Of a stretch of DNA of 64,000 nt, positions 1 to 64,000 are shown piece by piece. Both the position numbers and the translations under genes were made by a program. Where the stretch lies: the NCBI GenBank assembly GCA_015059545.1, contig SVAG01000005.1, positions 1 through 64,000 of the forward strand, read 5' to 3'. Below the pieces are notes generated by a model. That model made no database searches. It was not told the DNA's origin and was given only the letters and a program-made list of their open reading frames with translations. Numbering within the stretch: the first letter of the stretch is position 1; every line of letters begins with the position of its first letter. Origin of the DNA: Lactobacillales bacterium (GTDB taxonomy: Bacteria; Bacillota_I; Bacilli_A; RF39; UBA660).

Positions 1-65
1 GCAACACCAAAAACATCTTTAAAATTATCTGGACATATGCCCATTCATAATTACTCGATCCTTTA

Positions 66-674
66 TTATTTATTTTTTCTTTCATTTTTAATTACAACAT
101 AAGGTTCATAGATATCTTTATAATTTTCCAAAGATTCATCAACATTTATATTGTAATCTTGTATTGTGACTTGTTTTTCATGAAAAGATTTTTCTTCTTC
201 TTTAACTAAAAATCCGCCTAAAGAAATAATTGTCTTTGAGCTACCTAAATTATCTTTTAAACAATCTATCATAATGATATCTAAACCATTTTTTTGACAT
301 TCTATCAAAGCAAGATATAATTGAATTTTATTATATCCTTTTTGTCTTTCACTAGGACGAATATTATATCCTATATGGCCACCAATATCTGCAAGCATTT
401 TATTCAATGTCAATCTAATGTGTGTCATACCTATAATTTTATTATCTGATTCTCTAATAAAAAAATATGTTTTTGATGGAACAGATTCTTCAGATGGAAC
501 TATTTTTTCATCATTTTCAATTTTCGTAATCCATTCTTCATAATTATCAATATAATGCTTTAGTTTATTTGTACCATCTGTATCAGATTTATTGTTAGCT
601 AATATTTCTTTTATATATTCTAGTGCATCTTTTTTTCTTTCAATTGAAGGTTTTTCTAAATAGAATTTTTCCAT
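66..674 (-). CDS. GNAT family N-acetyltransferase
   Basis: This 202-residue protein fits the GNAT fold, which transfers an acetyl group from acetyl-CoA to an amine. The acetyl-CoA binding segment is visible at about residues 100-115, where IGYNIRPSERQKGY resembles the R/Q-x-x-G-x-G/A motif A. A CLKDNLGSSKTI stretch at 138-150 matches the usual motif B start, where an Asn and a small residue precede the last helix. The substrate cannot be read from sequence. The start is supported by an AGGAGTG ribosome site and by an extended -10 about 20 bases further upstream, so it probably forms its own transcription unit. It is one of two unrelated GNAT genes here. Confidence 0.8.
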   Translation of the reverse strand: MEKFYLEKPSIERKKDALEYIKEILANNKSDTDGTNKLKHYIDNYEEWITKIENDEKIVPSEESVPSKTYFFIRESDNKIIGMTHIRLTLNKMLADIGGHIGYNIRPSERQKGYNKIQLYLALIECQKNGLDIIMIDCLKDNLGSSKTIISLGGFLVKEEEKSFHEKQVTIQDYNINVDESLENYKDIYEPYVVIKNERKNK

Positions 675-695
675 AAATAAATCACTCCTATAGTA

Positions 696-704
696 ATTAT
701 ATCA
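696..704 (-). promoter_or_regulatory. extended -10 promoter for the first GNAT gene
   Basis: The minus strand reads TGATATAAT, a TGn extended -10, about 20 bases upstream of the start codon. No clear -35 is visible at the expected distance. Confidence 0.5.
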
Positions 705-727
705 TACTTTTATGTAATTTAATCTAA

Positions 728-749
728 TTGTAAAACGCTTGTTTTACAA
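728..749. other. perfect 9-bp hairpin
   Basis: TTGTAAAAC and its reverse complement GTTTTACAA flank a four-base loop (GCTT). There is no T-run on either side long enough to make it a clear terminator. It sits between the first GNAT promoter and the terminator at 789-817. The stretch 750-786 holds nothing I recognise. Confidence 0.5.
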
Positions 750-788
750 AAGGGGTTAGCTTGCAACATCAACATCTCAAATATATAC

Positions 789-817
789 AAAAAAAACACC
801 TTTTTTGTGTTTTTTTT
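789..817. terminator. bidirectional intrinsic terminator
   Basis: Eight A residues plus CAC pair with GTG plus T residues across a 7-base loop, leaving A/T runs on both sides. On the minus strand it lies downstream of the short peptide gene at 872-958 and so probably ends the unit holding the second GNAT gene. Confidence 0.7.
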
Positions 818-871
818 CATTTTTCTTTAAATTTTTAGTACTATTTATCAAAAATATGTAAAATCTAATTT

Positions 872-958
872 CTAAATTTCCTTTATTTTATAAGGCTTTT
901 CATAAGGGGTTAGATAAAACAAGCTCAAGCAGTTGATATTAGTTTTATTTTCATTCAT
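872..958 (-). CDS. 28-residue peptide, MNENKTNINC family, copy B
   Basis: This short frame starts one base after the stop codon of the second GNAT gene. It uses an AAAGGAG site that lies inside the last codons of that gene, so translation is probably coupled. The peptide begins MNENKTNINCLS and ends in TAG. Its first 12 residues equal those of the frame at 1615-1707, although the DNA differs at 8 of 36 bases. All eight changes are synonymous, including TCC versus AGC for serine, which argues for selection on the peptide. After residue 12 the copies diverge but keep an L-x-P-Y segment. I do not recognise a function. The TNIN start recalls RbgA (YlqF) GTPases, so an origin from the 5' end of rbgA is an alternative. 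Confidence 0.55.
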   Translation of the reverse strand: MNENKTNINCLSLFYLTPYEKPYKIKEI

Positions 959-1477
959 TTAGATCAGCTCCTTTATATATACAAATTCGTCAACAAATTT
1001 ATTGTTTCTACTATAAGCATTTTTAATAGTTTTATAATATTTAAAATTAAGTTTATCTAATAACTTTTTAGATTTTTCGTTACCAGTACAGTAACAAATT
1101 AATATATTGTCATAAAAATTAAATAAATAATCACAAGCTAACCCAATTGCATCTTTCATTATACCCTTACCCCAATAATCAGGATGAAGATTATAAGATA
1201 ATTCAATTGAATTATTCATTTTTTTATTTTCCCTATCTGCTATTATTTGTCCAACAGGTACATTCTTATAATATATAATCCAATTATACGTATTATTTTG
1301 ATTTTCCAGTTCACTATTTATACCATCAAAAAGTTCTTTTATTCTTTCAAGTGAGTTTTTAACATATTCTATATCTTGCCATATATTTGTTAATTTACTA
1401 AAATCATATTCATATACTTTTTTAAAATCTTCAAAAGTACATTCTTTTAATTCAATATCATTTTTTATTAAACTCAT
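959..1477 (-). CDS. GNAT acetyltransferase, RimJ/RimL-like
   Basis: This 172-residue protein has the RimJ/RimL-type GNAT pattern. IELSYNLHPDYWGKGIMKDA at about 91-110 contains the acetyl-CoA pyrophosphate loop, and GNEKSKKLLDKLNFKYY at 132-148 is the typical C-terminal 'N-x-x-S-x-x-x-x-x-x-x-x-F' motif. Members acetylate protein N-termini or small molecules; the substrate here is unknown. It is flanked on both sides by the two MNENKTNINC peptide genes (1615-1707 upstream, 872-958 directly downstream). All three read in the same direction, so one transcript is likely and the acetyltransferase may be functionally tied to the peptides, which is inference. A GAGGTG site 8 bases before the ATG supports the start. 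Confidence 0.82.
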   Translation of the reverse strand: MSLIKNDIELKECTFEDFKKVYEYDFSKLTNIWQDIEYVKNSLERIKELFDGINSELENQNNTYNWIIYYKNVPVGQIIADRENKKMNNSIELSYNLHPDYWGKGIMKDAIGLACDYLFNFYDNILICYCTGNEKSKKLLDKLNFKYYKTIKNAYSRNNKFVDEFVYIKELI

Positions 1478-1614
1478 TCAATTTCACCTCATTTTATTAA
1501 TATAAAAATGTGTCGGCATGTTACAAGCCAGTCCCCTAATTCCTCTCAAAAATGAGTATATTTTAACCTATTTTTTCCAATTTTTCTTCTTTTTTTATTA
1601 AAACTTGCATGATC

Positions 1615-1707
1615 TCAATTCACGCAAACCACCATTCTATAAGGGTTTAAGTGATAGTCGCCATAAATACAGGACAGGCAGTTAATGTTTGTTTTGTTTT
1701 CGTTCAT
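1615..1707 (-). CDS. 30-residue peptide, MNENKTNINC family, copy A
   Basis: A short frame with a strong AAAGGAAGTG ribosome site encodes a 30-residue peptide that starts MNENKTNINCLSC and contains GDYHLNPYRMVVC, ending in TGA. It has three cysteines (residues 10, 13 and 28). Its first 12 residues are identical to the peptide at 872-958 while the DNA differs only at synonymous sites. It lies 138 bases upstream of the second GNAT gene on the same strand. A regulatory leader peptide, a secreted or modified peptide precursor, or a relic of an rbgA start are the options I see. None is established. Confidence 0.5.
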   Translation of the reverse strand: MNENKTNINCLSCIYGDYHLNPYRMVVCVN

Positions 1708-1755
1708 AAAATCACTTCCTTTTAAAGTAAATCACTTAATCATTATACCATAAAT

Positions 1756-2691
1756 TCAAATATTATTTAATTTAGATTGTTGTAAAAATTCATAAATATA
1801 TTTAACTTCATTTACATATTTATTAGAACAATTATATTCATATAACACTTTCTCAATTTTTTTCTCTTTTTTGATATTTTTAGGTAATTTTTTGTAACTG
1901 TTTTCTATAATAGCAACCCCTTTTTTTATAGATTCTTCATCTGAAATATATTTTTTTGAATTTACTTGCATTATACCTAAAGTTGCGTTCTTAAAGAAAA
2001 ATAATTTTAAATATTCTAACTTTCTTGCAAACCAAGGTCTATTGTAGTTTTCAAATATCATAATTGCATAAACTAGATATCTCATATTCACATTATCAGT
2101 AGTAATAATATGATCATATTTTTGTTTAAAATAATTATAATTATTCATTATATATTTTGTAATCCTATCATTATGTTCCTCAATATTAATTTTCGAACCA
2201 TAATATATTTTTTTTAAAAATACACTAACACAAAATGTAATTATAGCTAACCATATTCCATTTTTTAAATCATCAAAATCAAAAAAAATATCAGTCGTTT
2301 TATTTATAAATATGTAATACATAAACAAACTTAATACAATTGATAAAAACGTAGTTTTAATTTCTGTTCTTTTATCAATTAATATAATTCTCTTTAAAAC
2401 AACAGTTAATACTAACCAATTTATAATATGATATAAAATTGTAACATAATAAATATTACTATCTAATGAAATTAAATCTAATTTATATAATATTCCTGAA
2501 ATAACTATTAAGTAAACTGTTGGAAAAAAAATTTTAATTAAAACATTCAAACCATTTTCTTCATCTTCGTTAGAAAAACGAAATGTTGAATATTTTAAAT
2601 TTACATAATCATAATTCAAGAAATCAATACCTGATGTAATAAAATACAAAACTATATATTCTAATACTGCTAACATAAGATAAAACTTCAT
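1756..2691 (-). CDS. multi-pass membrane protein with lysozyme-like C-terminal domain
   Basis: The 311-residue protein has about five hydrophobic segments (near 5-22, 50-70, 78-100, 112-130 and 146-161) followed by a ~140-residue soluble tail. In the tail, IFENYNRPWFARKLE (Glu at 214) followed by TLGIMQVNS (237-245) resembles the catalytic Glu and the G-x-M-Q motif of SLT/lysozyme-like transglycosylases. This suggests a membrane-tethered peptidoglycan cleaving enzyme, but the similarity is by motif only. An AGGAGGC site precedes the ATG. It has no close partner: the nearest upstream gene ends after a terminator at 2777-2793. Confidence 0.5.
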   Translation of the reverse strand: MKFYLMLAVLEYIVLYFITSGIDFLNYDYVNLKYSTFRFSNEDEENGLNVLIKIFFPTVYLIVISGILYKLDLISLDSNIYYVTILYHIINWLVLTVVLKRIILIDKRTEIKTTFLSIVLSLFMYYIFINKTTDIFFDFDDLKNGIWLAIITFCVSVFLKKIYYGSKINIEEHNDRITKYIMNNYNYFKQKYDHIITTDNVNMRYLVYAIMIFENYNRPWFARKLEYLKLFFFKNATLGIMQVNSKKYISDEESIKKGVAIIENSYKKLPKNIKKEKKIEKVLYEYNCSNKYVNEVKYIYEFLQQSKLNNI

Positions 2692-2774
2692 AAAAGCCTC
2701 CTATTTCATATCTTTTTATATTATCATTTTTTACGCTATATTAATCCATAAATTACTTGTATTATAACATAAAA

Positions 2775-2795
2775 GAGTAGATTTTTCATCTACCC
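2775..2795 (-). terminator. intrinsic terminator of the envelope operon
   Basis: GTAGAT and ATCTAC form a 6-bp stem with a 5-base loop just after the stop of the 2801-5335 gene. On the minus strand it runs into a CTCTTTTAT tract. Confidence 0.65.
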
Positions 2796-2800
2796 CATAA

Positions 2801-5335
2801 TTAATAATTATCATTTTCAATAAGCTTATAATTACTTAATTTTGAATTTTTAAAATCATATTTAAAAGATACATATCCTTTTAATTTTTTATTATCTTTA
2901 TAATATGTTACATTTGTACCTAGATATAGTTCATTATTAACTATAAATACTGGTATAGGACTAACATTAAAATCAGGCATATACTCTATTGTTTCTAATA
3001 ATTTATTTTCATATTTATAATATTGTTCAAAATCTTTAAAAATAAATTTTTCTACTTCTTCACCATATTTACCATTTTTATAATTAATATTTTCTACTCC
3101 AATATATGTATTTAAAATATATATGAAAGCTTTATCTTCATACCAATTTTTATTTTTTATATTAGCTTTATATAAATCTATTAATACATCAACTAGATTA
3201 TTTGATACTTTATGTTCTAAATTTCTTGTAGGATAAGTATAAAATGATAAATCTTTATTAATTGATTTATATTCTTCTACTGTAAATCCACTATTAACAA
3301 ATAATTTAAGTATTTCTAAATAACCATTTTCACTAAAGAAAATTTCATTAATTTTATCACTACCAAATATATATTCAAGTCCACTAATAAATGCGGTTAA
3401 ATCATAATAAGAAGAAACTACATTAGTTAAATATTTTGCTGTTATAAGTTCTGCTCCACCTTCTACTATATAATCAGCATTATAATCATCAATTTCTAAT
3501 TTTTCACATTTATTTTTTTCTTCTTGATTCAATTTATAATAATCATTATTAGTAATTATTTTATTATTACAATTCCAAACTTCTATATAACCAATATCAT
3601 TAAATGAAAAATCTAGAAAATGGGATAATTCATGATATATAGTACTTTCTTCATTAGCATTATTAAGACTTACTAAATTTAAAGAATCATTATATTCTCC
3701 TGCCACATTTAAATTAGAATCTTGTCTTATTTTTAATAAACTTAATTTATTAAAAAAATAAGGTTTATTTAAATATTTTTCATTATCAACAAGTACATTA
3801 AATAAATCATATACATATTTTTTATAATTACCTAAATTATCATTATTTTCTAATATATAAGCAAATTGTTTAAAAAACACTTTATTTTCTTTTATTATTT
3901 TTTCATTTTTTAAATTATATTTTTTTATTATATTATCTATATCTATTGTGTCATATTTATGATTTATTTTAGATATTTTTTTATTTTGAATACCTTTTTC
4001 TACTCTAACAACTATCTTTTCAAATAAAGTATCTAAAATAATTAAATCATCATTAAATTCTATATTTGAATATTCAAATTCTGTTATTTTTTTATTTAAA
4101 TAATATAAAGCTTTATATCCATTATTGTTTTCTACAGAACAAAAATTATTCTTATCACATGTTATTGATTTATATGACTCAGATATTTTCTTTAAGTTTT
4201 TATCTAAAAAATATACTTTATTATCATTATCAATTCCAATATAACCATTATTTATTTTAATTAATTCATAATTACCTTTTACTTTACCATTAAAATTATA
4301 ATTTTTAATTCCTTCTTTATCACTATTTTCTATTATATAATCATTTACAATACTATAATAACCATCATCTATAGTTTTATCTTTATAATTAACATAAAAT
4401 TTATTTTGATTTTCTTTTGTTCCTAATACTATATTTCCATAAACTTTAATATCATTTAAACATTCATCTATTAATATATTATCTTTACTATCTTTTAATT
4501 TTCCACCTATTTCACATATTGAAAAATCTACTATATGATTTTTATCAAGTTCTATAGTTGCTTTATCAACAATTTTATTATTTATTAAATATTTTTTTTC
4601 ATCATTTTTAATTAAAGTTAATATAGGTTCATTTTTTTCTATACCATTACTATAAAAATATGAATCAAATATTTTATCATATGTAGATATAATTTCTTTT
4701 GTCTTTATATTATATAAATCATATTTATTATCTTTATTATATAAAATATAATCACCATGGAATGTTATATCTTTATAATCTTTATATATTTCTTTTTTTG
4801 TATTAATATCTATTGATATATTATTTTTTAAATCATATGTATATATTATATTTTTATAAGCATATATATATCCATTATTTAAATCTAAATTTTCAAATGT
4901 ATATAATTCATTTAAATTATAATCATACAATTTATTATCAATATAAAAATACTTTATATTTCCATCTTCTATTAAAATTATTTTTCCTTCTTTGATAACA
5001 TTACCTTTTAAATCTATTATTTTAGAAATATTATTTTCATCATGAATATAAATATACTTTTCATCATTTGTATATAATTCATATTCATCTTTATATTCAA
5101 ATAATAATTTATTTTGTAAATTGTATACTTCTATATTATTATCATTTAAAACTATATAATAATCATTTAAAATACTATCAAAGTTTTTATCAATAACATA
5201 TTCTTCTTTTATTCCATATTCTAAAACATTTACTTTTTTTTCTTCTTTTTTATCTTCTTTAAAAAATATTATTAGTCCGATAACTAATAATATACTTAAC
5301 AATACAACATATAAAATTTTTATAAATTTTTTCAT
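2801..5335 (-). CDS. membrane-anchored HExxH metallopeptidase with repeat-rich ectodomain
   Basis: The start is placed at the ATG giving MKKFIKILYVV, 10 bases after an AAAGGA site; a TTG three codons upstream is less likely. The 844-residue protein has one N-terminal membrane segment (about 5-25) and a charged linker. Next comes some 400 residues of short beta-strand repeats with alternating Y/I and D/N-G/N turns, suggesting a beta-propeller. The C-terminal part carries HELSH (about 568-572) and EGGAEL (about 625-630), which fits a gluzincin zinc site with Glu as third ligand. It is probably an extracytoplasmic zinc peptidase. It is the last gene of the envelope operon. The family was not recognised, and the substrate is unknown. 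Confidence 0.6.
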   Translation of the reverse strand: MKKFIKILYVVLLSILLVIGLIIFFKEDKKEEKKVNVLEYGIKEEYVIDKNFDSILNDYYIVLNDNNIEVYNLQNKLLFEYKDEYELYTNDEKYIYIHDENNISKIIDLKGNVIKEGKIILIEDGNIKYFYIDNKLYDYNLNELYTFENLDLNNGYIYAYKNIIYTYDLKNNISIDINTKKEIYKDYKDITFHGDYILYNKDNKYDLYNIKTKEIISTYDKIFDSYFYSNGIEKNEPILTLIKNDEKKYLINNKIVDKATIELDKNHIVDFSICEIGGKLKDSKDNILIDECLNDIKVYGNIVLGTKENQNKFYVNYKDKTIDDGYYSIVNDYIIENSDKEGIKNYNFNGKVKGNYELIKINNGYIGIDNDNKVYFLDKNLKKISESYKSITCDKNNFCSVENNNGYKALYYLNKKITEFEYSNIEFNDDLIILDTLFEKIVVRVEKGIQNKKISKINHKYDTIDIDNIIKKYNLKNEKIIKENKVFFKQFAYILENNDNLGNYKKYVYDLFNVLVDNEKYLNKPYFFNKLSLLKIRQDSNLNVAGEYNDSLNLVSLNNANEESTIYHELSHFLDFSFNDIGYIEVWNCNNKIITNNDYYKLNQEEKNKCEKLEIDDYNADYIVEGGAELITAKYLTNVVSSYYDLTAFISGLEYIFGSDKINEIFFSENGYLEILKLFVNSGFTVEEYKSINKDLSFYTYPTRNLEHKVSNNLVDVLIDLYKANIKNKNWYEDKAFIYILNTYIGVENINYKNGKYGEEVEKFIFKDFEQYYKYENKLLETIEYMPDFNVSPIPVFIVNNELYLGTNVTYYKDNKKLKGYVSFKYDFKNSKLSNYKLIENDNY

Positions 5336-5349
5336 ATATATCAATTCCT

Positions 5350-5988
5350 TTATTTAAAACTTACATATTTAAATCCAATAGAACTATATACATCATAAGC
5401 TCTAGGTAAAGAAAATATTCTAGCAATTAATAAATTATAAACTTCATCAAAAAGTATTATTGAACATAATGTAATACTTATTATTAAAAATATTTTTTTA
5501 TTCATTTTTTTAGCTAAACTAAAAACTAAAGGTATAACCATATACATTAATAATAATGCGAATATTCCAAAAATTAATACACTTCTTAAACATACAAATC
5601 CATGTATATTACCAAAATTCAATATTTCAGAATTATAATCCCAACATCTCATTCCATCGCCTATAATATACATTCCAAGACCAGAAAAATATTCTAGTAT
5701 TCCTGTTGAGATTGCGCTTATTAAAAATATTTTTAATGGCTTTTTTCTATACTTATAAGTTAATAAATATATCATAATTGATCCAATTGCATATATATTT
5801 ATCCATGGTAAGAAATTTCCTCCTCTATAATAGAAATATTTCATACCACCATTAAAATAATAAAATATAAATTCATATAACCATCCAAACATTCCAGTAA
5901 TTACAATTACTAAACAAAATATACCTAACATTGTCTTTTTATCAAATGAATGATCATTATTTAAATAATCTTTATATTTTTCTTTCAT
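5350..5988 (-). CDS. PF06541-type (CmpB/DUF1113) multi-pass membrane protein
   Basis: This integral membrane protein of about 212 residues has six or so hydrophobic segments. Early on it carries FGWLYEFIFYYFNGGMKYFYYRGGNFLPW, the GWLYE...RG...P layout of proteins annotated as 'putative ABC transporter permease, CmpB'. No ATPase partner is next to it and its role is not established. The chosen ATG (MKEKYKDY) is 8 bases from a GGAAG site. An in-frame ATG five codons upstream would sit 1 base from the preceding stop codon, so translational coupling is possible with either start. It lies between the P-loop kinase and the HELSH metallopeptidase in the same operon. Confidence 0.65.
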   Translation of the reverse strand: MKEKYKDYLNNDHSFDKKTMLGIFCLVIVITGMFGWLYEFIFYYFNGGMKYFYYRGGNFLPWINIYAIGSIMIYLLTYKYRKKPLKIFLISAISTGILEYFSGLGMYIIGDGMRCWDYNSEILNFGNIHGFVCLRSVLIFGIFALLLMYMVIPLVFSLAKKMNKKIFLIISITLCSIILFDEVYNLLIARIFSLPRAYDVYSSIGFKYVSFK

Positions 5989-6006
5989 ACAACCAACTTC
6001 CATTCT

Positions 6007-6561
6007 TTATAATGAATCTATTTTAATAATAAATTCATTTAATTTTTTATACCATTCATACATACCCTTTTTTCTAGTTTTATATGCATCTAATTCTTCC
6101 AAAGTATATTCTTTCATAATACTTTTCCATCTATTTATTACTCTATTATAACATTCATCAATACAAGTTCTAATAATTATAATTTTTCCTTTTAATAAAT
6201 TAACATCTAAATTTCTAAATTGAGCTGAATCAATTATTAAATATTTATCAGTATCTTTATAATATTCTAATATATCATTATATATTGTATTAAAATCTTC
6301 ACATATATTAGGAATATTATTACCATATTTTTCTATTAATAATTTTCTTATTTCTAAACAATATTTATTATTAGTGGGTCTATTTCCTATAATCTCATCT
6401 GTATCAATAACTATATAATTATCATCATTTAAATATTTTTTACTATATGTTGATTTACCACTACCACTTTCTCCAGTAATATTAATAATTTTATCATTAG
6501 TAATAATCTTTTCATATGGTTCTTTATTTATATCAATTGTAATTAACAAATCATTACACAT
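6007..6561 (-). CDS. P-loop kinase-like NTPase
   Basis: The start is set at MCNDLLIT because a GGAGGGG site lies 5 bases before that ATG; an upstream in-frame ATG lacks one. The 184-residue product has a clean Walker A motif GESGSGKST at about 30-38. A VIDTDEI segment follows and a second strand, LIIDSAQFR, is near 107. The size, the D-x-D after the P-loop and the arginine-rich lid (IIIRTCIDECYNRVINRW) resemble small-molecule kinases of the AAA_33/gluconate-kinase type. The phosphorylated substrate is unknown. It is co-transcribed with the MBOAT/SGNH acyltransferase pair, which hints at a role in envelope or sugar metabolism (inference). Confidence 0.65.
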   Translation of the reverse strand: MCNDLLITIDINKEPYEKIITNDKIINITGESGSGKSTYSKKYLNDDNYIVIDTDEIIGNRPTNNKYCLEIRKLLIEKYGNNIPNICEDFNTIYNDILEYYKDTDKYLIIDSAQFRNLDVNLLKGKIIIIRTCIDECYNRVINRWKSIMKEYTLEELDAYKTRKKGMYEWYKKLNEFIIKIDSL

Positions 6562-6605
6562 TAATACCCCTCCATTACCATTCATATTAATTATATCATA
6601 ATATT

Positions 6606-7673
6606 TTAATCTTCGAATAATGAATCATAATCATAATTATAATAAATATTTTCTATTTCATTATAATATTCAATATAATTATTTTTTGTTAAAAGATATT
6701 CTTTATCTTTCATCCAATGTAAAATATTAGAATTTATTGAACTTGAATAATGTATAATATCTTTATAATTATTTAAATTACTTATCATTTCTATGTTATT
6801 CCAAAAAGAAAATATATAAACATTATCAAATTCTAAAAGCGTTTCTGTAGTAATCTTTTCAGCTTCAATTTGTTTTAATAAATTACCTTCATTATTAATT
6901 TTATCCCAATAATAAATACTATAAGGTGTATAAAAATAATAAAACTGTATATCTTTATTTTCTTTAATAATTTGTAATAAATTTTGATTAACATTTTCAA
7001 TTACTATTTGTTTTTCTCTTTTAGTTAAAGATTCATTATCTTTTTTATTTTTAGTTCTTTTATATTTTTTATCTAATGATTCTTTACCAAATATATAAAA
7101 ATCATTCCAATTACTATATTGATCAAAAGTTGTAGTTTTCTTTCCAGACAATGTATACAATAAAACTTCTATTGTATTATTAAACAAAACATCTTTATTT
7201 AATAAATATTTAGTATCATCTATTAAATTAGAATTATATAAATATGTTGGATAAGATGATAAATCATATTCCATATCATCTTTATCATGCATAAGTTGTC
7301 CAAAATCTATACCTCTAATAATATATTTTATTTCATCATTATTATAAGTTGCTTTTTCTAAATTTTGATTTATTTCTTTGAAACTTGCTCCTGAAAAAGG
7401 AACTTTAATTGATTTTGTTTGAAATACCTCATCTACTTCACTAGTCATAAAATTTTCTGTCATAGAAGTTCCTGTAATAAGTGTATTGTAATTAAAATGC
7501 TTAATAATACCATCATTTTGATATCTTTGATTATTAATAGGATACTCTAAAGAAGACAATGGCTTATGATAATGAAAAAATGGATCAATTATACCAGTTG
7601 CCAAAATAATAAATAATAACAAAATTAAAAATTCAGAAAAAAATATAATACACCATTTTTTATTTTTATCCAT
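6606..7673 (-). CDS. SGNH/DltD-like partner protein of MBOAT acyltransferase
   Basis: The protein has 355 residues with one N-terminal membrane segment (about 8-28), so the body is predicted outside the membrane. ITGTSMTENF places a Ser (about residue 70) in the G-x-S context of SGNH hydrolases. A GASFKEINQNLE block and a late DIIHYSSS segment with a His could complete the catalytic triad. Proteins of this shape accompany AlgI/DltB-like MBOAT proteins and finish O-acylation of polysaccharides or teichoic acids. The MBOAT gene ends 9 bases upstream, which supports the pairing. The ATG follows an AGGAGG site by 6 bases. The acceptor polymer is not known. Confidence 0.65.
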   Translation of the reverse strand: MDKNKKWCIIFFSEFLILLLFIILATGIIDPFFHYHKPLSSLEYPINNQRYQNDGIIKHFNYNTLITGTSMTENFMTSEVDEVFQTKSIKVPFSGASFKEINQNLEKATYNNDEIKYIIRGIDFGQLMHDKDDMEYDLSSYPTYLYNSNLIDDTKYLLNKDVLFNNTIEVLLYTLSGKKTTTFDQYSNWNDFYIFGKESLDKKYKRTKNKKDNESLTKREKQIVIENVNQNLLQIIKENKDIQFYYFYTPYSIYYWDKINNEGNLLKQIEAEKITTETLLEFDNVYIFSFWNNIEMISNLNNYKDIIHYSSSINSNILHWMKDKEYLLTKNNYIEYYNEIENIYYNYDYDSLFED

Positions 7674-7682
7674 TTGTTCCTC

Positions 7683-9137
7683 CTAAAAATTAAAATATAG
7701 AAAAGTTGATATTCCAGAAAATGATAATATACACCAAATTAATAATATAGATATACATGTTACATTACAAAAATTTGGTTGAAATTTTTTCATTTTTTCA
7801 AAAGCATTTTTTGAAAAAAGAATTAATATAATTGTAAAAATAAAATAACATATTAATAAAAAATTAGGATAAATTTTTAAAATTGAAATTCTTGAAGTAA
7901 TAAATGTAAATTCAACAGAATTAAAACAATCAACTATATTTTTATTAATATTTTTAAAATTTAAATCAAATATTTTATTAATAAAATTAAATGCTTCTTT
8001 TATTGAATTAGCTCTAAAAATAATCCAAGTAAAATTTATAAAAATAAATGTTATTAACCAATTTAGAATAGGATGTATTCTATCAAAAAATTTCTTAAAA
8101 CATCTTGTTATTACAGAAAAAATACCATGTAATAATCCCCATAAAACAAATGTCCAATTTGCTCCATGCCAAAATCCACTAATCAAAAATATAATCATAA
8201 TATTCGTATATGTTTTAATTTTTCCTTTTTTACTACCACCTAATGGAATATAAATATATTTTGTAAAAAATCTCGTTAATGTTATATGCCATCTTTTCCA
8301 AAATTCTATAATATTAATTGATTTATATGGAGAATTAAAATTAATTGGCAAATCTATATTCATCATTTTACCTATTCCGATAGCCATATCACAATAACCA
8401 CTAAAATCAAAATATATTTGAATTGTATAAGACAACATAACTATAATTGCACTTGTACTATCTAATAATTCAATATTAGAAAAGCCATAATTGACTGCAT
8501 TACCAAATATATCAGCTATTAAAACTTTTTTAGCAAGTCCTAATACAAAAATATATATTCCTCTTGCCATATTATCCCAATTTATTTTTTTCTTTTCTTT
8601 ATCCATAAATTGTGGAACTAATTCATCATGTGTAACAATTGGTCCAGCAATTAATTGTGGAAAAAAAGTTACAAATGTTGCATAATTAATTAATGAATAC
8701 CCTGGAACTTCTTTTTTATAAGCATCTATAACAAACGAAAGTTGTTGAAATGTAAAAAAGCTAATTCCAAGTGGTAATACTATATTTTTTAAAGTAAAAT
8801 TTAGGTTAAATAAGTTATTTATATTACTAATAAAAAAATCATAATATTTAAAATAAAATAACAATCCTAAATTCATTAATATAGAAAAAATTAATAGTAT
8901 TTTTCTTTTATTATTCTTTTCTATCTTTTTAAACAAACAATATATTCCATAATTAAATAAAATACTAAAAATTATAATAATTAGATAATAATAATTGAAA
9001 TATCCATAAAACCAAAATGACATTCCTAAAACAAAATATTGAGCTAGTTTATACTTTTTAAAATAATTCAAAATAAAATAGCCTATTAAACATAATGGTA
9101 AAAATAACAAAACAAATATATATGAATTAAATAACAT
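7683..9137 (-). CDS. MBOAT family O-acyltransferase (AlgI/DltB-like)
   Basis: This 484-residue multi-pass membrane protein has the hallmark MBOAT segments. FWKRWHITLTRF lies at 279-290 and is followed by YIPLGGSKKG; SGFWHGANWTF lies at 320-330, where H324 is the expected catalytic histidine in the membrane. Other typical pieces are FFPQLIAGPI (158-167) and YFDFSGYCDMAIG (242-254). The family moves acyl groups across the membrane onto extracellular polymers. The length is normal for AlgI/PatA-type members. An AGGAGG site precedes the ATG, and the SGNH-like partner follows 9 bases after the stop. Confidence 0.9.
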   Translation of the reverse strand: MLFNSYIFVLLFLPLCLIGYFILNYFKKYKLAQYFVLGMSFWFYGYFNYYYLIIIIFSILFNYGIYCLFKKIEKNNKRKILLIFSILMNLGLLFYFKYYDFFISNINNLFNLNFTLKNIVLPLGISFFTFQQLSFVIDAYKKEVPGYSLINYATFVTFFPQLIAGPIVTHDELVPQFMDKEKKKINWDNMARGIYIFVLGLAKKVLIADIFGNAVNYGFSNIELLDSTSAIIVMLSYTIQIYFDFSGYCDMAIGIGKMMNIDLPINFNSPYKSINIIEFWKRWHITLTRFFTKYIYIPLGGSKKGKIKTYTNIMIIFLISGFWHGANWTFVLWGLLHGIFSVITRCFKKFFDRIHPILNWLITFIFINFTWIIFRANSIKEAFNFINKIFDLNFKNINKNIVDCFNSVEFTFITSRISILKIYPNFLLICYFIFTIILILFSKNAFEKMKKFQPNFCNVTCISILLIWCILSFSGISTFLYFNF

Positions 9138-9182
9138 ACATTTTCCTCCTCTATTGTTTGTTTTTAAATTACCATATAATAA

Positions 9183-10910
9183 TTAAGCTACTTTCTTTTT
9201 AACTTTTTTAGATTTTAATCCATTCATTTCTTCTAACATTGTTTCTATTTTCAAATTTTCTTCTAATAAATCTAATTTCATTTCATCTAAACTAATTAAT
9301 AATTTATCTTTTTCTATATCATTAACTTCCATTAATTCTAATTTTAATTTTAAAGTATCAATTTGATTAACTGTATCTAATAAAACATAATTTGTATTTT
9401 CTAAACAAGATTGTCTATTATTTAATGATGATAAAATACTTTCATATTGTATAAAATTAACTTCTTCATTATTAACAATTGAATTCATACTTCTTATTCT
9501 ATTATTTAAAATAATTCCACTTGTTAAAGTTGCAAGTAATTTATTTTTAAATATCCCAAATGGTATTAAACTAATTCCTACATTTATTGAATACTTAAAG
9601 AAATTAGATAATTTATTAATTAAATTAGGTTTCTTATATTTTTTAGGGATAGTATTCATATCTACTTTAATTTTTTTAATATCTTCAATGCTTAGTTTAA
9701 TATCTTTTTTTATACTTTCTTTAGCAAGCATAATATCTGAATTATCAAAATCAGTTTGTTTCTTTTCTTCTTTTTTATCAACTTGCTTTAATTCTTTTTT
9801 TTGGTTTATTATTTCTTTTTCTATATAATCTATTAAACTATCTATTGCTTTATCATGATAGACTAAATGATTAGGATCTATATCATTTATATTTTTATAA
9901 GTCTTTAAATCTTTAAATTTTTCATTTTTAGTTAATTTAATATATTCTTCTTTTAAATCTTTTACCTTTTCTTTTAATTTTTTTAATTCTAATTCATCAT
10001 TACCTATTTCACTATAAGTTTTATTTATTTTATTATTTAGTTCTCTTATTTTTTCTTTTAGTTTTTTATCTTCTAATTCTTTTACTAAAACATCTTCATT
10101 TATGTTTTCTATTTTTTTCTTTTTTTCTTCTTTTTCTTTTTTAGGAATAATATTTGCTACTGCACCTACTACTGCAGTACCAGCTATTAAAGCACCTTTT
10201 TTTATTTTATTTGAAACTTTTCTGGTATTACTAATAACTTTATTAGGAATACTTTTTATAGTTGCTACTACTTTATCTTTTTTACTTATATTAGTTGTTC
10301 TTATATTTTTATTTAAAACTTCTTCTTTATTTGTAATATCTTCTTTTTGCAATTCTTCTGTTATTTGTTGTCTTTTTTCTTCATAATTTATGTTTTTTAA
10401 TTTTTTCTCACATTTATCTATTTTTTCTTTTATATTTAAAAGTACTTCTTCCTCTTCTTTTACTAATTTAGTTTCTTCTCTTGTTTTTACATTCTTAATA
10501 TTTTTTAATTTATTTATTTTTTTATTAACTTCTTTTTTATACATTTTAAGTACTAATGGTGTTGTTTCATTTTCAATCGATTTTTCTATATTTAAAATAT
10601 TTCTATTTATTTTTTTTAATTCTAAATTAATATCTACTTCTTTTTTTTCTTTAGGTTTACTTATTAAATATGAAAATACTGATCCTATATAAGCTCCTAC
10701 TCCAATAAAAAATAATTTAATTTTACTTTGTTTTTTATTATTTTTTCTATTTTTAAAAAAATCACTTATATTATTTATAATATTTTTAATAAATTTAGAT
10801 ATTTTATTAAAAATAAATTTAATAAAAATTATTATTTTGTTTATTAATTGTTTTAAAAAATTTATTATAATAATTATATATTTTTTAATAAAATCAATTA
10901 CTTTCTTCAT
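9183..10910 (-). CDS. lysine-rich coiled-coil protein with amphipathic N-terminus
   Basis: The start is placed at MKKVIDFIKKY, 3 bases after GGTGGT. A TGGTAAAAT extended -10 lies about 20 bases upstream. The product has about 575 residues. The first 50 residues alternate I/F with K/N (for example FIKKYIIIIINFLKQLINK), a pattern for a membrane-surface amphipathic helix. A hydrophobic glycine-containing stretch follows (about 68-84). Long heptad-like K/E-rich coiled coils fill most of the rest, interrupted by an alanine/glycine-rich segment near 240-255 and a hydrophobic one near 455-480. I do not recognise a family. It heads the operon with the MBOAT pair, so a scaffold role at the membrane is possible (inference). 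Confidence 0.55.
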   Translation of the reverse strand: MKKVIDFIKKYIIIIINFLKQLINKIIIFIKFIFNKISKFIKNIINNISDFFKNRKNNKKQSKIKLFFIGVGAYIGSVFSYLISKPKEKKEVDINLELKKINRNILNIEKSIENETTPLVLKMYKKEVNKKINKLKNIKNVKTREETKLVKEEEEVLLNIKEKIDKCEKKLKNINYEEKRQQITEELQKEDITNKEEVLNKNIRTTNISKKDKVVATIKSIPNKVISNTRKVSNKIKKGALIAGTAVVGAVANIIPKKEKEEKKKKIENINEDVLVKELEDKKLKEKIRELNNKINKTYSEIGNDELELKKLKEKVKDLKEEYIKLTKNEKFKDLKTYKNINDIDPNHLVYHDKAIDSLIDYIEKEIINQKKELKQVDKKEEKKQTDFDNSDIMLAKESIKKDIKLSIEDIKKIKVDMNTIPKKYKKPNLINKLSNFFKYSINVGISLIPFGIFKNKLLATLTSGIILNNRIRSMNSIVNNEEVNFIQYESILSSLNNRQSCLENTNYVLLDTVNQIDTLKLKLELMEVNDIEKDKLLISLDEMKLDLLEENLKIETMLEEMNGLKSKKVKKKVA

Positions 10911-10942
10911 AATACCACCATATATACATTTTACCATAAAAA

Positions 10943-10967
10943 AATTAGAAACTAAAGGTTTCTAATT
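10943..10967 (-). terminator. intrinsic terminator of the SDR gene
   Basis: AATTAGAAAC and GTTTCTAATT form a 10-bp perfect stem with a 5-base loop, followed on the minus strand by seven T residues. The SDR stop codon TAG lies inside the stem. Confidence 0.85.
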
Positions 10968-11738
10968 AAATATATTATATATTTTAGCACCTATACTTTG
11001 AAATAATGGAGCTCTATATAAAAATTTATTGTCATTTTTTAATGCTTTTTTTATTTTTTTTATAATACTATTATAATTTTTTCTTTCTAATAATTTTAAT
11101 ATAATATTTTCACTCTTTCTAATAAGTTCTAATTCTTCTTTAAATAAATTATTAAATTTATCATCATCATACTTATTATCAAACATATATTTATTAAACC
11201 CTGTTTTATACATACCTGGTTCTATTAAAGATACATTTATATTACTATTTAATATTTTAAGTTCTTTATTTAGACATTCTGATAGTTTTATAATACTTGC
11301 TTTTGTAGATGAATAAGAACCTAAAAATGGTATTGGAATTATACCAGCAAGTGATGACATAATTATTATTTTACCTTCATCTTTTCTTAACATATTATTA
11401 AGTACTGTTTGGATTAAATTAAAATTCGAAAAAACATTTACTTCATAATTATCTCTTATCTTATTAATATCCATATTTATAATACTTCCAGAATATCCTA
11501 TAGCAGCATTAGATATTAATATATCAATCTCTATATCTTTTATATTTTCTATATCATTATTATTTGTAATATCTAGTTTTAAACATTTAATATTTTTATC
11601 TTTTTCATATAATTTTTTAACATTTTTAAGTTCAGATTCTGTATGTACTGTTACATATATAAAATATTCATCTTTTATATCTTTTATCAATTCTTTCATA
11701 ATTCCTGATGTAGCACCTGTTATTAATATTTTCTTCAT
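10962..11738 (-). CDS. short-chain dehydrogenase/reductase (SDR)
   Basis: This 258-residue protein is a classical-type SDR. The Rossmann nucleotide motif is ITGATSGI (6-13) and the structural NAA motif is at 77-79. The catalytic Ser is in IIMSSLAG (about 128-129) and YSSTK (142-146) supplies the Tyr and Lys. It should reduce or oxidise a carbonyl/alcohol with NAD(P)(H); the substrate is unknown. The ATG lies directly after the terminator hairpin of fhs. Its only ribosome site, GGTG, is in the 3' arm of that hairpin, so initiation may depend on how that stem folds. Confidence 0.88.
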   Translation of the reverse strand: MKKILITGATSGIMKELIKDIKDEYFIYVTVHTESELKNVKKLYEKDKNIKCLKLDITNNNDIENIKDIEIDILISNAAIGYSGSIINMDINKIRDNYEVNVFSNFNLIQTVLNNMLRKDEGKIIIMSSLAGIIPIPFLGSYSSTKASIIKLSECLNKELKILNSNINVSLIEPGMYKTGFNKYMFDNKYDDDKFNNLFKEELELIRKSENIILKLLERKNYNSIIKKIKKALKNDNKFLYRAPLFQSIGAKIYNIFN

Positions 11739-11742
11739 AAAA

Positions 11743-11772
11743 AATCACCAGTATTATTATTTACTAGTGATT
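11743..11772 (-). terminator. fhs terminator that also covers the SDR ribosome site
   Basis: AATCACTAGTA pairs with TACTGGTGATT (one mismatch) across an 8-base loop. On the minus strand it is followed by a T-run that leads straight into the ATG of the SDR gene. The fhs stop codon overlaps the 5' arm. Confidence 0.7.
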
Positions 11773-13279
11773 AATTTATATGCATATTTAAGTAATTAGC
11801 ATCACGACTAAGTCCAGGCATAGTAAGAATATTCCCCATATATACTACTATAAATCCTGCTCCATTTAATACTTTTATATCTGTTACTTTCATTTTAAAG
11901 TCTTTAGGATATCCTAATATGTTTTTATCATCTGTTATTGAAAAAGGTGTTTTAGCAATACATATTGGATAATCTTTATTTATATTATTTATTTTTTCTA
12001 GTGCTTTTTCTTCATATATTATTTCACTGCATCCTAAATGCTTACAAACTTTTTCTATTTTTTCTTTTAATGATTCATTTAAATCATACATATAGTATTC
12101 TTTCTTATTTTCTAATTCTAATACTAAATTAGCTAAATCTATACAACCATCTTCTCCATCTTTATACATAGTTGATATAACAAATTTAGTATTTAAGTTT
12201 TCTACATAATCTTTTAAATATTCTATTTCAATATCTAAATCACTATCAAATTTATTAAGTGATACAATAACATTATCATTAAATCTTTTCATATTTTCTA
12301 TATGAAATTTTAAGTTTTCAATTCCTTTTTCTAAATTATCATTACCATTATATTTTAAACTTTTAATAGTTGTATTTATAATAACAACATCTGGATATAT
12401 ATTATTTAATCTACATTTTATATCAAAGAATTTTAAAGCTCCCATATCACTTCCAAATCCTGCTTCTGTAATTACATAATCACTTAATTTTAAAGCTGTA
12501 AGAGTTCCTATAACACTATTACATCCATGAGCTATATTAGCAAAAGGTCCACCATGTATAATAGCAGGATTACCATATAATGTTCCTACTAAATTAGGTT
12601 TAATTGCATCTTTTAAAAGAATTGTTAATGCATCTACACATTTTAAATCTTTAGCATATACTTCATTTTTTTCTTTAGTATAACCTACTATTATATTACC
12701 TAATCTTTCTTTTAGATCATAGATGTTTCTACTTAAACAAATTATTGCCATTATCTCACTAGCCGGTGTTATATCAAAGTGTTCTATTCTATTATTTAGA
12801 TTTATATTTCTTAAAGCTCTATCATTTATATCAATACATCTATTAAATACTACTTCATCTATATTTAAACTATTACCTTCATATATATGATTATCAATTA
12901 TAGAACATAGTAAATTATTAGCACTTGTTATAGCATGAAAATCTCCATTAAAATGTAAGTTTATATCAAGTTCAGGTTCTACTTTAGCTAATCCTCCACC
13001 ACAAGCTCCACCTTTACTTCCAAATACTGGTCCTAGTGATGGTTCTCTTAAAACTACTATACTTTTTTTACCTATTCTATTTAATGAATCTGATAAACCT
13101 ATACTAAGAGTTGTTTTTCCTTCTCCATAAGGAGTTGGATTAGTTGATGTAACAAGTATTAATTTACCATTTCTTTTTTTATTTTCGGGGTTATAATTTA
13201 TTTTAGCTTTATAGTTTCCATATAATTCTATCTCTTCATTTAAATCTAGTTTATTTGCAATTTCTAATATTTTTTTCAT
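11771..13279 (-). CDS. fhs: formate-tetrahydrofolate ligase
   Basis: The enzyme joins formate to tetrahydrofolate with ATP to give 10-formyl-THF for purine and formyl-Met synthesis. Family segments are plain: TPYGEGKTT (P-loop-like, about 49-57), LREPSLGPVFGSKGGACGGG, NIAHGCNSVIGT and VITEAGFGSDMG. At 502 residues it is shorter than the common ~555, with losses spread over loops rather than one break, so it looks intact. A TAGGAGTTG site precedes the ATG, and a promoter candidate lies at 13298-13326. The next gene downstream is separated by a terminator. Confidence 0.96.
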   Translation of the reverse strand: MKKILEIANKLDLNEEIELYGNYKAKINYNPENKKRNGKLILVTSTNPTPYGEGKTTLSIGLSDSLNRIGKKSIVVLREPSLGPVFGSKGGACGGGLAKVEPELDINLHFNGDFHAITSANNLLCSIIDNHIYEGNSLNIDEVVFNRCIDINDRALRNINLNNRIEHFDITPASEIMAIICLSRNIYDLKERLGNIIVGYTKEKNEVYAKDLKCVDALTILLKDAIKPNLVGTLYGNPAIIHGGPFANIAHGCNSVIGTLTALKLSDYVITEAGFGSDMGALKFFDIKCRLNNIYPDVVIINTTIKSLKYNGNDNLEKGIENLKFHIENMKRFNDNVIVSLNKFDSDLDIEIEYLKDYVENLNTKFVISTMYKDGEDGCIDLANLVLELENKKEYYMYDLNESLKEKIEKVCKHLGCSEIIYEEKALEKINNINKDYPICIAKTPFSITDDKNILGYPKDFKMKVTDIKVLNGAGFIVVYMGNILTMPGLSRDANYLNMHIN

Positions 13280-13297
13280 AGAATCAACTCCTATTAC

Positions 13298-13326
13298 ATT
13301 ATATCAAAAAAATTAATTATTATAAA
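13298..13326 (-). promoter_or_regulatory. probable fhs promoter
   Basis: The minus strand reads TTTATA, 17 bases, TATAAT, about 20 bases before the fhs start codon. The -35 is weak (3-4 of 6 consensus bases); the -10 is perfect. Confidence 0.5.
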
Positions 13327-13329
13327 CAA

Positions 13330-13350
13330 AAAGAACACAAAGTGTTCTTT
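13330..13350. terminator. terminator of the prepilin-like gene at 13353-15749
   Basis: AAAGAACAC and GTGTTCTTT form a perfect 9-bp stem with a 3-base loop, flanked by A/T runs on both sides just after the stop codon. Confidence 0.8.
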
Positions 13351-13352
13351 AT

Positions 13353-15749
13353 TTATTCGGCTTTTATATCATAAATTTTAGTATATATACTAGGGAATAC
13401 AATATATTTTGCATTTTCTGGCACTTTAATAGATATATTTCTTGTAGTACTAACATAGTTAGTAGATGATATTTTTTCAGTATCACTATAAAAATCAACA
13501 TTAAAAGCATATCCACAAACTACTTTAATAGCTATATTTTTTCCAACCATATCCTCTGATAAATAAATTTTACTATTACTTGATGTAAAATAACTAGAAG
13601 TATCATCATCATATGCATTATATCCTAATGCATCACTAGGAAGTGCTGATGTATAACTACTTACCGGAGTTTCAACACCATCTTTATCTTTACCTTTAGA
13701 ATATAAAGTATCACCATATTCTAATTTTATCTTAGAATTATAATTTTTCCACTCTCCATCATTAATTTTATAAACTTTTTCTACTGAAGTATCAAAATAA
13801 TTGATTTCTATATCACTATATCCTACTATTACTTTATCCGGTGTTATTTTCGTATAATTAGAAATAACTTTATATTGTGGTTCATTTAAATGTCTAATTT
13901 CATAGATTAATGAAGAACTAGATTTTGTATAAAATTTTATATATGTTGTTCCATTTGGTATCTCAAAATCTTCTCTAAAAGTCATTGTTCCTGATGATGT
14001 TCTCCCCTTTACTAATTGAGATAACATTTCATTATTTGAGTTATATGCTTCTATATATATATTATTAGTTCCACCACTTGATTTTACATATCCATATATA
14101 TTAACTTTTTTGCCATTCATAGTAGAATCAACTTTTAATATTTTATTAGTTGTTGTATCAAATGATGTACTTTCATTACCATCATATGCATTAACACCTA
14201 ATGCATCTGATGGTAAAACTGAAGTATATTCAGATATTGTACTTTCTACTCCATTTTTATCAAAACTTCTTGCATAAATAGTTTGATCTAAATTTAATTT
14301 AATTTTTTTATTTGGATATTCTATCCAATCCCCATCATCTATTTTATATTCTTTTTTTACACCTGTACTAAAATAATTTATATCAATCATATTATATCCT
14401 TTATTTATACCATAATTTGTAATAATAGGATATACAGATTCAACATTTATTACTGGATTATCTATTATCTTTAATTCATAAATTAAAGATGTTTTAGATT
14501 TTGTATAAAATTTTATATATGTTGTACCATTTGGTATATCAAAATTTTCTCTAAATGTCATTGTTCCTGATGATGTTCTCCCCTTTACTAATTGTGATAA
14601 CATTTCATCATTTGAATTATATGCTTCTATATATATATTATTAGTTCCACCACTTGATTTTACATATCCATATATATTAATTTTTTTACCACTCATTGAA
14701 GAATCAACATTTAATATTTTATTAGTTGTTGTATCAAATGATGTACTCTCATCACCATCATACGCATTAATACCTAAAGCATCTGTAGCTGTAGAAATAG
14801 AATTTGTTACTACATTCCCTTCTCTCTTACTTTCATCTCTTATTAATTTAGCTTGAACACTTGTCCCTGAGACTTTAACTGATTTAGTATATTTAATCCA
14901 ATTTTCACCATTATCAACACTATAATATGGACTTGTTCCTTCTTGCTTTTCATAATCTAATGTTAACATTGTTTCTAAAACAATTCCATAATGTGTTAAT
15001 GTGGGATATGATGCTGTTGTTGATACTTTTACAGTTCCTATCTCTACATTATCTATTTTTGTTTCTTCATATGTTCTTGTTGATATTTTTTCTCCATTTT
15101 TTACCATCCATGCTGCTATTTTACTGTTTGCTAATAATTCTATATTTACTGTATTTGTTTCTACTTTTATTTCTTCTCCTATTATTAATTCTTCTTCTCC
15201 TATTTTTGCTTTTCCACTTTCTAATTTATAGTAATATTCATATTTTCCTTCTGGATATAATATTTCTAATATTTTTGATGCTTCCCAGTTTTCTGAACTT
15301 ATATTATATGTTAATGTTATTCCTAAATTTTCACATCCACCTGGTAATACTTCTGCTTTCTTATTTTGATATGTTACTAAATAATTATCTAAGCATAAAT
15401 CTGCTGTTCCTACTGTTCCATTTTTTGTTATTCCTACTTTTCCAAATGTTGGGGAACTTCCTTTTACTTTTACTAGATCTTTTAATCTTTTGTATTTAAC
15501 ATTATCTATTGTTGTATCTTCAGTAATATTATATACACCTTCTATTAAACCTTTATTTCCTTTTAACATTTCACTTGCTTGATAATTTTCTATTGCTTCA
15601 ATATATCCATACACACTATCTACTGCCGCGCTTTTTTTAGCATTTTCTATCATACTAAGTATCTTTGGTACTGCGATTAATGCGATGATTGCTAGTATTA
15701 CTATCACTGCTAATAATTCTACTAATGTATACCCTTTTTTATTCTTCAT
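13353..15749 (-). CDS. giant prepilin-like surface protein with tandem 192-residue repeats
   Basis: The start is at MKNKKGYTLVELL, preceded by AGGAGAG. The N-terminus is a textbook type IV prepilin leader: a short basic stretch, cleavage after KKG, Glu at +5 and a ~20-residue hydrophobic helix. The total is 798 residues, against ~150 for ordinary pilins. The leader is followed by SAAVDSVYGYIEAIE, shared with the neighbouring prepilin. The large tail holds three units. Each has a Y-K-I-D-D-G-x-W-type segment that resembles chitobiase C-terminal beta-sandwich repeats, then a DALGxNAYD segment starting a carbohydrate-binding-like module. Units 1 and 2 are almost identical with a 576-bp DNA period; unit 3 is diverged. 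Prepilin peptidase and pilus motor genes are not in the window. Probable surface adhesin or minor pilin (inference). Confidence 0.75.
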   Translation of the reverse strand: MKNKKGYTLVELLAVIVILAIIALIAVPKILSMIENAKKSAAVDSVYGYIEAIENYQASEMLKGNKGLIEGVYNITEDTTIDNVKYKRLKDLVKVKGSSPTFGKVGITKNGTVGTADLCLDNYLVTYQNKKAEVLPGGCENLGITLTYNISSENWEASKILEILYPEGKYEYYYKLESGKAKIGEEELIIGEEIKVETNTVNIELLANSKIAAWMVKNGEKISTRTYEETKIDNVEIGTVKVSTTASYPTLTHYGIVLETMLTLDYEKQEGTSPYYSVDNGENWIKYTKSVKVSGTSVQAKLIRDESKREGNVVTNSISTATDALGINAYDGDESTSFDTTTNKILNVDSSMSGKKINIYGYVKSSGGTNNIYIEAYNSNDEMLSQLVKGRTSSGTMTFRENFDIPNGTTYIKFYTKSKTSLIYELKIIDNPVINVESVYPIITNYGINKGYNMIDINYFSTGVKKEYKIDDGDWIEYPNKKIKLNLDQTIYARSFDKNGVESTISEYTSVLPSDALGVNAYDGNESTSFDTTTNKILKVDSTMNGKKVNIYGYVKSSGGTNNIYIEAYNSNNEMLSQLVKGRTSSGTMTFREDFEIPNGTTYIKFYTKSSSSLIYEIRHLNEPQYKVISNYTKITPDKVIVGYSDIEINYFDTSVEKVYKINDGEWKNYNSKIKLEYGDTLYSKGKDKDGVETPVSSYTSALPSDALGYNAYDDDTSSYFTSSNSKIYLSEDMVGKNIAIKVVCGYAFNVDFYSDTEKISSTNYVSTTRNISIKVPENAKYIVFPSIYTKIYDIKAE
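13840..14990 (-). repeat. tandem 576-bp intragenic repeat, two close copies
   Basis: The same DNA recurs at a spacing of exactly 576 bp (192 codons). For example, CCTGATGATGTTCTCCCC occurs at 13990 and at 14566. A third, diverged unit precedes 13840 in coordinate. The spacing keeps the reading frame. Outer limits are approximate. Confidence 0.8.
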
Positions 15750-15773
15750 TTTATCTACTCTCCTATAACTTAA

Positions 15774-15802
15774 ATTATACATTAAAAAAATCAGTTTTTC
15801 AA
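15774..15802 (-). promoter_or_regulatory. promoter of the 13353-15749 gene, overlapping a terminator
   Basis: TTGAAA, 17 bases, TATAAT on the minus strand. The -35 hexamer spans the loop and 3' arm edge of the terminator hairpin at 15788-15809, and the T-run lies in the spacer. The same arrangement recurs at 19399-19427. Confidence 0.75.
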
Positions 15803-15809
15803 CTGATTT
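15788..15809 (-). terminator. terminator of the 15822-19373 gene
   Basis: AAATCAGTT and AACTGATTT form a 9-bp stem with a TTTC loop, followed on the minus strand by seven T residues. It is nearly identical to the hairpin at 19412-19435. Confidence 0.85.
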
Positions 15810-15821
15810 CTTATATTATAA

Positions 15822-18800
15822 CTAACTACAATTATATTTTATTTTATATCTATATGCAGGAAATCTTCCTGGTGTACTACTGCATGTTGCTCCTGCCCCT
15901 GTATCTGATGCTGAAACACCTTCATATAAATAGTTTCCATGTACACCACTAGTGTACAAATAACAACCTCGCTCTTGAGATCCTTTTATAATAGTACAAT
16001 TTGGTTTTTCAGTTGGCGTATCTGCTTCTTGTGGTGTGTATGCTTTTACAAGTTGTATTCCATTCGAATCTTCTACATAATCAAAGAAATACCCTGTGCC
16101 ATTTTTATCTCCATCATACAATGTTTCTAATTTTCCAGCATAATAGTCTAAATCTCCAATTAGTGATGAATCAAACCCAACCGATTCAATGCTTCCACCT
16201 GTTGTACATGAATTTGAATGATATGTATTATATGATGAACTTGTTTTATATAAAGTACCTACTGCTGTCATATTAAAAGATAAATTTTCTACTATTGAAT
16301 TTGTTATTCTATTATATCCTCCACCTGATAGATATCCTACATAATTCCATCCACTTACTGATGCATTCTTTATTAATATATTGCTTATAGACATTGTATC
16401 ATTATCTGTTACATAACCAATTGCTCCACCTATATGTTGTGGACGATCACCATTTCCTATTACATTTACATTATCTATTTCTATTTCTTTTATTGTTGTA
16501 TATGAATTAGCATGTCCAACTAATGATCCTACAACATTATTTCCTGTGAATCCTCCTTTGAAATTATTTTCTCCTTCTTTTTTATTTATAATTCTGATTC
16601 CATAAATATTTGATCTTTTTTCATCACTGGTTCCTATTACTTGACCAATCAATCCTACATTTCCATATCCATTTACTTCTATATTCTTTACTGTTATTCC
16701 ATGTATTGTTCCACTATTTACGAAACCTATCATTCCTAAAAAGTTAGTTTGATTTCCATTTATTGTTATATTTTTTACAGTTTTATCATTTCCATCTAAC
16801 GTTCCACTAAATTTATTTTGATTACTTCCTAACATATAATATTTGTTTTTACTAAAATCTAAATCAGATTCTAGTTTATAATTTTCATTATTTTTTAAGG
16901 ACGCTACTTTCCAATCTTTTTCATTTTTTACTAAATAATTTCCTTTACTATCTTTATTTAAGTTAAATGTTAATGGATACTTTTTTGTACTTTTTAATAC
17001 TATTTTATTATTATCATCATAATCAAAATAGTATCCTGATTCATCATCATCTCCACCTATCCAAGTATCTAACCCTGCTGCTTCATAAAAGTTTACATCA
17101 TCTATTCCTTTTGAATCATATCCATTTGATTCAATACTATTATTTGTTGTACATGAATTTGAATGATATGTATTGTATGATGAACTTGTTTTAGATGAAG
17201 TTCCTACTGCTGTCATATTAAATGCTAATTTTTCTACTATCGAATTTGTTATTCTATTATATCCTCCACCTGATAGATATCCTACAACATTCCATCCACT
17301 TACTAATGCATTCTTTATTAATATATTGCTTATAGACATTGTATCATTATCTGTTACATAACCTATTGCTCCACCTATATTTTGTGGTCGATCACCATTT
17401 CCTATTACATTTATATTATCTAATTCTATTTCTTTTATTGTTGTATATGAATTAGCATGTCCAACTAATGATCCTACAACATTATTTCCTGTGAATCCTC
17501 CTTTGAAATTACTTTCTCCTTCTTTTTTATTTATAATTCTGATTCCATAAATATTTGATCTTTTTTCATCACTGGTTCCTATTACTTGACCAATCAATCC
17601 TACATTTCCATATCCATTTACTTCTATATTCTTTACTGTTATTCCATGTATTGTTCCACTATTTACGAAACCTATCATTCCTAAAAAGTTAGTTTGATTT
17701 CCATTTATTGTTATATTTTTTACAGTTTTATCATTTCCATCTAACGTTCCACTAAATTTATTTTGATTACTTCCTAACATATAATATTTGTTTTTACTAA
17801 AATCTAAATCAGATTCTAGTTTATAATTTCCATTATTTTTTAAGGACGCTACTTTCCAATCTTTTTCATTTTTTATTAAATAATTTCCTTTACTATCTTT
17901 ACTTAAATTAAATTTTATTGGATATCTTTTTATGCTTTTTAATACTATTTTATTATTATCATCATAATCAAAATAGTATCCTGATTCATCATCATCTCCA
18001 CCTATCCAAGTATCTAACCCTGCTGCTTCATAGAAGTTTATATCATCTATTCCTTTTGAATCATATCCATTTGATTCAATACTTCCACCTGTTGTACATG
18101 AATTTGAATGATATGTATTGTATGATGAACTTGTTTTAGATGAAGTTCCTACTGCTGTCATGTTAAATGCTAATTTTTCTACTACTGAATTTTTTACTCG
18201 ATGATAATTAATACCAGCTAAATACCCTACATAATTCCATCCACTTACTTTTCCATTTTTTATCATTATATTATTTATAATTATTGTATTATCATCTTTT
18301 GTTCCACCTATTGCACCACCCACATTTTGTGGACGATCACCAGTTCCTATTACATTTACATTATCTAATTCAATTTCTTTTATTGTTGTATATGAATTAG
18401 CATATCCAACTATTCCACCTACACTATTAACTCCCGTAAATCCTCCTTTAAAATTATTTTCACCTTCTTGTTCATTTAAAATTCTTATTCCATATATATT
18501 AGCTTTTTTTTCATTATTTGTCCCTATTACGTGTCCAAACAATCCTACATCACTTGATCCATTTACTTCTATATTTTTTAAAATAAGTCCATGTATTGTT
18601 CCACTATTTATATATCCAAATAATCCTACATAACTTTGCTTTGGTCTATTTATTGTAAGATTATTTATAACTTTTACTCCACCATCAAATGTTCCCATAA
18701 ATGGATGTGCTTCTGTACCAATAGGAATAAATCCACTATCATTATTAATTTCACATACACTTGTTTTTTCTTCTGGTTTATATGTACTAAAATCTAAATT

Positions 18801-19373
18801 ATTTCTTAATTTAACAATCTTACCTTCATATGTATTTCCGTTATTTACACTTTTTGAAAACCCATACATATCTTCTACTGAATCTATATATAGATATTCT
18901 TTGTTGTCTATTATTTCTGCTTCTAATTGACATGGTACTTTATCTTCTATTATAACTTCTACTACTTCATCTGATTCTTTACCACATTTTGTACTATCAG
19001 TTGCTTTTGCTTTTTCTCCATCGTATATAATATTAAAACCATTTATACATAAATCTGCTTCTTTTACTCTACCTTTTTCTATAATTAATGTTCCACTGTC
19101 TGGTCTTGTTCCTTTTACTTTTACTAATGAATCTATTGTTGTAACATCTATATTTTTTCCATCTTCTATTTTTTGATGTTTTTTATCCAACATATTCATT
19201 GAGTTTTGATATTCTATAGCTTCTATATATCCGTATGCACTATCTACTGCAGCTGACTTTCTCGCATCATTTATCATATTAAGTATTATTGGTACTGCTA
19301 TTAATGCTATGATTGCTAATATCACTATTACTGCTAATAATTCTATTAGCGTAAAACCTTTTTTACTCCTCAT
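15822..19373 (-). CDS. giant prepilin-like GLUG-repeat surface protein
   Basis: The 1183-residue protein opens with MRSKKGFTLIELLAVIVILA, a type IV prepilin leader with cleavage after KKG and Glu at +5. This is followed by KSAAVDSAYGYIEAIE as in the neighbouring prepilin. The body holds three 315-residue units built of short glycine-rich motifs such as VGLFGYINSGTIHGL and VGGIVGYANSYTTIKEIEL, which match the GLUG motif of adhesin-like beta-solenoids. Units 2 and 3 are nearly identical; unit 1 is diverged. The tail (about 60 residues) has five cysteines, for example TEKPNCTIIKGSQERGC, and may be disulphide bonded. An AGGAGAG site precedes the ATG. The likely role is a pilus-anchored or membrane-anchored adhesin, which is inference. 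Confidence 0.75.
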   Translation of the reverse strand: MRSKKGFTLIELLAVIVILAIIALIAVPIILNMINDARKSAAVDSAYGYIEAIEYQNSMNMLDKKHQKIEDGKNIDVTTIDSLVKVKGTRPDSGTLIIEKGRVKEADLCINGFNIIYDGEKAKATDSTKCGKESDEVVEVIIEDKVPCQLEAEIIDNKEYLYIDSVEDMYGFSKSVNNGNTYEGKIVKLRNNLDFSTYKPEEKTSVCEINNDSGFIPIGTEAHPFMGTFDGGVKVINNLTINRPKQSYVGLFGYINSGTIHGLILKNIEVNGSSDVGLFGHVIGTNNEKKANIYGIRILNEQEGENNFKGGFTGVNSVGGIVGYANSYTTIKEIELDNVNVIGTGDRPQNVGGAIGGTKDDNTIIINNIMIKNGKVSGWNYVGYLAGINYHRVKNSVVEKLAFNMTAVGTSSKTSSSYNTYHSNSCTTGGSIESNGYDSKGIDDINFYEAAGLDTWIGGDDDESGYYFDYDDNNKIVLKSIKRYPIKFNLSKDSKGNYLIKNEKDWKVASLKNNGNYKLESDLDFSKNKYYMLGSNQNKFSGTLDGNDKTVKNITINGNQTNFLGMIGFVNSGTIHGITVKNIEVNGYGNVGLIGQVIGTSDEKRSNIYGIRIINKKEGESNFKGGFTGNNVVGSLVGHANSYTTIKEIELDNINVIGNGDRPQNIGGAIGYVTDNDTMSISNILIKNALVSGWNVVGYLSGGGYNRITNSIVEKLAFNMTAVGTSSKTSSSYNTYHSNSCTTNNSIESNGYDSKGIDDVNFYEAAGLDTWIGGDDDESGYYFDYDDNNKIVLKSTKKYPLTFNLNKDSKGNYLVKNEKDWKVASLKNNENYKLESDLDFSKNKYYMLGSNQNKFSGTLDGNDKTVKNITINGNQTNFLGMIGFVNSGTIHGITVKNIEVNGYGNVGLIGQVIGTSDEKRSNIYGIRIINKKEGENNFKGGFTGNNVVGSLVGHANSYTTIKEIEIDNVNVIGNGDRPQHIGGAIGYVTDNDTMSISNILIKNASVSGWNYVGYLSGGGYNRITNSIVENLSFNMTAVGTLYKTSSSYNTYHSNSCTTGGSIESVGFDSSLIGDLDYYAGKLETLYDGDKNGTGYFFDYVEDSNGIQLVKAYTPQEADTPTEKPNCTIIKGSQERGCYLYTSGVHGNYLYEGVSASDTGAGATCSSTPGRFPAYRYKIKYNCS
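15996..18830 (-). repeat. three tandem 945-bp intragenic repeats
   Basis: Equivalent DNA recurs every 945 bp (315 codons). For example, CCACTTACT occurs at 16351, 17296 and 18241. The two units nearest the 3' end of the gene are almost identical, with scattered single differences; the 5' unit has drifted but keeps the exact period. Outer limits are approximate. Confidence 0.85.
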
Positions 19374-19398
19374 TTTACCTACTCTCCTACTATAGATA

Positions 19399-19427
19399 AT
19401 TATACATAAAAAAAATCAGTTTTTCAA
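19399..19427 (-). promoter_or_regulatory. promoter of the 15822-19373 gene, overlapping a terminator
   Basis: TTGAAA, 17 bases, TATAAT on the minus strand. The -35 hexamer falls in the loop/3' arm of the terminator hairpin at 19412-19435 and the T-run forms part of the spacer, as at 15774-15802. Confidence 0.75.
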
Positions 19428-19435
19428 CTGATTTT
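19412..19435 (-). terminator. terminator of the phosphodiester glycosidase gene
   Basis: AAAATCAGTT and AACTGATTTT form a 10-bp stem with a TTTC loop, followed by eight T residues on the minus strand; the stop codon TAA abuts the stem. Confidence 0.85.
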
Positions 19436-20474
19436 ATCCATTTAATAATCCCCATCCTGTAATAACATATCTACCATTAGTAGAAGCTGCTCCTCCTGAA
19501 GGTTTATTTATAAGTTTATTATTTACTACTAATGTAGCGCTTGTTCCACCATCTAAGTTAGCGGCATTATAAGCACCATATTTTTGTAGTGTTTCAATCA
19601 TATCTTTTAAGGATGCTCCAAATACATAATTTTGACCATCTACAACTAAGAATAATACTACACCATCTTTTCTTTGAGCTATAGCAACTCTAGGTGCTTT
19701 ACCCCATGGATCTCCAACTATTTCAAGTGGTTTTCCATTTACTATTAAGAATGGTCCAAATTCTAATGCATCTCTTAAATTTTTATTTTTAATAGCATTT
19801 TCTGCTGAATCTGTTGTAAGTAATAATTTATTATCATTAGTAAATCCTATAAGTTCAGCTTTTGGATTATATCCATCTGACCATATAATTTTACCATCTT
19901 TTACTACATAACCATTTGGTATACCACTACCATATCCTTTATCAACAAATCCTCCACCATTGATACATACAGTTCCTTTATATCTTTCACACATTGTGAT
20001 AATTCTTTCACCATATTTTGTACCAAGTTGTTCTTTAGCAATTAATCTAACTTTTGAAGGATCATATATAGCTACTAAATATCCATCGGCTGTTCCTACT
20101 TTAATATTTAATACTTTATATTCTTCATTTCCTTTTTCTCTTGTTAATATTGCTTTATCATATTCATTATCATATGTATCTTTTTCTTTAGTATCAATTA
20201 CAATATCATCAGTATTAGTAGTATCACTTATTCTTACAAAGTAATTACTATTTTTAATTTCTGTTACTGTATCTTCACTATAAAGTACATATGCAAAATA
20301 TTTATGAGTCATTGTTTTTAATGCAGTATTTACAAATAAATTTCTAAAGTATCCAATTGGACCATAAGCAAGAAAGAAACAAATTACAACAAGAATATCT
20401 ATTACAATAAGTAAATATGTTGATTTTTTTAATCCTTTTTTCTTAGAATATTTTTTTTCTCTTGTTTCTTCCAT
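19434..20474 (-). CDS. phosphodiester glycosidase (NAGPA-domain) membrane-anchored protein
   Basis: The 346-residue protein has a basic start, one membrane helix (about 20-40) and then a NAGPA/PF09992 domain. Typical pieces are VCINGGGFVDKGYGSGIPNG, LEFGPFLIVNGKP, APRVAIAQRKDG, NAANLDGGTSATLVVNN and a C-terminal RYVITGWG. The family cleaves or remodels sugar phosphodiesters at the cell surface and is often linked to exopolysaccharide. Its length is normal. Its GGAGGTG ribosome site overlaps the stop codon of the upstream gene, with the start one base beyond the stop, so the two are translationally coupled. Confidence 0.88.
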   Translation of the reverse strand: MEETREKKYSKKKGLKKSTYLLIVIDILVVICFFLAYGPIGYFRNLFVNTALKTMTHKYFAYVLYSEDTVTEIKNSNYFVRISDTTNTDDIVIDTKEKDTYDNEYDKAILTREKGNEEYKVLNIKVGTADGYLVAIYDPSKVRLIAKEQLGTKYGERIITMCERYKGTVCINGGGFVDKGYGSGIPNGYVVKDGKIIWSDGYNPKAELIGFTNDNKLLLTTDSAENAIKNKNLRDALEFGPFLIVNGKPLEIVGDPWGKAPRVAIAQRKDGVVLFLVVDGQNYVFGASLKDMIETLQKYGAYNAANLDGGTSATLVVNNKLINKPSGGAASTNGRYVITGWGLLNG

Positions 20475-20475
20475 A

Positions 20476-21768
20476 CTACACCTCCAACATAAATGGATTA
20501 TTTATAGTTCCATTTCCTTTTAATTTTGTATCTTTACTTATACAAATTGCTGGTCTTACTGTATTAATTGAATAACTTGCTTCAGCACTATCATTAACTG
20601 AATATATTTTATTATCTATTTTATTTAATAAGAAATAATTATTTAATTCATTATTTAAATTAATATCAGACATTGATAATAATCCTACTTTAGCACTTAC
20701 TTTAGATTTATATATATTTTTATAATCATAATTCTTTTCTATATTATAATCTCCAGTATAAAAATCACAATCTACTAAATTATTTTTATAAGATAAACCA
20801 TTATAATATTTATTATTTAAATAATAAGCTATTGAATAACTATCTTTAGTATTAAATGTTCTATTATAATAATTTGTACTTCTAGATGTACTATCTTTAA
20901 CAAGTTTAGTAGAAACTAATCTTATTATCTTTTGATCCATATCATATACTGAATATAAATCATTTCCTAATTTTATATAAGAATTAAAACTTAAAGTATT
21001 TGCTTCTTTTTCTATTAAATAAGGATCTTCTTTAGTACCTTTTCCTCCAATAGAACCAATTGTATTTTTTAATGTTATAACAGCTTTTACACCATGTATA
21101 CTACTAGATGAATCATTTGATAAATTACCATTAGTTATATACCATACTTTTTTATCAGATTTTACATTATATAACCAAAAATCATCAGTATTATTTAAAT
21201 AACTATCTTCACCTTTACTATTTAAATAATCACCTAATCCTAATGTAGTAACATATTTAGAATTATCTTTTTTATGACAAGTTATATTATTTAAATTATC
21301 TACACTATCTAAACATATAGTATTTTTAGTTAAGAATTTTTCTTTATTACTTAATTTTGATTCTAATATTCCTGTATTTTCACCATTTTCATTTAACCAA
21401 TCTAATACATATGATTTCATGTAATTACTATTTTCATCAGAAAAAGCTAAATCAGATATTTTAGAATCAGTAACAAGTACTACTGAATTATCAGTGTTAA
21501 CTTTAACTATACGCCACATAATATTTGAATATAATAAATAGTTATCAACATCAGTACCTTTAAATACTAATTCTCCACTATTATTATAAAGTCCATCACC
21601 TTTACTTACAATTCCTTGTTTTTGAATTGTATTAGCAAGTACTTCTGCTGAAGCACTATTACTTGATTTCTTATTAAATTTCATATAATAATAACCAAAT
21701 CTTCCCCCATAATATATAAAGCATCCCACTATAAAGAAAATACTTATTAATCTAAACTTCTTTTCCAT
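20476..21768 (-). CDS. membrane-anchored exported protein with two similar domains
   Basis: This 430-residue protein has an N-terminal membrane segment (about 5-27) and an extracellular body. Two regions, about 55-235 and 255-428, look like copies of one fold: each starts with a strand pair around VDNYLLYSNIMWRIVKVNTDNSVVLVT or GNDLYSVYDMDQKIIRLVSTK and ends in an IHGVKAVITL or VRPAICISKD strand followed by KGxGTxxxPx. A related end, IRPVIKISKTY, closes the third prepilin at 49613-50488. I do not recognise a named family and give no function. It is first in the operon with the phosphodiester glycosidase, under the promoter at 21791-21819. Confidence 0.65.
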   Translation of the reverse strand: MEKKFRLISIFFIVGCFIYYGGRFGYYYMKFNKKSSNSASAEVLANTIQKQGIVSKGDGLYNNSGELVFKGTDVDNYLLYSNIMWRIVKVNTDNSVVLVTDSKISDLAFSDENSNYMKSYVLDWLNENGENTGILESKLSNKEKFLTKNTICLDSVDNLNNITCHKKDNSKYVTTLGLGDYLNSKGEDSYLNNTDDFWLYNVKSDKKVWYITNGNLSNDSSSSIHGVKAVITLKNTIGSIGGKGTKEDPYLIEKEANTLSFNSYIKLGNDLYSVYDMDQKIIRLVSTKLVKDSTSRSTNYYNRTFNTKDSYSIAYYLNNKYYNGLSYKNNLVDCDFYTGDYNIEKNYDYKNIYKSKVSAKVGLLSMSDINLNNELNNYFLLNKIDNKIYSVNDSAEASYSINTVRPAICISKDTKLKGNGTINNPFMLEV

Positions 21769-21790
21769 TTTTACTCTCCTAACATATATA

Positions 21791-21819
21791 ATTATATATT
21801 ACATATGATTTTTTATCAA
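21791..21819 (-). promoter_or_regulatory. promoter of the 21768-19434 operon
   Basis: TTGATA, 17 bases, TATAAT on the minus strand, about 25 bases upstream of the start codon. Confidence 0.7.
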
Positions 21820-21837
21820 TCTTTTTTTGACATTTTT

Positions 21838-24009
21838 CTACATCCTAATAGGATTCAAATCACACTCTACTTTTATTTTATTGTTTTTATATAAATCATT
21901 TACATATAATAATTCTTTTTTCAAAATATCTGTATTTTTATATTTTATCACTATTTGTGCATTATAGATATTGTTAATTTTTGGAATGTTAGATGTACTA
22001 GGACCTAATACTTTAGTATCACCTAAATTTTTACTTTTTAAATAAGATACAATCTTTTCTCCTTCTTTAAATATATCATTTAAATTTTTACCTGATAATT
22101 TTATTAAACATAAATTATAATATGGACTATAACCTAGTTTTTTTCTTATATCAAGTTCTAATTTATAAAATAAATCATAATTATGATTACTAGCACAAAC
22201 AATACTATAATGATCTATATTAAATCCTTGTATTACTACTTCACCTTTTATTTTAGATCTTCCTGCACGACCTGCGACTTGATTTAGTAACTGGAATGTT
22301 CTTTCACTACTTCTAAAATCTGGTATATTAAGTGTTTGATCAGCATTGATTACACCCACTACTGATACATCCTTAAAATCTAATCCCTTAGCAATCATTT
22401 GTGTTCCAATTAACACATTAAACTCTTTATTTTCAAATTGTTTTATAATTTTTGCATGTGCTCCTTTAGTACTTGTTGTATCAACATCCATCCTTATTAC
22501 TTTAGCATTTTCTATATTATCAGTTATATATTGTTCTAGCTTTTCTGTACCCATTCCATAATCATTTATATCTAAACCTCCACATTCTAAACATTTATCA
22601 ATTTTTTTAATAGCGTATCCACAGTAATGACATCTAGAATGATTAGAACTTTTATGATAAATAAGAGGTATATCACAATTAGGACATTTTAAAGTAAAAC
22701 CACATTTTTTACAAGTTGTTGTTGTAGAATAACCTCTTCTATTTAATAAAAGCATTACTTGTTCATCATTATTAATAGCTTTTATCATTTTATCTTTTAA
22801 TTCTTCTGATATTATTCTATTACCTTTTTTATATTCACATCTCATATCAACAAGTGATACTTTAGGTAAATTATTATTAACTCTGTTTTTCATTTCCATT
22901 AGTTCATATACACCAATTTTTGCTTTTGTATATGATTCTATAGATGGAGTTGCACTTCCTAGTATTAATTTAGCATTATGATATTTTGATCTAAAGTGCG
23001 CTATATCTAAAGCATTATATCTAGGATTATTTTCTTGTTTATAATTTTCTGAATGTTCTTCATCTATTATAATTACACCTATATTATCAAGTGGAGCAAA
23101 TATAGCACTTCTAGCTCCTATTACAATAGATACTTGTTTTTCTTCTATACGTCTCCATTCATCATATTTTTCTCCATTAGATAATCCACTATGTAATATA
23201 GCAACATTATCTTTAAATCTACTTTTAAATATAGATACTAATTGTGGTGTTAAACTTATTTCTGGAACAAGTACAATAGCTGTTTTATTTTTTAATAAAT
23301 TAGTTTCTATAATTCTCATATATACTTCTGTTTTACCACTACCTGTTACTCCATGTAGTAATACAGGTTTTGTATAATCATCATTTATTTTATTTACAAT
23401 AATTTCTTGTTCTTGTGTTAAAGATGGTTTTAATATATCTTTATCTATATCTTGTTTTAATCTATATTCTTCTTTTTCTATTTCTTTTATAATTCCTTTT
23501 TTTATTAATGTATTAATACTTGATATAGATATATTTTTAAGTTCACTTTTAGGTAATTCTTTATCTTTTAATTTATTTATTATTTCTTTTTGATTATCAT
23601 TTTTTACTAAATTAATTGCTTCATTATAAGTAGTATTTAAACTTAAATAACTTATATATTTTTTATTTATTTTAATTTTATGTTTTGCTTTTAAAGCTGT
23701 TGGTAACATTGTTTGATAAGCTGTTATTAAATTACATAGTGTTTTTTCTTTTATGTATTTTCCTAATTTCAATAATTCTTTATTTAGTACCGGTCTTTCA
23801 TCTATTACTTCTATTATATCTTTTGTTTCATAATCAAAGTTTTTATTTTCTAATATATTTAAAATAAATCCTTCTATTTGTTGTTTACCAAATGGTACTA
23901 ATACTCTTTTACCTATTTCTATTTTTTCTTTTAAATTAGTTGGAACACTATAAGTAAATGTTTTATCTATTAATTTAGCTTTTATCTCTACAAGTACTTC
24001 TACAAACAT
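21838..24009 (-). CDS. priA: primosomal replication protein N' (helicase PriA)
   Basis: PriA rebuilds stalled replication forks and loads the replicative helicase. The 723-residue protein has an N-terminal DNA-binding domain and Walker A HGVTGSGKTEVY (about 218-229). It also has DEEH in IIIDEEHSENYKQE and helicase motif VGVINADQTLNIPDFRSSERTFQLLNQVAGRAGR. Eight cysteines in CKKCGFTLKCPNCD...CHYCG...CLECGG bind two structural zinc ions. The length is normal. It stands between the surface-protein cluster and eno, with no close partner. Confidence 0.97.
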   Translation of the reverse strand: MFVEVLVEIKAKLIDKTFTYSVPTNLKEKIEIGKRVLVPFGKQQIEGFILNILENKNFDYETKDIIEVIDERPVLNKELLKLGKYIKEKTLCNLITAYQTMLPTALKAKHKIKINKKYISYLSLNTTYNEAINLVKNDNQKEIINKLKDKELPKSELKNISISSINTLIKKGIIKEIEKEEYRLKQDIDKDILKPSLTQEQEIIVNKINDDYTKPVLLHGVTGSGKTEVYMRIIETNLLKNKTAIVLVPEISLTPQLVSIFKSRFKDNVAILHSGLSNGEKYDEWRRIEEKQVSIVIGARSAIFAPLDNIGVIIIDEEHSENYKQENNPRYNALDIAHFRSKYHNAKLILGSATPSIESYTKAKIGVYELMEMKNRVNNNLPKVSLVDMRCEYKKGNRIISEELKDKMIKAINNDEQVMLLLNRRGYSTTTTCKKCGFTLKCPNCDIPLIYHKSSNHSRCHYCGYAIKKIDKCLECGGLDINDYGMGTEKLEQYITDNIENAKVIRMDVDTTSTKGAHAKIIKQFENKEFNVLIGTQMIAKGLDFKDVSVVGVINADQTLNIPDFRSSERTFQLLNQVAGRAGRSKIKGEVVIQGFNIDHYSIVCASNHNYDLFYKLELDIRKKLGYSPYYNLCLIKLSGKNLNDIFKEGEKIVSYLKSKNLGDTKVLGPSTSNIPKINNIYNAQIVIKYKNTDILKKELLYVNDLYKNNKIKVECDLNPIRM

Positions 24010-24036
24010 AAAATCACCTAATATAATTATAACATA

Positions 24037-24060
24037 AAAATGAGATCATCTAATCTCATT

Positions 24061-24062
<2 letters not shown>
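24037..24062. terminator. eno terminator
   Basis: AAAATGAGAT and ATCTCATTTT form a perfect 10-bp stem with a 6-base loop; the eno stop codon overlaps the 5' arm on the minus strand. Confidence 0.85.
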
Positions 24063-25296
<1,234 letters not shown>

Positions 25297-26628
25297 CTAT
25301 TCTAAATTATTAACTATTTCTTTATATAAATTTCCTCTATCTTCAAATGATTTAAATTGATCCCATGAAGCACATGCTGGTGATAAAAGAATTGTATCTC
25401 CTTCACTACTTATTTCATATGCTTTTATAGTTGCTTCTTTTAATTCATCTACCATATAACAATCTATATTATTATTTTTAGAAAATTCATTTATTTTTTC
25501 TTTTGTTTCACCATAACAAACAATAGTTTTTACATTATTTAAATAATCTTTTAATTCATCAAATGGTATATTTCTATCTAACCCACCCATAATTAAAATA
25601 GTAGGTGTTTTAAATGTTTTAAGTGCTGTTATAGTAGCTTCATTATTAGTTGATTTTGAATCGTTATAGAAATCCCTATTATTTAATGTTCTAACATATT
25701 CAATTCTATGTTCTACTCCATTAAATTTAGATAAATATTTTTCTATAATTTCATTTTCTACATCAAATTCTTTTAATACTAATATAGATGCCATTATATT
25801 TTCATAATTATGAATTCCTTTTAGTCTGATATTATCTAAATTAATTACTTCTTCATTTTTATAATAAATTGTATTTTCTTTTATATAAATATCTTTTTCT
25901 GTATCATTTGAAAAATACATTTTTTTAGATTTAATATCTTTTGTTAATTCTAATACATCTTCATTATTATAATTTAATATAGCAATATCATTTTCAGTAT
26001 GATGATTAAATATTCTACTCTTCATTTCTTTATATTTCTCATAAGTTCCATGAAAATCTATATGAGCATGTACTAAATTTAAAAGTAAACTTATATCTGT
26101 TTTAAATTCATACATATCACATAATTGATGATCTGATATTTCCATTACTAATATTGAATCATCTTTTATATCTTTTACTATTTGTGATAATGGATAACCT
26201 ATATTACCACCTAAATATACATTTTCATATTTCATATGAAGCATTTCATAAATCATAGTTGTTGTTGTTGTTTTTCCATTTGATCCTGTAATACCTATTA
26301 TTTTTACATTATCAGGTAAAAAATGATAAGCCATTTCTACTTCGTTAATTACTTTTATACCTAATTCTTTTGCTTTTAAAACTACAGGATTAGTTGAGAT
26401 AATCCCTGGATTTTTAATCATATAATCAAATGATTCATCTATTAAATCAATTTGATTTTCAGTAATAATTACTTTTACTCCTAAGCTTTCTAATTCTTTT
26501 ACATGATCTATATTTTGTTCTTTACCATCAGTAATAACTATTTCGTTATTATAATTAGCTAATAATTTAGCTGCTTCATAACCACTTCTAGCCATCCCAA
26601 AAATAAAGATTTTTTTATTTTCAAACAT
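25297..26628 (-). CDS. murD: UDP-N-acetylmuramoylalanine-D-glutamate ligase
   Basis: MurD adds D-glutamate to UDP-MurNAc-L-Ala in peptidoglycan precursor synthesis. The 443-residue protein has the N-terminal nucleotide-binding domain (IFGMARSGYEAAKLL) and the Mur-ligase ATP loop GITGSNGKTTTT (about 113-124). NLVHAHIDFHGT and the C-terminal FYNDSKSTNNEATITAL and ILLSPACASWDQF are also present. The length is normal. The presence of MurD, FemX-like and amidase genes shows that this lineage makes a peptidoglycan wall, unlike Mollicutes proper. Confidence 0.97.
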   Translation of the reverse strand: MFENKKIFIFGMARSGYEAAKLLANYNNEIVITDGKEQNIDHVKELESLGVKVIITENQIDLIDESFDYMIKNPGIISTNPVVLKAKELGIKVINEVEMAYHFLPDNVKIIGITGSNGKTTTTTMIYEMLHMKYENVYLGGNIGYPLSQIVKDIKDDSILVMEISDHQLCDMYEFKTDISLLLNLVHAHIDFHGTYEKYKEMKSRIFNHHTENDIAILNYNNEDVLELTKDIKSKKMYFSNDTEKDIYIKENTIYYKNEEVINLDNIRLKGIHNYENIMASILVLKEFDVENEIIEKYLSKFNGVEHRIEYVRTLNNRDFYNDSKSTNNEATITALKTFKTPTILIMGGLDRNIPFDELKDYLNNVKTIVCYGETKEKINEFSKNNNIDCYMVDELKEATIKAYEISSEGDTILLSPACASWDQFKSFEDRGNLYKEIVNNLE

Positions 26629-26648
26629 ATTATCATTCTCCCTATTTA

Positions 26649-26677
26649 ATTATATCAAAAAAATGAAATATTGTTAA
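26649..26677 (-). promoter_or_regulatory. murD-eno promoter
   Basis: TTAACA, 17 bases, TATAAT on the minus strand, 21 bases from the murD start. It is divergent from the femX-type gene's -10 at 26706. Confidence 0.75.
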
Positions 26678-26702
26678 TAATATATATTTTAAATGTAAAA
26701 TA

Positions 26703-26711
26703 TGTTATAAT
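26703..26711 (+). promoter_or_regulatory. extended -10 promoter of the FemX-like gene
   Basis: TGTTATAAT, a TGn extended -10, lies 25 bases upstream of the ATG; no good -35 is present. Confidence 0.6.
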
Positions 26712-26735
26712 ACATTAAATGAAAGGAGAACTAAA

Positions 26736-27974
26736 ATGATATTAAGAGAATTAACAGATTTAGAGTTTAATAAATTTAAAAATAGTTTTAATTCAAGTTC
26801 GTTATACCAAAGTGTTTCTTATAAAGATGTTATGAAACAAGAAAAATTTGAAACATTATTATTAGGTTTAGTTGATAATGATAATATCTTAGCTGCTTCT
26901 TTAATAATAATTGAAAAAAAAGGGAAAATTAAATATGGATATGCTCCTAGAGGATTTTTAATAGATTATAATAATATGAATTTACTTAAAATATTTACAA
27001 CCGAATTAAAAAAATATTTAGGTAAAAAAAATGTATTGTCTATTAAGTTATGTCCAATGATTTTAAAAACAATAACTGATATGAAATATAATGTTGTTAG
27101 TCACAATAATTATTATGATAATATTATTTATAACTTAAATGAGTTAGGATATAAACATTTAGGATATAATAACTATTTTGAAGCTTTAAAACCTAGATTT
27201 GAAGCGGTTCTTGATTTAAATATACCCTATTATATAATTTTTAAAAATATCAAAAAAGAATATAGAACTAAAATTAGAAGTGCTGAAGCAAATGGTATAA
27301 AAATATATAAAGGTACATTAGATGAAATTGAATATTTATATTCACAAGTAAAAACTAAATATCCTAGAAATTTAGATTATTTAAAAAATCTTTATAATAG
27401 CTTTAATGGAAATGCAGAATTCTATTATTCTAAACTAGATACAAATGCATATTTAAATAAAATTCAAAAAGAATATATTAAACAAGAAGGTATATGTCAT
27501 CATTATAATTCACAAATATCTAGTAATATTGAAAATAATGAAAGAAATCTTCTTAAAAAAATGGAAGAAGATAAAAAATTAAGTTATTATAAAAAAATGT
27601 TAGTTAGAGCTACTAAATACTTAAAAGAAAATCCAAATGGTATTATTACTTCTACTGCTTTAGTTATTAAAGATAAAGATGAAGCATATATAATTATGGA
27701 TGGTTATGATAAAAAATATAAAGATTTAAATTCTAAACATTTACTTATATGGAAATTATGTGAAAACTATTCTAAAAAAGGAATAAAAAAATTAAATCTT
27801 GGTGGTGTTACTAATCCTAATATAGAAAATAATATTTATAAAGGATTAAACGATTTTAAATTTAATTTTAATGCTTTATGTTATGAATATTTAGGAGATA
27901 TTGAACTTATTTGTAATGAAACACTATATTATTTATATAAAGCAGTTCCTTTAAAAAATATATTAAAAATATAA
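26736..27974 (+). CDS. FemA/FemX-type peptidoglycan bridge aminoacyltransferase
   Basis: Fem proteins use aminoacyl-tRNA to add the first or later residues of the peptidoglycan cross-bridge. The 412-residue protein shows the paired GNAT-like folds of the family: SSLYQSVSYKDVMKQEKFETLLLG at the start, KYGYAPRGFLIDY near 68-80, KKEYRTKIRSAEANGIKIYKG near 175-195, a helical coiled arm at about 240-290, and YDKKYKDLNSKHLLIWKLCENYSKKGIKKLNLGG near the end. The tRNA and residue used are unknown. It is one of only a few plus-strand genes in the first 60 kb and has its own promoter and terminator. A GAAAGGAGA site precedes the ATG. Confidence 0.88.
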   Translation: MILRELTDLEFNKFKNSFNSSSLYQSVSYKDVMKQEKFETLLLGLVDNDNILAASLIIIEKKGKIKYGYAPRGFLIDYNNMNLLKIFTTELKKYLGKKNVLSIKLCPMILKTITDMKYNVVSHNNYYDNIIYNLNELGYKHLGYNNYFEALKPRFEAVLDLNIPYYIIFKNIKKEYRTKIRSAEANGIKIYKGTLDEIEYLYSQVKTKYPRNLDYLKNLYNSFNGNAEFYYSKLDTNAYLNKIQKEYIKQEGICHHYNSQISSNIENNERNLLKKMEEDKKLSYYKKMLVRATKYLKENPNGIITSTALVIKDKDEAYIIMDGYDKKYKDLNSKHLLIWKLCENYSKKGIKKLNLGGVTNPNIENNIYKGLNDFKFNFNALCYEYLGDIELICNETLYYLYKAVPLKNILKI

Positions 27975-27976
27975 AT

Positions 27977-27998
27977 AGACTTTAAAGTCTTTTTTTTA
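27977..27998 (+). terminator. terminator of the FemX-like gene
   Basis: AGACTTTAAAGTCT is a 14-base palindrome followed by a run of T residues on the plus strand. Confidence 0.85.
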
Positions 27999-28006
27999 TA
28001 CAAAAA

Positions 28007-28029
28007 AAAGCAAACATTAAGTTTGCTTT
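28007..28029 (-). terminator. tuf terminator
   Basis: AAAGCAAAC and GTTTGCTTT form a 9-bp stem with a 5-base loop; on the minus strand it is followed by a T-run. Confidence 0.85.
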
Positions 28030-28037
28030 AATTTATA

Positions 28038-29222
28038 TTATTCAATAATGTCAGAAATGTTTCCTGAACCAACAGTTCTACCACCTTCACGGATTGAGAA
28101 TTTAGTTCCGTTTTCAATAGCGATTGGAGCTATTAATTCAACTGTCATTTCAACGTTATCTCCTGGCATAACCATTTCAACACCTGCTGGTAATTCAATA
28201 ACACCAGTTACGTCTGTAGTTCTGAAATAGAATTGTGGACGATAGTTGCTGAAGAATGGAGTATGTCTTCCACCTTCTTCTTTGCTTAGTACATAAACTT
28301 GAGCTTTGAATTTAGTGTGTGGAGTAACTGAACCTGGTTTAGCTAATACTTGACCACGTTCTACATCTTCTCTTGAGATACCACGTAATAAGATACCAGC
28401 GTTATCTCCTGCTTGAGCGAAGTCTAATTGTTTACGGAACATTTCGATTCCTGTAACAACTGATTTTTGAGTATCTTTGATACCAACGATTTCAACTTCA
28501 TCATTAAGTTTTAATTGTCCTCTTTCAACACGACCTGTAACAACAGTTCCACGTCCTGTGATTGTGAATACATCTTCGATTGGCATTAAGAATGGTTTAT
28601 CGAAGTCATGTTCTGGAGTTTCTATCCATGAATCAACTGCATCCATAAGTTCTTCAATTTTAGCTGTCCAAGCAGCATCTCCTTCTAGAGCTTTTAAAGC
28701 TGATCCTCTGATAACTGGAGTATTGTCTCCATCGAATCCATATTCGCTTAATAATTCACGAATTTCCATTTCAACAAGGTCTAATAATTCTTCATCATCA
28801 ACCATGTCACATTTGTTCATGAATACAACCATACGAGGTACACCAACTTGACGTGATAATAAGATATGTTCACGAGTTTGTGCCATAGGTCCGTCAGTTG
28901 CAGCTATAACTAAGATAGCTCCATCCATTTGTGCAGCACCTGTAATCATGTTTTTAACATAGTCAGCATGCCCTGGACAGTCTACGTGTGCGTAGTGTCT
29001 ATTGTCTGTACTATATTCAACGTGTGCAGTGTTGATTGTGATTCCACGTTCTCTTTCTTCTGGTGCTTTATCGATATTTGCGAAGTCTACTGCTTCATTT
29101 CCATTTTTACCAGCTAATACTGCAGTAATAGCAGCAGTAGTAGTAGTTTTACCATGATCTACGTGTCCAATTGTCCCAATATTAACATGTTCTTTTGAAC
29201 GATCATATTTTGCTTTTGCCAT
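28038..29222 (-). CDS. tuf: translation elongation factor Tu
   Basis: EF-Tu delivers aminoacyl-tRNA to the ribosome. The 394-residue protein has all G-domain motifs: GHVDHGKTT (about 18-26), the switch-1 [21 protein letters not shown] and NKCDMVDD. The domain 2/3 segments [14 protein letters not shown] and [21 protein letters not shown] follow. The codon use is visibly less AT-extreme than in neighbours, as expected for a highly expressed gene. It has its own promoter at 29257-29285 although it follows fusA. Confidence 0.99.
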
Positions 29223-29256
29223 ATTTTTCTCCTCCTCTTATATTACATACAAATAT

Positions 29257-29285
29257 ATTTTATATTATTGGCATAAAAATTTCAA
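29257..29285 (-). promoter_or_regulatory. tuf promoter
   Basis: TTGAAA, 17 bases, TAAAAT on the minus strand between fusA and tuf, followed by an AGGAGGAG site before the tuf ATG. Confidence 0.65.
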
Positions 29286-29304
29286 GTGTTTTTAATTATT
29301 TTAA

Positions 29305-31377
29305 TTAATTTGATCCATTTTTCTTAATAATATCTTCTTGGATATTTTTAGGAACTTCTTCATAATGATCAAATACCATTGTAAAGTTTCCTCTACCTTG
29401 TGTATTACTTCTTAATGAAGTAACATAACCGAACATTTCAGCAAGTGGTACCATTGCATCAATTGCAAGTGCATTTCCTCTTGATTCTTGACCCATTGGT
29501 TTACCTCTTCTTGAAGTTATATCACCCATTACATTTCCTAGATATTCATCTGGTACAATTACTTGTACTTTCATGATTGGTTCTAAGATAACAGGTTTAC
29601 ATTTATTTTTAGCTTCTTTTAAAGCCATAGATGCAGCAATTTTGAATGCCATTTCAGATGAGTCAACATCGTGGTAAGAACCATCAAATAATGTTGCTTT
29701 AACATCTATCATTGGGAATCCTGCTAAAATACCAGTTTGCATTGCATCTTGAAGTCCTTTATCAGTTACTGGGATGTATTCTCTTGGAACTACCCCACCA
29801 ACAACTGCATCAACGAATTCATATCCTTTATCAGTATTTGGTTCAAATTTAACCCATACATGTCCGTATTGTCCACGTCCACCAGATTGTTTGATATATT
29901 TACCTTCACATTCTCCAGCTTGTGTAATTGTTTCACGATATGAAACTTGTGGTTGACCAACGTTTGCATCTACGTTAAATTCTCTTCTCATTCTATCTAC
30001 GATGATATCCAAGTGTAATTCACCCATACCAGCGATAATAGTTTGACCAGTTTCATGATTAGTTGAAGCTCTGAATGTTGGATCTTCTTCAGCTAATTTT
30101 TGAAGTGCTATTCCCATTTTGTCTTGATCTGCTTTTGATTTTGGTTCAACAGTAAGTTCAATAACTGGTTCTGGGAATTCCATTGATTCTAGAATACATG
30201 CATGTTTTTCATCACATAATGTATCTCCTGTTGTAGTATCTTTAAATCCTACAGCAGCAGCTATATCTCCAGTAAATACTTCACTAATTTCATTTCTATT
30301 ATTAGCATGCATTTGAAGTATTCTCCCTAATCTTTCTTTTTTATCTTTAGTAGCATTTAATACATATGATCCACTTGATAAATGTCCTGAATAAACTCTA
30401 AAGAATGTTAATCTTCCAACGAATGGATCTGTCATAACTTTAAATGCTAATGCACTAAATGGTTCTGAATCAGATGGATGTCTTTCAATTTCATTTCCAT
30501 TCATATCAGTTCCTTTAATAGCTTCGATATCAGTTGGTGCAGGTAAATAATCTAACACTGCATCAAGTAATAATTTAACACCTTTATTTCCATATGCTGT
30601 TCCACACATTACTGGGAAGAATTCAGCAGCAAGTGTTCCTTTACGGATACAAGCTTTAATTTCTTCAATTGTTAATTCTTCTCCTTCAAGGTATTTTTCC
30701 ATTGTTGCTTCATCAAATTCAACAACAGCTTCTATTAAATCATTACGTTTTTCTTCAACTATTGCTTTTAAATCTTCTGGTATTTCAATTTCAGCTGGTT
30801 CTTCTTCAGCTTTTCCATCATATTTATAAGCTTTCATTGTAAGAAGATCAATTATACCTTCAAATTCATCTGCTGTTCCAATTGGCCATTCAATTGGTTT
30901 TGCATTTACACCTAATCTATCTTTAATAGTCTTTAAAGTATAAACAAAATCTGCACCTAATTTATCCATTTTATTAGCAAAGATAATACGAGGTACTTTA
31001 AATTCTGATGCTTGTCTCCAAACAGTTTCAGTTTGAGGTTCAACACCAGCTTGTGCATCTAATAGTGCTACTGCACCATCAAGTACACGAAGTGATCTAG
31101 ATACTTCTACTGTAAAGTCTACGTGACCTGGAGTATCGATTATATTTAATCTATGACCTTTCCAGTATGCAGTAGTTGCAGCTGAAGTAATAGTTATACC
31201 ACGTTCTTGTTCTTGTGCCATCCAGTCCATTTGAGAAGCACCATCATGAGTTTCTCCTATTTTATGGATTTTTCCTGTATGGAATAAGATTCTTTCAGTA
31301 GTTGTTGTTTTTCCAGCATCTATATGTGCCATGATACCGAAATTACGTGTTTTTTCTAAACTATATTCACGAGCCAT
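29305..31377 (-). CDS. fusA: translation elongation factor G
   Basis: EF-G drives ribosomal translocation with GTP. The 690-residue protein has the normal five-domain length. G motifs are [13 protein letters not shown] (17-29), [18 protein letters not shown] and NKMDKLGAD. The later segments [26 protein letters not shown] and [13 protein letters not shown] are also present. It lies 21 bases after rpsG in the rpsL-rpsG-fusA string and has no promoter of its own that I can see. Confidence 0.99.
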
Positions 31378-31398
31378 ACTCTAATTTCCTTTCTTATC

Positions 31399-31866
31399 TT
31401 ACCATCTATAATGAGCAAATGCTTTATTAGCTTCTGCCATTCTATGTGTATCTTCACGTTTTTTAACTGCAGCACCAGTTCCTTCTGCTGCATCCATAAT
31501 TTCATTAGCTAAGTTTTCAGCCATTGTATGTCCACCACGTAAGCGAGCATATTGAACTAACCAACGAAGAGCTAATGCTTGACTTCTATCTCCTCTAACT
31601 TCGATAGGTACTTGATAGTTTGCCCCACCTACACGACGAGATTTAACTTCTAAAGCTGGTTTAATGTTTTCCATAGCAGCTTCAAAAACTTCCATAGGTT
31701 CTTTACCAGTCTTTTCTTTAATCATATCAAATGCTTGATATAATATTTTTTGAGCTGTACCTTTTTTTCCATCTAACATAATTTGGTTAATTAATTTTGT
31801 AATTAATTTTGAATTATATATTGGATCAGCTAATACATCTCTTTTAACTGCACGTCTTTTACGCAT
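31399..31866 (-). CDS. rpsG: 30S ribosomal protein S7
   Basis: S7 starts assembly of the 30S head and binds 16S rRNA and the E-site tRNA. The 155-residue protein has the family start [19 protein letters not shown] and the segments [18 protein letters not shown] and [14 protein letters not shown], ending [13 protein letters not shown]. The length is normal. It follows rpsL by 20 bases in the str operon. The stop directly after YRW uses TAA and its Trp is TGG. Confidence 0.99.
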
Positions 31867-31886
31867 AAGTTATCTCCTTTCTATAA

Positions 31887-32303
31887 TTATTTAGTTTTTG
31901 GTTTTTTAGTTCCATATTTAGAACGTCCTTGACGTCTTTTTTCAATACCAGCAGTATCTAATGTACCACGAACGATGTGATAACGAACACCGATTAAGTC
32001 TTTAACACGTCCTCCACGTATTAAAACAACACTATGTTCTTGTAAGTTATGTCCTTCTCCACCGATATAAGCAGTTACTTCCATACCATTACTTAAACGA
32101 ACACGAGCATATTTTCTTAACGCTGAGTTTGGTTTCTTTGGTGTCATAGTACCAACACGAGTACATACTCCACGTTTTTGTGGTGAATTTTGGCTAGTAG
32201 TTCTTTTCTTTCTACTGTTGTATCCAATTCCTAAAACTGGAGCTTTACTTTTTCTAACTTTGTCAGTTCTACGTTTTCTTACTAATTGGTTAATAGTTGT
32301 CAT
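31887..32303 (-). CDS. rpsL: 30S ribosomal protein S12
   Basis: S12 sits at the decoding centre. The 138-residue protein shows [22 protein letters not shown] and [26 protein letters not shown], followed by GVRYHIVRG. The lysines linked with streptomycin sensitivity are kept. The usual proline of KDLPGVRYH, however, is isoleucine (ATC codon), a position where substitutions affect streptomycin response in E. coli. It is the first gene of the rpsL-rpsG-fusA unit behind the promoter at 32396-32424. Confidence 0.99.
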
Positions 32304-32395
32304 ATTATCCTCCTTTCATTCCACACTTCCAGGTGTTTCATTTTATGCCATAATTAATGATTTACCTAAGTAAACCTTTTAATCCATGCAAAAAT

Positions 32396-32424
32396 AATAT
32401 ACCATTTTATTATATTAAAGTCAA
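32396..32424 (-). promoter_or_regulatory. str operon (rpsL) promoter
   Basis: TTGACT, 17 bases, TATATT on the minus strand, giving a leader of about 85 bases. The leader contains a small ACACCTGGAAGTGT hairpin at about 32322-32336 just before the AGGAGG site; its role is unknown. Confidence 0.8.
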
Positions 32425-32461
32425 TGTATTTTATACTAAAATATACACATTTTTACATAAA

Positions 32462-32483
32462 AAAAGTAGATTACTCTACTTTT
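32462..32483 (-). terminator. terminator of the acidic membrane protein gene
   Basis: AAAAGTAGA and TCTACTTTT form a 9-bp stem with a 4-base loop and T-run on the minus strand, at the stop codon of the upstream gene. Confidence 0.8.
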
Positions 32484-34132
32484 TAATATTCATTTACTAA
32501 ACTACTTGTTGCATTTGTTGAAGTTGTTGAACTTGCATATTGACTAATTTTTGTTATAAATGATACAAGTGTTTCATTTTTCATTAAATTTGTTTTAATT
32601 GTATTCAAATCTGTTTCAGTTAATGAATCAGCTTTAACACTATTTGTTACATTTGGTAAACTTAATTTATCTTTAAATTCAGCTTTTGAATTTCCACTTA
32701 CTGTTACTTCAATCATTCCCATTAAACTTACTGATGCTGATATTTTAGCTTCATATGAACCATCTTTGTTTTCTTTTATCATTTCAACTACTACATCTCC
32801 ACTTATTGAAGCACCACCAGCAGTTAAAGTATAATTATAAGTTGTTTTTTTACCTTTTTCTTTTTTAAGAACTTCTAATTTAACAGTATCTTCATCACTA
32901 GTTGCTTCTAATACAAATTTAGTATCTGATATTGTTGCACTCATTAATTCTTCATCATCTGCAACTACTTTAAATTCATCTTTTGATTTACCTTTGTAAT
33001 ATGAAATAATTCCAGTTTCTTCATCTTCATCTTCGATAACTAATTCATATCCTACAGCATCTGCTTTAAATCCTTTTGTATAAACTACAAATGATAAAAC
33101 ATCTTCTGTTTCTAAATCACCAGATTCAATTTCTTCAGTTAATTCATCTATTGTTTCTTCCATTGATTCTTTGATTTCATCTTTATCTGTTCCTGATAAA
33201 GTAGCTAATGCTTCAATATATTTTGAATCTTTAACTAATTGACTAAATGCTTTTTTAGCTAATTTTTTTGCTTTTGTTTCTGATAAAGCATATGTAACTT
33301 TTGTTGTTTTTACATTTTTACCATCTACTTTAATAGTAGCTTTTGATTTTTTAAAATTATCTTCATCTAAATTATTTATAAATGCATCTTTTGTTTTAGA
33401 TAAAACATATTTAACATCATCTACATCAACTGTAGTTTGTTCAAAATATGAATTATAATCTTCCATTGGAACTTCAATATATTTATCGAATAAATCTTTT
33501 AATTCAAAATACATTTTTTCATTTTTAGCATATGCACCTGCATTAACTAATGATTTATTATCATATAATGCTCCAACAACCATTAACATTTGTTTATTTT
33601 TTTGATCATACCCTATTTCAGTTTCTAATTTAATTTTATTAATTTCTTCAATAAGACCTTTTGTATTAGAATCTAATAAACTATCATCAACTTTAATATT
33701 TAGTTTTAAGTCATTAGATAATACCATTGGTTTATTTACTTCTGTTTTAAATCTATCATCAATATATTTTTCTACTTCTTTATAGCTTTTATTTATTGAA
33801 TTAACAAACATTTTCTTAGGATTAGATAAGTTTGTATAAGCAAAATATAAGATTGCAGCTAATGCAACTATAATTATTGCAATTACTATAAATGGTCCTT
33901 TATTTCCTTTCTTTTTAGTTGGGATAAACTCATATCCGTCTGTTTCATTTGAAACAGGTTGTGTTGTTACTTCTTCAGTAACAACTTCTTCTACAGGTGT
34001 TTCAGTAACATCTGCAGTTTCTACTTCTTGTACTACTTCTTCTACAACTTCTTCAGTTGCTTGTGATGCAGTAACTTCTTCTGTTACAGTTTCTTCAACT
34101 GCTTCTGAATTGTTTAATTCATCTTTATTCAT
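32483..34132 (-). CDS. single-pass membrane protein with acidic cytoplasmic tail, unknown
   Basis: The start is placed at MNKDELNNSE, preceded by AGGAGTG. The ~549-residue protein begins with about 75 residues very rich in Glu, Val and Thr in repeats of the EEVVEEVVQEVET kind. A basic KKKGNKGPF stop and one membrane helix (about 84-104) follow. The remaining 440 residues are predicted outside and resemble repeated beta-rich lipoprotein-like folds, with YDNKSLVNAGAYAKNEKMYFELKDLF and YKGKSKDEF segments. No catalytic motif is visible and I do not recognise the family. It lies directly downstream of oapA but has its own promoter at 34153-34180. Confidence 0.6.
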   Translation of the reverse strand: MNKDELNNSEAVEETVTEEVTASQATEEVVEEVVQEVETADVTETPVEEVVTEEVTTQPVSNETDGYEFIPTKKKGNKGPFIVIAIIIVALAAILYFAYTNLSNPKKMFVNSINKSYKEVEKYIDDRFKTEVNKPMVLSNDLKLNIKVDDSLLDSNTKGLIEEINKIKLETEIGYDQKNKQMLMVVGALYDNKSLVNAGAYAKNEKMYFELKDLFDKYIEVPMEDYNSYFEQTTVDVDDVKYVLSKTKDAFINNLDEDNFKKSKATIKVDGKNVKTTKVTYALSETKAKKLAKKAFSQLVKDSKYIEALATLSGTDKDEIKESMEETIDELTEEIESGDLETEDVLSFVVYTKGFKADAVGYELVIEDEDEETGIISYYKGKSKDEFKVVADDEELMSATISDTKFVLEATSDEDTVKLEVLKKEKGKKTTYNYTLTAGGASISGDVVVEMIKENKDGSYEAKISASVSLMGMIEVTVSGNSKAEFKDKLSLPNVTNSVKADSLTETDLNTIKTNLMKNETLVSFITKISQYASSTTSTNATSSLVNEY

Positions 34133-34152
34133 TTTCACCACTCCTAACAATA

Positions 34153-34180
34153 ATTATATCATTATATATTTATTAGTCAA
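34153..34180 (-). promoter_or_regulatory. promoter of the acidic membrane protein gene
   Basis: TTGACT, 16 bases, TATAAT on the minus strand, about 20 bases before the start codon. Confidence 0.7.
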
Positions 34181-34203
34181 TAAAATTATAAATTGATTTA
34201 CAT

Positions 34204-34797
34204 TTATTTAACCTTATAAAATAAATTTATAAACTTTGAAAATTTATATAAAATTATATTTGCCTTATTAATAGCAAAACTTTTACATATTGCTTTTGCT
34301 CCTATAGTAATTGAAGCTATTGTAGCTGTTACAAATAAAGAAATATATAAATTATCAACATTAATTACATTAGATAAAGAATCAGCTATAATGACACCTA
34401 TTGATCCTGATATAACTCCACATATATCACCAAATACGTCATTACAAAAAGATGACACTTTATCAGCATTTTTCTTTAATTTTACTGCTACTTTAGCACA
34501 TTCAACTTTTCTTGAGGCCATCGAATGAAATGGTACTTCATCAGAAGCAGTTACAGCAACTCCAACCATATCAAATATAACACCTAATGTAATGACTGCT
34601 ATAAGAATAATTACTCCAAAAACTAAATTTACATTTGGAATTAGTGTTTCAGATATAATTGCAAATGTTAAAGCTACTATAAATGCTATTAATACAATTT
34701 TGATTATCCAAAACTTATCTATTTTTTCTTTATGTTTTAATTCTTTTCTTCTTGTTTGAATTTTTAAATTTAATAATTCTAATTTTCCTTTTCTCAA
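34204..34797 (-). CDS. oapA: OLE-associated membrane protein OapA
   Basis: OapA is the membrane protein that binds OLE RNA and brings the ribonucleoprotein to the inner membrane; it has been linked with magnesium homeostasis. The gene starts 13 bases downstream of the OLE U-run. I choose the TTG start (MRKGKLEL) because AGGTGAT lies 5-6 bases before it; an in-frame GTG three codons upstream overlaps that site. The ~197-residue protein has helices near 28-50, 55-80, 125-148 and 150-170. A conserved-looking block lies between the helix pairs: DMVGVAVTASDEVPFHSMASRKVECA, then KNADKVSSFCNDVFGDICGVISG. This block also recalls the membrane domain of CNNM/DUF21 magnesium transporters. The identification rests on length, topology and the RNA next to it. 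Confidence 0.82.
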   Translation of the reverse strand: MRKGKLELLNLKIQTRRKELKHKEKIDKFWIIKIVLIAFIVALTFAIISETLIPNVNLVFGVIILIAVITLGVIFDMVGVAVTASDEVPFHSMASRKVECAKVAVKLKKNADKVSSFCNDVFGDICGVISGSIGVIIADSLSNVINVDNLYISLFVTATIASITIGAKAICKSFAINKANIILYKFSKFINLFYKVK

Positions 34798-34810
34798 TTT
34801 AATCACCTAA

Positions 34811-35402
34811 AAAAAAATATGATGGCATTCAGATTGGTAAACTTTGCGCCTTAGGTCAAGTAGAATTTCTCTAGTTTCTACAGCCCGTTACCAGACTTGC
34901 GGTTCCCCTTTAAAGAAACTAATATACCGTTTCCAAATATATGACTTGATTGCCACTTAGTACGCACCGCAATCCCAATCTAAAATACACTCTAGAAGAT
35001 TTCCTCACCATCTATTTACTATTAATTCTCTTTTGCAAGCATAGTTTCAAAGTGCAATAATTATGTATCTTTTGGCCAAAGATAAAAATCTGATCACTAA
35101 TCCCCCATACTCACTCAAGACAAGCTACGCTACTCGTAAGTTTCCCCACATAGTAGGTTTAATCCTAAGTCGTCACAAGTCCGTCAACGGTTGCATTTGT
35201 GTATAGGCTCATAACAAGTTTAGGTCTCCACGGATACTGGGTCAATGACGTATGCCATTACGGTTGCCCAATACCCTACCTTCCAGCACTCACCCCAAAC
35301 TGGGCGTAAGAAGCAAGCACCAAAAGTTTCATCGATGTGCTCTTTAGTGGATTTTTAGCCCCACCTTCATAGTAAATTTAATGACTAGAATAATGTGCCA
35401 TC
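34811..35402 (-). ncRNA. ole: OLE RNA (ornate, large, extremophilic)
   Basis: A ~590-base stretch with no reading frame has clearly higher G+C than the surrounding genes. It begins 7 bases after a -10 box and ends in a run of nine T residues. Its two ends pair: GATGGCA at 35402-35396 with TGCCATC at 34827-34821 (minus strand), so the whole RNA is closed by a terminal helix. It has many short purine-rich internal segments (for example GGGGAACCGCAAG, GCGGTGCGTACTAAG, CCGTTGACGGACTTG). The size, the closed shape, the dedicated promoter and the OapA-like gene just downstream fit OLE RNA, an abundant membrane-associated RNA of some Bacilli and Clostridia. I did not align it to the Rfam model. tmRNA and RNase P were considered and do not fit. 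Confidence 0.85.
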
Positions 35403-35408
35403 TTCATA

Positions 35409-35437
35409 ATTATATCAAATTGTTTTTTAGATTTCAA
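35409..35437 (-). promoter_or_regulatory. OLE RNA promoter
   Basis: TTGAAA, 17 bases, TATAAT on the minus strand. The expected start point, about 7 bases past the -10, is the G of the 5' strand of the closing helix. Confidence 0.85.
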
Positions 35438-35453
35438 TTTATTATATGAAAAA

Positions 35454-35472
35454 AAGGACTAATTTAGTCCTT
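35454..35472 (-). terminator. rpoC terminator
   Basis: AAGGACTAA and TTAGTCCTT form a near-continuous palindrome at the rpoC stop codon, followed by a T-run on the minus strand. Confidence 0.8.
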
Positions 35473-38400
35473 AATCCATTAATTCACTTTCTAATACAGC
35501 AAGTGGTTCTTCATCTTGAACATTTTCTAATTTATAATTGTTTGTTTGATATCTTTTAGCTCCAGTACCTGCTGGAATTAATTTACCAATTATAACATTT
35601 TCTTTTAATCCATTTAAGTAATCTACTCTTCCATGAATAGCAGCATCTGTAAGAATTCTTGTAGTTTCTTGGAATGATGCAGCTGATAAGAATGAATCTG
35701 TTTCAAGTGAAGCTTTTGTAATACCTAGAAGTACTGGTCTACCAGTTGCTGGTGTTTTTCCTTCTAAGATTAATTCTGTATTTTTATTTGTAAATTCATT
35801 TATATTAACCATAGTTCCTGGTAAGAAGTATGAATCTCCTGAATTTACTATTTTAATTTTAGAAATCATACGTTTAGCCATTACTTCAATGTGTTTATCA
35901 GAAATATCAACACCTTGAGAACGATAAACTTTTTGAATTTCTTTTACGATATATTGTTGAACTGTAATTGGATCTGTAACAACTAATAATTCTTTTGGAC
36001 TAATTGCCCCATGAGTTAAACGTTGTCCAGCTTTTACTTCTTCACCTTTACTTACAGCAAGTTTAGCACCATAATTTGAAGTGTGTTCTTTAACTTCAAC
36101 ATCATTTTTAACTGAAATAATAAATTTACCATTTGATTCTTCAATTTCAGTAACAACACCATTAATTTCAGATATTGTTGCTTTACCTTTTGGATTACGT
36201 GCTTCGAATAACTCTTGAACACGTGGAAGCCCTTGAGTAATATCGTCTCCGGCAACCCCACCTGAGTTTATTGTACGCATTGTAAGTTGGGTACCTGGTT
36301 CACCGATTGATTGAGCAGCCATAATACCAACAGCTTCCCCTATTTCAACGATATGACCAGTTGCTAGGTTACGTCCATAACAATGTTTACAAACACCATG
36401 TTCACCTTTACAAGTTAAAATTGTTCTAATTGATACTTTAGTAATACCTGCTTTTATAATCTTATCTGCTAATTGTTCAGTAATATATACGTTTTTATCT
36501 ACTATAACTTCTTTAGTTTCAGGATTAATTACTTTTTTATTAGTATATCTTCCTAAAATACGTTCACGAAGTGGTTCAATCATAGTACCATCAGTATTTA
36601 TTAATGATTCTACTACAACACCATTTTCAGTACCACAATCTTCTTCTTTAACAATAATGTCTTGTGCTACATCAACAAGTCTTCTTGTTAAGTAACCAGC
36701 ATCTGCTGTTTTAAGAGCTGTATCAACGAAACCTTTTCTGATACCATGTGTACCTGTAAAGAACTCTGACACACTTGCTCCATCAATGAATGAAGATTTG
36801 ATTGGAATTTCATCTGGTTCACCTGTTGGTTTTGCCATAAGTCCACGCATACCAGCCATTTGGTTGTAGTTACTCATATTCCCACGAGCACCAGAATCAA
36901 TCATGATTGAAATTGGATTTTCTTTGTGTTCTTTAATAATATCAGCTAGTTCATCAGCAACTTTACTTGTTGCTTCAGTCCATGTAGTAACAACATTTTC
37001 ATATCTTTCACGATCAGTAATTAAACCACGTTTGAATTGTTTATTAATTTGAGCAACTTTATCTGATGCATCTTTTAATATTTCTGGTTTCTTACTTGAT
37101 GGAATAATATCTCCTATACCTATTGAAATACCTGATAAAGTAGATTCTTTAAATCCTAAATCTTTCATTTTATCAAGCATAATAGATGTTTCTGTTGTTT
37201 GATATCTTTTATATATTTGAGCTATTAATTTAGTTAAAACTTTTTTACCAAATGGTTTAACTAAATCCATTTTTTCTATTTCTTCTTTAATATTTTTTCC
37301 TTTTTCGATGAAATATTTATTTGGAGTAATTCCTTCAATATTTTCATCTGTTCCTTCATTTATATATTGGAAGGTATCTGGGAAAATTTCATTAAATTTA
37401 AGTTTACCTACTGTTGTAACTAAATATTTATCTCTTTGATCATCAGTAAATAATTTGTATTTAAATCCACTAGCTGGAATAGCAATTCTTGTATGTTGAG
37501 AAATTTCTCTTCTTTCATAAGCCATTAAAGCTTCATCTGGATTTCTAAATACTCTACCTTCACCTTCTACTCCAGCTTTTTCAATAGTAATGTAATAGTT
37601 ACCTAAAATCATATCTTGTCCAGGAGTAACTATTGGATTACCATCTGAAGGTTTAAGGATATTGTTAGCACCTAACATTAATACTCTAGCTTCTGCTTGT
37701 GCTTCTTCACTAATTGGAACGTGAACAGCCATTTGGTCTCCATCGAAGTCAGCATTGAATGCTGCACAAACAAGTGGATGAAGTCTAATTGAACGTCCTT
37801 CAATTAATTTTGGTTCGAAAGCTTGAATACCAAGTCTATGTAATGTTGGAGCACGGTTTAACATAACTGGATGTTCTTTAATTTTTTCTTCTACTATATC
37901 CCATACTCTAGCATCTTGATTTTCAATCATTCTTTTAGCTGCTTTAATATTTGATGCTATACCTTTTGTTACTAACCCATTAATAACATGTGGTTTAAAT
38001 AATTCAAGTGCCATTTCTTTTGGAATACCACATTCATACATTTTTAAGTTTGGTCCTACTACGATAACTGAACGTCCTGAGTAGTCAACACGTTTACCAA
38101 GCAGGTTTTGACGGAAACGACCCTGTTTACCTTTTAACATACTTGATAATGATTTAAGTGGTCTATTTCCAGCACCAGTAACGTTTCTTCCACGTCTACC
38201 ATTATCGAATAAAGCATCTACTGCTTCTTGTAACATACGTTTTTCATTTTGAATAATGATACTTGGAGCTCCAAGTTCCATTAATTTCTTTAAACGATTA
38301 TTTCTATTAATAACACGTCTATATAAATCATTTAAATCAGATGTAGCAAATCTACCACCATCTAATTGAATCATTGGTCTAAGTTCAGGTGGAATAACTG

Positions 38401-39100
38401 GAAGTACATCCATAATCATCCATTCTGGTTTATTTCCTGATTCTAAGAATGCATCAAGTACATCTAAACGTTTAATTAAACGTACTCTTTTTTGACTTGA
38501 TGAATCTTTAATTTCATCGATTTCTTTTTTGATTGCTTCTACTTCAGCTTCAATATCTACTTCACTTAAAAGTTCTTTGATAGCTTCAGCACCCATACCT
38601 ACTCTAAAAGTATTTCCATATTTTTCATAATAAGCTCTATATTCTTTATCGCTTATTGTTTGTTTTTTTTCTAAAGGTGCAGCACCTGGATCTAAAACAA
38701 CATATGAAACGAAATATAATACTTCTTCTAATTCTCTAGGAGACATATCAAGTACTAATCCCATACGTGATGGAATACCTTTAAAGAACCAGATATGAGA
38801 GACTGGTGTTGCAAGTTCAATGTGTCCCATACGTTCACGACGTACTTTAGCTCTTGTTACTTCAACACCACATCTATCACATACTACGTTTTTATATCTT
38901 AATCTTTTATATTTACCACAAGCACATTCATAGTCCTTAGTTGGCCCGAATATTTTTTCACAATATAATCCGTCTCTTTCTGGTTTTAAAGTACGATAGT
39001 TTATAGTTTCAGCTTTTTTTACTTCACCATATGACCAGTCTCTTATTTTTTCAGGAGAGGCAATAGCAATTTTTAACCCTTCAAAGTTATTAACATCCAT
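35471..39100 (-). CDS. rpoC: RNA polymerase beta' subunit
   Basis: The 1209-residue subunit holds the catalytic Mg site [12 protein letters not shown] (about 451-462). The N-terminal zinc-binding [22 protein letters not shown], the rudder/bridge region SGARGN and the C-terminal zinc ligands [13 protein letters not shown] are also present. The bridge-helix/trigger-loop region includes TANAGYLTRR-type [17 protein letters not shown]. The length is normal for Bacilli. The ATG overlaps the rpoB stop by one base (TAATG), so translation is coupled. Confidence 0.99.
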
Positions 39101-42100
39101 TAATCCTCAACCCCTTTCATTACTGATTCTAAATCTTCTAATGTTGGTTCAATATCATCAAAATCTTCTTCTGTTTCTTCTTCTTCAACATATTCTTCTG
39201 GTTGTTCTTCTACTTCTTCTACTTCTGGAGTTTGATAATCAACATTAGCTAAGAAATTACTTTCTTCTTCATATTCTAAATCTTTTAAATCTATAAAGTT
39301 TCCTTCATTATTTAATACTGTTATATCAAGTCCTAATGCTTGGAATTCTTTAATTAAAACTCTAAAACTTTCTGGCACTCCTGATGGTGGAAGTGGTGTT
39401 CCTTTTACTAATGATTCATAAACTTTAACACGTCCTACAACGTCATCTGATTTAATTGTCATCATTTCTTGAAGTACATGAGATGCACCATATGCATAAA
39501 GTGCCCAAACTTCCATTTCCCCAAATCTTTGTCCACCAAATTGAGCTTTTCCTCCAAGTGGTTGTTGTGTAACTAAAGAATAAGGTCCTGTTGATCTAGC
39601 ATGTAATTTGTCATCAACCATGTGGTTAAGTTTAATCATATACATGATACCAACACTTACTGGATTATCAAATTTTTCTCCAGTACGTCCATCATATAAT
39701 TCAAATTTACCATCTTCTCTTAATCCTGCTTCTTTTAAAGCATCAATTACTTCTTCACGAGTTGCTCCATCGAATACTGGTGTAGCCATATAAACTCCAA
39801 GTTCATTTGCTGCCATACCTAAATGCATTTCAAGTATTTGTCCAATGTTCATACGTGATGGAACTCCAAGTGGGTTAAGTAATATATCTACAGGTGTACC
39901 ATCTGGTAAATATGGCATATCTTCTTCTGGTAATACAAGTGATACAACACCTTTGTTGCCATGACGTCCTGCCATTTTATCCCCAACAGATATTTTTCTT
40001 TTTTGAGCTATATAAACTCTTATTATTTTTGAAACTCCTGCTGGTAATTCATCTGAATCTTCTTTTGTAAATATTTTAACATCATGAACGATACCATCTC
40101 CACCATGTGGAACACGAAGTGATGTATCTCTAACTTCACGAGTTTTTTCACCAAAGATTGCATGTAATAATTTTTCTTCACTTGTAAGTTCAGCCATACC
40201 TTTTGGTGTAACTTTACCTACTAATATATCATCATCTTTAACTTCTGTACCAATTCTGATGATACCATTTTCATCTAAGTTTTTACGAGCTTCTTCACTT
40301 ACGTTTGGAATATCTCTTGTAAATTCTTCTGGTCCAAGTTTTGTATCACGACATTCTATTTCATAATCTTCTATATGAATTGATGTAAATACATCATCTT
40401 TTACTAATCTTTCATTTAATACAATCGCATCTTCATAGTTATATCCATTAAAGTTCATGAAAGCAACAGTAACGTTTCTACCTAAAGCCATTTCTCCTTT
40501 ATCAGTAGATGGTCCATCTCCTATTACTTCATCTTTTTTAACTTTATCACCTAATTTTACTATAGGTACTTGATGATAACATGTTCCTGCATTACTTCTT
40601 TCATATCCATTTAAATAATATGTATCCATACCTTTAACTGTTTTAACAATTATTTTATTAGCATCTACATAATCAACTACACCATCTGCTTTACAAATTA
40701 CAACAGCTCCAGAATCTCTAGCAGCAATTGCTTCTACACCTGTTCCTACAAGTGGTGCTTCTGTTTTTATAAGTGGAATTGCTTGACGTTGCATGTTGGC
40801 ACCCATCAGTGCACGTTTACCATCATCGTGATCTAGGAATGGAATTCCTTGAGTTGCAATTGATACTACTTGTTGTGGTGAAACATCTGCATAATCTACT
40901 TTTTCAGATTCAATCATGATATTTTCTCCACGATATCTAGCTGGAACTCTTTCAGCTGTTATTTTATTATTTTTATCAAGTTCAATTGAAGCTTGAGAAA
41001 TATAATAATCTAATTCTTCATCAGCAGTCATATAAACTACTTCATCTGTTAATACACCATCATTAACTTTACGATATGGTGTCATTATAAATCCATAATC
41101 ATCTACTCTTGCATATGAAGCAAGTGAAGTGATAAGACCGATGTTTGGTCCTTCTGGTGATTCAACTGGACAAAGTCTTCCATAGTGACTTGGATTAACG
41201 TCACGTACATCCATACCTGCTCTATCTCTAGATAATCCACCAGGTCCTAAAGAAGATAATCTTCTCTTATTTGTAAGTTCTGCTACTGGATTGATTTGAT
41301 CCATGAATTGTGATAATTGACTACTACCAAAGAATTCTTTTATAGCAGCAGTAAGTGGTCTAATATTGATTAAAGATTTTGGAGTTACTTCAGTTATTTC
41401 TTGAGTACTCATTCTATCTCTAATTACTCTTTCAATACGGCTTAAACCAACTTTAAATTGATTTTGTAATAATTCTCCTACTTGACGAACACGTCTATTT
41501 GATAAATGATCTATTTCGTCATAATTTCCTATTCCTTCAAGTAAGTTTAAATAATAAGATGTTGCAGCATAAATATCTGATACTGTAAGTCTTTTTATTT
41601 CAGTTGTATAATCGTTACCAATTACATTAACAATTTTATCTGGGTTCATTTTAGAATATACTTTAACCATTTGAACTTTATTATAAGTATCAAGTTCAGA
41701 ATTGATTAATACTTCTTTTACACCAAATCCATTTGCAAAAGCTGGTTTAATAGTTTCTAATACTTCTTTAGTAACTACTGTTCCTTTTTCTGCAACTACT
41801 TTTTTTCCATCTTTAACATCTTCAGCTAATGTACATCCAAGTAATCTATCAATAACATTTAATTTTTTATTAAATTTATAACGACCAACTTTAGCTAAAT
41901 CATATCTAAATGAATCAAAGAATCTTGTGATTAATTGATTTTTAGCACTATCTAATGTAGATGGTTCACCTGGTCTTAATTTAGAATGAATATCTATTAA
42001 TGATTCATCTGTATTTTTATTTGAATCTTTAGCCATTGTTAATTCTAAATAATCACTTTGTCCAAATAAATCAACGATATCATCATCACTAGATAGACCA

Positions 42101-42696
42101 ACTGCACGTAATAATGTAGTTAATGGAACTTTTCTAGTTCTATCAATTCTTACATAAATTACATTTCTAGCATCTATTTCATATTCTAGCCATGTTCCTC
42201 TATTAGGAATTATTTGTGATGTAATTACAAGTCTACCATTTTTATCTATTTCTTTACCAAAATAAACTGATGGACTTCTAACTAATTGTGAAACGATAAC
42301 TCTTTCTGCCCCATTGACAATAAATGTTCCACCTTCAGTCATAACAGGCATATCTCCAAGATAAATTTCTTGTTCTTTTACTTCTCCTGTTTCATGATTA
42401 AAAAGTCTAGCTTCTACTTTTAAAGGTGCAGCATAAGTTGAATATCTTTCTTTGCATCCTTTAATTGAGTATCTAGGTTGTTCAAAAGAATAATCTCCAA
42501 ATTCTAAAGATAATTTTCCTTGAAAATCTTCAATAGGAAAAATTTCTTCAATAACTTCTTTTATTCCTTCTTGAATAAACCAATCATATGATTTTTTTTG
42601 AATTTCTAATAAATTAGAAAGTTCTATAGCGTTCTTTGTTTTTCCATAATTTCTTCTCTCGCGATGATCTCCAAATTTTTTTACTGTATAAGCCAC
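39100..42696 (-). CDS. rpoB: RNA polymerase beta subunit
   Basis: The 1198-residue subunit shows [12 protein letters not shown], the rifampicin pocket, [36 protein letters not shown]-type RHGNKGVVS and the C-terminal [19 protein letters not shown]. An acidic tail of about 60 residues follows the conserved end. In the rifampicin pocket the residue matching E. coli His526 is Asn (AAT at 41271-41269), as in naturally rifampicin-resistant Mollicutes, and the one matching Asn518 is Ile. ybxB and the L10-L7/L12 unit lie upstream in Bacilli order. Confidence 0.99.
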
Positions 42697-42728
42697 TTTC
42701 TCACCCCATATACTATTTTAACAAAGAA

Positions 42729-42750
42729 TGTACTCATAAAAATAAGTACA
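42729..42750. other. hairpin between ybxB and rpoB
   Basis: TGTACT and AGTACA form a 6-bp stem with a 10-base A/T loop in the 86-base gap upstream of rpoB. It could be an attenuator or a processing site; nothing else is visible in this gap. Confidence 0.35.
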
Positions 42751-42782
42751 TACAACCAATTTATAATTTTACCAAAACTTTT

Positions 42783-43376
42783 TCAATTTGTCAATTGATT
42801 CTGAGCCTTAATTATGTAAAAACCTTTATTTTTTTTAACAAGTTCTACTTTATATTTTGACTCTAAATCTTTTAAGACTGTTTTTGCTCCTTGATCTTTA
42901 TTTATAACTATCCATAATTCTCCATTTTCTTTTAAGTATTTACTAGCATCAAATAATATTTCATAAAGAATTTTCTTCCCTACTCTAATAGGTGGATTAG
43001 AAATAATAAAATCATATTTTTTATTTATATTTTCGTAAATATTACTTTCAAATACATTAACATTAACTTTATTAAGTAAAGCATTTTTTTTAGCTAATTC
43101 TATACTTCTTAAATTAATATCAATCATATCTACTTTTATATTTTTGATTTTTGATATATATATTCCAATTGGACCATATCCACATCCAAAATCTAATATA
43201 TCACCTTTTAAATTATCAATATCTAAATTTTCTAACAATGATCTAGTTCCAAAATCTAATCCTTTTTTTGAAAACACACCATTATCTGTAAAAAACGAAA
43301 AAGGAGTATCATTAATCTGACACACTATTTTTTGTTCTTCACTTTTAATATCATCGTTTGTAAAATAATGTGACAT
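42783..43376 (-). CDS. ybxB: class I SAM methyltransferase, RsmC/YbxB-like
   Basis: The 197-residue protein has the SAM-binding loop LDFGCGYGPIGIY (about 60-72), a VDMIDIN acidic strand end, and the catalytic ISNPPIRVGKK (about 130-140). The NPP motif of N-methyltransferases plus the R-x-G-K extension is the RsmC type, which makes m2G in 16S rRNA. It is the short single-domain form. Its position between rplL and rpoB equals that of ybxB in B. subtilis, which supports the call. AGGAGG precedes the ATG. Confidence 0.9.
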   Translation of the reverse strand: MSHYFTNDDIKSEEQKIVCQINDTPFSFFTDNGVFSKKGLDFGTRSLLENLDIDNLKGDILDFGCGYGPIGIYISKIKNIKVDMIDINLRSIELAKKNALLNKVNVNVFESNIYENINKKYDFIISNPPIRVGKKILYEILFDASKYLKENGELWIVINKDQGAKTVLKDLESKYKVELVKKNKGFYIIKAQNQLTN

Positions 43377-43401
43377 AATACCTCCTTTAATAGATGGTTA
43401 A

Positions 43402-43429
43402 AGCCCATACTAATATTTTAGTACAGGCT
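43402..43429 (-). other. hairpin between rplL and ybxB (attenuator candidate)
   Basis: AGCCCATACTAA and TTAGTACAGGCT form a 12-bp stem with two mismatched positions and a 4-base loop, followed on the minus strand by TTT. The rplL-rpoB gap commonly carries a partial terminator; this would fit. Confidence 0.5.
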
Positions 43430-43446
43430 ACAACCTAATATTTTAA

Positions 43447-43815
43447 TTATTGTAATTCGATAGTAGCTCCAGCTTCTTCGAATTGAGCTTTAATTTGGTT
43501 AGCTTCGTCAGCAGCAACTTTTTCTTTAACAACTCCACCGTTGTCAGCTATATCTTTAGCTTCTTTTAATCCTAAACCAGTTACTTCTCTAACTAATTTG
43601 ATAACAGCGATTTTGTTAGCACCAGCACTTGCTAATACAACATTAACACTGCTTGGTCCTTCTTCTACAGCTGCTCCTGCAGGTGCTGCAGCAACTGCTA
43701 CTGCACTTGGATCTACTCCAAATTCTTCTTTCATTAAGTCTACTACTTCTTTAATTTCTAATAGAGTCATTTCTTTTAATGAATCTATAATTTCTTTTGC
43801 GCTTATTTTTGCCAT
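43447..43815 (-). CDS. rplL: 50S ribosomal protein L7/L12
   Basis: L7/L12 forms the ribosomal stalk that recruits translation factors. The 122-residue protein has the N-terminal dimerisation helices (AKEIIDSLKEMTLLEIKEVVDLMKEEFGVD), the Ala/Gly hinge (about 36-52) and the C-terminal factor-binding domain with KIAVIKLVREVTGLGLKEAKDI. The length is standard. It follows rplJ by 21 bases under the L10 leader. Confidence 0.99.
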   Translation of the reverse strand: MAKISAKEIIDSLKEMTLLEIKEVVDLMKEEFGVDPSAVAVAAAPAGAAVEEGPSSVNVVLASAGANKIAVIKLVREVTGLGLKEAKDIADNGGVVKEKVAADEANQIKAQFEEAGATIELQ

Positions 43816-43836
43816 TTCAATTCCTCCTTCTTTCTA

Positions 43837-44328
43837 TTAACCTTCTAAATTTTTACTATGTAAATCTAAGCAAATTGCAAAATCTTTTGGTATTGCAAGA
43901 AGTCCACTTGCAAACATTGTAAGTAATCCTTCTCTTGATGGGATTGAAGCAAGTTCTTTTAACATATTAATATCTGCTACTTCACCATCTACGATTCCTA
44001 CTTTTAATTCTAATGCTTTATGTTCTTTAGCAAAATCACTAAGAACTTTGATTGGTGCTACTGCATCTTTACCAAATGCGATAGCTTTTGGACCATTTAA
44101 ATTATCTCCTAAATCGATTTTTAAATTGTCTAGTGCTCTTTTAGCTAAAGTATTTTTGTATACTTTATAGTCAGAGTCTGTTTCTTTTAATTTTCTTCTT
44201 AATTCATTTGTTTCAGTAACTGTAAGTCCTCTGTATTCAAACCAAACTATTGAAGATGAATCTTTAATTTTAGATTCGATTTCAGAAACAACATTAGCTT
44301 TTGCTTCTATTATTTTTTGATTAGCCAC
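43837..44328 (-). CDS. rplJ: 50S ribosomal protein L10
   Basis: L10 anchors L7/L12 to the 23S rRNA. I place the start at a GTG codon (giving MANQKIIEAKANVV), because AGGAGGTG-like GGAGGTG lies 5 bases before it and the family begins there. An ATG ten codons upstream falls in the leader. The 163-residue protein shows SSIVWFEYRGLTVTETNELRRKL and YKVYKNTLAKRAL, with a C-terminal amphipathic region for the stalk. It has its own promoter (44476-44504) and an L10 leader. Confidence 0.97.
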   Translation of the reverse strand: MANQKIIEAKANVVSEIESKIKDSSSIVWFEYRGLTVTETNELRRKLKETDSDYKVYKNTLAKRALDNLKIDLGDNLNGPKAIAFGKDAVAPIKVLSDFAKEHKALELKVGIVDGEVADINMLKELASIPSREGLLTMFASGLLAIPKDFAICLDLHSKNLEG

Positions 44329-44361
44329 ATCTGCACCTCCATTCATATAAAGTACCATATA

Positions 44362-44470
44362 AAAGCCTTACGTAGAGTAAGGCCAAGAATCTATAAAAGT
44401 TCCTCGGTAGGATAATTAAGATTTCTCCCCTACTGTCTACGGTACAAATATCCAATTTTTCATGTGAACG
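44362..44470 (-). promoter_or_regulatory. L10 ribosomal protein leader (autoregulatory RNA)
   Basis: The 5' UTR of rplJ has the conserved L10 leader elements. GTACCGTAGACAGTAGGGGAG is followed by TTATCCTACCGAGGAAC and then a strong hairpin GCCTTAC-TCTAC-GTAAGGC with a TTTTAT tail at 44365-44383. In Bacilli, L10(L12)4 binds this RNA to repress its own operon. The recognition is by sequence elements, not by a covariance search. Confidence 0.8.
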
Positions 44471-44475
44471 AATTA

Positions 44476-44504
44476 ATTATATCACAAATATAATTAAAAG
44501 TCAA
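44476..44504 (-). promoter_or_regulatory. rplJL promoter
   Basis: TTGACT, 17 bases, TATAAT on the minus strand. The -35 lies within the last codons of rplA. Confidence 0.85.
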
Positions 44505-45189
44505 AGCTATTTGTATCAATTTTTACACCAGGTCCCATAGTAGATGAAACTGATATATTTAAAATATATTTTCCTTTAACTACTGCTGGTTTTGATTTGT
44601 GTATTAATGATACGAAAGCATCTAAATTTTCAATTAATTTTGAATCATCAAATGAAACTTTTCCAATTATAACATGTACGTTACCATAACTATCTGTACG
44701 ATATTCTACACGTCCTTTTTTAACATCTTCAACTGCTTTTTTAGTATCCATTGTAACTGTTCCAGTTTTTGGATTTGGCATTAAACCTTTAGGTCCTAAA
44801 AGTTTACCAATTTTACCTAATGCAGGCATCATATCTGGAGTAGCTATCATAGTATCGAATTCGAACCATCCTTCTTTTTCGATTTTTTCTATGTAATCCA
44901 TATCTCCTACATAATCAGCTCCTGCAGCTTCTGCAGCTTTAGCAGCTTCACCTTTAGCTAAAACTAAAACTCTTTTAGTTTTACCTGTACCATTTGGTAA
45001 AACGATTGCTCCTCTTAATTGTTGATCTGCTTTTTTAGTATCAAGATTAAGTCTCATAGCAAGTTCTACTGAAGAGTCAAAATTTGTTACTGATGTTTCT
45101 TTAACTAATTTAATTGCTTCTTCTTTAGTATATAATTTACTTTTTTCTACTTTTTTAGAAGCTTCTAAATATTTTTTGCTTTTTTTCAT
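44494..45189 (-). CDS. rplA: 50S ribosomal protein L1
   Basis: L1 forms the mobile stalk at the E site and represses its own mRNA. The start is set at [14 protein letters not shown], preceded by AAGGAGG; the longer frame upstream runs through the leader hairpin and lacks family similarity. The 231-residue protein has [57 protein letters not shown] and [11 protein letters not shown], all family hallmarks. It is second after rplK. Confidence 0.98.
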
Positions 45190-45198
45190 TTTTTTAAC

Positions 45199-45237
45199 CT
45201 CCTTATGTGGTATAGCGGATTTATCCTTCCACATAGG
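45199..45237 (-). promoter_or_regulatory. probable L1-binding leader in the rplK-rplA gap
   Basis: CCTATGTGG and CCACATAAGG form an outer stem and GGAT/ATCC an inner one. The 3' arm includes the rplA ribosome site. The CCGCTATACCAC core resembles the L1 target seen before rplA in other Bacillota, so L1 binding would block initiation (inference). Confidence 0.5.
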
Positions 45238-45256
45238 TATAACCTATATGTATTTT

Positions 45257-45682
45257 TTAGTCTTCTACTTCAATACCCATATTTTTAGCAGTACCAGCTA
45301 CAATTTTCATTGCATCTTCTACTGTATATGCGTTTAAATCAGGCAATTTAATTTCTGCTATTTGTTTTAATTGTTCTTGAGTTAATTTACCAACTGTTTC
45401 ATTAGCTCCTTTAGTTGATCCTTTTTTAATTCCTGTTATTTTCTTAATTAAGAAAGCTGTTGGTGGAGTTTTGATTACGAAATCAAATGATCTATCTTCA
45501 TAAACTGTGATTTCTACTGGTAATACATCTCCCATTTTATCTCTTGTTGCATCATTATATTTTGTACAAAATTCTTGTAAGTTAACACCTGCAGGTCCTA
45601 AAACTGTTCCAACTGGTGGTGCTGGTGTTGCTTTTCCAGCTTCTATTTGAATTTTGATTACTTTTGTAATTTCTTTTGCCAC
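45257..45682 (-). CDS. rplK: 50S ribosomal protein L11
   Basis: L11 shapes the GTPase-associated centre of 23S rRNA. The start is a GTG ([18 protein letters not shown]) 7 bases after AGGAGGTG; a GTG three codons upstream overlaps that site. The 141-residue protein has [34 protein letters not shown] and a C-terminal [17 protein letters not shown]. The length is normal. It leads the rplK-rplA unit behind a structured leader and the promoter at 45803-45831. Confidence 0.98.
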
Positions 45683-45702
45683 GAAAAACACCTCCTATTA
45701 TT

Positions 45703-45768
45703 TTTTTCGCGAGTGGTTCTAATGCCTTAAGATCACTCTTAAGTGGTTTATTATCCGCGCTCCCACTT
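45703..45768 (-). promoter_or_regulatory. structured rplK leader
   Basis: The 5' UTR holds AAGTGGGAGCGCGG, then CCACTTAAG-AGTGAT-CTTAAG, then CCACTCGCG. AGTGG can pair with either CCACT, and CTTAAG with its own repeat, which allows two exclusive folds before the AGGAGG. This fits an autoregulated ribosomal leader, but I cannot name its class. Confidence 0.45.
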
Positions 45769-45802
45769 ATAAAATCTATATAAAAATATATAGCCACAAA
45801 TA

Positions 45803-45831
45803 ATTCTAACACAATTTATTTAATTTGTAAA
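45803..45831 (-). promoter_or_regulatory. rplK-rplA promoter
   Basis: TTTACA, 17 bases, TAGAAT on the minus strand, about 100 bases before the leader ends. Confidence 0.75.
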
Positions 45832-45850
45832 CATTTTTTTCTTTTTTTAA

Positions 45851-47113
45851 TTACATTTTATTTGGTGATTTTGTTTCTTCATTTTCAATGTCATTATTTG
45901 TACTACAAAATTTATCTCTACTTTCATACATTTTTTCTGTAACTTCGTTTAGATTTTTTTTATTTTCATAATTAATCATATTAATTAGTTTTTGTAAAAC
46001 CATTTTAGTTGAATTAGTTTCACTTAATATAATCATATCAATCTTTTTAGACTTAATATCATCTTCTGGAATATCATAAGCAATTCTAATTTCATGTAAT
46101 ACATCTTGATAAACTTTATTAACTAAATCAAATTCACATTCATATTCATCAATATTTTTATATCTTTTTTCTTCATACAATTCATTTTCTATTTTATTAT
46201 TATTTATTGCGCTTATATTAATTTTTAATTTACTAACTTCATCTTCTAAAAGTTTACTTAAACGTTCATTTACATTTGTATCTACAATTACTTCTAATAA
46301 TTCACGTTGATCTTGAAATTCCTCTGGTAATGTTTTAAAAATTAAATCCACTACTGAAGAAGAACATACTTTTAAGTCTTCAAGTGCAATCTTTTTATTC
46401 TTTAATATTGAATCATTTAATAATTTTTCCATTACTAATATAGCTTGTGTAGTTAATTTTCTTTCAAATTTTGATATTGCTGTTGTTTTACCTCTTACTT
46501 CTTGTTTATCCATTTCATTTTCTATTTCATTTATAGTTCCTTTTTGATTAGCTATAAACATCTTTTCTAATGAAGAATACATATCTTGTTTTAATATACC
46601 ATAATATCTAACAGACAATTCATGTAGTTCTCCTTTTTCATCAACTGATAACCTAGAAAACAACATCACTTTTTCAATAAATTGTTTAAAAATTCTATCT
46701 ATTCCTATATCATCATTATTATCTTTCATTATAAAATTAAATACATTTTCTACACTATTTTCCTTTAATGTTATTTTTTTTATGATGTTATCTAAATAAA
46801 TTGTTTTATTACGTTTATCTATAGTACCTTTAAATATTAAATCAACTGTTTTTAAATTTTTACTATAAAAATTTAATTCTTCTGTTTTAATTCCAGAAAA
46901 AATTCCATCTATTTTAACTTTTACAGGTTCTGAAAAATATTGTAAAACTAAAGCATTTAATCTTTCTACATCTGTATTTTTAAATTGACTTACTATATTT
47001 CTAACAAGTAACTTTTCAAATAAATTTATTTGCTTTTCTATTACTAATTTAGTTGATACTACATTATCCTCTATTTTTCTACTACAAATTTGCGATATAT
47101 TTGTTTGATCCAT
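45851..47113 (-). CDS. conserved-looking hypothetical protein, soluble, unrecognised
   Basis: This 420-residue protein has no signal peptide or membrane segment and is rich in K, E, I and N, with long predicted helices (for example at 205-225 and 275-300). There are six cysteines without a clear metal pattern (one in ISQICSRKIE near the start, one in KFCSTN near the end). The middle part, KLVIEKQINLFEKLLVRNIVSQF and LFSRLSVDEKGELHELSVRYYGIL, looks like structured helical repeats. I do not recognise the family. It stands alone between a gene of the trmD unit and the rplK promoter, with an extended -10 (TGTTATAAT at 47148-47140) and a GGTGAT site. Confidence 0.6.
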   Translation of the reverse strand: MDQTNISQICSRKIEDNVVSTKLVIEKQINLFEKLLVRNIVSQFKNTDVERLNALVLQYFSEPVKVKIDGIFSGIKTEELNFYSKNLKTVDLIFKGTIDKRNKTIYLDNIIKKITLKENSVENVFNFIMKDNNDDIGIDRIFKQFIEKVMLFSRLSVDEKGELHELSVRYYGILKQDMYSSLEKMFIANQKGTINEIENEMDKQEVRGKTTAISKFERKLTTQAILVMEKLLNDSILKNKKIALEDLKVCSSSVVDLIFKTLPEEFQDQRELLEVIVDTNVNERLSKLLEDEVSKLKINISAINNNKIENELYEEKRYKNIDEYECEFDLVNKVYQDVLHEIRIAYDIPEDDIKSKKIDMIILSETNSTKMVLQKLINMINYENKKNLNEVTEKMYESRDKFCSTNNDIENEETKSPNKM

Positions 47114-47139
47114 ATTATCACCATTTTCTATTCTATTTA

Positions 47140-47148
47140 ATTATAACA
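47140..47148 (-). promoter_or_regulatory. extended -10 of the hypothetical gene at 45851-47113
   Basis: TGTTATAAT on the minus strand, 27 bases before the start codon; no good -35 is visible. Confidence 0.5.
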
Positions 47149-47179
47149 CATTTTATTCATTACAATACACAAAATTAAA

Positions 47180-47208
47180 AAAATCTAGCATTATTTTATC
47201 TAGATTTT
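47180..47208. terminator. terminator of the rlmB-like/rimM/trmD operon
   Basis: AAATCTAG and CTAGATTT form an 8-bp stem with an 11-base loop, overlapping the stop codon of the last gene and followed by T residues on the minus strand. Confidence 0.7.
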
Positions 47209-47651
47209 CCTATTGTTTCTTCCATTTCATAAACTTCTTCTTGTTTATATATCAATTTCATTTTTATTTCATGTTCTAATATATCTATTTTCTTTAAAAG
47301 TAGATTAATATATTTTTGATCTAAATACTTTCTATACTTATATTCTACAATTGATTTATAACGTGCTAAATCATCAAGTGCTAATTTTAAATTACCCACA
47401 TTACCATCTTCTTCATTGTTATCCATCAATGATATTATGTATTGAAGATAAAAATCTAATTTTCTTTTAACTTTCTTTTTAAGAAGTTTTTCTATAAAAG
47501 ATGGTTTTAATATAACCAAAGAATTTACTTTTACACCTTCATATTTAACATTATTTCTTGGTCTTACTTTATATCCATTAAATTTTGTATAATCAATATA
47601 AATTTTTTCTCCATTATTTTGTTCTCTTACAATTGTATAAGTTTTTTCCAT
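47196..47651 (-). CDS. small hypothetical protein in the trmD operon
   Basis: The start is placed at MEKTYTIVREQNN because GAAGGATG lies 7-8 bases upstream. The 151-residue protein has a short beta-rich start (EKIYIDYTKFNGYKVRPRNNVKYEGVKVNSLVILKPSF). A helical, basic region (about 50-150) follows, with KKKVKRKLDFYLQYI and KIDILEHEIKMKLIYK. No membrane segment or catalytic motif is seen. It is tightly packed behind trmD (its ATG overlaps the intergenic end of trmD within 2 bases). A link to rRNA or tRNA maturation is suggested only by position. Not recognised. Confidence 0.6.
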   Translation of the reverse strand: MEKTYTIVREQNNGEKIYIDYTKFNGYKVRPRNNVKYEGVKVNSLVILKPSFIEKLLKKKVKRKLDFYLQYIISLMDNNEEDGNVGNLKLALDDLARYKSIVEYKYRKYLDQKYINLLLKKIDILEHEIKMKLIYKQEEVYEMEETIGKSR

Positions 47652-47652
47652 A

Positions 47653-48324
47653 TTAATCATCCTTCTTTAATAAATCTGGTCTTCTTAAACTAGTTCTCTT
47701 TATACTTTCTTCCATTCTCCATTTATTTATATTTTCATGATGTCCTGAAAGTAATACTTCTGGAACTTTTAATCCCTTATATTCTTGAGGTTTAGTATAG
47801 GTTGGATAATCTAATAAATTATTATTAAATGATTCATTTTCATATGATTCTTTTTCAATAACTCCATCTATAAGTCTTGTTATACTATCAGTTATTGCCA
47901 TAGCAGGTATTTCTCCACCTGTTAAAATAAAATCGCCTATACTTATTTCTAAATCAACAAATTCTCTTATTCTTTCATCATAACCTTCATAATGACCACA
48001 TACTAGAATTATATGTTTTAATTCTTTTAAATTATATGCTACTTTTTGATCATATTTTATTCCTTGTGGACACATAAGAATTACTTTTGAATCTTCTGTT
48101 CTAAAGTTTTCTATTGCATCTACTACCGGTTGGCACATAAGAACCATACCTCTTCCTCCACCATATGGATAATCATCAACTTTTTTATGTGGATCTAATG
48201 TATAATTTCTTATATTATGAATATTTATTTCTACTAACCCTTTTTCCCTAGCTCTTTTAATAATTGATTCATTTAAAAATCCATCAAACATATTAGGAAA
48301 AAGAGTTAAAATATCAATCTTCAT
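47653..48324 (-). CDS. trmD: tRNA (guanine-N1)-methyltransferase
   Basis: TrmD makes m1G37 in tRNAs and prevents frameshifting. The 223-residue protein has the knotted SPOUT core: ILTLFPNMFDGFLNESI at the start, VDDYPYGGGRGMVLMCQPV (about 52-70), LVCGHYEGYDERI, and DFILTGGEIPAMAITDSI. The C-terminal LLDYPTYTKPQEYKGLKVPEVLLSGHH is typical. The start codon lies inside the 3' end of rimM (10-base overlap). Confidence 0.98.
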   Translation of the reverse strand: MKIDILTLFPNMFDGFLNESIIKRAREKGLVEINIHNIRNYTLDPHKKVDDYPYGGGRGMVLMCQPVVDAIENFRTEDSKVILMCPQGIKYDQKVAYNLKELKHIILVCGHYEGYDERIREFVDLEISIGDFILTGGEIPAMAITDSITRLIDGVIEKESYENESFNNNLLDYPTYTKPQEYKGLKVPEVLLSGHHENINKWRMEESIKRTSLRRPDLLKKDD

Positions 48325-48805
48325 TTATTAATCCCTCTATTTCTTTTATATATATTTTTTTATTTTCTAAATCAATTTCTTCTACAAATTCATTTATATA
48401 TGGAATTAAAGATCTTATATTATTTTTTTCTACTACTAATATATCATGTGCTTTACTTTTTAATATTTCAGTTACAACTCCTATTTCTTTATCAATAGAA
48501 TATGCATTTAAACCAATTATATCTTCATCTAATATTCCATCTATTTTTAAATCTTCTCTATTTATATAAACATTTAATCCTTTGTATTCTATTACATCAT
48601 TAATATCATTTATATCTTCAAAAGTTACCATATCATACATTTTATGAACTCGGTATGTATTTATAGTCATTTCTTTTTCTTTATCTATATAAATTTTAAA
48701 TCCTTTTTTAAATACTTCTTTTTTATATTTAAATTCAGAGATGATTCTTACTTCACCTTTTATACCATGTGTATTTACAATTTCACCAACATATATAAAA
48801 TCCAT
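48314..48805 (-). CDS. rimM: 16S rRNA processing protein RimM
   Basis: RimM helps 30S head assembly through S19. The 163-residue protein opens with YVGEIVNTHGIKGEVRI, the family signature, and has the C-terminal PRC-barrel domain (GLNAYSIDKEIGVVTEILKSKAHDILVVE and LIPYINEFVEEIDLENKKIYI). It ends with TGA and overlaps trmD, as in many bacteria. TGA here is a true stop, one of three cases in this window showing the standard code. Confidence 0.97.
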   Translation of the reverse strand: MDFIYVGEIVNTHGIKGEVRIISEFKYKKEVFKKGFKIYIDKEKEMTINTYRVHKMYDMVTFEDINDINDVIEYKGLNVYINREDLKIDGILDEDIIGLNAYSIDKEIGVVTEILKSKAHDILVVEKNNIRSLIPYINEFVEEIDLENKKIYIKEIEGLINED

Positions 48806-48812
48806 AAATCAC

Positions 48813-49541
48813 CTACTTATCTAATTCATATAGTATTATACTAGTTGCAACCCCTACATTTAAACTTTCACAATTAGGATTCATATCAATATAAACAAAT
48901 TCATCACACAACTCTTCTGTTTCTTCTTTGATACCGCTTCCTTCATTGCCCATTATTATAGCAAATTTTTCATTTTTTGCAAGTGTTTTTAAACTATTTC
49001 CATGAGTTACTTTTGTACCTATTATTTTATAACCATTTTCTTTTAAAGAAGGTAAAATTTCTAACAAATCTTTTTTTATAATATTTAAATGAAACATCAA
49101 TCCTTGACTAGCTCTTACAACTTTACTATTGTATAAATCTACTGTATCATTACTCAAAATAATTGTGTCTATATTAAATGCCACAGCACTTCTAATAATT
49201 GTTCCTAAATTACCTGGATCTTGTATTCCATCTAGTATAAGTATTCTATCATTTAAATTTTCTTTTTCTTGTATTTTATTACAAACAGCCATTATATTTT
49301 GTGGTGTTTCTAATTCACTTATATAATTTAATACATCATTAGTTACATATATGGTAGGAACATCTAAAGGAAATATTGTATTTTGTTCTAAAATAAGTTC
49401 TTTTATTACACCTTTTTTATACGCTTCTAATACTAAATGTTCTCCTTCTATTAAAAATAAATTTTCTCTATCACGATATTTTTTCTGATTTAATTTTTTT
49501 ATATCTTTTATTTTATTATTTTTTATATTTGTATATAACAT
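48813..49541 (-). CDS. SpoU/TrmH-type RNA 2'-O-methyltransferase
   Basis: The 242-residue protein has an N-terminal substrate-binding domain (KDIKKLNQKKYRDRENLFLIEGEHLV) and the SpoU knot. Motif 1 is ILDGIQDPGNLGTIIRSA (about 118-135), motif 2 is FAIIMGNEGSGI and motif 3 is NPNCESLNVGVATSIILYE. It methylates ribose in 23S rRNA or tRNA; the RlmB/YsgA group is most likely, but the target nucleotide cannot be read. It is first in the unit with rimM and trmD behind a promoter candidate at 49557-49585. Confidence 0.9.
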   Translation of the reverse strand: MLYTNIKNNKIKDIKKLNQKKYRDRENLFLIEGEHLVLEAYKKGVIKELILEQNTIFPLDVPTIYVTNDVLNYISELETPQNIMAVCNKIQEKENLNDRILILDGIQDPGNLGTIIRSAVAFNIDTIILSNDTVDLYNSKVVRASQGLMFHLNIIKKDLLEILPSLKENGYKIIGTKVTHGNSLKTLAKNEKFAIIMGNEGSGIKEETEELCDEFVYIDMNPNCESLNVGVATSIILYELDK

Positions 49542-49556
49542 AATATCACCATATTC

Positions 49557-49585
49557 ATTTTATCATTTTTGCTTATTTTAGTCTA
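49557..49585 (-). promoter_or_regulatory. promoter candidate for the SpoU-rimM-trmD operon
   Basis: TAGACT, 17 bases, TAAAAT on the minus strand. The -35 differs from TTGACT by one base. Confidence 0.5.
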
Positions 49586-49592
49586 TAAAAAA

Positions 49593-49614
49593 AAATACTG
49601 ATTATTCAGTATTT
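49593..49614 (-). terminator. terminator of the third prepilin gene
   Basis: AAATACTGA and TCAGTATTT form a perfect 9-bp stem with a 4-base loop, at the stop codon, followed by a T-run on the minus strand. Confidence 0.85.
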
Positions 49615-50488
49615 ATTTTAATTTAACATATGTTTTACTAATTTTTATTACAGGTCTTATTTGATGACTATTTGTTATTTGATCTTCAATTAATTCTGAT
49701 GTTGCATTAACATAATATGCAGATGTTGTACCATTTGTTGTACTTGTCCAATAATTTCCACTTACCCATGTTTTATCTGCATCTGAATTATTTTGTAATG
49801 TATTTATAATATTAGTAAATTCATCATTTGTTATCAATCTTTTTTCTGTTACATTATTCCATCCTAATAAGCTTAAATTTTCATTTATAGTTGTTGGTCC
49901 ATTTATATTTGTTGTACATTCACTACACCAAGCTACATTATCAGTAGATAATGGTTCAACTGATATAGCTTTTACATATTTTGTATTATCTTTACTATCT
50001 TCAATAACATAAAAATTCATAGAATCAGAATCATTAAGTTGTACTGTAATTTCATCACCTATTTCATATACATAATAAGTTTGATCTATAACTTCATATT
50101 CTAATTTTTTTCCATTCTTTGTTATGACAATTTCTAAATTATCAAAAGCTTTTTTTGTTTTAACACTTTTTAAATCCTTATCAATATATCCACCATCTTG
50201 TAATACACTCAAATTTAATATAAGTTTATTATAACTTGTAGGACAATTATTAATATTTTCATATTCACAAGTACTACCAGTTGTAGAACTATCATTTGGT
50301 AGTAATAACATATGATCTGAACCCCATACATGAGCTGCAGATTCTATATTATTTATTTGATTTTGATATAAACTATTTTTATAAGATTTAATAGCCCCTG
50401 ACACTGTTGTAATTGCTACTAAAGCAACCAATCCTAAAATTACTATTACAGCTAAAAGTTCAATTAAAGTAAATCCTTTTTTATTCAT
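49613..50488 (-). CDS. prepilin-like exported protein with DUF-type C-terminal domain
   Basis: The start is at MNKKGFTLIELLAVIVIL, after AGGTGATAG; the longer upstream frame is leader sequence. It has the prepilin cleavage site after KKG with Glu at +5, then a 20-residue helix and a typical coiled start YKNSLYQNQINNIESAA. The mature protein is about 285 residues. Its last 110 residues (WCSECTTNINGP...LSLLGWNNVTEKRLITNDEFTNI...VSGNYWTSTTNGTTSAYYV...IRPVIKISKTY) resemble the ends of the two domains in the 20476-21768 protein. It stands alone with its own promoter (50505-50533) and terminator. Confidence 0.75.
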   Translation of the reverse strand: MNKKGFTLIELLAVIVILGLVALVAITTVSGAIKSYKNSLYQNQINNIESAAHVWGSDHMLLLPNDSSTTGSTCEYENINNCPTSYNKLILNLSVLQDGGYIDKDLKSVKTKKAFDNLEIVITKNGKKLEYEVIDQTYYVYEIGDEITVQLNDSDSMNFYVIEDSKDNTKYVKAISVEPLSTDNVAWCSECTTNINGPTTINENLSLLGWNNVTEKRLITNDEFTNIINTLQNNSDADKTWVSGNYWTSTTNGTTSAYYVNATSELIEDQITNSHQIRPVIKISKTYVKLK

Positions 50489-50504
50489 ACTATCACCTAT
50501 TACT

Positions 50505-50533
50505 ATAATAACAAAATATATTTTTTTTATCAA
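50505..50533 (-). promoter_or_regulatory. promoter of the third prepilin gene
   Basis: TTGATA, 17 bases ending in TGT, TATTAT on the minus strand, about 17 bases before the start codon. Confidence 0.6.
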
Positions 50534-50554
50534 TTTTTTTTAATAAAAATATTA

Positions 50555-50575
50555 AAAAAGTGTCAACTGACACTA
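50555..50575 (-). terminator. terminator of the ruvAB-to-ymfH operon
   Basis: AGTGTCA and TGACACT form the stem of a short hairpin at the stop codon of ymfH, followed by six T residues on the minus strand. Confidence 0.8.
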
Positions 50576-51847
50576 TTTCTTATTAACATATAATATTGTT
50601 TTATTATCAAAATTTAAATTATTTAAAAAATTAATAAATTTATCATAACTTAAATTTTTATAATGTTGATAAATTTCATAATTGATTTTTTTATCTACAA
50701 TAAGTGAATTCATTATAAAGGAATTTAAACTATATATACTATCTGTCATATATATACAAGAACTAATAGCCGTTTTTTTCTTTCTATTAAATTCTTTTTC
50801 ACTTATATTTATTTTTTTAAATTCTTCATCTATAAATTTTAATAATTTTTCTTGTTCTTCTGTTTCTCCTATTAATATCAATAATAAATGTTTATCTGTT
50901 TTTATTGTACAAAATTCTATATCTTTTGTTATTATTCCTTCTTGTTTCATTCGTTCAGTAAATTCGGATGTAGATCCAAATTTTAAATCTGAAAATATTG
51001 CTACAAAATTATTTAATGTTCTTTCATCAATATCAATATTTTCAATATTAAATTTATATCCTATCAAAAGTTTAGGAATAGTAACATTATGATATAAAAT
51101 TTCTTCTTTTAATGATACATCATCAGGTTCATCATATTCTTTTAATTTAATCTTTGTAATTTCTTTAAATGTCTTTTTCTTTTGATTTTCTTTTATTATA
51201 TTTATAACTTCTTCTGGTTTTACATTACCAGTTACTACAACAAACATATTTTTAGGGTTATAAAATGTATTATAACAATTATATAAATCATCTTTTGTTA
51301 TACTATTTATACTATCAATTGTACCAATTATAGGTATTTTTATAGGATGATTAACAAATGCATTATAAGTTATTTTTTCTACTGAACTTATTTCTTGATC
51401 ATCTTGATACATTTTTATTTCTTGTTCAATTATACCTTTTTCTTTTTCAACATTTTCATCTGTAAAATATGGTTCTCCAACAAAATCTAATAAATAATTT
51501 AAATTTTCTTCTAATTTTTCTTGTCCTACAAACAAATAGGTTGTTTTATAATTAGATGTATTAGCATTACAATCACTTCCAGTTTTACTATAAAAAGTAA
51601 ATGGATCTATTCCGTCTTTTTGCTCAAATACTTTATGTTCTAAAAAATGTGCAACTCCATCAGGTACTTTAATCATTTCACCATTAACTTCAAATTCATT
51701 TTGTATAGAACCATAATCTGTAGAAAAAGTAGCATATATATTATTAACATCACATTTAGGAACTACAAATACTCTTAATCCATTTTCTAATACTTCACTA
51801 TAAATATCTATATCTAAATTATTCAGAGTCTGTTTCTTCATTTTCAT
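50573..51847 (-). CDS. ymfH: M16 family zinc peptidase, YmfH-like
   Basis: The 424-residue protein carries the inverted zinc motif HFLEH (67-71) in GVAHFLEHKVFE, with a downstream Glu in EKGIIEQEIKMYQD as third ligand. It is the active half of a YmfF/YmfH pair of insulinase-type peptidases, as next to the ymf genes in B. subtilis. Its start overlaps the end of ymfF by 29 bases, so the two are translationally coupled. It is the last gene of the ruvA operon. The substrate is unknown. Confidence 0.92.
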   Translation of the reverse strand: MKMKKQTLNNLDIDIYSEVLENGLRVFVVPKCDVNNIYATFSTDYGSIQNEFEVNGEMIKVPDGVAHFLEHKVFEQKDGIDPFTFYSKTGSDCNANTSNYKTTYLFVGQEKLEENLNYLLDFVGEPYFTDENVEKEKGIIEQEIKMYQDDQEISSVEKITYNAFVNHPIKIPIIGTIDSINSITKDDLYNCYNTFYNPKNMFVVVTGNVKPEEVINIIKENQKKKTFKEITKIKLKEYDEPDDVSLKEEILYHNVTIPKLLIGYKFNIENIDIDERTLNNFVAIFSDLKFGSTSEFTERMKQEGIITKDIEFCTIKTDKHLLLILIGETEEQEKLLKFIDEEFKKINISEKEFNRKKKTAISSCIYMTDSIYSLNSFIMNSLIVDKKINYEIYQHYKNLSYDKFINFLNNLNFDNKTILYVNKK

Positions 51848-53090
51848 TTGTCCCTTCTAATAAAAATATTGTATCCATTTCTACTTTTTGGCTTAAATTA
51901 ATAATATCTTCTAAGGTTACCTTTTCTATATTCTTTATTCTATCATCAATTAAATCTAAGTTGGCATATTCATGTGATAAATAATTATTAATTATTGAAA
52001 CCGGCGAATCTTCAATTTCTTTGCATCCACTTATATATATTTTTTTAGCTTCTTTTATTTCTTCTTTTGTTATATTTCCATTTTTAATACATTCTAATTG
52101 TTGTTTTATAAGACTAATTGTTTTATCATAATCACTACTATTTATACCTGCTGTAATTGTTATTATTTTTGATAAAACTGATACTGTAGAATTTATATAA
52201 TAGCATAGAGAATTTTCTTCTCTAACAACTTTAAATAATTTAGAATTAGAACTTCCTCCTAAAATAAGTGAATATAAACTTACTACATATTTTAATTCAA
52301 AATCTGTCATATTTTTTATTTTAAGGCCTATAGATAATTTACTTTGATTTGTATCAATCAATTCTCGCTTTTCTTGTTCTTCTTTTATTTCTAAATCTAA
52401 ATAATGTGATATATTATCCTCAATTCTTATAGTATCTGGTATATATTTATCAAATATTTCTTCATATGTATGATTTAAATTTCCAATTATAAATATATCA
52501 ATCTTATCATTTTCTACAACAGATTTATAATAATCATATAAATTTTCTTCTGTTATTTTATCTAAATCTTCCAGATATCCACAACTTCTATATGAAAGTG
52601 GTCCTTTATCCATTTCTTCATATAATCGAGTTACACTATATTTTTTAGTATTATCTTTTAAACTTTTAATATCATTTTCAACTGTTCTTTTTATTATATC
52701 AAAATATTCTTTATCAAATTTATTATTTATTATATTTGGATTAAATATAAGCTCAAGTAAAAATTCAATCGATTTCTTATTCATTTCTTCTTCAGTATAT
52801 TTTTCATTTAAAAAAGTTTCCTTAAATGAAATAATATGATAATTACCTGATTTATGAGGATTAGAACTTACTCCTAAATCATATAATTCTTCTGTTTCAA
52901 TTACTATATCTCTAGAAGTTTTATACTTTTTACTAGTATTAATCAGTAAATCATTTAATAAAGTTCTTATAGTTATTTCATCTTTTTTTATTTTTCTTTT
53001 AAAATTTATTTTTACATTAATAGTTTTAAATTTATCAGTATTAATGATATGTAAATTATAATTTTTATTTTGCATTTTTTTATAATCCAT
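51819..53090 (-). CDS. ymfF: M16 family peptidase-like protein, YmfF-like (inactive half)
   Basis: The start is at MDYKKMQNKNYNLH, with AAAAAAGGTGATAAA just upstream. The 423-residue protein has the M16 fold (INFKRKIKKDEITIRTLLNDLL, SPVSIINNYLSHEYANLDLIDDRIKNIEKVTLEDI) but lacks HxxEH, as expected for the non-catalytic partner. RSCGYLEDLDKITEENLYDYYKSVVENDKIDIFIIGNL is a typical mid segment. It precedes the active partner ymfH with a 29-base overlap. Confidence 0.88.
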   Translation of the reverse strand: MDYKKMQNKNYNLHIINTDKFKTINVKINFKRKIKKDEITIRTLLNDLLINTSKKYKTSRDIVIETEELYDLGVSSNPHKSGNYHIISFKETFLNEKYTEEEMNKKSIEFLLELIFNPNIINNKFDKEYFDIIKRTVENDIKSLKDNTKKYSVTRLYEEMDKGPLSYRSCGYLEDLDKITEENLYDYYKSVVENDKIDIFIIGNLNHTYEEIFDKYIPDTIRIEDNISHYLDLEIKEEQEKRELIDTNQSKLSIGLKIKNMTDFELKYVVSLYSLILGGSSNSKLFKVVREENSLCYYINSTVSVLSKIITITAGINSSDYDKTISLIKQQLECIKNGNITKEEIKEAKKIYISGCKEIEDSPVSIINNYLSHEYANLDLIDDRIKNIEKVTLEDIINLSQKVEMDTIFLLEGTNENEETDSE

Positions 53091-53117
53091 TTTATCACCT
53101 TTTTTTATTATATCCAC

Positions 53118-53828
53118 TTAATTCATTTTTATTGCAGAATCTAGTGCTAAAGTGATCATTTCATTAAAACTAGTTTGTCTTTGTTCACTTGTTGTTTCTT
53201 CATGTGTTATAAAACTATCTGAAATAGTAAGTAAACATGTTGCTTTTTTATTTAATACTTTAGCATTGTGAAATAAAGCAAATGATTCCATTTCTACTGC
53301 TTTTACTCCATATTTTTCGACTAATTCTGGATATTTATTATTTTCTTTATAAAAAACATCACTACTATGTATTCTTTCAACAAATAATTTTTTATTTGTT
53401 TCTTTAGCTGTTTCTACTATTATATTATTTAATTCATCATTTGAAGATAAAATATTATCTTCACAATCATTTTGTGTTTTTGCAAAACTTGATTCTGAAT
53501 AACAACTATCTACAAGTACTACATCATATATGTTTAAATCACTAACATATGACCCTGCAGATCCTACTCTAATAATATTTTCTACATCATAAAATTTAAA
53601 TAATTCATACGAATAAATACCAATACTTGGCATTCCCATTCCACTTGCCATTACTGTTACTTCTTCTCCTTTATATGTTCCAGTATATGCAAACATTCCT
53701 CTAACATTATTAACTAATTTATAATTTTCTAAATAAGTTTCAGCTATATATTTTGCTCTTAATGGATCTCCTGGCATTAAAACTGTTTTTGCTATTTCTC
53801 CTTTTTTTGCTTCAATATGTGGTGTCAT
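53118..53828 (-). CDS. deoD: purine-nucleoside phosphorylase DeoD
   Basis: DeoD splits purine (deoxy)nucleosides with phosphate to the base and (deoxy)ribose-1-phosphate. The 236-residue protein shows TPHIEAKKGEIAKTVLMPGDPLRAKYIAE at the start, a MASGMGMPSIGIYSYELF stretch, RVGSAGS, VEMESFALFHNAK and LLTISDSF with the catalytic Asp. The length equals the family. Its ATG overlaps the miaA stop (ATGA), and ymfF starts about 27 bases after its stop. Confidence 0.97.
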   Translation of the reverse strand: MTPHIEAKKGEIAKTVLMPGDPLRAKYIAETYLENYKLVNNVRGMFAYTGTYKGEEVTVMASGMGMPSIGIYSYELFKFYDVENIIRVGSAGSYVSDLNIYDVVLVDSCYSESSFAKTQNDCEDNILSSNDELNNIIVETAKETNKKLFVERIHSSDVFYKENNKYPELVEKYGVKAVEMESFALFHNAKVLNKKATCLLTISDSFITHEETTSEQRQTSFNEMITLALDSAIKMN

Positions 53829-54709
53829 AAATTACCTCCTATAAACTTTTTAATTTCTTCCACTGTTTTATTAAAATCTTCATAATTTGTATTAAACCAA
53901 TTTATTTTCATTTGATTATTAAACCATGTATATTGTTTTTTAGCATATCTTCTACTTCGTTGTTTTATTAATTCTAAACATTCTTCTAAATTGCTTTCTT
54001 TTTCAAAATATGGAAATAATTCTTTATAACCAATTGGTGTTAATACTGCTTTTGTTTTTATATTTGTATCATATATTTTTTTGGCTTCAATAAGTAAACC
54101 ATTATTTACCATAATATCTACTCTTTTATTAATTCTATCATATAAATTTTCTCTATCTGTAGTAAGACCAATAAATACTACATCATAAAGTAATTTATCT
54201 GTTTTTTCTTTAGAACTAATTGCTTCATTATTTGAATAATAGTAATCTAAAGCTCTTTCTACTCTTTTTCTATTATTAACATGGATTTCTGTATTAGGAT
54301 CAATACTTAATAATTTTTTATATAATTCTTCATTTGTATAGTTACTATAGTCTTGTTTTATAGTTTCTTCTTCAAATTTATAATCATATAAACAAGCTTT
54401 TATATAAAGACCTGTTCCTCCAACTAATATAGGTGTTTTATCATTTTTTATTAATTCTTCTATTTTACTTCTTGCATCACGCTGATAATCATAAACAGTA
54501 TAGTCTTCTGTTATTTCTTTTATATCAAATAAGTGATGTTTAATATTTTCTTTTTCTTCTTCTGTTACTTTTGCAGTTGCAATATCTAATCCTTTATATA
54601 CTTGTGTTGAATCTGCATTTATAATTTCACCATTATAAACTTTTGCAAGTTCAATACTTAATTTTGTTTTTCCTACTCCTGTAGGTCCAACAATACAAAT
54701 TACTTTCAT
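53825..54709 (-). CDS. miaA: tRNA dimethylallyltransferase
   Basis: MiaA adds the dimethylallyl group to A37 of tRNAs that read codons starting with U. The 294-residue protein has the P-loop GPTGVGKTKLS (about 8-18), INADSTQVYKGLDIATAK, DYQRDARSKIEELI and VGGTGLYIKACLYD. The C-terminal RSRRYAKKQYTWFN is also present. It ends in TGA inside the ATGA overlap with deoD, so TGA must be a stop here. Confidence 0.97.
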   Translation of the reverse strand: MKVICIVGPTGVGKTKLSIELAKVYNGEIINADSTQVYKGLDIATAKVTEEEKENIKHHLFDIKEITEDYTVYDYQRDARSKIEELIKNDKTPILVGGTGLYIKACLYDYKFEEETIKQDYSNYTNEELYKKLLSIDPNTEIHVNNRKRVERALDYYYSNNEAISSKEKTDKLLYDVVFIGLTTDRENLYDRINKRVDIMVNNGLLIEAKKIYDTNIKTKAVLTPIGYKELFPYFEKESNLEECLELIKQRSRRYAKKQYTWFNNQMKINWFNTNYEDFNKTVEEIKKFIGGNL

Positions 54710-54712
54710 AAA

Positions 54713-55669
54713 TCACCTACTTTTTATATATTTTTTATAACATCGTTCTAATTTTTCATATGTATCATCATGAAAATCCCAACCATTACATTTTATTTCT
54801 AAATAATCCAAAACTTGCCCAAACTTATAATTTTTTAATTCTTGATTAAGTTCAAACAATTCATTAATATTATTTTTATTATTTTTTATTCTATCATACA
54901 TATAAGTTGCTAATAAAGTACCTAATATATAAGTTTGTTCAACATCTATAGTTAAATCTTCTAATTCAACAATTTTTTGAATTGAAAACGATAAATCACT
55001 ACCATAATTACCAGGATATGTTTCAATCAAATCCATAATATCAGCTACATCTATATAATTATTCTCTAAATATTTTAATACTAATTTTATATTAAAATCT
55101 AATTCTATTGCTTTTGATTTAACACAATACAATGAGTGATTCATGGATGTTCTAGCATCTTTTACTTTATTAGCTACTAAATAATCTTCTAATAACATTT
55201 CTCCTAATAAAGATATTCCTTCTGTACAAAACATTCTAGCAATACTTTTATGTTTTTCATCCGCATTTATATCATGAAAAAGTTCATGAATAATTGCAAA
55301 TGCATCTTCCAATGTACCTCTCAAAGGAATATATATTATTCTGTTATTATAAATTTCATCATATTCACTAAACGCACCATCATTATATTTTTCTTTATTA
55401 TTATCAAATATTATAGAACCATCTTCTTTTCTAATTTCATAATATTCTCTATAAGATGGATTCAATTCTTCTAAAAAATTTGTTACCAATTTATCTATTT
55501 CTTTAAATGAATATTTTTTTATAAATTTAAAATTATCTTTTCTATCTTTTACATTAATTATAATATTTGATAAAGTTGAAATTAATTTAAATTCTTCATA
55601 ACCTTTAGCCCCTGAACATATAACATAATTTTTTGTTGCTTCACTTATTATTTCAAATTCTTTTGTCAT
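54713..55669 (-). CDS. HExxH metallopeptidase-like protein, unknown
   Basis: This 318-residue soluble protein has no signal peptide. It carries [18 protein letters not shown] with the zinc motif HELFH at 128-132. A probable third ligand, Glu at about 150, lies in [17 protein letters not shown]. The spacing of about 18 residues from HExxH to E recalls gluzincin peptidases such as M3, but overall length and fold are not recognised. It is locked in the operon: the queA stop (ATGA) overlaps its ATG and miaA starts 3 bases after its stop. A housekeeping role with tRNA modification genes cannot be inferred from motifs. Confidence 0.6.
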
Positions 55670-56691
55670 TTTATAAACATAGAATCTCCAAACGAGAAGA
55701 ATCTATACTCTTCCTTTATAGCTTCATTATAAGCATTCATTATATTATCTTTTCCGGCTAAGGCACTAACTAACATAACAAGTGTTGATTTAGGAAGATG
55801 AAAATTAGTTATAAGTGAATTAACTGCTTTAAATTCATATCCTGGATATATAAATATTTCTGTCCATCCTGAACATTCTCTAAATTCACCATATAAATTC
55901 ATTATAGTTTCTAATGTTCTAGTCGATGTTGTTCCAACACTAATAATTCTTCTATTTTCTTGTTTTGCTTTATTTAAAATATCTGCTGTTTCTTTACTCA
56001 TTACATAAAATTCACTATGCATTTTATGTTTTGTTACATCTTCTACATTAACTGGTCTAAATGTTCCAAGTCCTACATGTAAAGTTACGTAAGCTACATT
56101 TATACCTTTTTCTTCTATTTTACTTATTAATTCTTTTGTAAAATGAAGACCTGCTGTTGGAGCAGCTGCACTACCTATATTTTTAGCATATACTGTTTGA
56201 TATCTATCTTTATCTTCTAATTTTTCATGTATATATGGTGGAAGTGGCATTTCTCCAAGTGAATCTAATATTTCATATAAAATACCTTCATACTTAAGTT
56301 CAAATACTCTTATACCTTCTTCTTTTATTTCTGTACATATTGCTTTAAGTCTTCCATCACCAAAAGATACTACTGTACCTAATTTAATTCTTTTAGCTGG
56401 TTTTGTTAAACATTCCCAACTATTTTCTCCTAATTCTTTCAACATTAATATTTCTATTACAGCATTTGTATCTTCTTTTACACCATAAAGTCTAGCAGGT
56501 ATTACCTTAGTATCATTAAGAACTAAAGTATCTCCTTCATTTAAATAATTTATTATTTCATTAAAATGTTTATGTTCTATATTACCAGTTTCTTTATCTA
56601 AAACTAACATACGTGATTCATCTCTATTTTTAATAGGTGTTTGCGCAATTAATCTTTCTGGTAATTCAAAATCAAAATCATCTGTTTTCAT
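55666..56691 (-). CDS. queA: S-adenosylmethionine:tRNA ribosyltransferase-isomerase
   Basis: QueA moves the ribosyl part of SAM onto 7-aminomethyl-7-deazaguanine in tRNA, the step before queuosine. The 341-residue protein has [16 protein letters not shown] at the start, [55 protein letters not shown] and a C-terminal [23 protein letters not shown]. The order ruvA-ruvB-queA is common in bacteria. It starts 5 bases after ruvB and ends in TGA overlapping the next start. Confidence 0.98.
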
Positions 56692-56695
56692 TTAA

Positions 56696-57694
56696 TCACT
56701 TACTTTCTTTTGGAATTCCTAGATGTTCATATGCTTTTTCTGTTACAACTCTACCTCTACTTGTTCTTTTAAGTAATCCTGTTTGTAATAAATATGGTTC
56801 ATATACATCTTCTATTGTTGTTTGTTCTTCTCCAATTGATGAAGCAATTGCTTCTATACCAACTGGTCCTCCATTAAATCTTTCAATTATTGCTTTAAGT
56901 AAATTATGATCTGTATCATCAAGTCCTAATTTATCAACTTTAAGTCTATCTAATGCTTGTTTAGTAACTTCTAAATTAATTACTCCATCATTCATTACAT
57001 AAGCAAAATCTCTAACTCTTTTAAATAAACGATTGGCAATTCTAGGTGTACCTCTACTTCTTCTAGCAAGTTCTATAGCTGCATCATCTTCAATTGGTGT
57101 ATCAAGTACTCTAGAAGTTCTTTTAACTATTTCTTTTAATTCATCTACTGTATAAAATTGTAATTTAGATATAATTCCAAATCTATCTCTAAGAGGACTT
57201 GTTAAATCTCCTGCACGAGTAGTTGCTCCTACTAGTGTAAATGGTGGTAAGTCAATTCTTATATTTCTACTTGTTGAATCACTACCAACTATTATATCTA
57301 ATTTAAAATCCTCCATTGCTGGATATAATATTTCTTCTATATATCTTGGTATTCTATGAATTTCATCGATAAATAAAACATCACCTTCTTCTAATGTCGA
57401 AAGGATAGCTGCTAAATCTCCTGCTTTTTCTATAGAAGGTCCACTTGCGGTTTTAATATTTGTACCAAGTTCATTTGCTATTATATATGAAAGTGTTGTT
57501 TTACCAAGTCCTGGTGGACCATAAAGTAATACATGATCTAAAGATTCATCTCTCATTTTAGCTGCTTTTATAAATATATTTAAATTTTCTTTTACTTCTG
57601 TTTGACCAATATATTCATCTATACTATCTGGTCTTATAGAACTTTCAAATGTATCTTCTTCAAGTTCATGATTTGTTATAATTCTTTCATCCAT
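56696..57694 (-). CDS. ruvB: Holliday junction helicase RuvB
   Basis: RuvB drives branch migration with RuvA. The 332-residue protein has Walker [13 protein letters not shown] (about 59-70), Walker B LFIDEIHR, sensor [19 protein letters not shown], and arginine-rich [21 protein letters not shown]. The C-terminal winged helix with [20 protein letters not shown] is complete. It follows ruvA by 8 bases in the SOS-type operon. Confidence 0.98.
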
Positions 57695-57702
57695 TTAATC
57701 AC

Positions 57703-58251
57703 CTACTTAAGTAATAATTTCAATGCTTCTTTTATTTGATTTTCTATTTTATCTTCTTTTATATTTGGAAGAATTTTCTTAACATCTTGTTTTTTATAAC
57801 CTAATGCTTCTAATGCTTCTACTAATTCTTCATTATTATCTACTTTTTCATTTTCACTTGTAATTAATTTACCTTTTAAATCTAATATTATTTGACGGGC
57901 TACTTTATCTCCAATTTTTGGGAATTTCTTTAAGTAATTAACATCACTTTTTTCAATAGCTTCAATAACATCATTTATATTGTTAGTTGCAATTATTGGT
58001 AATGCCATTTTAGGCCCTAACCCTTTTACATCAATCAATTTTAAAAATAATTCTTTTTCTTCTTTTGATTTAAAACCATATAAAGAAATTTCATCTTCTT
58101 TTACATTTTGATAAATATATATTTTATAATCTTCATTTATATTAAATGAATAAGGACTTGCTGTAAAAACTAAATAACCTATATTATTATTTTCTAAAAT
58201 TATATAATTACTTTCTATTTCTGTTACTTTACCTTTTATATAACCATACAT
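57703..58251 (-). CDS. ruvA: Holliday junction protein RuvA
   Basis: RuvA binds four-way junctions and recruits RuvB. The start at MYGYIKGKVTEIESNYIILE follows AGGTGATTTT. The 182-residue protein has the OB-fold start, the two helix-hairpin-helix motifs (LKLIDVKGLGPKMALPIIA and LKKFPKIGDKVARQIILDLKGK) and a short C-terminal domain ending in EALEALGYKKQDVKKIL. It is first of an eight-gene operon behind a near-consensus promoter with a LexA box. Confidence 0.97.
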   Translation of the reverse strand: MYGYIKGKVTEIESNYIILENNNIGYLVFTASPYSFNINEDYKIYIYQNVKEDEISLYGFKSKEEKELFLKLIDVKGLGPKMALPIIATNNINDVIEAIEKSDVNYLKKFPKIGDKVARQIILDLKGKLITSENEKVDNNEELVEALEALGYKKQDVKKILPNIKEDKIENQIKEALKLLLK

Positions 58252-58321
58252 AAAATCACCTATCTCAATTATACCATAAATCACTTTAATTCTTTAATGA
58301 AACAAATGATTTACTATAAAA

Positions 58322-58350
58322 ATTATATCCAACGAACAATTGTTTGTCAA
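58322..58350 (-). promoter_or_regulatory. consensus promoter of the ruvAB operon
   Basis: TTGACA, 17 bases, TATAAT on the minus strand, both hexamers perfect. The LexA-like box lies across the -35 end and spacer. A second extended -10 (TGGTATAAT at 58268-58276) lies just before ruvA. Confidence 0.92.
58333..58346. promoter_or_regulatory. LexA (SOS) operator
   Basis: CGAACAATTGTTTG matches the Gram-positive LexA box CGAACRNRYGTTYG at 13 of 14 positions. It overlaps the -35 end and spacer of the ruvAB promoter, where bound LexA would block RNA polymerase. ruvAB belongs to the SOS regulon in B. subtilis. Confidence 0.75.
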
Positions 58351-58361
58351 CAATAAAATAA

Positions 58362-58380
58362 CAAATACTTTTTGTATTTG
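58362..58380. terminator. cysS terminator
   Basis: CAAATAC and GTATTTG form a 7-bp stem with a 5-base loop, directly after the cysS stop codon, followed by a T-rich tract on the minus strand. Confidence 0.65.
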
Positions 58381-59781
58381 CTATTTTAATTCATATATAG
58401 TTCCTTCTCTTGTATCTTTTATTAAGATTCCTTTTTCTTCTAACTCATTTCTTATTTGATCTGCTAAAGCATAATCTTTATTTTGTTTTGCTTCATTTCT
58501 TTTATTTATCATTGAATTAATGTATTCTAATAATTCACTATCTACTTCTACTTTTTCTTCTTTTAATAAATCAAGTGATAACACTTTATCAAAATCTTCT
58601 ATTAAATAAAGTTTAGTAGTATCATTAACATCATCTTTTAATAAATCATATATTACTGTTAAAGCAAGCGATGTATTTAAATCATTTTCTAATGCTTCTT
58701 TAAATTTATTTTTATATTCTTCTGTTTTTACATTATCTAATTCTTTATTTAAATTTTTATTTAAACTTTTAATTTTATTTTTAAGTTTTTGATAAGAATT
58801 ACGTGCTTGATCTAATGCATCATAACTAAATACTAACACTTTTCTATATGATGAATTTAAACACATAAATCTATAATGAATTGGTGAATATCCTTTTTCT
58901 TCTAATAATGATACTGTTAAAAATTCTCCTTTTGATTTACTCATTTTACCTGTTTCATCATTTAAGTATTCACCATGTACCCAATAACTACACCATTTAT
59001 GACCTAAATAGGATTCTGATTGAGCTATTTCATTTGTATGATGTGGAAATATATTATCTATTCCACCACAATGTATATCTAAATATTCTCCTAGGTTTTT
59101 AATACTTATTCCAGAACATTCTATATGCCAACCAGGATATCCTACTCCCCATGGACTATCCCATTTAAGTTCTTGATCATCAAATTTTGATTTAGTAAAC
59201 CAAAGTACAAAGTCAGCTTGATTCTTTTTACTTAAATCTTCTTCTACACCTTCTCTTACACCTACAACCATTTCATCTACATTATGATTTGTAAGTTTAT
59301 AATAATCTTCTAATTTAGATGTATCAAAATAAACATTACCACCACTTATATATGCATATTCATCTTTTAATAGTTTTTCTACTATATTAATATACATATC
59401 AATATTATCAGTTGCTTTTGATACGATTTCTGGCCATTTAATATTTAATTTTTCTGTATCTTTTTTAAACTCATTTGTATAATAATCTGCTATTTCTAAA
59501 ACAGTTTTGTGTTCTCTTTTAGCTCCTTTTAACATTTTATCTTCGCCACTATCTGAATCACTTGTAAGATGTCCAACATCTGTTATATTCATACATCTTT
59601 TTACATTATATCCAATATAATTCAATGTTTTTTCTAAAACATCTTCAAAGATATATGTTCTAAGATTACCTATATGTGCATAATGATATACTGTAGGACC
59701 ACATGTATACATAGTAACACAATCTTTATTATTAGGAATAAACTCTTCAACTGTTCTTGTTAATGTATTATATAATTTCAT
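58381..59781 (-). CDS. cysS: cysteinyl-tRNA synthetase
   Basis: CysRS charges tRNA-Cys. The 466-residue protein has the HIGH-type loop [19 protein letters not shown] (about 24-42), zinc ligands including C28 and the GWHIECSGI segment, [21 protein letters not shown], and [12 protein letters not shown] carrying KMSKS. The C-terminal [24 protein letters not shown] is standard. An extended -10 (59800-59808) precedes it. It is divergent from the tRNA genes. Confidence 0.98.
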
Positions 59782-59799
59782 AAAATCACATCCTAGTTA

Positions 59800-59808
59800 A
59801 TTATAACA
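59800..59808 (-). promoter_or_regulatory. extended -10 of cysS
   Basis: TGTTATAAT on the minus strand about 20 bases before the start codon. Confidence 0.6.
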
Positions 59809-59857
59809 TAATAAAAACTATATATTCAAATAAATTTGAATTTTTTTAAATTTTGTA

Positions 59858-59886
59858 TTGCATAATTTTTTTTAATATGTTATTAT
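59858..59886 (+). promoter_or_regulatory. promoter of the tRNA pair
   Basis: TTGCAT, 17 bases ending in TGT, TATTAT on the plus strand, 17 bases before the first tRNA. Confidence 0.65.
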
Positions 59887-59903
59887 TAATAAGTAATGTG
59901 TAT

Positions 59904-59980
59904 GGACCTTTAGCTCAGTTGGTTAGAGCATCCGGCTCATAACCGGACGGTCGTAGGTTCGAGTCCTACAAGGTCCACCA
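59904..59980 (+). tRNA. tRNA with CAU anticodon, probably tRNA-Ile2 (or Met)
   Basis: A complete cloverleaf is present. Acceptor GGACCTT pairs with AAGGTCC, the D arm contains AGCTCAGTTGGTTAGAGC, the anticodon stem is TCCGG/CCGGA with CAT in the loop, the T arm is GTAGG-TTCGAGT-CCTAC, and CCA is encoded. The GGACCTTTAGCTC body with discriminator A resembles the Ile2 tRNAs of Bacilli and Mycoplasma, whose C34 is changed to lysidine to read AUA. Elongator tRNA-Met is the alternative. Confidence 0.9.
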
Positions 59981-59991
59981 TTTTTTTAATT

Positions 59992-60076
59992 GCAGGTGTG
60001 GCGAAATTGGCAGACGCGCTAGACTTAGGATCTAGTGTCTTACGACATGGGGGTTCAAGTCCCTTCACCTGCACCA
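59992..60076 (+). tRNA. tRNA-Leu (UAG anticodon)
   Basis: An 85-base class II tRNA. Acceptor GCAGGTG pairs with CACCTGC, the anticodon stem is CTAGA/TCTAG with TAG in the loop, and the long variable arm TGTCTTACGACA marks leucine. The T arm has GTTCAAGTC, and CCA is encoded. It is 11 bases after the CAU tRNA and ends at the terminator 60087-60117. Confidence 0.95.
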
Positions 60077-60086
60077 AAAAAATAAG

Positions 60087-60117
60087 AAAAAGGCTTTAAG
60101 CCTTTTTTATTTTTTAT
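60087..60117 (+). terminator. terminator of the tRNA operon
   Basis: AAAAAGGCTT and AAGCCTTTTT form a strong 10-bp stem followed by a T-run on the plus strand. Confidence 0.9.
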
Positions 60118-60145
60118 TCGAACCCTTCCCGTCCGGTTATGAACA
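60115..60145 (-). pseudogene. inverted tRNA fragment
   Basis: Read on the minus strand, TTCATAACCGGACGGGAAGG followed by GTTCGAAT matches the anticodon loop, 3' anticodon stem, variable and T-loop part of the CAU tRNA 150 bases away. The block CATAACCGGACGG is identical over 13 bases (59938-59950 versus 60141-60129 inverted). The acceptor and D arms are missing. It may be a relic of recombination or integration at the tRNA. The remaining stretch 60146-60292 is very AT-rich and I see nothing in it. Confidence 0.6.
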
Positions 60146-60292
60146 AAGTTATTTCATATTATGAAGTAAAAAAAATACCATACACATTAATTAAGTCTTT
60201 TCTAAAAAAATTATGATACAAAATAAAAAAAGATAAGATTGAAAAACTCTTTAATAAAACCTACTCTTTTACTTATGATAATTGTTATATAT

Positions 60293-60317
60293 AAAAAAGA
60301 CCAATGGTCTTTTTTTA
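60293..60317. terminator. terminator of the P-loop ATPase gene
   Basis: AAAAAAGACC and GGTCTTTTTT form a 10-bp stem with a 3-base loop, with T-runs on both strands. Confidence 0.85.
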
Positions 60318-61301
60318 TATATATAATTTAGGTTTATGAGCATCCATTTTTCTTAAAGTTTTAACACGTTCAATTTGAATATCCATTTCTATATCAAAAT
60401 CATGTTCTGGATTAAAATTACTTCCTTTAAAATTATAAGTTTCTATAGTTTCATATAAACAATCTATAATTAAAGATATATTTCCATTTGCTTTTTTTAA
60501 TAAATTTTCATAAATAGATTTTTCCATCATAGATAGTGGAAAATACTTTTCACCATGGTCACGATTAATATTTTCATTATAAAATTCAATTCTTTTTAAT
60601 ACTATTTCTTTAACAAATGATATCTTCTTACCATAATCAATATTAACAAATGAATATCCTTTTTCTTTAAGTTTTCGTTTTGAATTTTTATCAAGTGATT
60701 CATCGTCACTTGTAACTACTACTTTATCAAATAATTCAAAATATTTACTTAATATAATTTGTGATAATTCATCTGCTCCATTTGTCCAATCAAATCTATC
60801 GATTGCTAAATCAAAAGAATTTATACCTACATATTTTTTTAATTTTTGTAATATTTCACCTGATATTTCAGTTGAAGATAAATATTTATCTATTGAAACA
60901 GTCTCATAACGAGAATTATTAATATATTTAGTTGTATAATTTACAATATCACTATATAAATCTTCAAATTCTTTAAAATATTGATCATAAAGTATTTTAT
61001 AATTTTGTTTTATATATAATAAAATTTTTTTCATAAAAATCATTTCATAATAATGATTAAAAAATTTTTCATCAAACACATCATCAAGTTTAAACATTTG
61101 AATGGGATCAAATTTCATATAAATAAAATCATTTTGATTTTCTAAATTACAAAGTACTACGCTTTTTCCAGTTCCTCTTCCTCCACTTAATATAATCTTT
61201 TTTGAATCACTTTCTTTTATTAATTTGCATATATTATCAACAGGCTTTTTAACATACTCTTTACTTAATAATAAATCTTTTGCTCCTACATCCTTAATCA
61301 T
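60315..61301 (-). CDS. P-loop ATPase of unknown role
   Basis: The start is at MIKDVGAKDLLLS, 7 bases after GGAGG. The ~328-residue protein has Walker A SGGRGTGKSVVL (about 39-50). A hydrophobic strand, FDLAIDRFDW (about 168-177), ends in Asp and may serve as Walker B but lacks the usual D-E pair. VVVTSDD follows in a sensor-like position. The C-terminal half is helical, with SMMEKSIYENLLKKANGNISLIIDCL. The general pattern is an AAA/STAND-type or archaeal-ATPase-like protein. Function unknown. It is alone on its strand next to the tRNA cluster. Confidence 0.6.
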   Translation of the reverse strand: MIKDVGAKDLLLSKEYVKKPVDNICKLIKESDSKKIILSGGRGTGKSVVLCNLENQNDFIYMKFDPIQMFKLDDVFDEKFFNHYYEMIFMKKILLYIKQNYKILYDQYFKEFEDLYSDIVNYTTKYINNSRYETVSIDKYLSSTEISGEILQKLKKYVGINSFDLAIDRFDWTNGADELSQIILSKYFELFDKVVVTSDDESLDKNSKRKLKEKGYSFVNIDYGKKISFVKEIVLKRIEFYNENINRDHGEKYFPLSMMEKSIYENLLKKANGNISLIIDCLYETIETYNFKGSNFNPEHDFDIEMDIQIERVKTLRKMDAHKPKLYI

Positions 61302-61380
61302 AACCAATCCTCCCTATAATCATTTTACCACAAATAATATAAAATTCATATTTTTTTATTTACTAAATATTTTAAATATA

Positions 61381-61389
61381 TGTTATAAT
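61381..61389 (+). promoter_or_regulatory. extended -10 of the 61410-62159 gene
   Basis: TGTTATAAT on the plus strand, 20 bases before the ATG; no -35 is visible. Confidence 0.55.
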
Positions 61390-61409
61390 TAATTTTGAAA
61401 GGAGTTACT

Positions 61410-62159
61410 ATGAATAATAATTATTTAAACGAACAAAAATATCAAAAAACAAAAAGCAAAATATCTTTAATTGCCTTAATCGTTTTATTAATAGGTTTAG
61501 GATTTGGAATATTTTTAATATCAATAGGTCTTGAAAACAAGAAAAAGATTGATACAAAATATTCAGAAGAAACACTTCAAAACCAAATAGATAAGACAAA
61601 TAAAAAACTTACAAATATAGAAACTACATTAAAAGAAAAAAAATCCGAATTAGAAAAGAAAGGAATCACATACTCTAATTTTACTACATATTCAGATGGT
61701 GAAAGTTATGATTTAAAAATTATAACAAATTCTATGGATCCAAGTTTTAGTTATTGCTCTTTTGATGAATATAAAAATAATACTCTTACAAAAGAATATT
61801 GTTCATTAAAAACTGAAGTAAAAAAACTTGAAACAACAGATGTTGATTTTGATAAAAAATTTAATTCATCTGAATATATTCCATATTTTATATTTGGAGG
61901 ATTTGTAATAATTGCAACACTTATGATTTCAGGTAGTATCTATATGTTTACAAAACGTAGAGAAATAATGGCTTTTTCTGCTCAACAAGTTATGCCTATC
62001 GCACAAGAAGGAATTGAAAAAATGACACCTACTATGTCTAAGGTTGTAGAAGATATGTCCCCTACTATGAAAAAGGTAGCTAAAGATATGGCTCCAGTTT
62101 ATGGAGAAATTGCTAAAGAAATTACTAAAGGAATTAAAGAAGGTAAAGAAGATAAATAA
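61410..62159 (+). CDS. two-TM membrane protein with coiled coil, unrecognised
   Basis: The start is at MNNNYLNEQKYQK, after AAAGGAG; an earlier in-frame TTG overlaps that site. The 249-residue protein has a membrane helix at about 18-38, a coiled-coil and beta-like loop outside (QNQIDKTNKKLTNIETTLKEKKSELEK), and a second helix at about 152-175. A cytoplasmic tail follows with three imperfect repeats of the kind MTPTMSKVVEDMSPTMKKVAKDM. Two cysteines fall in the loop (FSYCSFDEYK and EYCSLKTE). I do not recognise the family. Confidence 0.6.
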   Translation: MNNNYLNEQKYQKTKSKISLIALIVLLIGLGFGIFLISIGLENKKKIDTKYSEETLQNQIDKTNKKLTNIETTLKEKKSELEKKGITYSNFTTYSDGESYDLKIITNSMDPSFSYCSFDEYKNNTLTKEYCSLKTEVKKLETTDVDFDKKFNSSEYIPYFIFGGFVIIATLMISGSIYMFTKRREIMAFSAQQVMPIAQEGIEKMTPTMSKVVEDMSPTMKKVAKDMAPVYGEIAKEITKGIKEGKEDK

Positions 62160-62175
62160 AGGCTTTGCCTTTTTT
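62158..62175 (+). terminator. terminator of the two-TM protein gene
   Basis: AAAGGC-TTT-GCCTTT followed by TTTT, starting at the stop codon on the plus strand. Confidence 0.7.
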
Positions 62176-62176
62176 G

Positions 62177-62205
62177 TTTACATAAATTATATAAAATGTT
62201 AAAAT
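62177..62205 (+). promoter_or_regulatory. promoter of the dCMP deaminase gene
   Basis: TTTACA, 17 bases ending in TGT, TAAAAT on the plus strand, 20 bases before the ATG and right after the preceding terminator. Confidence 0.7.
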
Positions 62206-62224
62206 ACATTTAGGAGGTCTTTTT

Positions 62225-62704
62225 ATGGAAAAACGTAATGATTATATTAATTGGGATGAATACTTTATGATGATTGCTAAAGTATCAGCTTTAAGAAGTA
62301 AAGATCCTAATACACAAGTTGGAGCTTGTATCGTAAATGATGATAAAAAAATAGTAAGTTGCGGTTATAATGGTGCTCCAAATGGATTTCATGATGATGT
62401 AATGCCATGGGATCGTGAAGGAGATTTTATTAATACTAAATATGCATATGTATGTCATGCAGAATTAAATGCTATTTTAAACTCTAATACTGATCTTAGA
62501 GGAACAACTATATATGTCGATTTATTTCCATGTAATGAATGTGCTAAAGCTATTATTCAAGCAGGTATAAAAAAAGTAATTTATCTTTCAGATAAGTATA
62601 ATGGAACAGATGGAAATATCGTTTCTAAAAAATTATTTGATGAATGTGGTGTTGAATATAAACAATTTAAATCACAAAGCAAAACTTTTACTATTGAGTT
62701 ATAA
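62225..62704 (+). CDS. deoxycytidylate (dCMP) deaminase
   Basis: This zinc enzyme turns dCMP into dUMP for thymidylate synthesis. The 159-residue protein has the cytidine deaminase motifs CHAELNAIL (HAE at 78-80, catalytic Glu 80) and PCNECAKAI (PCxxC at 102-106). The dCMP-deaminase features DPNTQVGACIVNDDKKIVSCGYNGAPNGFHDD and PWDREG are also present. The ATG follows AGGAGG by 8 bases. It has its own promoter and terminator. The riboflavin enzyme RibD is excluded by length and by the GYNGAP segment. Confidence 0.95.
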   Translation: MEKRNDYINWDEYFMMIAKVSALRSKDPNTQVGACIVNDDKKIVSCGYNGAPNGFHDDVMPWDREGDFINTKYAYVCHAELNAILNSNTDLRGTTIYVDLFPCNECAKAIIQAGIKKVIYLSDKYNGTDGNIVSKKLFDECGVEYKQFKSQSKTFTIEL

Positions 62705-62730
62705 TTCATTTATAACTTTTTTATTTTTTT
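62696..62730 (+). terminator. terminator of the dCMP deaminase gene
   Basis: AGTTATA and TATAACT form a 7-bp stem around an ATTCATT loop (one extra A-T pair inside), followed by a long T-run on the plus strand. Confidence 0.7.
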
Positions 62731-62732
62731 GA

Positions 62733-62738
62733 TATAAT
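62733..62738 (+). promoter_or_regulatory. weak -10 for the amidase gene
   Basis: TATAAT lies 15 bases upstream of the ATG; the -35 region is poor. Confidence 0.4.
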
Positions 62739-62753
62739 TAATTAGAGGTGTTT

Positions 62754-63992
62754 ATGAAGAAGTTAAGAATAGCATTTTTATTTATTTTACTAATTATTAT
62801 ATTTGCTACTACATTCTACTTTTATAAAGAAAAAGAAATGAAAAACTTTTTAACTAGTATAGAAGAAGAAAAAATTAATGTAGATAAATATTATATATAT
62901 GGTAATCATTTAAATATTGAAGGTTCAATAAATAAAAAATTTAGCAATATTAAAAATGTTAAATTAATATTAAAATCTAACCTAGAAGAAATAGAATATG
63001 ATATAAAATATGATTTAAAAAATAATTTTAATTTTTATATAAGCAAATATATAAATAAAGGAATTAATTTAGAACAATTAAATAATAATAAATTCTATAT
63101 TCTACTTAAATTCATATATAAAAATAATGATATAGAATATTATGGACTAAAAAATAATACTAATTATAAAAAGACCACTTATTATACAATTAGTAATTAT
63201 AAGAAAACTATTAATTTTAATAACATAATGAATATAGATTCTAAAATGAATAATGAAAAAGAAATATATGATATAGTTATTGATGCAGGACATGGAGGTA
63301 ATGATCCTGGTGCAATAAATGGGAAATATTATGAATCTCATTTAACACTTGAATATACTCTATCATTAAAAGAAAAATTAGAAAATTTAGGATACAAAAT
63401 AAAACTAACAAGAGATCAAGATAAAACCATAGATACTTATGGAATTAATAGTAGAACTTCTATTCCATACGAATCAAAAGCTAAATATTTATTTTCAATA
63501 CATTTTAATAGTAGTGAAAAAAATATAAGTTATAGTGGTATTGAAATATATACTCCTAATAATATGGATTTAGAATTTGCTACTACTCTATCTAAAAAAA
63601 TTGTAAATAACACAAATTTAGATTATTCTACAAATACAGGTTTTAAAGTAAAAGATGGTGTATATGTAAGAACAATGAATGATAAAGATATAGAAAATTT
63701 AAAAAATGAAGCACAAAAAAATCATTTTATTCCTTATAATGTTACTACTTCTACTCCATATTTATATATGTTAAGAGAAACTGGTGGTATTATTACTAAT
63801 GCATTTGTTGATGGTAGAAAAGATAATATTAAAAATGAATATTATAATTCTAATATTGCACCTGAATCATATTTATTAGAATTAGGATATATTAATAACA
63901 AAAATGATTTAAATATAATTTTAAAAGAAAAAGATAAATATACTAGTACAATTGCAAATACAATTGATGAACATATAAAAAACAATTCATAA
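62754..63992 (+). CDS. N-acetylmuramoyl-L-alanine amidase (Amidase_3)
   Basis: The enzyme cuts between MurNAc and the stem peptide. The start is at MKKLRIAFLFILLII, after AGAGGTG. The 412-residue protein has an N-terminal membrane anchor or signal (about 3-22), a poorly conserved beta-rich region to about 165, and then the Amidase_3 domain. VIDAGHGGNDPGA carries the first zinc His. The Glu ligand is probably in the YYESHLT segment, SIHFNSSEK supplies the second His, and the catalytic Glu is in YLLELGYINN. The middle portion is longer than in CwlD-like enzymes. It has its own terminator. Confidence 0.93.
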   Translation: MKKLRIAFLFILLIIIFATTFYFYKEKEMKNFLTSIEEEKINVDKYYIYGNHLNIEGSINKKFSNIKNVKLILKSNLEEIEYDIKYDLKNNFNFYISKYINKGINLEQLNNNKFYILLKFIYKNNDIEYYGLKNNTNYKKTTYYTISNYKKTINFNNIMNIDSKMNNEKEIYDIVIDAGHGGNDPGAINGKYYESHLTLEYTLSLKEKLENLGYKIKLTRDQDKTIDTYGINSRTSIPYESKAKYLFSIHFNSSEKNISYSGIEIYTPNNMDLEFATTLSKKIVNNTNLDYSTNTGFKVKDGVYVRTMNDKDIENLKNEAQKNHFIPYNVTTSTPYLYMLRETGGIITNAFVDGRKDNIKNEYYNSNIAPESYLLELGYINNKNDLNIILKEKDKYTSTIANTIDEHIKNNS

Positions 63993-64000
63993 GAATTGTT
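63981..64000 (+). terminator. amidase terminator (window edge)
   Basis: AACAATTC and GAATTGTT form an 8-bp stem with a 4-base loop containing the stop codon TAA. The T-run expected after it lies beyond the window. Confidence 0.7.

Follow-up and report, generated by a model that had tools for sequence, protein, structure and literature searches.

The 64,000-nucleotide stretch of contig SVAG01000005.1 analysed here (the window) carries, almost beyond doubt, a gene for OLE RNA followed by the gene for its obligate membrane-protein partner OapA. The best overall explanation, with a mechanism borrowed from Halalkalibacterium halodurans included, is very probably an OLE ribonucleoprotein locus. An Rfam covariance-model search matched RF01071 at 413.8 bits against a cut-off of 50 (E 3.9e-118), over the full model and with nearly all of its base pairs retained (Table 1). 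This is the sole OLE in its own genome (1.19 Mb in 11 contigs, 93.5% complete), and the same search gave no match in 14 control genomes. A different RNA class, or a protein gene that has broken down, was rejected as an alternative at 34806-35417, as OLE is the only match there and no open reading frame of at least 60 aa lies between 34806 and 35471. A preliminary description made from the sequence alone had proposed OLE RNA and then OapA; the model search bears out the RNA, while the protein aligns with OLE-adjacent proteins of the family and has a CNNM-like fold. The coordinates, U-run, 13-base spacing and protein length of about 197 residues given there were all correct.

Table 1. Features of the ole-oapA locus in the window, and mini OLE genes of related genomes (coordinates of the latter within the locus named)
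Feature	Sequence	Coordinates	Strand	Details
rpoC intrinsic terminator	window	35454..35472	-	AAGGACTAAATTAGTCCTT then TTTTT; parts ole from rpoBC transcription
ole promoter	window	35409..35437	-	sigma-70-like, TTGAAA-17-TATAAT, extended -10 (TG); 11/12 matches
OLE RNA gene	window	34806..35417	-	RF01071 positions 1-616; fold z -3.6
P1 terminal helix, 5' arm GAUGGCA	window	35396..35402	-	MFE fold; own-vs-swapped pairing
P3 long-range helix, 5' strand AUUUACUAU	window	35369..35377	-	MFE fold; own-vs-swapped pairing
P3 long-range helix, 3' strand AUAGUAAAU	window	35014..35022	-	MFE fold; own-vs-swapped pairing
P1 terminal helix, 3' arm UGCCAUC	window	34821..34827	-	MFE fold; own-vs-swapped pairing
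U-run right after P1	window	34809..34817	-	
Probable oapA ribosome-binding site	window	34803..34808	-	AGGTGA
oapA	window	34204..34797	-	197 aa, TTG start, four long helices, CNNM-like transmembrane domain
Mini OLE	G106, L207	501..878	+	intact OapA adjoining, 172 aa
Mini OLE	G035, L208	501..881	+	intact OapA adjoining, 172 aa
Mini OLE	G273, L228	1501..1878	-	intact OapA adjoining

Locus layout and RNA structure

The ole-oapA pair is inserted between rpoC and the rpsL-rpsG-fusA genes, and a same-genus ortholog (G030, L011) has it at the same place, behind rpoC. In Bacillus the position between rpoC and rpsL belongs to ybxF, which encodes OapC; the window's genus has ole-oapA there. A protein of 549/555 aa, with a single apparent membrane segment at its N terminus, is encoded between oapA and rpsL (32483-34150, minus strand) and has no Pfam or NCBIfam match over cut-off. 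Elsewhere in the window an L10 ribosomal leader (RF00557; 44349-44460, minus strand) ends near the start of a 173-aa open reading frame (43837-44358), which is what an L10 gene would be expected to show.

The ole promoter sits immediately past the terminator hairpin of rpoC, and the transcript probably has its 5' end near 35402. The promoter read in the preliminary description is real and its position is conserved: a strong sigma-70-like promoter stands directly upstream of 97 of 104 OLE genes of relatives, against 14 of 104 with shuffled upstream sequences. At the other end, the TTG start of oapA lies 13 bases past the U-run, behind its AGGTGA, and is confirmed by the same-genus ortholog, whose ATG start occupies this very codon. 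The window RNA reaches oapA without a separate terminator hairpin in between, and its U-run directly adjoins the ribosome-binding site of that gene, as might be the case if the RNA were a long structured 5' leader controlling oapA translation or transcription in cis, and not an independent OLE RNA. We consider such a leader very improbable, however, since a hairpin and T-run follow the RNA in 62 of 106 relatives; RNA and oapA are on different contigs in G003 and about 0.6-3 kb apart in G005, G036, G038, G051, G069 and G120; and a 616-position OLE match far exceeds known leaders in size.

The structure likewise points to OLE RNA. The unconstrained minimum-energy fold of the window copy has an energy z of -3.6 against 20 shuffles, and forms both P1, the closing helix that had been proposed from the two ends of the RNA, and P3, whose 9 bp (35377-35369 with 35022-35014) bracket the 5' domain. 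Arms from one and the same genome form more stable pairs than arms exchanged among genomes, at a mean of -9.4 versus -7.2 kcal/mol for P1 (90 related OLE genes) and -9.2 versus -5.2 kcal/mol for P3 (73 related OLE genes), with kinship uncorrected in both cases. By sequence comparison, the promoter, P1 and P3 are conserved or covarying over about 100 relatives. P1 is left unpaired in Rfam's own structure line; neither helix is new, because both are already named in the literature, which places P1 and P2 in domain 2 and describes P3/P3.1 as a 12-bp stem (PMC12265935). Helix names for Rfam positions were inferred from the text of that paper and of PMC12286853.

Judged by alignment, the window OLE also keeps the dimer-contact loops known from cryo-EM work (PMC12286853, PMC12265935): the A-rich CUAAAAAUC in P4, GCCCAG in P5, AUGGCAU in P6 and the palindromic UUGGCCAA in P9. 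The k-turn-forming J6/7 segment GUGGAGA, which belongs to the OapC site, and the P13 loop motif GGNNAC, an OapB element, are retained too, as they are in 52 and 79, respectively, of 79 full-length relatives by a crude motif count. Retention of the k-turn despite the absence of OapC fits the cryo-EM view that it forms without protein.

The OapA protein

The window OapA shares 45-79% identity and 19 invariant columns with OLE-adjacent proteins of family members, and its named relatives come from bins of uncultured Bacilli, Bacillales, Tenericutes or Erysipelotrichaceae, many from gut samples. It has the traits of the OapA family: four predicted transmembrane helices, a CNNM-like fold, a lysine/arginine-rich N-terminal region and a conserved core. 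The closest Pfam family is CNNM (PF01595), at 4.5e-5 and below the curated cut-off; 21 of 28 OapA relatives match it. A search of solved structures by sequence found no relative, while a fold search with the AlphaFold model (pLDDT 89.8, four long helices) did find CNNM structures. Residues 56-194 of the model superpose on the CNNM domain of MtCorB with Z 12.8 (2.3 Å over 132 residues), and CorC follows with Z 11.2, both well above unrelated rows. This predicted fold agrees with the published relation between OapA and MpfA (PMC11332333).

Similarity to CNNM, by sequence and by fold, might also be expected of an Mg2+ transporter of the MpfA/CorC type whose gene just happens to neighbour an RNA unrelated to it. 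We find this barely credible. MpfA and CorC combine the CNNM domain, whose transmembrane fold OapA is predicted to share, with a CBS pair and CorC_HlyC, whereas the 197-aa window protein has neither CBS nor CorC_HlyC and for this reason is OapA-like, not MpfA. The presence and absence of the protein moreover track those of OLE with few exceptions, its tree divides exactly along the forms of OLE, and CorC_HlyC is found in none of 145 genomes of the family.

Distribution and protein partners in the family

Those 145 genomes, all from the window's own family and nearly all of different genera, include 98 with OLE and 98 with OapA; 96 have both and 45 neither. OLE was found in 249 of 386 genomes in a larger draw and 119 of 193 in an order-level draw. 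Four genomes are discordant. Three of them (G018, G085 and G087) have their match at a contig end; a hidden divergent OLE in G085 and G087, where only OapA was found, is unsupported, as OapA stands at the contig end in both. The fourth, G034, has an intact full-length OLE (L167, 1577-2179, minus strand), yet its assembly, 93% complete, yielded no OapA; its congener G272 has both. In G025, a second, partial OLE lies at the end of contig C3 (L209, 956-1424, plus strand), beside a full-length OLE elsewhere in the genome, and its diverged 5' part suggests a paralog, decay or a contaminant.

The preliminary description had expected the locus to widen the range of OLE and to offer a compact variant in a Mollicutes-like genome. 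The range is not new, because OLE is common in the window's own family and was already reported from RF39 and TANB77, reduced-genome gut clades known from metagenomes only (Fernando and Breaker, 2024; PMC11332333). Nor is the copy compact: it is 612 nt long and covers all 616 model positions, and compact OLEs occur instead in relatives. The likeness to Mollicutes does not extend to the absence of a wall; penicillin-binding transpeptidase domains occur in all 145 family genomes, with four in the window genome, and since that genome encodes penicillin-binding proteins its organism is not wall-less. In GTDB terms the family probably corresponds to RF39. The window OLE is full length and belongs to a class that is known, also from this clade.

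OapB and OapC have been reported as largely missing in RF39 and TANB77 (PMC11332333); in outline, the missing partners were therefore as well known as the range. In our sample the OapC/YbxF family (L7Ae, PF01248) was found in 0 of 145 genomes, with a positive B. subtilis control. One general KOW profile, run on the 93% complete window genome, gave convincing matches only to frames of 108 and 179 aa, the size of uL24 and NusG, and we saw no OapB-like gene there. bS21 is present in 131 of the 145 genomes, the window genome included. CorC_HlyC, the MpfA hallmark domain, is also missing from the 45 genomes without OLE and OapA, and so the published anticorrelation of OLE with MpfA does not separate family members that have OLE from those that do not.

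The loss of both genes in those 45 genomes, together with the missing OapC and the apparently missing OapB, might suggest that the window RNA is a decaying, non-functional OLE remnant in a reduced genome. This is highly improbable given the high covariance-model score with nearly all pairs kept, the intact oapA, the maintenance of P1 and P3 by covariation, the conserved promoter, and the same-genus ortholog at the same place.

Size classes, co-inheritance and the proposed particle

Three forms of OLE coexist in the family: full-length (534-618 nt), short (470-519 nt) and mini (378-381 nt). As read from the alignment, the short OLE of G123 (L203) has lost P7, P8 and the distal P9 loop, and P9 is also shortened in most other short forms. 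The published variant 2 lacks P7 and P8 (PMC11332333); the window OLE has both, and so is not of this RF39 type. Its host resembles those of variant 2 in being an uncultured, reduced-genome, gut-type Bacilli-like organism without OapC; the difference is that the shortened form is found in the window's relatives, whereas the window copy is full length.

The three mini OLEs (Table 1) lack model positions 74 to about 277, and with them P5-P8, the k-turn, the bS21 site and the OapC site; domain 2 is retained whole, as are P1, P2, P3 and P4, and P9 is kept in shortened form, its loop carrying a different palindrome, UGAUCA. They are smaller than the published variants, and we found no description of this form in the open literature searched. 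They are one lineage: G035 and G106 have closely similar OapAs. Other candidates were discarded: G317 and G348 hold fragments cut by contig ends, and the low score of G346, where oapA is close to a contig end, is probably a contig-end effect. In G379 (L227, 1501-2022, plus strand) a truncated OLE runs straight into a truncated oapA, which may be a deletion across ole-oapA or a misassembly.

A tree of 102 OapA proteins divides the partners of full-length OLE from those of short and mini OLE by one change (SH-aLRT 97), with the mini-form OapAs as one group inside the short side. The OapA clade corresponds to the form of the RNA without exception, also in genera that have both forms: in g38 (G038, G174 and G251 full-length, G214 short) and in g89 (G089, G203 and G250 full-length, G189 short), OapA goes with RNA form irrespective of genus. 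These sequence comparisons suggest that ole and oapA were exchanged as a unit, or that two old versions were differentially lost. Linkage alone may have held the two genes together, though G003 has them on different contigs. The N-terminal tail of OapA has at most 8 residues in all 25 short or mini forms and a median of 26 in full-length forms; 10 of 76 full-length forms are also short-tailed, and we therefore reject a strict association of tail loss with the loss of P7/P8. Because the short forms are one OapA clade, the association amounts to one event and to no proven link.

The window OLE has in common with the OLE of H. halodurans and clostridia (RF01071) the whole secondary structure, the P1 closing helix, the dimer-contact loops, the k-turn segment, the P13 loop and an oapA immediately downstream. 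It differs from them in its lack of OapC and of any OapB seen, its place between rpoC and rpsL, its AT-richness and a 17-nt insertion in P7 relative to the Rfam consensus. By analogy with those systems, two OLE RNAs would dimerise and OapA, which is CNNM-like and related to Mg2+ transporters, would hold the dimer at the membrane; the particle may tune metal-ion and stress physiology. We favour, with some reserve, the view that this mechanism, borrowed from H. halodurans, would apply here. OapB and OapC are essential in H. halodurans. The particle of the window's family would work without OapC, and in the window genome apparently without OapB too; its putative working set would be OLE RNA and OapA, with ribosomal protein bS21 possibly joining.

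We lean slightly towards a more specific reading, in which OLE in this family has been stripped to RNA plus OapA, the k-turn and P13 serve RNA architecture instead of OapC and OapB, the 378-381-nt OLE is a natural minimal functional OLE, RNA and protein form a matched, exchangeable cassette, and losses of the pair occurred without gain of MpfA. To our knowledge, OLE is among the largest and best-conserved bacterial RNAs, with a biochemical function not known in any organism. The copy in the window contributes one further well-formed example from a clade where OLE was known; what is chiefly of interest is the graded series of deletions that has arisen naturally among its relatives. With forms of about 610, 490 and 380 nt in one family, each with its own OapA, this series makes it testable which parts of OLE are indispensable; and because the family sample lacks OapC and MpfA, the role of OLE and OapA is open to study with fewer partners.
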